A stretch of 22,252 bases of DNA from a virus: IMG/VR virus record IMGVR_UViG_3300002161_000039, positions 1 to 22,252 of that record, one strand, 5' to 3'. Both the position numbers and the translations under genes were made by a program. Shown here piece after piece: positions 1 to 22,252 of the stretch (its first letter is position 1; each line of letters starts with the position of its first letter). A model generated the notes under the pieces. It worked only from the letters and a program-made list of their open reading frames with translations, ran no database searches and was not told where the DNA came from.

Positions 1-563
1 GCTACGTTACTGTTCAGGCCGCCGCCTATGGCGTACAGGAAAGGCGTCCACAGGGTGTCTTTACCCGATCCAGGTAAGCCGCCGTGCAGGATCGCGTGGT
101 TAATCTTGCGGTTCGGGTTCTGCCGCTTGTACGCCATCACGTTTAAAACGTGTTCGCGCTCCATCGGGTCAGGAATCATGCGCTCGGCATGGTCAAGCCA
201 CGGCGATACGTCAGCCGGTCTGGCCTTTGGCCTCGCATCCCGCCATCGGTTGCCGTAGACCAACCCGCCACGGGCGACCAGAGCGGCCTCACCAGCGGCG
301 AACGTGATACCCTCTAGGGCATGGCCGCCCATCTCGGCACGGCTCTCATCGAACGCCACAGACGCTTCTATGCGCCGCTTGTTGTGTATCGAGGCGCACG
401 AAACGTGCCGGTACATGGCATTGAATGACTGGCGCGACAATTCACGCCGCTCAACCATGTCGAAATAACTGTCCTCGCTTCTGACATAAGCAAAGCGGCC
501 AAACCACTGTGCGGGCGTCAGTTTGCTGATGTCTCGTTCCTTAATCTCGTTCAATATGTCCAT
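1..563 (-). CDS. P-loop replicative helicase, DUF5906/D5-like (3' end beyond window)
   Basis: This open frame starts at ATG 563 and runs off the left edge; 187 codons are visible. A good SD (AGGAG, 6 nt spacing) precedes the ATG. Around residues 157-165 it reads GLPGSGKDT, a Walker A P-loop, preceded by a segment (AYKRQNPNRKINHAILHGG) that resembles the helicase domain of phage primase-helicases such as DUF5906 and the D5/NrS-1 type. The expected role is ATP-driven unwinding at the phage replication fork. The N-terminal 150 residues hold no recognisable primase motif, so the primase is either absent or encoded elsewhere. It is the last visible gene of the leftward replication operon. The Walker B, sensor and arginine-finger regions lie outside the window, so the subfamily is tentative. 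The P-loop is seen directly; helicase function is inferred from it and from the replication-gene context. Confidence 0.8.
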   Translation of the reverse strand, partial: MDILNEIKERDISKLTPAQWFGRFAYVRSEDSYFDMVERRELSRQSFNAMYRHVSCASIHNKRRIEASVAFDESRAEMGGHALEGITFAAGEAALVARGGLVYGNRWRDARPKARPADVSPWLDHAERMIPDPMEREHVLNVMAYKRQNPNRKINHAILHGGLPGSGKDTLWTPFLYAIGGGLNSNV

Positions 564-658
564 TGCAAACTCCTAACCCATCAGATAGTCTGACTGGGCA
601 TCGTCCCTCCCAAGTGGTTTGGTTGGGCATCGTTAGTTTCTCCTGTTACAGAGTCCTT

Positions 659-683
659 GCCCCGCTTCGGCGGGGCTTTTTTT
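659..683 (+). terminator. Intrinsic terminator, plus-strand orientation
   Basis: A perfect 7-bp stem (GCCCCGC, 659-665, with GCGGGGC, 670-676) closes a TTCG tetraloop in the very stable C(UUCG)G context. Seven T residues follow at 677-683. All of this is correct only for RNA read on the plus strand. Read on the minus strand, the direction of the flanking genes, the stem is preceded by A's and followed by AAGGAC, which would not terminate. The T-run overlaps the stop codon of the neighbouring minus-strand gene. It probably blocks rightward or antisense transcription entering this operon. Confidence 0.7.
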
Positions 684-996
684 ATCCCTGCCGCTTGTTG
701 GCCTGGATTGTTCTCCACGTATCTAAAATTATTTTTTCGCTCTCACGCTTGTTCGCCATTTTGCTATACACGGCCATCGCCGCGCAGTAGCGATCATGCG
801 CTTCTTTGGTTGTGGGATGGGTGGCAGCAGTCGCTTGCTTCTGTGCCACCGTACCCTCTGCGTGCGAGAAAACGGTTTCGCGGATTGCTTTAAAGGCATA
901 TTCCGCACGCTCGACCTCTGCTTTGGCGAGCGCACAAGGCTCGTCGGTATCGACTAGATACCGCAAAGCCTTCTCTGCTCTCTCGTCGCTGATCAT
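682..996 (-). CDS. Hypothetical phage protein, helical, 104 aa
   Basis: ATG 996 directly abuts the TAA of the upstream 91-aa gene, and the frame ends at 682 inside the T-run of the plus-strand terminator. The protein is charged and predicted by eye to be nearly all helical, with repeated acidic and basic clusters (RAEKALRYLVDTDEP, KAEVERAEYAFKAI) and no membrane segment, signal peptide or catalytic motif. Small proteins of this type often sit beside exonuclease or recombination genes in phage replication operons, which matches its place just after the YqaJ exonuclease and the 91-aa protein. I do not recognise its function. A role as an accessory or scaffold protein in recombination would be inference from position only. 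A 119-nt gap separates it from the helicase gene, the largest gap in this operon. Confidence 0.75.
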   Translation of the reverse strand: MISDERAEKALRYLVDTDEPCALAKAEVERAEYAFKAIRETVFSHAEGTVAQKQATAATHPTTKEAHDRYCAAMAVYSKMANKRESEKIILDTWRTIQANKRQG

Positions 997-1272
997 TTAG
1001 AACCCCAGCGGATCGTTCAGATCAGCCTTTGCCCAGTTGTCCTCAGTCAGAGTACCAGCAGGCATCTCGTTCTTCGGCGGAATCTTTTGGCCTTCCTTCA
1101 ACTGGACGCTAATGGACAAAAAGTTGTTGCCCTGCTTGCTGGCCTTCTTCCAGGCTGACAGCCGGTACTCCGTACCGCCCACGTTTATGTCACCAGTAAA
1201 GTCAGGACGTTTTTCGTTGCCTTTCTTATCGTTCGGAAACAAAACGCCACGGTTCGTGTTATCAAAATTCAC
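997..1272 (-). CDS. Small DUF736-like protein, possibly DNA-binding
   Basis: A 91-aa protein whose ATG overlaps the stop of the exonuclease gene by 4 nt (ATGA), so translation is probably coupled. The sequence opens with FDNTNRGVLFPNDKKGNEKR and continues with a strand-rich part (FTGDINVGGTEYRLSAWKK, then FLSISVQLKEGQ). This pattern is common among small phage and plasmid proteins grouped with DUF736. The many basic residues, short beta strands and position beside an exonuclease and an annealing protein suggest a nucleic-acid-binding accessory, perhaps a small OB-like single-strand binder. That function is inference. The family resemblance is from memory of the pattern and has not been searched. 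Confidence 0.75.
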   Translation of the reverse strand: MNFDNTNRGVLFPNDKKGNEKRPDFTGDINVGGTEYRLSAWKKASKQGNNFLSISVQLKEGQKIPPKNEMPAGTLTEDNWAKADLNDPLGF

Positions 1273-1877
1273 AGGCTCATCTCCTTCAGTTTTGCCACTT
1301 TAACATCGAGTTCAGCAAGGAATTCGCTGACCTCTTTCTCTAACAAGGTAATGCAGTCTGTATCCCTCGGGATACGCACTACGAGCAACTGTAGGCTCTC
1401 GGGCATACGTGGATCGTATGAAACCCAGTCGCACCAATCTGCACCTTCGCAAGCCATTTGCCATTGCATCTGGTAAAAGTATTTTTGAGGCGGCTCACGC
1501 TCAAAAAGGTACTCGATGTGCGTTGCCGTACTCGGGCATTTGATCTCGACGATCCCTGCGCCGACGATGCCATCGGGTGACGCACCAGACATCGGGATGG
1601 TCGGGTGGTCGATAAAGCCCACCTCGGTGACAAGTTCGCCCACCTTGGCGCTGTACGCATCACGGGCTGCGGCTTCTTGCTCAACGCCCCACTCCATTGC
1701 TGCGTTGCTGAACCCTTCGGTCGGCTTGCCGGTTAGACGTTCGCACACCAACTGCGCCATGTAGTTAGCGCGGCTGGCTGCGTAGCCAGTCTTAGTGCGA
1801 GCCACTACGTCAGCCACCTTCGAGGCAGTCACCTTGCCAAGTCTGGCGGCGTGCCATTCTGCTGATCGCTGTTCCAT
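1269..1877 (-). CDS. YqaJ/lambda-type exonuclease (PD-(D/E)XK)
   Basis: A 202-aa alkaline-exonuclease-type protein that would digest one strand from double-strand ends and hand the 3' single strand to an annealing protein. The start MEQRSAEWHAARLGKVTAS at 1877 is the family's usual N-terminus. It has a strong SD (AAGGTGG) about 6 nt upstream and lies 1 nt past the stop of the preceding gene; an in-frame ATG at 1928 is less likely. Motifs are seen in order: R12-G14 with TASK 17-20 near the N-terminus, EWG at 62-64, SPDG at 100-103 with the catalytic Asp, EIK at 111-113 (the E-x-K), and QMQWQMA at 136-142. Length fits the YqaJ family (about 200-220 aa). It shares an operon with the ERF protein, forming a complete two-component recombination pair. 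Confidence 0.93.
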   Translation of the reverse strand: MEQRSAEWHAARLGKVTASKVADVVARTKTGYAASRANYMAQLVCERLTGKPTEGFSNAAMEWGVEQEAAARDAYSAKVGELVTEVGFIDHPTIPMSGASPDGIVGAGIVEIKCPSTATHIEYLFEREPPQKYFYQMQWQMACEGADWCDWVSYDPRMPESLQLLVVRIPRDTDCITLLEKEVSEFLAELDVKVAKLKEMSL

Positions 1878-1878
1878 A

Positions 1879-2586
1879 TCAAACCACCTTATAATCTTTA
1901 AAAACGGCGCCACGAGCGGGATCGCCAACTTTGCACGACTTTACCCAAACCGTTTTCCCGTTCGGTAAACGCCGATGATGCCCTCGACGCTCATGGAATC
2001 GCGGCGATGCGTGCGTGCCGCCGTGATCCTCGCTACTAATCTTTTTTCCACTGACAATCAGTGTTCGCCACGTATAAATTGGCGGCTTGTTTCGCTCTAG
2101 TCTTTTCTTGTTGATAAAGTTATCAATAGTTGGAATTGATGCCTTCGTTGGCATATTTGCAAGCCGTTGATACAACATCGCAATTAAAGTCAGACCCCAG
2201 TTGCGATTATCAATATCTTGCTGCGTCTCGCCTTCTTTGCGAGTTAAGAACAACTGACCGTCACGAATTGAATATATCGCTGTCGTTAATAACTTCGGAA
2301 GATGCTCTCCGTATCTAATCACCACGGAAAACTTAATACCGACTTCCGGGTCATCTCCCTCCAAAGTCATCAAGACTTCGTGAGACACTTTGTTGTGCTG
2401 CGCCTGATATACCAAGACGGTCTTATCAAACGGAGGCCGATATGTTGTTAGCCACAATTCTGGCTCAACGTGTACCGCGTGATCAGTTGGAATTGATCCG
2501 CTTAAATCAAACCAATGCCATTCGCACGGGTTTTTCGACGTAGCAACCCACGTCTTAACCATGCGTTGTAAAAGCGCACTCATCAT
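1879..2586 (-). CDS. Conserved phage protein of unknown function, 235 aa
   Basis: Two adjacent ATGs at 2586 and 2583 are both possible starts. The first gives a 4-nt overlap with the upstream gene, while the second has the better SD spacing (GGAG, 7 nt). Residues 1-140 form an alpha/beta part with aromatic strands (EWHWFDLSG, ELWLTTYRPPFDKTVLVYQ), resembling no enzyme I can name. The last 45 residues carry a compact basic segment, GGTHASPRFHERRGHHRR, then LPNGKTVWVKSCKVGDP and KDYKV. I recall this C-terminal signature as recurrent in phage proteins, without a function. The histidine and arginine density suggests metal or nucleic-acid binding, which is inference. It sits immediately before the exonuclease, so a role in replication or recombination is plausible. 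Confidence 0.85.
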   Translation of the reverse strand: MMSALLQRMVKTWVATSKNPCEWHWFDLSGSIPTDHAVHVEPELWLTTYRPPFDKTVLVYQAQHNKVSHEVLMTLEGDDPEVGIKFSVVIRYGEHLPKLLTTAIYSIRDGQLFLTRKEGETQQDIDNRNWGLTLIAMLYQRLANMPTKASIPTIDNFINKKRLERNKPPIYTWRTLIVSGKKISSEDHGGTHASPRFHERRGHHRRLPNGKTVWVKSCKVGDPARGAVFKDYKVV

Positions 2587-2774
2587 TCCTCTCCTGTGTC
2601 TTTTATGGGATCAAACTTGAACCACTCGCAGATTTCATGCATCACGGCTTGACTGACTTTTTCTGTAACACCGTCAATCAACGACTCATCGCTATGCTTA
2701 AACGCACGATGCAGCCCTCGGGTGACGCCAATCTCAACGCACATCTCAATCAGTTTGTAGGTGTCTGGCTTCAT
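2583..2774 (-). CDS. Hypothetical protein, 63 aa
   Basis: The chosen start is ATG 2774 (MKPDTYKLIEMCVEIG), which overlaps the stop of the previous gene as ATGA; an in-frame ATG at 2795 would overlap 25 nt and is less likely. The protein is small and helical, with an acidic tail (FDPIKDTGEE), and has no membrane segment, signal peptide or recognised motif. It is translationally linked on both sides, between a basic HTH-like protein and the 235-aa unknown. I cannot assign a function; it belongs to the early/replication operon by position. Confidence 0.7.
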   Translation of the reverse strand: MKPDTYKLIEMCVEIGVTRGLHRAFKHSDESLIDGVTEKVSQAVMHEICEWFKFDPIKDTGEE

Positions 2775-2995
2775 TGCAGTTCTCCTTGTTTCCACAGGAT
2801 GTAGTCGTACTGCTTGATGCCGCGCTGTAAGGCCGTGCCGATCACGCTCTGACGCACGCCCCAGGCTTGCACCAAGTCACGGTAGCGGATGCGCCGACAC
2901 TCTTCCTCGGCCTCTCGCTTACGCTCCAGCAGCACCTTGTACTGCTCGATGCTTAAGCGCAGGTTGTAGCGGGACGGCTTGGTATATATGTTCAT
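2771..2995 (-). CDS. Small basic protein, possible DNA-binding helix-turn-helix
   Basis: A 74-aa basic protein starting at ATG 2995, which overlaps the upstream stop as ATGA. A long charged helix (SIEQYKVLLERKREAEEECR, residues 15-34) is followed by YRDLVQAWGVRQSVIGTALQ (38-57). That segment reads like a helix-turn-helix, with a turn at the AWG residues and a possible recognition helix RQSVIGTALQRG. No catalytic motif or hydrophobic segment is present. It could be a small DNA-binding regulator of the leftward operon or an accessory to replication. The HTH reading is my interpretation of spacing and residue pattern and is not certain. Confidence 0.72.
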   Translation of the reverse strand: MNIYTKPSRYNLRLSIEQYKVLLERKREAEEECRRIRYRDLVQAWGVRQSVIGTALQRGIKQYDYILWKQGELQ

Positions 2996-3486
2996 TTCGG
3001 TATCTCCAGTCGAAGATACTTCGGGTCAAGCAATCGCGTGTTCTGCGCGTAATCCGATGGTGTGCCGTGCTGCCATGCAAGGTCATACGGAAACCAACCC
3101 AGAATCTCAACCGAACGAAGTTCTGGCATTACCGGTTTGGCGACAAACAACACTAAACGCTTGCCGACTTGATGCTCACGCACCGCAGCCGAGTCACTCG
3201 TCCTGACGCGCCGCACTTCTATGTTCGTGCCAACGTCCGGCAAGTCCTTGAACTTGTCGTGATCGCGCGCATCCCAAACGTGTGCGTGCCAGTAGCGGTT
3301 AGTCCACTTAGCCACGGCCAACTCGGCTGCACACGCTGCAACCTGTGCCGTGCGTTCATCTTCCATGCGCTTCTGGTCGTAGTGCGCCGCGTTGCCGCTG
3401 TGCCATCGAGCAGACGCACGACGCGCACCGACAAGGCTCACCAAGTCAAACTCCCATGTTTGCAATTCAACTAACGGCCTAATCAT
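2992..3486 (-). CDS. Hypothetical protein, possible PD-(D/E)XK-like fold, 164 aa
   Basis: The start MIRPLVELQ at ATG 3486 overlaps the previous stop as ATGA and is preferred to an in-frame start at 3507. Residues about 20-60 hold a helix with H and D/E residues. The core that follows reads LPDVGTNIEVRRVRT, then KRLVLFVAKP and VEILGWFPYDLAW. The order D-x(n)-E-V-R, then a hydrophobic strand, then a strand ending GW is what I would expect of a small restriction-endonuclease-like protein in phage recombination operons. The canonical lysine of E-x-K is replaced by arginine (EVR), so it may be inactive or a different fold. Function is unassigned. The context, between the ERF gene and the exonuclease in the same operon, suggests a DNA metabolism role. 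Confidence 0.75.
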   Translation of the reverse strand: MIRPLVELQTWEFDLVSLVGARRASARWHSGNAAHYDQKRMEDERTAQVAACAAELAVAKWTNRYWHAHVWDARDHDKFKDLPDVGTNIEVRRVRTSDSAAVREHQVGKRLVLFVAKPVMPELRSVEILGWFPYDLAWQHGTPSDYAQNTRLLDPKYLRLEIPK

Positions 3487-3767
3487 AGCGGTGGAACCTC
3501 GTACCAACTTCGCACGATCCGCACAGCCTCAAGGTGGTCGCGCAGAACGCGAAGGTCTTGCGTCTTGTTCTTGACGAAGAAGCCGTGCTTCCAGTCACCG
3601 GCTAACCGTTCTTCAATAATCTGTTCCAAACTGGCCTCCGTGGTCGTCAGCGAGTAACGGACGATGTACGCAGATACGTCGTCGATTACTTGCCGGAGAG
3701 TTGGGTCTTGCGGGTTGAGAAGATCGGCAAGTGGGTCTTTCTTTGTTCGGCGCTTAGACTTTTCCAT
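3483..3767 (-). CDS. Hypothetical protein overlapping the ERF gene, 94 aa
   Basis: This frame begins at ATG 3767, inside the last 82 nt of the ERF gene, and ends by sharing ATGA with the next gene. A GGAG lies about 11 nt upstream of the start. The N-terminus is very basic (MEKSKRRTKKDPLADLL). The remainder looks helical, then ends in KTQDLRVLRDHLEAVRIVRSWYEVPPL. No motif is recognised. The long overlap is unusual for this operon, where 4-nt overlaps are the rule, and could mean the true start is further downstream. However, no later ATG exists in the frame, and the protein-like composition continues up to the first Met. The basic tail suggests contact with nucleic acid or with the acidic C-terminal part of the annealing protein; that is inference. 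Confidence 0.68.
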   Translation of the reverse strand: MEKSKRRTKKDPLADLLNPQDPTLRQVIDDVSAYIVRYSLTTTEASLEQIIEERLAGDWKHGFFVKNKTQDLRVLRDHLEAVRIVRSWYEVPPL

Positions 3768-4261
3768 ACGGCGTTCAACTCCTCGATAGTGGTGGCGGCA
3801 TCTACAGACGCTTCAACAGCAGGGTCAGTCGCAGAGACTTCGTGCGTGTGGGCGTCAGCGTCGTTATCGCCCTCGGTCGGGATACAGAAGGCTTGGAAGG
3901 CTGCGTACTTGTAAGCCGCAGACATCGCCTTGTTGCTGGCCTTGTCGCCAGAGTCCATCGCCTCGCCTACCGTGATGACCGTGTGCTTGCTGCCGTCCTC
4001 GGCTGCTACAAAGTCGAACTCAACAGTCAGCGTGACGTAAAACAACGCCGTGCCTTGGCGGTTCTGGCGCTCGATAACCTGGCGGTCAGTCACGCGAGGC
4101 AGGATGCACAAGCCGTGCTTTGACAGCATGGGCGAGAGCGCACCGTACACAGCGTCGATGCCACGGAAAGCGTAGCCCTGTGATGTGTTCTTGCTGTCCT
4201 TGCTGATACCGATCTTGGACAGTTCGGCGGTAACGGCAGCAATCTTCTCGTAGACTTTCAT
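3686..4261 (-). CDS. erf: ERF-family single-strand annealing recombinase
   Basis: A 191-aa protein starting at ATG 4261, overlapping the upstream stop by 4 nt. The N-terminal 130 residues match the ERF superfamily pattern: AAVTAELSKIGISKDSKN, then GYAFRGIDAVYGALSPMLSK, then a strand with FYVTLTVEFDFV, and GEAMDSGDKASNKAMSAAYK before YAAFQAFCIPTE. ERF proteins form rings that anneal complementary single strands, working in P22 for circularisation and recombination of phage DNA. Residues 131-150 are acidic (EGDNDADAHTHE), followed by a helical C-terminus, as in many ERF proteins. It shares the operon with the YqaJ exonuclease four genes downstream. The family call is strong. The gene symbol is by analogy with P22. 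Confidence 0.93.
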   Translation of the reverse strand: MKVYEKIAAVTAELSKIGISKDSKNTSQGYAFRGIDAVYGALSPMLSKHGLCILPRVTDRQVIERQNRQGTALFYVTLTVEFDFVAAEDGSKHTVITVGEAMDSGDKASNKAMSAAYKYAAFQAFCIPTEGDNDADAHTHEVSATDPAVEASVDAATTIEELNAVWKSLSAEQRKTHLPIFSTRKTQLSGK

Positions 4262-4473
4262 TGTGGTTCCCTCAGTTTGGCGGATGCAGCATCAATAGCA
4301 GCGAGGCACTCGGCAAATGCCTGGTGCAATTTGAAAGCGCCTTCGGCTTCGATGCGGTTGAGTTCGTTCAAGCCTTCGATGACGTTGAAGGCTGCGTGTT
4401 CGTACCGGCAGTGCAGTTCCATGAGCCGGTCGCGCTCCTGCTCTTGCAGGATGCGGAAGTCGTCTTGTTCCAT
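4258..4473 (-). CDS. First gene of leftward operon, small coiled-coil protein
   Basis: The start ATG 4473 has GGAG 6 nt upstream and lies about 30 nt downstream of the predicted leftward transcription start. An in-frame ATG at 4572 would lie upstream of that promoter, inside the neighbouring Cro-like gene, and is rejected. The 71-aa protein is highly charged and probably one long helical hairpin (EQDDFRILQEQERDRLMEL, then GLNELNRIEAEGAFKLHQA), ending SAKLREPQ. No catalytic residues are recognised. As the first product of the operon carrying erf and the exonuclease, it may be an early regulatory or host-interaction protein, which is a positional inference only. Confidence 0.75.
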   Translation of the reverse strand: MEQDDFRILQEQERDRLMELHCRYEHAAFNVIEGLNELNRIEAEGAFKLHQAFAECLAAIDAASAKLREPQ

Positions 4474-4510
4474 CGTAGTCTCCAGTAAGCGGGGCCGATC
4501 CCCGGAGTTA

Positions 4511-4538
4511 AGTATACGCATGTTGACTATGGTGTCAA
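4511..4538 (-). promoter_or_regulatory. Leftward early promoter, sigma70-like
   Basis: On the minus strand, TTGACA (a perfect -35; plus positions 4538-4533) is followed by a 16-nt spacer and TATACT (5/6 to the -10 consensus; 4516-4511). Transcription would begin near 4504, about 30 nt before the ATG at 4473. A GGGG/CCCC inverted repeat (4490-4504) lies at the start of the predicted leader. It should drive the leftward replication operon. Confidence 0.7.
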
Positions 4539-4540
4539 CA
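4521..4540. promoter_or_regulatory. Palindromic operator between divergent promoters
   Basis: A perfect 7+7 bp inverted repeat, TGTTGAC, 6-nt centre, GTCAACA. Its left arm contains the -35 of the rightward promoter and its right arm the -35 of the leftward promoter. The 20-bp length and dyad symmetry suit a dimeric HTH repressor such as the Cro-like protein encoded 18 nt downstream. Binding would block both promoters at once. The palindrome and promoters are seen directly; the protein that binds is inferred. Confidence 0.65.
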
Positions 4541-4551
4541 GTCGTTACAGT
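4523..4551 (+). promoter_or_regulatory. Rightward promoter of the Cro-like gene, apparently leaderless
   Basis: TTGACT (4523-4528) and TACAGT (4546-4551) are separated by an optimal 17-nt spacer. The expected start site, 6-7 nt after the -10, coincides with the ATG at 4558, and no SD lies between. The -35 is inside the palindromic operator, so autoregulation is likely. Confidence 0.62.
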
Positions 4552-4557
4552 GCGCCC

Positions 4558-4731
4558 ATGACACCGAAGCAACTACTGAAGATTTATGGTTCCCAAGCGG
4601 AGATCGCTCGGGCGTTAGGCGTGACTCGTCAGGCCGTGCTGCGTTGGTTTAAGGAAAACAAGATTCCTGCCCTGCGGCTGTATCAGATTGAATGTGTGGT
4701 GAAGCCCAATGATCCAGCAGCAGATCGTTAG
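4558..4731 (+). CDS. Cro-like helix-turn-helix transcription regulator, 57 aa
   Basis: The frame ATG 4558 to TAG 4731 encodes 57 residues beginning MTPKQLLKIYGSQAEIARAL and continuing GVTRQAVLRWFKENKIPALR. This is a typical Cro/YdaS-type HTH: SQAEIARALGV as the first helix and turn, TRQAVLRWFKE as the recognition helix, and KIPALRLYQIE as the usual closing segment. It should bind DNA as a dimer and repress early promoters. The divergent leftward operon and the perfect palindrome just upstream fit a Cro- or repressor-type switch. The gene is too short to be picked up by simple length filters. Its 3' end overlaps the next gene by 23 nt. There is no SD, and the -10 lies 6 nt before the ATG, so the mRNA may be leaderless, as for lambda cI from PRM. 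No second (CI-like) repressor is visible in the window. Confidence 0.85.
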   Translation: MTPKQLLKIYGSQAEIARALGVTRQAVLRWFKENKIPALRLYQIECVVKPNDPAADR

Positions 4732-5023
4732 TAGCGACATCTCGTGGGCGTCGCAGGCCAACGTCCGGTATTGGGAGTCGGTAAGGAATAATCCTTACCA
4801 TAAACTCCGGTTAGCCGATGCGTACCTTGCCCGGATCAACGTAGGCGAGTGGTCGCAGCGGGCAGAGCGCACGTCGTGGCTTAAGAACTACGTGGGCGAC
4901 ATCCTCCGCAGCCTGACCGACGTAAAGGAAGCGTATGGCGACCCGCACATCCGTGGCATGGTCAGGGAGTTGTGGGGCGAACCTGGCGTGACGCGATTGA
5001 AGGCAAGGGCGGAAGCGGCATAA
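4709..5023 (+). CDS. Hypothetical phage protein, 104 aa
   Basis: ATG 4709 lies within the last 23 nt of the Cro-like gene, so translation is probably coupled; a GGTGA sequence about 6 nt upstream could serve as SD. The protein is rich in Trp, Tyr and Arg (SDISWASQANVRYWESVRNN, EWSQRAERTSWLKNYVGDIL). It looks helical and basic, with no catalytic or membrane motif. The final segment (VRELWGEPGVTRLKARAEAA) is again amphipathic. I do not recognise the family. Its location between a Cro-like regulator and a nuclease suggests an early regulatory or DNA-handling role, by position only. The stop TAA (5021-5023) lies inside the -10-like sequence of the next gene. Confidence 0.78.
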   Translation: MIQQQIVSSDISWASQANVRYWESVRNNPYHKLRLADAYLARINVGEWSQRAERTSWLKNYVGDILRSLTDVKEAYGDPHIRGMVRELWGEPGVTRLKARAEAA

Positions 5024-5024
5024 T
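4997..5024 (+). promoter_or_regulatory. Promoter of the VRR-NUC gene, apparently leaderless
   Basis: TTGAAG (4997-5002; 4/6 to the -35), a 16-nt spacer and CATAAT (5019-5024; 5/6 to the -10) lie inside the end of the previous gene. The -10 ends 6 nt before the ATG at 5031, the same spacing as at two other genes of this cluster. There is no well-placed SD. Confidence 0.5.
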
Positions 5025-5030
5025 AGGCCG

Positions 5031-5339
5031 ATGCGCTACGCCAAACGTCGGGACAACAACCACACGGATATAGTCGAAGCCCTCCGCAAGGCCAACTTCG
5101 AGGTCATCGACTTTGCCAGCGCCGGTCACGACATCCCTGACCTGCTCGCCATTAAGCCCATGCACGACGGCATGGCGTGGATATGTTGGGTAGAGGTCAA
5201 GGCGAAGGGCGGGCGGCTCTCAGACGGCCAGAAGCGCTTTAGGGGGCTGTTTGAGCCTAGGGGCGAGTGGTACGAAGGCAGGGACGCCGACGACACCGTG
5301 TGCGCCTTACAAGCCCTGTACTTGCAGCGGCTTAAATAA
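5031..5339 (+). CDS. VRR-NUC-type PD-(D/E)XK nuclease
   Basis: A 102-aa compact nuclease. The core reads HDIPDLLAIKP (D37) followed by WICWVEVKAKGGRLSDGQ, giving the D...E-x-K arrangement (E55, K57) and a Gln (Q67) on the next helix. It starts with RDNNHTDIVEALRKANFEV, a helix typical of the VRR-NUC family. Such phage proteins cut branched or single-stranded DNA and may resolve recombination or replication intermediates. Length (about 100 aa) fits stand-alone viral VRR-NUC proteins. All key residues look intact. The start ATG 5031 follows an apparent leaderless promoter and lies 7 nt past the previous stop. The domain call is firm; the substrate is inferred from the family. Confidence 0.88.
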   Translation: MRYAKRRDNNHTDIVEALRKANFEVIDFASAGHDIPDLLAIKPMHDGMAWICWVEVKAKGGRLSDGQKRFRGLFEPRGEWYEGRDADDTVCALQALYLQRLK

Positions 5340-5351
5340 TTCGTTTACAAT
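5322..5351 (+). promoter_or_regulatory. Possible leaderless promoter of the 87-aa gene
   Basis: TACAAT (5346-5351; 5/6 to the -10) ends 6 nt before ATG 5358. The flank TTACAATAGCGCCATGA closely echoes TTACAGTGCGCCCATGA at the Cro-like gene. The -35 is weak (TTGCAG at 5322-5327, 18-nt spacer). There is no SD. Confidence 0.45.
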
Positions 5352-5357
5352 AGCGCC

Positions 5358-5621
5358 ATGAACAACTGGCGCTCACTAAACCAATCACTGAACTTACTGA
5401 ACGAGGGGCAGGTCAAAGCCCTGCTTGATGACGAGATCGTCGGCCAACGTCGCACGACGTTCCTCAAGCGGCTGCACCAACGTTACTGCATCCTGCGAGC
5501 CGCTCGGGAACGCGCTGAGATTTTCAGCGCCGTCGCAGATAAGTCAGATAGTCCGCACCTTCCTGCGGGTCCCACCACACTTTCACCAAGTCTGGATGGT
5601 CAGGCGGTAGGTCTGGGTTAA
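5358..5621 (+). CDS. Small basic phage protein; 3' end overlaps convergent gene
   Basis: An 87-aa frame. The first 54 residues look like a genuine protein (LNLLNEGQVKALLDDEIVGQ, then LKRLHQRYCILRAARERAE). I recall a similar pattern from very short phage proteins with LLxEI and LHQRY-LRA-RER blocks. The remaining 33 residues lie antisense to the last codons of the phosphoesterase and have a different composition (SPHLPAGPTTLSPSLDG). Homologues may end near residue 55, so the tail could be a read-through extension caused by loss of an earlier stop. The function is unknown; the basic helical part suggests DNA or protein binding. It is the last gene of the rightward cluster and converges on the late operon with a 98-nt overlap. 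Confidence 0.62.
   Translation: MNNWRSLNQSLNLLNEGQVKALLDDEIVGQRRTTFLKRLHQRYCILRAARERAEIFSAVADKSDSPHLPAGPTTLSPSLDGQAVGLG
5512..5530. terminator. Hairpin at the tail-to-tail junction
   Basis: A perfect inverted repeat, GCGCTGA (5512-5518), 5-nt loop, TCAGCGC (5524-5530), covers the stop codon of the phosphoesterase gene at the collision point of the rightward and late operons. It would form in transcripts of both directions. No U-run follows on either strand, so it may protect mRNA 3' ends or slow polymerase rather than act as a classical terminator. Confidence 0.4.
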
Positions 5622-6591
5622 TCGTCGTCAGGACGCAGGGTGACAGGGCGTTGTCCCTGAACCCTCGATCCTTCGCATAACGGTCGTAGACCTTATACGA
5701 GGCGACCTTGCAGGCGTGCATGGTAATGCCGCTAATCGCATCCTTCAGGACGCTATAGGCGCTCTCGTGCTTATGCCCTGCCACGTAGATGTGGTCGCGG
5801 GTTCCCATAATGGCAGCCTTCATCGGGCCATGCGCCGGGTTCCAGATAGACGAGCCGCTGTGGTCGTGACGAGCGTTGACCCGCACTTCCATGCCGTTCG
5901 GGAACCGAAGCGCTATACGGGCTTCTGAGGACTTATAGAGGGCGTTCTGCTGCTTGGCTATCCACTTTAGCGGATCGCCCGAGCCTGACCACAGGTCGTG
6001 GTTTCCAGCAATCATGTAGAGCCAGTCGCAGCGACCGACGAACCACTCCGCAATCTTCCAGGCTTGCGAGGCAGACGTACTCTGGTCGGCGTAAAGCCTT
6101 GCTAAACGACCACACCAGTTGTTCGTGGTGTCGCCTACGTTGCAGGCAAACAGCCCCTCGGTCTTGTTCACCAGCGCCGTGTGCCGCTCGATGGCTTCAA
6201 TGTCGCAGCCGTCGTCGTCTACGTGCGGGTCGCCAAAGTGCAGCAGGCCGATAGCGCCGCCGAGTTTGACCTTAATAGGAATGAGTTTGGAGGCTTCTTC
6301 GTGTTCGCGCTTGTGCAGGAACTTACGCTTGCGCTGCTCAATCAACTCCTCGATGGGAACGTCGTCGTCAGGCAGCGGGGTAAATGAGAATCCGGGCTTA
6401 TCTACGTCTTGCTTGACTGCACCCGGCTGATACGTTGACTCAGGGATGATGTAGCCCTTTGCCCTCATCTTTTTGAGCCGCATCATTAGGCTTCGTTCGT
6501 TGACGCCTATCTTGTTAGCGGCTATGGCTCGGATGCCGTTGGCGTCCTGTAGAGCCTTTAGGATTTCATCGTCAGTGGCTTTTGCTTGCAT
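5524..6591 (-). CDS. Calcineurin-like metallophosphoesterase with N-terminal HTH-like region
   Basis: A 355-aa protein starting at ATG 6591 with GGAG about 6 nt upstream. The metallophosphoesterase motifs are complete: GDPHVD (D121, H123), NVGDTTNNW (D154), AGNHDLW (N197, H198), RHDHSG (H242) and GHKHES (H273, H275). These bind two metal ions and cleave phosphoester bonds. Residues 5-50 (DDEILKALQDANGIRAIAA, NKIGVNERSLMMRLKKMRAK) read as a helix-turn-helix DNA-binding segment. A charged linker with KRKFLHKREHEEA follows. A DNA-directed role, such as a Mre11/SbcD-like nuclease or phosphatase acting on DNA ends, is therefore attractive but inferred. It is the last gene of the late operon, 3 nt after the metalloprotease, and converges with the rightward cluster. 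Confidence 0.88.
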   Translation of the reverse strand: MQAKATDDEILKALQDANGIRAIAANKIGVNERSLMMRLKKMRAKGYIIPESTYQPGAVKQDVDKPGFSFTPLPDDDVPIEELIEQRKRKFLHKREHEEASKLIPIKVKLGGAIGLLHFGDPHVDDDGCDIEAIERHTALVNKTEGLFACNVGDTTNNWCGRLARLYADQSTSASQAWKIAEWFVGRCDWLYMIAGNHDLWSGSGDPLKWIAKQQNALYKSSEARIALRFPNGMEVRVNARHDHSGSSIWNPAHGPMKAAIMGTRDHIYVAGHKHESAYSVLKDAISGITMHACKVASYKVYDRYAKDRGFRDNALSPCVLTTINPDLPPDHPDLVKVWWDPQEGADYLTYLRRR

Positions 6592-6594
6592 CGT

Positions 6595-6891
6595 CTACTC
6601 CATCGTTGTGAGCATCTGTTGCAGCAAGTGGCCGGTTCGGTCTACGAGTTGTTCGTCTGACGACAGGTCGGGATGACCTGCGACATCAAAAAGGGCGTGC
6701 ATAGCCTCATGCGCCCATACTTGCTGCCGGTTCGTGCCTTTACAAGAACTTATGATGTGAATCTCATACTTGTCTGGAAGCCACATTCCAACACAATTTT
6801 TGCCGTGACGCCACTTTGAAGGCGATATTACTTTGACTTTGATGGTGTGACCGGCTAGTTGGAAGCGCTGTGGGATGCCGTCTGTACGCAT
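6595..6891 (-). CDS. Small HExxH zinc metalloprotease-like protein
   Basis: ATG 6891 is chosen because a very strong SD (TTAGGAGG) lies 4 nt upstream; an in-frame start at 6912 would overlap the endolysin gene by 13 nt. The 98-aa protein carries VWAHEAMHALFDVAG (residues 58-72), a canonical HExxH zinc site. A helix with DEQLVDRTGHLLQQ (79-92) follows, whose Glu or Asp could be the third ligand, as in ImmA/SprT-like phage metallopeptidases. Residues 18-50 form a strand-rich part (KVKVISPSKW, KYEIHIISS). No signal peptide is present. Its partner and substrate are unknown; cleavage of a host or structural protein late in infection is inference. Confidence 0.82.
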   Translation of the reverse strand: MRTDGIPQRFQLAGHTIKVKVISPSKWRHGKNCVGMWLPDKYEIHIISSCKGTNRQQVWAHEAMHALFDVAGHPDLSSDEQLVDRTGHLLQQMLTTME

Positions 6892-6899
6892 GACGCCTC

Positions 6900-7271
6900 C
6901 TAATAAGACCAAATATTGGGCCGCAGGCCGCCCTCCAAAGTATCCAAGTGTATAAAGCGACCGCTACCTTTTTGTTGCACGCCAATACCAGTAAAGCCCA
7001 TCTGAAAGGCTAACTTCAGCAGTCTGTGCGCGTCCGCACCAACGACAGCAATGTCGCAAGCGCAGCCCGATGCGTGCGCTCCAGGTTGTGCCTTCTTGGC
7101 CTCGATAGGGTGCTTGGCGCAGCGGTAGCCAGACGTAATCTTCATCGGCTTACCGTAGGCGCTACGCAGGGCTTGGAGTTTGTTCATAAACTCCTGCTTC
7201 ATCTCGTTCTTGCCGCAGTGCGAGCAGTTGAACTCTTCGGCCTTAAAGTTCGGTACGAACGCCCAGTCCAT
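6900..7271 (-). CDS. Endolysin, peptidase M15 (D-Ala-D-Ala carboxypeptidase fold)
   Basis: A 123-aa zinc peptidase that would cut peptidoglycan stem peptides. The M15_3 pattern is intact: ITSGYRCAKHP (residues 45-55), PGAHASGCACDIAV (63-76) with zinc ligands H66 and D73, and GRFIHLDTLEGG (104-115) with H108 as the third ligand. The N-terminus (NFKAEEFNCSHCG) with two Cys near residues 16-19 is usual in this group. There is no signal peptide, so release depends on the holin. It starts at ATG 7271, two nt after the Rz stop. The order holin, membrane protein, Rz/Rz1, endolysin makes a complete Gram-negative lysis cassette. Confidence 0.92.
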   Translation of the reverse strand: MDWAFVPNFKAEEFNCSHCGKNEMKQEFMNKLQALRSAYGKPMKITSGYRCAKHPIEAKKAQPGAHASGCACDIAVVGADAHRLLKLAFQMGFTGIGVQQKGSGRFIHLDTLEGGLRPNIWSY

Positions 7272-7273
7272 GA

Positions 7274-7750
7274 TTAGCCCCCATCTTTTATCCAGCCCTG
7301 CAAGGCACGCAGTTTAGCGTTCTCGGCGTCACAGGCGGCGGCTAGGGCGTAGAGGTCGGCTCCGATGTCTGGCCCTGCTTTAAGATCGCTTCCAGCCGGT
7401 CGGTCATTGCTCCCGGTGGGGGTGGTGGCACCATCAGTTCCTTGGGCGGCGTTCCCGGTTGGCGGGGCTGGGGGACTGACGCACAGCCTGACAGGAGTGC
7501 GATTAACAGCACGATCAACAGCACGTTTATTAAGGCGCTCAATCTCCAACTGATACGAGCCTGAAGCGCGTTCAGCACGCGCTCGGTCAGCCCGTTCCGC
7601 TGCCAACTCGGCCTCCAGTCGTTCAATTTGCGGCCTAAGTTCTGCACGTCCCTGCTCCCGAAGTGTATACACCGCGTATATACATGTCAGACCCAACACT
7701 GCTGCGATCAGAGCGTGTGGGGCATAGCGCCACAGCCACGCAGCCCACAT
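7274..7750 (-). CDS. Rz-like inner-membrane spanin subunit
   Basis: A 158-aa protein. ATG 7750 overlaps the previous stop as TGATG; a GTG three nt earlier is an alternative. One N-terminal membrane segment (about residues 9-28, HALIAAVLGLTCIYAVYTL) is followed by a long charged coiled coil (ELRPQIERLEAELAAERADR), the standard i-spanin plan. A disordered Gly/Thr/Pro part (residues about 95-130) precedes a final helix (DLYALAAACDAENAKLRALQ). With the outer-membrane Rz1 it would form the complex that fuses the inner and outer membranes in the last step of lysis. Rz1 is encoded in another frame inside this gene. The family is too divergent in sequence for certainty, but topology and context are convincing. 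Confidence 0.88.
   Translation of the reverse strand: MWAAWLWRYAPHALIAAVLGLTCIYAVYTLREQGRAELRPQIERLEAELAAERADRARAERASGSYQLEIERLNKRAVDRAVNRTPVRLCVSPPAPPTGNAAQGTDGATTPTGSNDRPAGSDLKAGPDIGADLYALAAACDAENAKLRALQGWIKDGG
7342..7578 (-). CDS. Rz1-like outer-membrane lipoprotein spanin, embedded in Rz
   Basis: A second frame lying wholly inside the Rz gene. Starting at GTG 7578 it gives 78 residues; an in-frame ATG at 7647 would add 23 residues and is less likely. A hydrophobic segment (SALINVLLIVLLIALLSGC) ends in the lipobox LLSG-C, with C32 the lipidated cysteine. The mature part is short and proline-rich (ASVPQPRQPGTPPKE, then MVPPPPPG). This is exactly the Rz1 design of lambda and P22, including the nested arrangement. 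It would be exported, lipid-modified and sit in the outer membrane facing Rz. No clear SD is seen upstream of the GTG, so the start is uncertain. Confidence 0.85.
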   Translation of the reverse strand: MLNALQARISWRLSALINVLLIVLLIALLSGCASVPQPRQPGTPPKELMVPPPPPGAMTDRLEAILKQGQTSEPTSTP

Positions 7751-7977
7751 CACTTGTCAGCCTTGGTGCTGCTCAGTTGGTTAATCAGGTTAAAGATGTC
7801 ATCCAGCGTCTTGCGAATGTGTTGGATGTCTTCCCGGTAGTCAGCCTTGGTAACGTAAACATGCGGCATGTTCCGCACGTCCTTGTCTAACCGCTCGATG
7901 CTGCGCGTCAGGTTATTGACAGTCCAGCCGCCGAGGAACGCAGCCACGCCTAGAATGATGTTAAAAAGAACCTGCAT
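7750..7977 (-). CDS. Small membrane-anchored coiled-coil protein in lysis cassette
   Basis: A 75-aa protein starting at ATG 7977, which is preferred because the hydrophobic segment directly follows (QVLFNIILGVAAFLGGWTV). A GTG at 7986 is also possible with a closer GAGAAG. After the single membrane helix (residues about 3-20) comes a charged coiled coil (RSIERLDKDVRNMP, then DYREDIQHIRKTLDDIFNLI). Proteins of this plan, such as XhlA-like hemolysin-type proteins, lie next to holins and may modulate them. It ends with a TGATG junction to Rz. A role as holin partner or antiholin is inference from topology and neighbours. Confidence 0.78.
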   Translation of the reverse strand: MQVLFNIILGVAAFLGGWTVNNLTRSIERLDKDVRNMPHVYVTKADYREDIQHIRKTLDDIFNLINQLSSTKADK

Positions 7978-7987
7978 GTCATCCACG

Positions 7988-8182
7988 TCACTTCTCCGAG
8001 AGCGCCTGCGTGGTGACTGCCCGCAGTACCAAGTTAGCCAAAGCACCTACCATCAGGATGGCCGCAGCCACTTCCTGGCCCCACAGCACGGTCATGTGAC
8101 CGCCTACCAACTCCAGACCGCCAAGGACGGCCAGCAGGACGTTCCACCAAACGGTCTTTGATTTCAGTGCGCCTTTAAGCAT
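7988..8182 (-). CDS. Putative holin, 64 aa, two membrane segments
   Basis: The start ATG 8182 overlaps the stop of the 750-aa ejection gene (TAATG). The 64-aa product has two hydrophobic segments: about residues 13-33 (WNVLLAVLGGLELVGGHMTV) and 38-56 (VAAAILMVGALANLVLRAV). Its N-terminus is basic (MLKGALKSKTVWW) and its C-terminus polar. Size and topology fit class II-like holins, which open the inner membrane so that the endolysin reaches the cell wall. It is the first gene of the lysis cassette and is followed by a membrane coiled-coil protein, the spanins and the M15 peptidase. Holins share little sequence, so the call rests on topology and position. Confidence 0.82.
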   Translation of the reverse strand: MLKGALKSKTVWWNVLLAVLGGLELVGGHMTVLWGQEVAAAILMVGALANLVLRAVTTQALSEK

Positions 8183-10434
8183 TACTGTGCCCTCAATTGA
8201 TTAACGGGAGGCGGAGCAAGCGAGTTCATCATTACAGGCGCTTCTTGATAGTCCTTCGCCGCTCGGCTCGTCACTTGAACCTGCGCCGCCTGCGCTACTT
8301 GCCCAGCAAACTTGTTCCACGACTCTGCGTTCTTAAACTGCTTTAAGAACACGTTTCGCTCACGAGCCGGAATTTGGTTTAGAACGCGATTAAACTCGCG
8401 GCCTGACTGCGCGGCGCGGATCAGCACGTCCATCGTTTCTGCCTTCATTTTCTTTTCAAGTCCAGCCACAACCTCGTTAACCGTTGTGGAGGCACGAGTA
8501 AGGAATGGCAGTCGAACGCGAACGCTGGCCTTGCCTTCCGCTTCAGTAAGGGCAGCGCGACCGGCAGCAGCCTGTTGAACTGCCTTGCGATCCAAATCCA
8601 ACGTGTCGGCAAGTTGAGTAAGGAATGGCATATCTTTAGCCATTTCTTCACTAATCTTGTAACGACCGGAGCCAAACAGTTCTTCAATTGCCTCCGGTGA
8701 TTCACCGCGAACCAAATTGATGATTTGCTCTTTAGCCTCTGGCGTTCCCTTTGCGTACAACTTACGCATTTGATCGGCTAATTCCATGCCGCGAATGGAC
8801 GACATGCCTTTTTCAAAACTATCAAGATAGTTGCCAAAGCCTTTGCCGCCAGCGTTTTCGATTGCTTCAGTCAGTAGCGGCTTGATTTCAGTCAATACCC
8901 TTGCGGTTAACTTCTCTTTGGCTCTCATATCGGCGCCAGGGCTTAATTCCTCAATGACGCTTGATACGCCGTATTTTCTAATAGCGTATACGTCAGCAGG
9001 ATCAAGAACTCCGTTTTCCATGGCTCTATCGGCAAGCATACTTTTAATACGCTTTAATGCAGTCGTTGCTTGCGTGTTTGCGGCAATGTCAGGTTTACGC
9101 AGGACAGAATCAATTGATGACGTAAGTTTTCCAACCGTAATTGGCGTTTCGCCCCTTTCGGTTCTCATTTTAATTGTGTTTTCAGCAGCACGAGCGCGAG
9201 CGCCTGAACGCAATGATTCTTGAGCGGCCCTATCAACTACAGCGGGGATTCTTGCTGCAAGATCGCCGGGTTGAGCAAAACGAGGTCCAGCCAGTTTGCT
9301 CCAACTTTTTGCCCATTCCTCTGCGCGTTCAATTGCCGGAGTAAGTCGCCTAACAATATCTACTTGTTTGGCGGCCTCTTCTCTTGCTTCAGCAGCAATT
9401 GTCTCCAGCCTTGGAACTACTTTGCCCGTGCGACGAGCGGCGGCAAGAGCCTCTTCTCGCATCGGGGCAGTGATACCAGCCAGTGACTCTTTTGTTCCTT
9501 CGCGGGCAGCACGCGCCGTTTCGGCAGTTGGGCCACCGGCAATACGGGTCAATTCATTAACGATGTCTTGCGATTCGCGTTTGCGGAACGCATTGACCAC
9601 TTGTTGCGGATCACGCTGTTCTGCGCGAGCAAGCAATGCTTGCAACACAGGCATGTCCAAGTCTGCAATCAATCTGCTAACGGGAACGTCGGGTTGTGCA
9701 TCCCGCATTGGGATTTGACGGCTGGCAATTGCTTGCCGCAACGCATTGACCTCGTTATTAGCGGCAGTGCGAATCAACTCGTTAGCGCGCATGTCTGGGG
9801 TGCGCCCAGAGAGTGCGTCCACAACAGCGCCGCCACCTTTTGCTAGCACTTTGGCTACGGGCGGCAAAACTTGCGGCAACAAAGTTCCCACAGCGGCAGC
9901 CTCAGTCACCGCCTCTGGGTCTGTTACCAATGCGCCACCACCAGCGGCGCCAGCGCCGCCAGCGCCACTGACTACTGCGCGAGTTGTTCTACTAGTCGTC
10001 GCAGGTAAGCCGGTGCGAAATCCGCCTGTCTCCAACGACGTGGCAAGAGGCGTTGTAAAGCGCTGCAAAACAGGGAACGCCGTGCCTGCTCCGCGCACCA
10101 ATGAACCGAGAACAGGACCGGCAAGCAAACTGCCAGTAAATCCAGCAAAACCGCGCACAGCGCTCTGGCGCTCTTGTGGCGTCATGCCGGTTTCTTCGAC
10201 CTGCTGACGGAAGCCAGTTGCGCGATCACCGACATCGCCAATTGCAGGCAATCTGCGAGACGGTATTGCGGCCTCCGGCGCCGCCGCACGCGGTTGTGCA
10301 GGTGCGGGCGCGGGTGCAGCAGGCTTCTGGTATTTACTAAATATCTCTACCAGTTCGGCTTCGGTCGGCGGCGAATCGCCTTCAAGTTGAAGTGTGACCC
10401 CGGTGTTTGGATCACTAACGCGGTACTTTGGCAT
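8182..10434 (-). CDS. Large ejection/DNA transfer protein (P22 gp16-like position)
   Basis: A 750-aa protein, by far the longest in the window, with ATG 10434 preceded by GGGGG. Residues 1-35 form a small domain (MPKYRVSDPNTGVTLQLEGD, then TEAELVEIFSKY) found at the N-terminus of many phage ejection proteins. A Pro/Ala linker (KPAAPAPAPAQPRAAAPEAA, about 36-56) follows. Residues about 90-200 include hydrophobic Gly/Ala stretches (GFAGFTGSLLAGPVLGSLV, GAGGAGAAGGGALV) that could enter the host membrane. The rest is a long, mostly helical body rich in Ala, Arg and Glu. The protein probably leaves the virion with the DNA and helps form the channel through the cell envelope. It follows two other ejection-like genes, as gp16 does in P22. 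Direct sequence similarity to gp16 is not claimed. Confidence 0.8.
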   Translation of the reverse strand: MPKYRVSDPNTGVTLQLEGDSPPTEAELVEIFSKYQKPAAPAPAPAQPRAAAPEAAIPSRRLPAIGDVGDRATGFRQQVEETGMTPQERQSAVRGFAGFTGSLLAGPVLGSLVRGAGTAFPVLQRFTTPLATSLETGGFRTGLPATTSRTTRAVVSGAGGAGAAGGGALVTDPEAVTEAAAVGTLLPQVLPPVAKVLAKGGGAVVDALSGRTPDMRANELIRTAANNEVNALRQAIASRQIPMRDAQPDVPVSRLIADLDMPVLQALLARAEQRDPQQVVNAFRKRESQDIVNELTRIAGGPTAETARAAREGTKESLAGITAPMREEALAAARRTGKVVPRLETIAAEAREEAAKQVDIVRRLTPAIERAEEWAKSWSKLAGPRFAQPGDLAARIPAVVDRAAQESLRSGARARAAENTIKMRTERGETPITVGKLTSSIDSVLRKPDIAANTQATTALKRIKSMLADRAMENGVLDPADVYAIRKYGVSSVIEELSPGADMRAKEKLTARVLTEIKPLLTEAIENAGGKGFGNYLDSFEKGMSSIRGMELADQMRKLYAKGTPEAKEQIINLVRGESPEAIEELFGSGRYKISEEMAKDMPFLTQLADTLDLDRKAVQQAAAGRAALTEAEGKASVRVRLPFLTRASTTVNEVVAGLEKKMKAETMDVLIRAAQSGREFNRVLNQIPARERNVFLKQFKNAESWNKFAGQVAQAAQVQVTSRAAKDYQEAPVMMNSLAPPPVNQLRAQ

Positions 10435-10449
10435 TAACGCCCCCGACTA

Positions 10450-11649
10450 TTATGGAACTGGAGTAATGATAAAGCGGCCAGCGGACTCACCGCCGCCAGC
10501 AGCCTGACTACCCCTTCGGGCTTTTTCTTCGGCTTTTCGCACGCCAGTCCTAATAATTTCTTGGAACTCACGCGCCGCCTTAATAAATTCTTTTTCGTCT
10601 TGCGCCAGATTCATTCTAGTTATCGCAGCCGTGGCTCTTTTGCCTTCTTCGTTTGCAATCGCACCACCACCACGCAACGTGTCGTAAGCCTGCAAGAACG
10701 CAGTACCAGTTGCTTGGTCGTACATTGCTTGGAAAGACGCAGCATCCGTACCCGGAATCAGTCGAGCGCCGGGTTTCCAAGTAGCGCCAACAGCATCAAC
10801 AAAGCCCTCATGCGGCGCAGTGCCAGCCTCCATAACGTTGCCGTCTTTATCAACCTTTTGTGGCTTTCCAACCATGTCGTCGATAAGCGCCAATGTTACG
10901 TTTGCTTGTTCAATAGCCCCCGGCAATTCAAGTTGAGCCTGCGCCAAAGCCTTGCCAGTAAACTGCGCTGCCGCTCTCATTTGTTCAACGCGGCCTAAAT
11001 ACTGGAAGTCGCCTTCACGATCAAACTTTTCACGCTGCAAATCAAGTTCTTTGCGGCGCAACTGAAGATTAGACGTAGACAGTTTTCGTTGGAACTCACG
11101 ATCTTTTTCAACGCGAGCGCGTTCTTCTTCGTCAAATTGCTTTTCAAGCGGCGTCAATTCATCAACATACGCTTGAATCAATTTAGGCGTAGAAGCAGGG
11201 TCGAACGCCTGCGGGAACTTAGAAACGTCATATCCCATGTCGGCTGCCAACTGAAGGCGCGTTCCATAGGAAGTGGGGTCTTTTATTGCTCCCCGCAAAA
11301 GACTCATTGTGTTGTTCAACGTTTCTCTTAACTGCTTTCGCTCTTCCGCTTTAATTTCCAAACCAGTCTTTTTAGCGGTTTGCTGGGCGGCCATTGTCTG
11401 CGAAAGCGATTGCGCTACAGGAGCGCCACCAGGCGTTACGGCAAGCCGATTTAAAAACCCTGGGTCAGTTAAGTCTTTTTCTGTGGCGCCAGTCAGCATG
11501 TTCCGAAGCGCAGCCTTTTCCTGCATGTCTCGCATGGCAGCGGCTTCTTGAGTTCTTGCCAAACGATTGGCACGGCCTACTTCCATGCCTTGTGCATACG
11601 AGCCAAGGATGTTGACTGGATCAATTTGTGTTGCGCCTATGACTGCCAT
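10450..11649 (-). CDS. Ejection/internal virion protein, coiled-coil (P22 gp20-like position)
   Basis: A 399-aa protein starting at ATG 11649, three nt past the previous stop. The N-terminus (VIGATQIDPVNILGSYAQGM) is followed by a helix-rich body. A strongly charged coiled coil lies around residues 165-220 (QFDEEERARVEKDREFQRKL, then LRRKELDLQREKFDREG). The C-terminal third contains conserved-looking blocks (FQAMYDQATGTAFLQAYDTL, then RGGGAIANEEGK) and ends in a basic, Gly-rich tail. The composition fits a phage internal virion or ejection protein, and its place between the 276-aa and 750-aa ejection-like genes supports that. It has no signal peptide or membrane helix. The exact P22 counterpart is not assured. 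Confidence 0.72.
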   Translation of the reverse strand: MAVIGATQIDPVNILGSYAQGMEVGRANRLARTQEAAAMRDMQEKAALRNMLTGATEKDLTDPGFLNRLAVTPGGAPVAQSLSQTMAAQQTAKKTGLEIKAEERKQLRETLNNTMSLLRGAIKDPTSYGTRLQLAADMGYDVSKFPQAFDPASTPKLIQAYVDELTPLEKQFDEEERARVEKDREFQRKLSTSNLQLRRKELDLQREKFDREGDFQYLGRVEQMRAAAQFTGKALAQAQLELPGAIEQANVTLALIDDMVGKPQKVDKDGNVMEAGTAPHEGFVDAVGATWKPGARLIPGTDAASFQAMYDQATGTAFLQAYDTLRGGGAIANEEGKRATAAITRMNLAQDEKEFIKAAREFQEIIRTGVRKAEEKARRGSQAAGGGESAGRFIITPVP

Positions 11650-11652
11650 GGC

Positions 11653-12483
11653 TTACCCCAAGTTAGCGAATTGCGGACCGCGATAATTGACTGCCATTCT
11701 GTTCGGGCTTGGAGCAAATCCTGCTCCATAAGATCGACTGCCAGTAACTGAAACACCTGGCAAAAGGTCGTTTAAAGTCCCCATAGACATTTGTTCTTGA
11801 CCAGGCGATCCGAAGTAACCGCCCTTGTACATGCCATATCCCATAGCAGCCTGACCAAGCGCATTAGACAGCGCATTGGCCTGTCCTAAATAACCAGACG
11901 CACGGGCTTGGCCGCCTTGTGTTATGAGATTGCCAACGTTCACGCCCATTTGCCCAGCCTGACCAGCAATCTGTTGTGCAGAAGCCTGACCAGCGCCATA
12001 CAAACTACCCAGCGTACCCAAGCGCGTGCCTAATTGTGCCTGCGCTCGATTAAAAGCGTTCATGTACTCCTGAGACGCTAAGTCCTGCCCAAACCGCTGA
12101 CCGGCTTTAATTGCTCCACCAGAGAGCATATTGCCGCGAGCAGACTGCATACGCTCCAAAGCCTTCTCGCCTTCGCGCAGACGGAAGCCGTAGCCGGGGT
12201 CCATTTGCAGATCGCGCTCGCCAAACTGACGGGTCAGCATCCCGTAGTCAGCAGCAGAAGCGTCTCCGCCAATGCCAAGCAGCCGCATTAGTTCGTTCTG
12301 CGAGGTAATGCCTGCCTGTCGAAACGGCTCTTGCAGTTCTACCTGACGCTCAAACGTCTCGCGCTGTACTTGCGCGGCCTGATCGGCGGCTTTTTGCTGT
12401 GCTTTAGCGGCTTTTCTAGAGCCTATAGCGCTTGCCGCGCCACCAGCCAATGCACTACCAATAATTGCTGTTTCAATGCCCAT
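11653..12483 (-). CDS. DNA injection protein (P22 gp7-like), 276 aa
   Basis: The start ATG 12483 overlaps the GNAT-like gene by 11 nt; AGAGG lies about 8 nt upstream. Residues 4-22 form a Gly/Ala hydrophobic segment (TAIIGSALAGGAASAIGS) followed by a Lys/Gln-rich helix (RKAAKAQQKAADQAAQVQRE). The pattern FERQVELQEPFRQAGITSQN and the later QMDPGYGFRLREGEKALER are typical of proteins annotated as phage DNA transfer or injection proteins. The C-terminal half is rich in Gly, Ala and Gln. The protein likely leaves the capsid with the genome and inserts in the cell envelope. It precedes the other two ejection-like genes, mirroring the gp7, gp20, gp16 order of P22. The assignment is good at the level of class, not of exact homologue. 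Confidence 0.82.
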   Translation of the reverse strand: MGIETAIIGSALAGGAASAIGSRKAAKAQQKAADQAAQVQRETFERQVELQEPFRQAGITSQNELMRLLGIGGDASAADYGMLTRQFGERDLQMDPGYGFRLREGEKALERMQSARGNMLSGGAIKAGQRFGQDLASQEYMNAFNRAQAQLGTRLGTLGSLYGAGQASAQQIAGQAGQMGVNVGNLITQGGQARASGYLGQANALSNALGQAAMGYGMYKGGYFGSPGQEQMSMGTLNDLLPGVSVTGSRSYGAGFAPSPNRMAVNYRGPQFANLG

Positions 12484-12838
12484 TGTACGGACCTCTTACG
12501 AATTCTTCGCCGCGCTTGACAAACCCTAAACGCCCCAGAATCCCGTGCATATACTCATGCCCAGGCGTTACTTTAGTCGTTACAGTGTGGTTTGCAAACA
12601 ACTGCTTTAACACACCTTTTGTCGCCCATCGACGCCGCCATTCCGGCAGCACCGATACGTGAATCTCGTCGTTCTTAAAGTAGGCGGCACCAATAAGGCT
12701 GCCGTTCCTAACAATTCCTTTTACAGACCAATCCGACATGGCCTGCTTGTACTGCTCGTAGGAAACCGGGTTGCTCCAGTCGGTCGCGGCGTAGCCGACC
12801 TCAAGAGCCTTTTCCCGGTCATCTACGAGTTCTGTCAC
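12473..12838 (-). CDS. GNAT-like acyltransferase fold protein, 121 aa
   Basis: The start is GTG 12838 (GTGA overlap with the upstream stop). After a helical N-terminus (VSYEQYKQAMSDWSVKGIV) comes a strand pair (GSLIGAAYFKNDEIHVSVLP). Next is PEWRRRWATKGVLKQLF, whose R-x-x-A-x-K-G spacing resembles the acetyl-CoA pyrophosphate-binding loop of GNAT enzymes. The tail MHGILGRLGFVKRGEEFVR has the usual GNAT LxxLGF motif. The protein is shorter than full acetyltransferases (about 140-160 aa) and may be a reduced version. Similar small acyltransferase-fold proteins occur among T7-like virion genes. Here it lies just before the ejection genes, so it may be a virion component or modify a host target; both are inference. 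Confidence 0.75.
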   Translation of the reverse strand: MTELVDDREKALEVGYAATDWSNPVSYEQYKQAMSDWSVKGIVRNGSLIGAAYFKNDEIHVSVLPEWRRRWATKGVLKQLFANHTVTTKVTPGHEYMHGILGRLGFVKRGEEFVRGPYNGH

Positions 12839-13170
12839 GAGACTTCTCGCCCCGACGAACGGATGTTGATAGCCGACGCCGTACCGGCAATCGTCGAGAT
12901 AAACCCGCCCGGTTGCAGGACGTGGCCGACCAGTTCGGGGAACGTGTACGTCTCGCTCGGCAACAGTGTCTTGTTCTTAATGATCAAGTTCTGGTTGCCC
13001 GAGGAGTCAAACTGCGTCACGAGGTTAACCGACAGGGTAGCCGCCGAGGCGCTGTAGTTGGTCGCCGTGAACTTGTCGATGATGGCCGACACGTTCTGGG
13101 CGGTGTATTGGGTTACTTGGGTGTTCTCCGCAATCTTTGCGGGGATCAGGACTTTGACGTTAACTGCCAT
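12835..13170 (-). CDS. Small beta-rich structural-type protein, 111 aa
   Basis: The start ATG 13170 has a good SD (AGGTGA, 4 nt spacing). The protein is strand-rich (VKVLIPAKIAENTQVTQYTA, then NYSASAATLSVNLVTQFDSS) and ends in a loop-rich C-terminus (PGGFISTIAGTASAINIRSS). The repeated TxxxVT and SAxxLS patterns suggest a small beta sandwich. I recall similar short proteins next to tail-fibre genes in environmental phages, without an assigned role. It has no signal peptide, membrane segment or catalytic site. A minor tail, tail-fibre or virion decoration role is likely from its place after three fibre-like genes. Confidence 0.72.
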   Translation of the reverse strand: MAVNVKVLIPAKIAENTQVTQYTAQNVSAIIDKFTATNYSASAATLSVNLVTQFDSSGNQNLIIKNKTLLPSETYTFPELVGHVLQPGGFISTIAGTASAINIRSSGREVS

Positions 13171-13177
13171 GTGTCAC

Positions 13178-13837
13178 CTAAAAGGTAAAGACCATTCGGA
13201 CGCGGCCATTAGACCCAGACAGGCCAGCGGCACCGCCCTCTACCGGATCGCCACCGTCGCCACCAGCACCGCCCACAAGGCTTCCTACGCCCGCTATAGG
13301 GGCTGCGCCAGTCTGGGTAAAGGCAGCGCCGCCGTTGCCGTTAGTGTTGGTCGTATTGCCTCCAGAGGCCGTTCCACCAGCGCCTTGCTGGCTGCCGTAG
13401 ATACCGATGCCGCCGTAGCCACCAAATCCCCCCGTCGCAATCATCTCGGGTAGCGCATACGTTCCGGCATACGCCACTGACTGAGTGCCAGCACCGCCTA
13501 CCGCATCGCCAAGTGAGCCGCCTGTGCCAGCCACGCCGACAGTGTACAGGATCGTTTTACCGGCATCTGGGGCAGTTAGAACGAGTACAGTTTTGGAGTA
13601 GGCACCACCGCCTCCACCGCCACCGGGGTTCTCCTGCGGCTCGTAGGCGAACTCACCAAAGATGTTCGTTACCGTACCGTAGCCGCCACCACCACCTGCG
13701 CCCCATACCTCGATGGTGACGCCCGTCGCGCTGGCAGGGATCGTCACCGACCCAGACCCGGACGAGTAATCAACAACGCCCGCACCGGCTCCTCCGGTCG
13801 TACCTGCAATCGCCGCTGCTAGGGTAGCGCCGCCCAT
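13178..13837 (-). CDS. Glycine-rich tail tip/adhesin-like protein, 219 aa
   Basis: ATG 13837 shares one base with the stop of the upstream gene (TAATG) and has AGGG 8 nt before it; an in-frame GTG at 13867 is a less likely start. The N-terminus (MGGATLAAAIAGTTGGAGAG) is followed by a strand segment (GSVTIPASATGVTIEVWGAG). Extended glycine-rich runs then include GGGGGGGAY around residue 75 and GGFGGYGGIGIYGSQQGAGG around 135. Such runs can pack as polyglycine helices, as in distal adhesins of some T-even phages. The C-terminus ends GSNGRVRMVFTF, a pattern common at the end of phage Gly-rich proteins. It likely sits at a tail-fibre tip and recognises the host surface; that role is inferred from composition and neighbours. 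Confidence 0.78.
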   Translation of the reverse strand: MGGATLAAAIAGTTGGAGAGVVDYSSGSGSVTIPASATGVTIEVWGAGGGGGYGTVTNIFGEFAYEPQENPGGGGGGGAYSKTVLVLTAPDAGKTILYTVGVAGTGGSLGDAVGGAGTQSVAYAGTYALPEMIATGGFGGYGGIGIYGSQQGAGGTASGGNTTNTNGNGGAAFTQTGAAPIAGVGSLVGGAGGDGGDPVEGGAAGLSGSNGRVRMVFTF

Positions 13838-14637
13838 TAGGTCAACCCTGCTCCGCTGATCAGCCACGAGGTTGAGCCAATCTTGACGCAGGTCGCCAAG
13901 CCGTTCTGCGCGAGGGTACGGGTGCCGGTCGTCGTGCTGTTAGCCAGCGTCAGCGTGTCGGTCGTAATGCCAATCGAGAGCGCCGTAGCGTTGAGGTTGA
14001 CGATAATAACCACCGTGCCCACCGGAAACGCGACAGCGGCGTTAGCCGGAATAGTCAGCGTCAGGCTAGTGCCGTTCATCAGAATCGACTTACCGCGATC
14101 TGCCAGCACTAACTGGTAGTTAGCGGTCTTAGATACGGGCGGCGCTTCTCGATAGCCCACAGCGTAGTTCGCGCTAACCGTATCGTTGTCGGGGATCAGC
14201 GGCGTTCCCGTAAACGTTGGCGAAGCGATTGGTGCGTAAGTGGCCGCAGCGGCCGCCGCCGTAATGCTGTCGGTGATTCCATACCCTGCAAGCGTCGTCG
14301 GTGTGCCGGTAATCGTTGACCAAGCAACCGATTCGGTCGATATGTCATTGATGCCTGCAATGTCGTCGTACTCGCCAATCTGGACGTCGTTAGAATCAGT
14401 CAGCACAAAACGGTACTTAACGCCTTCGGTCAACCACATGTCCTCAGGCAGTCGCCCGCCAGAGTCAAGAACAATAGGGTTAGCGTTAAACGTCGCGCCG
14501 CTAATAGACGTATACGTTGCTTGCGGGGTAGTAGTGCCAGCGTCGTAGGTATAGATCTTTCCGCCCGACAGCACGGCGCCGTCGTCGGTAAAAAACTGCG
14601 CCCCGGCTCCTGCAAAGGCTGAAAGGTAAACGGTCAT
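13837..14637 (-). CDS. Tail fibre protein, 266 aa
   Basis: The start ATG 14637 overlaps the preceding stop as ATGA, with AGGTG about 5 nt upstream. Residues 1-70 carry GGKIYTYDAGTTTPQATYT and DMWLTEGVKYRFVLTDSN. This is a head-binding-type module seen at the N-terminus of many podoviral tail proteins. A central hinge follows (STITGTPTTLAGYGITDS, AAAAAATYAPIASPTFTGTP), the collagen-like or repeat motif usual in phage fibres. The C-terminal 100 residues are a strand-rich domain (KSILMNGTSLTLTIPANAAV, then TVVIIVNLNATALSI). It probably attaches by its N-terminus to the tail and presents the C-terminal domain or the following Gly-rich protein. The module identity is good; the receptor is unknown. 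Confidence 0.85.
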   Translation of the reverse strand: MTVYLSAFAGAGAQFFTDDGAVLSGGKIYTYDAGTTTPQATYTSISGATFNANPIVLDSGGRLPEDMWLTEGVKYRFVLTDSNDVQIGEYDDIAGINDISTESVAWSTITGTPTTLAGYGITDSITAAAAAATYAPIASPTFTGTPLIPDNDTVSANYAVGYREAPPVSKTANYQLVLADRGKSILMNGTSLTLTIPANAAVAFPVGTVVIIVNLNATALSIGITTDTLTLANSTTTGTRTLAQNGLATCVKIGSTSWLISGAGLT

Positions 14638-15341
14638 ACGTACACCTGCATAACAGTCAAAATGATTGAAGGAATGGCCGGGACTGGAGGGGCAGCAGCA
14701 AATTGTTGCAACTGCACGTCCAGCGCATCCACGGAAAAGTACAACTGAAAGTAATCGCCGTTAGACAACGGCAAGAAAAAGTTAGCGGCAGAGAAGATTT
14801 CGGCGTTGTTGCCTTGAATCTGAATCAGTGACGCAGAGTTGGCTACGTTAGTGCCGTTGATAGCAGGCCAAATGTACAGTCGTCCCGTACCGCCCGAAGT
14901 CTTGTCTACCTGAATAGAAAACTGGACGTTGTAGATAGCAGGCCGAGTGACCTTAATTTTGCTGCTGTCGCCGGGGTCACGGTAAACGCCATACGCCGGA
15001 TCAGCATTGTTGTACGTGATGGCGTAGGCCGTGTTGATGACCGTTGCCGCTTGAGTCTGCGTTGAGAAAAACGAACCGTAGTTGATAAGGCCAGGTTCAA
15101 ACCGAGGCGGCCCTTTTTGCAAATCGTCTAGTTGCCCTTTTACAACCGCCAACTCGTCCTCGACGTTAGCCGCTAACGCGGGCGTTAATTCAAGATCAGC
15201 AATAGTGGTTTGCGTTGTGCCGCCGCCCGTTAATTGAAACTGGTTGTTAAGAAAGCGAAACCACTCACGCGAAATCTGGCCTGTGCGCTCGTCAATAAAC
15301 GGCACACGCGGAGCAGGGATTTGCGTAATGTTCTGCGTCAC
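14634..15341 (-). CDS. Tail protein with C1q/TNF-like C-terminal domain, 235 aa
   Basis: The start is GTG 15341, which overlaps the gp10-like stop (GTGA). The N-terminus (ITQIPAPRVPFIDERTGQIS, REWFRFLNNQF) is a short anchor I have seen in many phage tail proteins. A coiled coil (ANVEDELAVVKGQLDDLQK, about 62-80) links it to a C-terminal beta domain of about 140 residues. That domain contains strands such as IYNVQFSIQVDKTSGGTGRL and GDYFQLYFSVDALDVQLQQF, in a C1q/TNF-like trimeric pattern. It occupies the place of the P22 needle gene (26), directly after gp10. It could therefore be a tail needle or a short fibre; the length (P22 gp26 is about 233 aa) and central coiled coil allow the needle reading. 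The assignment is inference. Confidence 0.78.
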   Translation of the reverse strand: MTQNITQIPAPRVPFIDERTGQISREWFRFLNNQFQLTGGGTTQTTIADLELTPALAANVEDELAVVKGQLDDLQKGPPRFEPGLINYGSFFSTQTQAATVINTAYAITYNNADPAYGVYRDPGDSSKIKVTRPAIYNVQFSIQVDKTSGGTGRLYIWPAINGTNVANSASLIQIQGNNAEIFSAANFFLPLSNGDYFQLYFSVDALDVQLQQFAAAPPVPAIPSIILTVMQVYV

Positions 15342-16942
15342 GACGCCGTACCGCTGATTTGCAGTTCAGCGCCCATAATGGCGACTTTGACCGGATCGGT
15401 GCCGCTAATCTCATACACGCGGTCGCGCAGTTTGGTCGTCATGCCAAGGCGACGGAAGATGGCGCGAGTGCCGTACTGGCCAATGCGGCCCATGGATACC
15501 TGGCGCTCGCCATTCCAAGTGTGGCCGCCGTCATCTGACCAACGCAGCATCAACTGCGGGTCAGCCCCTGTGGTGGCGTTTACATCCAAAATAATGTCCT
15601 GGCCGATTTCTGTTTGCAGGATCTGCAACAACTCGCTGCCCAAAAATTGCTGATCGGTAAACGCATAGCCCGATAGGCCGACACCCGTTTCGCAGTCGAT
15701 TTGTAACGCGTGATGCGCCGTGCGGGTCAGGTTGTTGGCGCCGGTAGGCAACGCACGCCAAGTGCGTAGCCACTTTTGCGTGACGCCCGCGTCGGCGTAT
15801 ACGTCAAGGCTAAACGCGTACAAACGTCCGTTTTCATAATCACCAATAATCGGTTGGCCTACAAACCGAGCGTGGTTGTTGCCGCGATGGCGCTTAAAGT
15901 CGCCATTACGGAAACCAGCACGCTCGTGCCAAGCGCCCGTAGCCGCGTCAAACACCCATGTCGTATCGGCATCCGTAAAGTTCAGCACGTAGAACGTGTG
16001 ACCGTCCTGCTGATACGTATAGCCAACTGCGTCGGCAAGGTTGTCGTACTGCTGAATGGCAAACTCAACGGCATGGGTCGATACGCGCACGCCTTGATAG
16101 CCATTGGCTCGATACACAATGCCCTGACCCCGAGCATCTGCGCCGAGCCAGAAGACAGAGTTGTCCATCTTGGCTACCGAGTACGGCGCGATGCAGCCGA
16201 TCTCGTTATAAGCGCCTTGGATGCGGGTGAGCGGAAAGTCGGCGTCGCCGGAGTTGTACCAGACCTCCACGGAGTTCGTGCCAAACAGCCACGCCTCTCG
16301 ATGGTCAATGATCAGGGATACTAGCCCGTCTGGTGAACCCTCAGCGCTTGCAAAATCCAAGGGGTCAATCGACAAGCCATCCAATAGGCTCGTGACCCAG
16401 ACACGTTGCGAGTTCGGCTCGTTGAATACAAAGTAACCGTCAAGATAGCCAACGGTCACTGCACCCGGAAAGTCCTCGTCAGTAATTTGCGCTAGTTCTT
16501 CCGTAATAGAATTAAAAATGTAACCGTCTGGGTTGGCGGCAATAAAAATTTGCGTGCCGTTGTCAGCCATAGAAACAGGGCCAGTGCCGCTGATTTCACC
16601 TAACGCCACTGGAGTGTTGTTTTCAGCCAGTAAGTCGCCGCCGCTTTCTAACAATATGTCGCCGCCGTCTTCTAACGCCAAGTCAACTGAAGCGTCAAAA
16701 GTGTCGTCTACCTTAAAAAACTCGTTACCTGAAACAACATAAAGGTAGTTGCCTAGCGACCACAGCCCTCGAATCGGGCCAGTGCCATACGTGCCTTTTA
16801 ACGTCAGGCCGGGGCAGCGTTGCAGGTAAGCAGGCTCCTTGCCGCCCTCGGGAATCACCTCTGGGTAAAGATTCACGCATCGGCTGTCGGCTGCATTGAC
16901 CGACCGGATGACGTACGACGATCCGAGAATCGGCGTCTTCAC
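15338..16942 (-). CDS. P22 gp10-like packaged DNA stabilisation protein (tail hub)
   Basis: A 534-aa protein starting at GTG 16942, directly after the TAA of the gp4-like gene. The N-terminus (GSSYVIRSVNAADSRCVNLY, then PEVIPEGGKEPAYLQRCPGL) matches the phage stabilisation protein family to which P22 gp10 belongs. The body is strand-rich with repeated YVVSGNEFFKVD-type blades, and includes LLDGLSIDPLDFASAEGSPD and WFGTNSV-like segments that suit a propeller-like hub. In P22, gp10 forms a hexameric tube below the gp4 ring, keeps DNA inside the capsid and carries the tailspikes and needle. Length is close to P22 gp10 (about 472 aa), slightly longer. It is flanked correctly by the gp4-like gene and a needle or fibre gene. 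Confidence 0.9.
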   Translation of the reverse strand: MKTPILGSSYVIRSVNAADSRCVNLYPEVIPEGGKEPAYLQRCPGLTLKGTYGTGPIRGLWSLGNYLYVVSGNEFFKVDDTFDASVDLALEDGGDILLESGGDLLAENNTPVALGEISGTGPVSMADNGTQIFIAANPDGYIFNSITEELAQITDEDFPGAVTVGYLDGYFVFNEPNSQRVWVTSLLDGLSIDPLDFASAEGSPDGLVSLIIDHREAWLFGTNSVEVWYNSGDADFPLTRIQGAYNEIGCIAPYSVAKMDNSVFWLGADARGQGIVYRANGYQGVRVSTHAVEFAIQQYDNLADAVGYTYQQDGHTFYVLNFTDADTTWVFDAATGAWHERAGFRNGDFKRHRGNNHARFVGQPIIGDYENGRLYAFSLDVYADAGVTQKWLRTWRALPTGANNLTRTAHHALQIDCETGVGLSGYAFTDQQFLGSELLQILQTEIGQDIILDVNATTGADPQLMLRWSDDGGHTWNGERQVSMGRIGQYGTRAIFRRLGMTTKLRDRVYEISGTDPVKVAIMGAELQISGTAS

Positions 16943-17656
16943 TTAGAAATTTCCAGTGAAAATATTGAAGCGCGGTCGGTTGACAAGCAGTGCCGCTGGC
17001 ATTGCCATCAAGTCATCCGGGTTATTGATGCGCTTCAAGTCGCGCTTGCTAGTCATAGCAATGCGCTGCACTTGCGGAGAGGGTTCGACACCAAACTCCG
17101 CCGCAAGTTCACAAGCCAAGTTAAATCGGAAAGCCCGCAGGTATCCCGGCGGGAACGCTAAGTCGGTGTCTAGCGCAGCAGGCTGCGTCAGCGGGCGCAC
17201 CGATACGAAGTGAAATTCCAGTACTTTGGTTGGCACTGGGTAGATGTAAATCTCCACGTCCGGGTAGGTCATGTTGACCCACATCAACTGCGGATACGTG
17301 GACGTTACCGTCTTAACAGCAATACTGTTGTACTGCTGGTTATTGATCAGTTTGATGCCATACGACACGTTGGTCGAGGCGTCACGAAAATAGGTAGCGT
17401 CATCCATCAGGATAGGACGCTCGGCCACAAACGTGCCGGTCGGCCCCATCGTAATGGTGCGGACGTTAGGCAGCCAGTTATAGACCTGATCTTGGGTCGA
17501 GTAGACAGCCAGACGCTCGGTACTCCATGAGTCGAGCATCTGGTTCAAAGCGGTGAGGGCATCCTGCGAGGTGGCCGCAGAAGGGACTTCGCCCTCGGCC
17601 AACTGCCCGATCAGCCGCAACGCGCCGTTGATTTGATCGGCAGCAGTTGTAGCCAT
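16943..17656 (-). CDS. P22 gp4-like tail accessory factor
   Basis: A 237-aa protein starting at ATG 17656 with a strong SD (AAGGAG, 6 nt). The N-terminal half reads TAADQINGALRLIGQLAEGE and ALNQMLDSWSTERLAVYSTQ, the signature of the P22 tail accessory factor gp4 family. The C-terminal half carries EFHFVSVRPL, FPPGYLRAFRFNLACELAAE and MTSKRDLKRINN. In P22, twelve gp4 subunits bind beneath the portal after DNA packaging, form the first tail segment and also carry peptidoglycan-cutting activity. Length is somewhat larger than P22 gp4 (166 aa) and closer to relatives with an extended C-terminus. Order is correct: after the coat gene region and before the gp10-like gene. No glycosidase motif can be asserted by eye. 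Confidence 0.9.
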   Translation of the reverse strand: MATTAADQINGALRLIGQLAEGEVPSAATSQDALTALNQMLDSWSTERLAVYSTQDQVYNWLPNVRTITMGPTGTFVAERPILMDDATYFRDASTNVSYGIKLINNQQYNSIAVKTVTSTYPQLMWVNMTYPDVEIYIYPVPTKVLEFHFVSVRPLTQPAALDTDLAFPPGYLRAFRFNLACELAAEFGVEPSPQVQRIAMTSKRDLKRINNPDDLMAMPAALLVNRPRFNIFTGNF

Positions 17657-17659
17657 GAT

Positions 17660-17866
17660 TTACTCCTTACGGCGGCGACGCGTTCTCAACGCATTATGCT
17701 GAGAATCCCCCAGCGCCGCCACATCTGACGACGCCGAGGGTTCAGACTCATCAGGATCAGAGGGGTCAAATTCCTCCCATCCTTGTTCCATATCTTCCCT
17801 CGCTTCCATCCATGAGATAGCGATTTTTTCCCCATGTCTGGGGTGGCGAAGGTAGATATTGGACAT
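17660..17866 (-). CDS. Small acidic/basic tail protein of unknown function, 68 aa
   Basis: ATG 17866 is chosen because it lies 1 nt past the upstream stop and gives a protein-like sequence; the longer in-frame version from 17959 would be antisense-like low-complexity inside the previous gene. The N-terminus is MSNIYLRHPRHGEKIAISWM, then an acidic stretch (EAREDMEQGWEEFDPSDPDE). A Ser-rich linker follows, and the C-terminus is basic (HNALRTRRRRKE). Small proteins with this YLRHP-HG-KIA-----A--D---GW-EFDP plan occur between coat and tail accessory genes in related phages, to my recollection without function. The pattern is polar, with no membrane segment. It may contact the portal, coat or DNA; this is inference. 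Confidence 0.72.
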   Translation of the reverse strand: MSNIYLRHPRHGEKIAISWMEAREDMEQGWEEFDPSDPDESEPSASSDVAALGDSQHNALRTRRRRKE

Positions 17867-17867
17867 A

Positions 17868-18368
17868 TTACGAGACGCTAAAGTTGAGCATGTAGACCGG
17901 GAACGTGACAGTGTTGGCAAGCGTGCCCGTTGCCGCAGCGCGGATACGGAGACGATCACCGGCTGCCACCACCAAGTTGGCTGCCGTGCCGTTCAGCGAC
18001 AAAACGCGTCGAGCATTAGCAGTCAAAGCGGTGCCACCCGTTGACTTGGTGGTGTTGGCGTCGGTTGCCGCAAGCATCGCTGCGGTGCCCGAACCAGACG
18101 TGCCAAGGTTGGTGATAGAGAACGTAATGTAGTCCGTATTACTCGCAGCCAACGCATCAACGCCTGAAAACCACGCAGCCGACAAAACGCCCGACACCGG
18201 AGCAACGACAAACACGTCGCTGTTGCCAGTCGTAGCAATCGTTGCCCCCTGCTGCGCTGCGCTAAACCCGCTACGCACGTTGGAATTAACGAGCGTGGCC
18301 GAGTCAAGCGAGCCGTTGATAATCGCTTGATCCGCAAAAGCAACACCAATCGCCTGTGTATTAGGCAT
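17868..18368 (-). CDS. Capsid decoration-like or head protein, 166 aa
   Basis: The start ATG 18368 has AAAGGGG 7 nt upstream. The protein is nearly all small residues and beta strands. It begins PNTQAIGVAFADQAIINGSL and later has GNSDVFVVAPVSGVLSAAWF. It ends with AGDRLRIRAAATGTLANTVT and FPVYMLNFSV, a jelly-roll-like ending common in small virion proteins. There is no signal peptide, membrane helix or catalytic motif. It follows the 135-aa protein and the coat gene, a place where decoration or head-fibre proteins often lie. P22 itself has no such gene here. I therefore call it a likely decoration or head-fibre component, by composition and position rather than by homology. Confidence 0.75.
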   Translation of the reverse strand: MPNTQAIGVAFADQAIINGSLDSATLVNSNVRSGFSAAQQGATIATTGNSDVFVVAPVSGVLSAAWFSGVDALAASNTDYITFSITNLGTSGSGTAAMLAATDANTTKSTGGTALTANARRVLSLNGTAANLVVAAGDRLRIRAAATGTLANTVTFPVYMLNFSVS

Positions 18369-18390
18369 ATCAATACCCCTTTAGGTGGTG

Positions 18391-18415
18391 CCCCGGCGAG
18401 TTGCCCCGCCGAGGG
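18391..18415 (-). promoter_or_regulatory. Strong GC hairpin between two head genes
   Basis: In the 55-nt gap between the 135-aa and 166-aa genes, CCCCGGCG (18391-18398) pairs with CGCCG-A-GGG (18407-18415) with one bulged base and an 8-nt loop. No T-run follows on the minus strand, so it is unlikely to be a full terminator. It could lower downstream transcription or protect the upstream coat and decoration mRNA from 3' decay. Confidence 0.4.
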
Positions 18416-18423
18416 CGTTGCTA

Positions 18424-18831
18424 TTACGAAATGCGGTAGCAAGTCCAAGCAGCGTCGCCGGTCTTGCGAGCGCGGAAGTGGCCCGACGCACCGTCAGCAA
18501 CCACAGCCGAACCCACAAACGTCCAGCCGGTGCCCGAGAAGGTCACATCGTTTGCTCCGTTGTCACCGAGATTGATGCAAAAGAAGTCGAACGTGCTACC
18601 CACGCGAGCGCTGCTGACGGCGTCGTCCACGTCAGCGGCAGCCGCCAACGAGTACGTGCCGGCGTCAGTGCCGCCTGAATCAACCGAGAAAACACCGTTT
18701 TCAAGGTCAGCCACAGCAATAGTGCCAGTCGAGCCAGCGTAAGCCGTGACGGCGTTAAGAACGCCCATCAACGGCTCGGCAGCATTACCGGCGCCTACTT
18801 GATAACCACCAGAACCATTAGGAAGTGCCAT
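18424..18831 (-). CDS. Decoration-like head protein, 135 aa
   Basis: The start ATG 18831 has GGAG 9 nt upstream, in a leader (ATCTTTTTGGAG) identical to that of the coat gene. The protein begins MALPNGSGGYQVGAGNAAEP and contains STGTIAVADLENGVFSVDSG. It ends in NDVTFSGTGWTFVGSAVVAD and GHFRARKTGDAAWTCYRIS, a beta-strand ending with an FRxRKTGxxAWxxYR signature that I recognise from small virion proteins of many phages. There is no membrane segment or signal peptide. Its place right after the coat gene and the shared leader suggest a stoichiometric capsid component, such as a decoration or head-fibre protein. That role is inferred. Confidence 0.78.
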   Translation of the reverse strand: MALPNGSGGYQVGAGNAAEPLMGVLNAVTAYAGSTGTIAVADLENGVFSVDSGGTDAGTYSLAAAADVDDAVSSARVGSTFDFFCINLGDNGANDVTFSGTGWTFVGSAVVADGASGHFRARKTGDAAWTCYRIS

Positions 18832-18862
18832 ATTTAGTTACTCCAAAAAGATAGGTTAATCA

Positions 18863-20068
18863 TTAGCCCCAGAGGCGGACAGCCATCTGCGGACGGATCA
18901 CCGAGTAGCCATACAGCACGTCGATACGGCACGGCATACGGTCGTTGTTGATGTCGTACTGACGAACAACGCGCATGGAGACACCGTTGTGGACCTGACG
19001 CGAAGCCATGTCAACGCCCTGCGGGAGCAGGAGGTCAGCCGTGGCAAACGCAATCGCGTCGCGGTGATACACGAGGTTCTGCGGGTACTGGCTTGAAGCG
19101 CCACCCAAGAACGTCACAGCGGCGCTGTTCTGCGGGAACGAATCCACCGTCGCAAGCGCATTGCCAGAAGTGTAAATCGCCGGAGCAATCTTCACGTTGG
19201 TGAACGCGCTGGCAGCAGCAGTGATGTCCTCAGTGACCACGAACTGCTGGAGCGAGCCAGTCGATTCGCGGGTCTGCGGGTTGACAGCGAACACGTTAGC
19301 AATCGTGAACACGTCGCCCTTCTTCAGGGTGTTGCCCGTCGTTCCGTTGAGCGTAATGGTCGCCTGACCCTGCGTAGAAACCGTACCGTTCACCGTGATG
19401 GTGCCCGTGCGGCTGCCGGTCGTGAACTGCTTGATCGACTGCGACATGGCAAGTTCGTCGTAACCGAGGATGCCTTCGCCCATCAAGCCGCTCTTGAACT
19501 GCTTGCTGATCGTGGACACCGGGTTAAACAAGCCCTTCATGCCTTCCACGAGCGCGGCGTTAGCGGCCGGGTTCACGGTGGCGTAGCGGGGCGACATGCC
19601 AGCGGCGGCTTCGTTCAACTTCTGCTGCGCCTGCAACAGAACAAGCGAGGTGCCCGGCGTCGTGCCCGGAGTACCAACCGACTGATAGATGTTGTTGAAC
19701 GAGTTGGCAACATCAGCGTCGATGCTGGCGGCCAACTGGCTGATACGCGGCTTCAGCACGCGCTCGGCAAAGTCGTCCAACTGCATCGTCATTTCGGCGG
19801 TCGTGAAGTTGACGCCGATGTGCTTCTGCGAAGCAACCGTCAAGGTCGTGAACTGCTCGTTGTCGTCCTGAACTTGCAGGGCGGCACCGTCGGTCACAAG
19901 AGCGCGGTCCGGCAGACGGATACGCAGCGTGGTGCCGATCTTGGCGCCTTCGACAGCGTACGAGTCGTCGTACTGGCGGTTAACGTTACGGGTGATTACA
20001 AGGTTGTTCTCAAGAATTTCGAGAGCCTTTCTCGTAATCATATCAATAGTAAGAAGTGTATTAGCCAC
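18863..20068 (-). CDS. Major capsid (coat) protein, P22 gp5 family
   Basis: A 401-aa protein starting at GTG 20068, with GGAG 8 nt upstream. The N-terminus (NTLLTIDMITRKALEILENN, then LVITRNVNRQYDDSYAVEGA) and the strand KIGTTLRIRLPDRALVTDG match the P22 coat family, an HK97 fold with an added I-domain. Residues about 225-345 (GTITVNGTVSTQGQATITLN, KKGDVFTIANVFAVNPQTRE) look like the inserted I-domain. The C-terminal part (LLLPQGVDMASRQVHNGVSM, then RVVRQYDINNDRMPCRIDVL) is typical too. Length is close to P22 gp5 (430 aa). Assembled with the scaffold encoded just upstream, it builds the icosahedral procapsid. The GTG start and a leader identical over 12 nt with the next gene are the only unusual points. 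Confidence 0.95.
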   Translation of the reverse strand: MANTLLTIDMITRKALEILENNLVITRNVNRQYDDSYAVEGAKIGTTLRIRLPDRALVTDGAALQVQDDNEQFTTLTVASQKHIGVNFTTAEMTMQLDDFAERVLKPRISQLAASIDADVANSFNNIYQSVGTPGTTPGTSLVLLQAQQKLNEAAAGMSPRYATVNPAANAALVEGMKGLFNPVSTISKQFKSGLMGEGILGYDELAMSQSIKQFTTGSRTGTITVNGTVSTQGQATITLNGTTGNTLKKGDVFTIANVFAVNPQTRESTGSLQQFVVTEDITAAASAFTNVKIAPAIYTSGNALATVDSFPQNSAAVTFLGGASSQYPQNLVYHRDAIAFATADLLLPQGVDMASRQVHNGVSMRVVRQYDINNDRMPCRIDVLYGYSVIRPQMAVRLWG

Positions 20069-20089
20069 GAAAGTGTCTCCAAAAAGATG

Positions 20090-20872
20090 TTAGCGGTTAC
20101 GCGCTTCCCACTGCTTAATCTGTCGCTGACGCTCGCGCTCGATCCACTCTGACGCACTCATGGCCGCGATGGACCGTGGGTCTGTCGTGTCGTAGACCGG
20201 AGCGCCAGTGCCTTTTGCCGTGACAGGCTTAATAGGCGGGGGCGCACTGGTAGTCTTCTTAACCGGGGCGGGACTGTCGGCCATTTTGGCCTCAATCTTC
20301 CCGATTTCCTTAGCCTGAAGGAACTGCGGTAAGCGGGAAATGCGCTCGGCTTCCTTCGGATTAGACCCCAGAAAGTAGGCTATATCTGGCCCCAATTCTG
20401 ACGCCTGAATCGTCTGTGCCATCACAGTCGTGATCGGCAGCGAGTTATTGTACGCAACTTGCTCGAAGTCGTCGTACTTGTCACGCGCCGCTTCTTCACG
20501 CTCGTGATACGCCTCTAGGAGAGCCATCTGCTCCCGCTCTGCTTCGCGTCGGGCGAGGAGTTCCGTTGCTTTGCGTTCGGCCAGAGCCTCAGCATAAGCC
20601 TCGGGGTCTTCGTCTCTGCTAGGCAGTGCGGCTGGCTCAACCGGGGTCGATTGCGCCTTTAGCACCTGCTCTCTTTCCCAACTCTTACGCGCTTTCCTTA
20701 GTCTTTTATCAATGACTTTATCCAAATCATCTTGTGTAAAGAGTTTTGGTTCAGTCTTCTCCGGCTCCGCTACCTCGGGGGTAGCATCTACGGTTTCCGG
20801 GGCTGCCGTAGCCTCGGGTTCCGACACGGCCTCTGCCGCTACAACTTCAGGGACTTGATTTTCGTCCGACAT
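20090..20872 (-). CDS. Capsid scaffolding protein, P22 gp8-like
   Basis: A 260-aa acidic, disordered and helical protein directly upstream of the coat gene. ATG 20872 has AAGGA 5 nt upstream. Residues 1-45 are Glu/Pro/Ala-rich (EVVAAEAVSEPEATAAPETV). Next come basic helices (FTQDDLDKVIDKRLRKARKS) and a long helix (ALAERKATELLARREAEREQ). The C-terminus is basic and helical (ASEWIERERQRQIKQWEARN), resembling the coat-binding helix-turn-helix at the end of P22 gp8. Scaffold proteins guide coat assembly and leave the procapsid before DNA filling. Length (P22 gp8 is 303 aa) and the order scaffold then coat fit well. Direct alignment was not possible here, but position and composition are convincing. 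Confidence 0.9.
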   Translation of the reverse strand: MSDENQVPEVVAAEAVSEPEATAAPETVDATPEVAEPEKTEPKLFTQDDLDKVIDKRLRKARKSWEREQVLKAQSTPVEPAALPSRDEDPEAYAEALAERKATELLARREAEREQMALLEAYHEREEAARDKYDDFEQVAYNNSLPITTVMAQTIQASELGPDIAYFLGSNPKEAERISRLPQFLQAKEIGKIEAKMADSPAPVKKTTSAPPPIKPVTAKGTGAPVYDTTDPRSIAAMSASEWIERERQRQIKQWEARNR

Positions 20873-20916
20873 AAACTTCCTTACGGAAACCTGATGAAAC
20901 GCATCAGTACGGTAAA

Positions 20917-20945
20917 ACTTTAACTTACTAGTTGCTTCCGTGCAA
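20917..20945 (-). promoter_or_regulatory. Weak candidate promoter ahead of scaffold and coat genes
   Basis: In the 75-nt gap before the scaffold gene, minus-strand TTGCAC (20945-20940) and TAAAGT (20922-20917) are 17 nt apart, with 3/6 and 4/6 matches to sigma70 boxes. The predicted leader carries a CTGATG/CATCAG hairpin (20891-20907), and a GTTGC/GCAAC inverted repeat (20931-20946) overlaps the -35. The boxes are weak and could be chance; a phage-specific late promoter is equally possible. Confidence 0.22.
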
Positions 20946-20947
20946 CA

Positions 20948-22252
20948 TTAAACGATGCCTACCCACGCGCCAGCACGCTTTTGGTAAATGGTCGTCAAAG
21001 CGCCGCCGTCGCTGCGGAAGTAAAAGTCACCGTTGTTGCCGCCGTTAACATCTGGCGCTCCTTCACCGGCTAACAAACCCGCCTTGTCTTGGCGCAAATT
21101 CAATCCAGTGCCAGGGTAGATTTGCTGCTTGGCAAAAACCGATCCCGCGCCGATAACAATGAAGTTGCTATCCGCTCGGGTTCCACCCCAGATAAATGCG
21201 CCGCCAAAGTCCGGTCTGATACCGCCAATAAAGGTGCCGTTTTGAAGGATATTAAAATAACCTTCAAAGTTGTTTTGGTATCCGTTAAAGAAGTCGTAAT
21301 ACTTGCTAGTAGCCTCTGAGTTACCAAATCGAATGTTGGACTCAGGGTCACGGTTAAGTTGCAAGTACGCCGTGTTTGAAATGTTGTTGATGCTGACGTT
21401 ATTAAGAACAGTCTTGGTTCCGGGCAGCGTTGAACCAGAATCCAAGTAGCCTAACGTGCAACCATCTACCAAGAACAAGCCTTGGCCGCCAACGGCTGCG
21501 TTGATATACAAGTCAGCATAGGTGGCATTACCAATCGTGCTGCGGCAAGCGCGGAACGAAATGGTAGTAGACGGTGGGCCAGATGCGCCCTTGTCTACCT
21601 TGAACACATGGTTCCCGATAGCAATGGAACTATCGTAAGTCGTGCAGTCCTCGACGATTGAGTTGGAACAGGACAGCAAGTGGATTGCACCGCTTGAGGC
21701 ATACTCAAACACGCCTTGTTTGATGTAGACGTTGAAGCACGCGCCTGCGGCATTGGTGCTTTCAATCCAAATGCTTGGCTGACCTGACGCGCTTTGACCG
21801 TTAGCCGTACTCCAGAAGTTAGAAATTGAAATGGAGTTAATTGTAAACGTCTTGAGGTAAATAGCCGGAACCGAGTTTGTCGGAACAAACTCGTATTCAA
21901 AATCATGCAGCCAAATTGAAAAAATACCGACGTTACCAACGCCGGGCATATTGCCATATATTACCGATTTAGCCGCATTCTTCTGAACCAAGCAGACGCC
22001 CGACATTTCAATCTTGGCAACGATTCCGCTATTTGACCAATTGAAAATATGACCGCCGCCTACGCTGGACTCTAAAAACAAATCGCGGAAACAAACGCCC
22101 GTAATTAGCGGGGCGGTATTGATAAAAATATCGCTGGTATCGCTAAACAAACGGCTGCGATTGGGATTGTTTCCTGCTAATTCAGCCCTCATTGGGCCTG
22201 CGTAAGTAAGGCCCGGCAGCATCGGGATCGCCGCGCTGATCTTGTACTCACC
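20948..22252 (-). CDS. Tailspike-like right-handed beta-helix protein (5' part beyond window)
   Basis: The frame is open at the right edge: codons upstream of ATG 22222 still read GEYKISAAIPMLPGL, so that Met is internal and the N-terminus lies outside. The visible 434 residues show the Asn/Ser/Ile-rich repeat of pectate-lyase-like beta-helices (INSISISNFWSTANGQ, SNSIVEDCTTYDSSIAIGNH, then TTISFRACRSTIGNATYADL). The last 40 residues (APDVNGGNNGDFYFRSDG, IYQKRAGAWVGIV) are a C-terminal cap recurrent in phage fibres. Such spikes bind and often degrade surface polysaccharide. No catalytic residues can be assigned by eye. Its place immediately upstream of the scaffold gene is unusual, since P22 puts its tailspike (gene 9) far from the head genes. 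Confidence 0.82.
   Translation of the reverse strand, partial: GEYKISAAIPMLPGLTYAGPMRAELAGNNPNRSRLFSDTSDIFINTAPLITGVCFRDLFLESSVGGGHIFNWSNSGIVAKIEMSGVCLVQKNAAKSVIYGNMPGVGNVGIFSIWLHDFEYEFVPTNSVPAIYLKTFTINSISISNFWSTANGQSASGQPSIWIESTNAAGACFNVYIKQGVFEYASSGAIHLLSCSNSIVEDCTTYDSSIAIGNHVFKVDKGASGPPSTTISFRACRSTIGNATYADLYINAAVGGQGLFLVDGCTLGYLDSGSTLPGTKTVLNNVSINNISNTAYLQLNRDPESNIRFGNSEATSKYYDFFNGYQNNFEGYFNILQNGTFIGGIRPDFGGAFIWGGTRADSNFIVIGAGSVFAKQQIYPGTGLNLRQDKAGLLAGEGAPDVNGGNNGDFYFRSDGGALTTIYQKRAGAWVGIV

Follow-up and report, generated by a model that had tools for sequence, protein, structure and literature searches.

The window, by which we mean the whole stretch of DNA analysed (IMG/VR record IMGVR_UViG_3300002161_000039, positions 1 to 22,252), is a 22 kb virus fragment from a group of freshwater bacterial viruses, and its genes are almost all directed leftward. 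The host is probably proteobacterial, as relatives of the major head protein occur in Burkholderiales, Rhodoferax, Rhizorhabdus and other records; genome contigs searched for host relatives of the nuclease described below yielded none. A rightward cluster, cro-orf104-nuclease-orf87, diverges from the leftward early genes, and the following features were located.

4258..4473, minus strand: first leftward early gene, read from ATG 4473, with SD GGAG and a leader carrying a 5' hairpin at 4490-4504
4511..4538, minus strand: putative divergent leftward promoter, TTGACA-16-TATACT, 11/12 matches, overlapping the cro promoter
4522..4539: palindrome GTTGACTATGGTGTCAAC, whose arms are the -35 boxes of both divergent promoters
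4523..4551, plus strand: putative cro promoter, -35 TTGACT (4523-4528), spacer 17, -10 TACAGT (4546-4551), found in relatives too
4558..4731, plus strand: Cro/YdaS-like HTH protein, 57 aa (PF14549 P22_Cro, E=2e-11; phrog_409), no SD, predicted leaderless
4709..5023, plus strand: orf104, overlapping the end of cro by 23 nt, with neither an SD nor a near -10
4997..5024, plus strand: putative nuclease promoter, -35 TTGAAG (4997-5002), spacer 16, -10 CATAAT (5019-5024)
5031..5339, plus strand: VRR-type nuclease, 102 aa (PF08774 VRR_NUC, E=3e-6), probably leaderless
5322..5351, plus strand: putative orf87 promoter, -35 TTGCAG (5322-5327), spacer 18, -10 TACAAT (5346-5351)
5358..5621, plus strand: orf87, a three-helix protein of no named family, predicted leaderless

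The Cro-like protein scores above the curated cut-offs of both PF14549 (43.9 bits, cut-off 30.2) and PF15943 (42.8 bits, cut-off 30). The nuclease matches PF08774 at 27.6 bits (curated cut-off 23.8) over a partial segment, profile positions 55-98 of 116, and its profile gave no convincing match among PDB sequences. The structure model of orf87 (pLDDT 76) has no significant match in the PDB, and its only relatives are unnamed phage proteins; the first 57 residues of orf87 are conserved and its C-terminus is variable. The last 98 nt of orf87 (5524-5621) are antisense to the 3' end of a minus-strand phosphoesterase gene (5524-6591), which has relatives at 43-44% identity in three Pseudomonas phages, a CI/Cro switch being present in one of these phages. 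The rightward ORF orf104 is a fourth gene, absent from the initial annotation, and is probably translated by coupling. In three relatives (L004, L012 and L018), an extra large ORF (~237-281 aa) is inserted between cro and orf104; it starts V(K/R)VLDLFSGIGGFSLGLERAG and resembles a DNA cytosine methyltransferase. A search of positions 4300-5700 against Rfam returned no family match.

The three putative rightward promoters share a common geometry. As the initial annotation had described, a -10 box ends 6 nt before each of ATG 4558, ATG 5031 and ATG 5358, with gaps GCGCCC, AGGCCG and AGCGCC, respectively, and a -35-like box lies 17, 16 and 18 nt upstream of the -10; all of these elements were found in place. 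The missing SD was likewise borne out: no SD of at least 4 nt precedes the rightward starts, and 16 of the 21 leftward starts have one. The nuclease promoter is embedded in the 3' end of orf104, and the -35 box of orf87, which matches the consensus at 3/6 positions only and is followed by the 18-nt spacer, lies inside the 3' end of the nuclease gene. The -10 boxes of cro and orf87 fit TANNNT, and the nuclease box differs from it at the first base (C). Each of the three ATGs is the first possible start (ATG, GTG or TTG) after a stop in its own frame, according to the ORF listing. When a -10 was defined by A at position 2, T at position 6 and at least 4/6 matches, a definition that ~0.7% of window positions satisfy as a background rate, and a -35 with at least 3/6 matches was added 16-18 nt upstream for a total of at least 8/12, only the starts of the Cro-like, nuclease and orf87 genes carried the pair with a 6-nt gap, out of 241 ATGs on the plus strand and 309 on the minus strand. 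A pattern looser than this window test, applied to the whole records of six relatives, gave scattered weak matches on both strands, some of them recurring, none with a -10 as good when judged by eye.

We collected relatives by scanning IMG/VR, which gave ~75 loci through the nuclease, 50 through orf87 and 79 through cro, plus distant nuclease loci. The initial annotation had proposed spacing conservation in related phages as a check, and the -10-to-ATG distance is indeed kept: in distant relatives of cro and orf87 it stays at 6-8 nt where the flanking sequence has changed. Eight of the 11 divergent cro contexts lack an SD and carry a -10 located 6-8 nt before the ATG, three of the eight being weak matches or having an 8-nt gap; the remaining three have an SD (GGAGG, AGGAGG and TAAGGAGGT) and no near -10. 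The closest relatives carry TACAGT-6-ATG, a second group carries TACTGT-7, and more distant ones carry TATTGT-7, TATCGT-7, TAGCCT-6 or TAAAAT-8, all without an SD; TACTGT and TAGCCT are weak boxes, one of them with a 7-nt gap. For orf87, a -10 stands at 6 or 7 nt in six of the nine listed contexts, with differing hexamers: TACAAT-6 in the main clade, TATGAT-6 in L056, TACAGT-6 in L204/L205/L207, TATTCT-6 in L210/L213 and TACAGT-7 in L217/L220. Most of the contexts with a -10 also have -35-like TTG boxes upstream, and in all six the nuclease stop is 14-18 nt distant. The three contexts that have no box (L050/L051/L052, L055 and L057/L062) are those with the nuclease stop at -4 to +2 nt relative to the orf87 start. 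In all leaderless contexts of cro and orf87, base -1 is a pyrimidine, and a pyrimidine before A is what start-site preference leads one to expect for a transcription start on A.

The nuclease start shows a mixed picture. All 33 distinct main-clade sequences read CATAAT-6-ATG here; this set was picked by its CATAAT junction, yet 44 of 49 in-register loci carry CATAAT. Across the 33 sequences, CATAAT and TTTACAAT are fixed and the bases of the 6-nt gaps vary. The hexamer is partly constrained by coding. Distant nucleases are heterogeneous: L052 has CATACT-6, some TA..GT boxes sit within conserved codons, as do the boxes of L055 and L210, and nucleases with coupled or SD-led starts, which are frequent among the farther relatives, have no -10. 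Compared with shuffles, and with the window context excluded, a strict -10 at 6 or 7 nt is found in 4/10 contexts for cro (P=3/20000), 3/6 for orf87 (18/20000) and 5/19 for the nuclease (3/20000), P values that are optimistic and serve as a guide only, as the contexts share ancestry.

The window contains a single perfect TTGAC-N6-GTCAA, the palindrome GTTGACTATGGTGTCAAC, which is retained in relatives. It is probably the Cro operator, at which Cro would repress the cro promoter. The initial annotation had grouped the three genes into a mini-regulon, but the operator-like palindrome occurs only at the cro promoter and no shared operator was found at the three; shared control of the three promoters is therefore not supported. 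The likeness of the sites at 4546 and 5346 within the window, also pointed out there, is lost in relatives (TACTGTGCAACCT versus TACAATACGGCC), which leaves no conserved repeat, and we rejected the two sites as a shared regulatory element. On the opposite strand, the leftward early operon includes an Erf gene. The leftward message has an SD leader, and the rightward message would be leaderless. The leftward hairpin (4490-4504, minus strand), CGGGG-AUCGG-CCCCG, lies just upstream of the SD, and the leftward early message should start with it. In relatives (alignment A4), one stem pair covaries, being A-U in six and G-C in six of 12 sequences, and the loop AUUGG is mostly conserved.

The geometry can be read directly from the sequence and is unique within the window, and both the spacing and the -10 character are conserved across divergent relatives; the actual +1 positions and the translation mode are inferred. 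The best explanation, to which we give a probability of about 0.72, is a sigma70-type promoter directly before each of cro, the nuclease and orf87, producing nested leaderless mRNAs. The cro promoter would lie in the divergent control region and the other two wholly or partly within the last codons of the preceding gene. Because each -10 ends 6 nt before the ATG, RNA polymerase would start at the A of each ATG, that of ATG 4558 being the predicted +1 of the cro message. The nested messages would be translated without an SD, like those of lambda cI and PY54 cro and cI, and in relatives each gene start would use one of three exchangeable modes, a leaderless promoter, an SD or stop/start coupling. 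No terminator was detected between the genes of the rightward cluster, so a polycistronic message from the cro promoter may also exist alongside the nested ones. We consider the cro message very likely to be leaderless, that of orf87 likely, and that of the nuclease on balance so. The initial annotation had taken the three genes to be separately transcribed leaderless messages: the leaderless part of this is well supported for cro and orf87, in whose distant relatives the spacing is kept and disappears where an SD or coupling replaces it, and it is probable for the nuclease. The genes may also, as it suggested, be used during ribosome stress or very early in infection.

The alternative that survives best, although we regard it as unlikely, is that only cro is leaderless. 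The nuclease and orf87 would then be read on a polycistronic cro transcript, through termination-reinitiation or initiation without an SD, and their boxes would be by-products of stops and AT-rich junctions. In its favour, CATAAT (5019-5024) is the Ala-stop end of orf104 (GCA TAA T) and so contains its stop codon, the cluster has no terminator, orf104 itself lacks both an SD and a near -10, and many distant nucleases are coupled. However, the -10 of orf87 stays 6-7 nt from the ATG while its hexamer takes four forms and the flanks change, and boxes are present where the genes are separated and gone where they touch. Codon usage also argues against by-products: of the 18 Leu residues conserved in the alignment of 33 sequences, only 3 always have the same codon. 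Two of them supply the TTGs in the putative nuclease and orf87 -35 boxes and the remaining one falls within the spacer of the orf87 promoter, whereas most other Leu codons vary. It is far less probable that the AT-rich hexamer is a translation element, such as an S1 or A/U-rich binding site, on a leadered mRNA with no promoter involved. A leadered mRNA would need some other initiation aid where the SD is absent, but the hexamers fit the -10 consensus with a -35 placed 16-18 nt upstream, their exact spacing and the pyrimidine at -1 suit a transcription start, and the same geometry is that of a mapped promoter in PY54. A chance coincidence, picked by a reader scanning many starts for so loose a -10 consensus, is hardly credible given the uniqueness among ~550 ATGs and the conservation in distant relatives, and it is already contradicted for cro and orf87.

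If promoters and ATGs are arranged as the preferred reading of nested leaderless mRNAs has them, one could also imagine self-contained leaderless genes, each with its promoter in its neighbour's tail and firing at the next ATG, an idea that we hold only tentatively and consider rather doubtful. Were it true, insertion, loss and rearrangement between cro and the nuclease could occur without loss of expression, and under perturbed host initiation these genes could respond, in their translation, differently from the SD-led lytic ones. The relatives, in which the same gene would be started from a leaderless promoter, an SD or by coupling, form a natural series for asking in what circumstances, and for what reason, a phage whose genome otherwise uses SDs turns to leaderless initiation.

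As far as we know, only a few phage genes have been mapped as leaderless, and most of them are repressors; the leaderless design would here extend to two neighbouring non-regulatory genes. The cI gene of lambda, transcribed from PRM, has long been known to be leaderless: it reads TAGATT-TAACGT-ATG, with no SD and the same 6-nt gap that is seen at all three sites here. Unlike in lambda, where cro is SD-led (AAGGAGG), the Cro-like gene is the predicted leaderless one at this locus. Within the same HTH family, the sister Cro-like genes L175-L189 and the cro of Methylophilales phage Venkman differ in that their SD is strong and a -10 within 6-8 nt is lacking. In bacteria, a TANNNT motif ~12 nt upstream marks leaderless (TA-led) genes (Zheng et al. 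2011, PMC3160421), the transcription start map of Burkholderia cenocepacia shows an enrichment of regulators among leaderless transcripts (PMC4603805), and in an E. coli study, as it is cited in PMC5230787, three of five leaderless transcripts came from prophages. The genes described here resemble TA-led genes in lacking an SD and in carrying a -10-like hexamer ~12 nt ahead of the start, but they are three near neighbours in one phage cluster, whereas the TA-led surveys concern host genes genome-wide. A close parallel is the Yersinia phage PY54, whose cro and cI mRNAs were mapped by RACE as leaderless, that of cro beginning at the AUG (PMC4488713). PY54 cro (CATAAT-AAATGT-ATG) is likewise a cro-family gene in a divergent control region; it lacks an SD, and its -10, CATAAT, ends exactly 6 nt before the ATG. 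The two systems differ in that two opposed repressors are leaderless in PY54, whereas here the candidates are cro and two downstream genes on the same strand, the opposed leftward gene being SD-led. The arrangement described here is not wholly new: it extends the known design of leaderless phage repressors to several genes, and this extension is conserved and very probably real.
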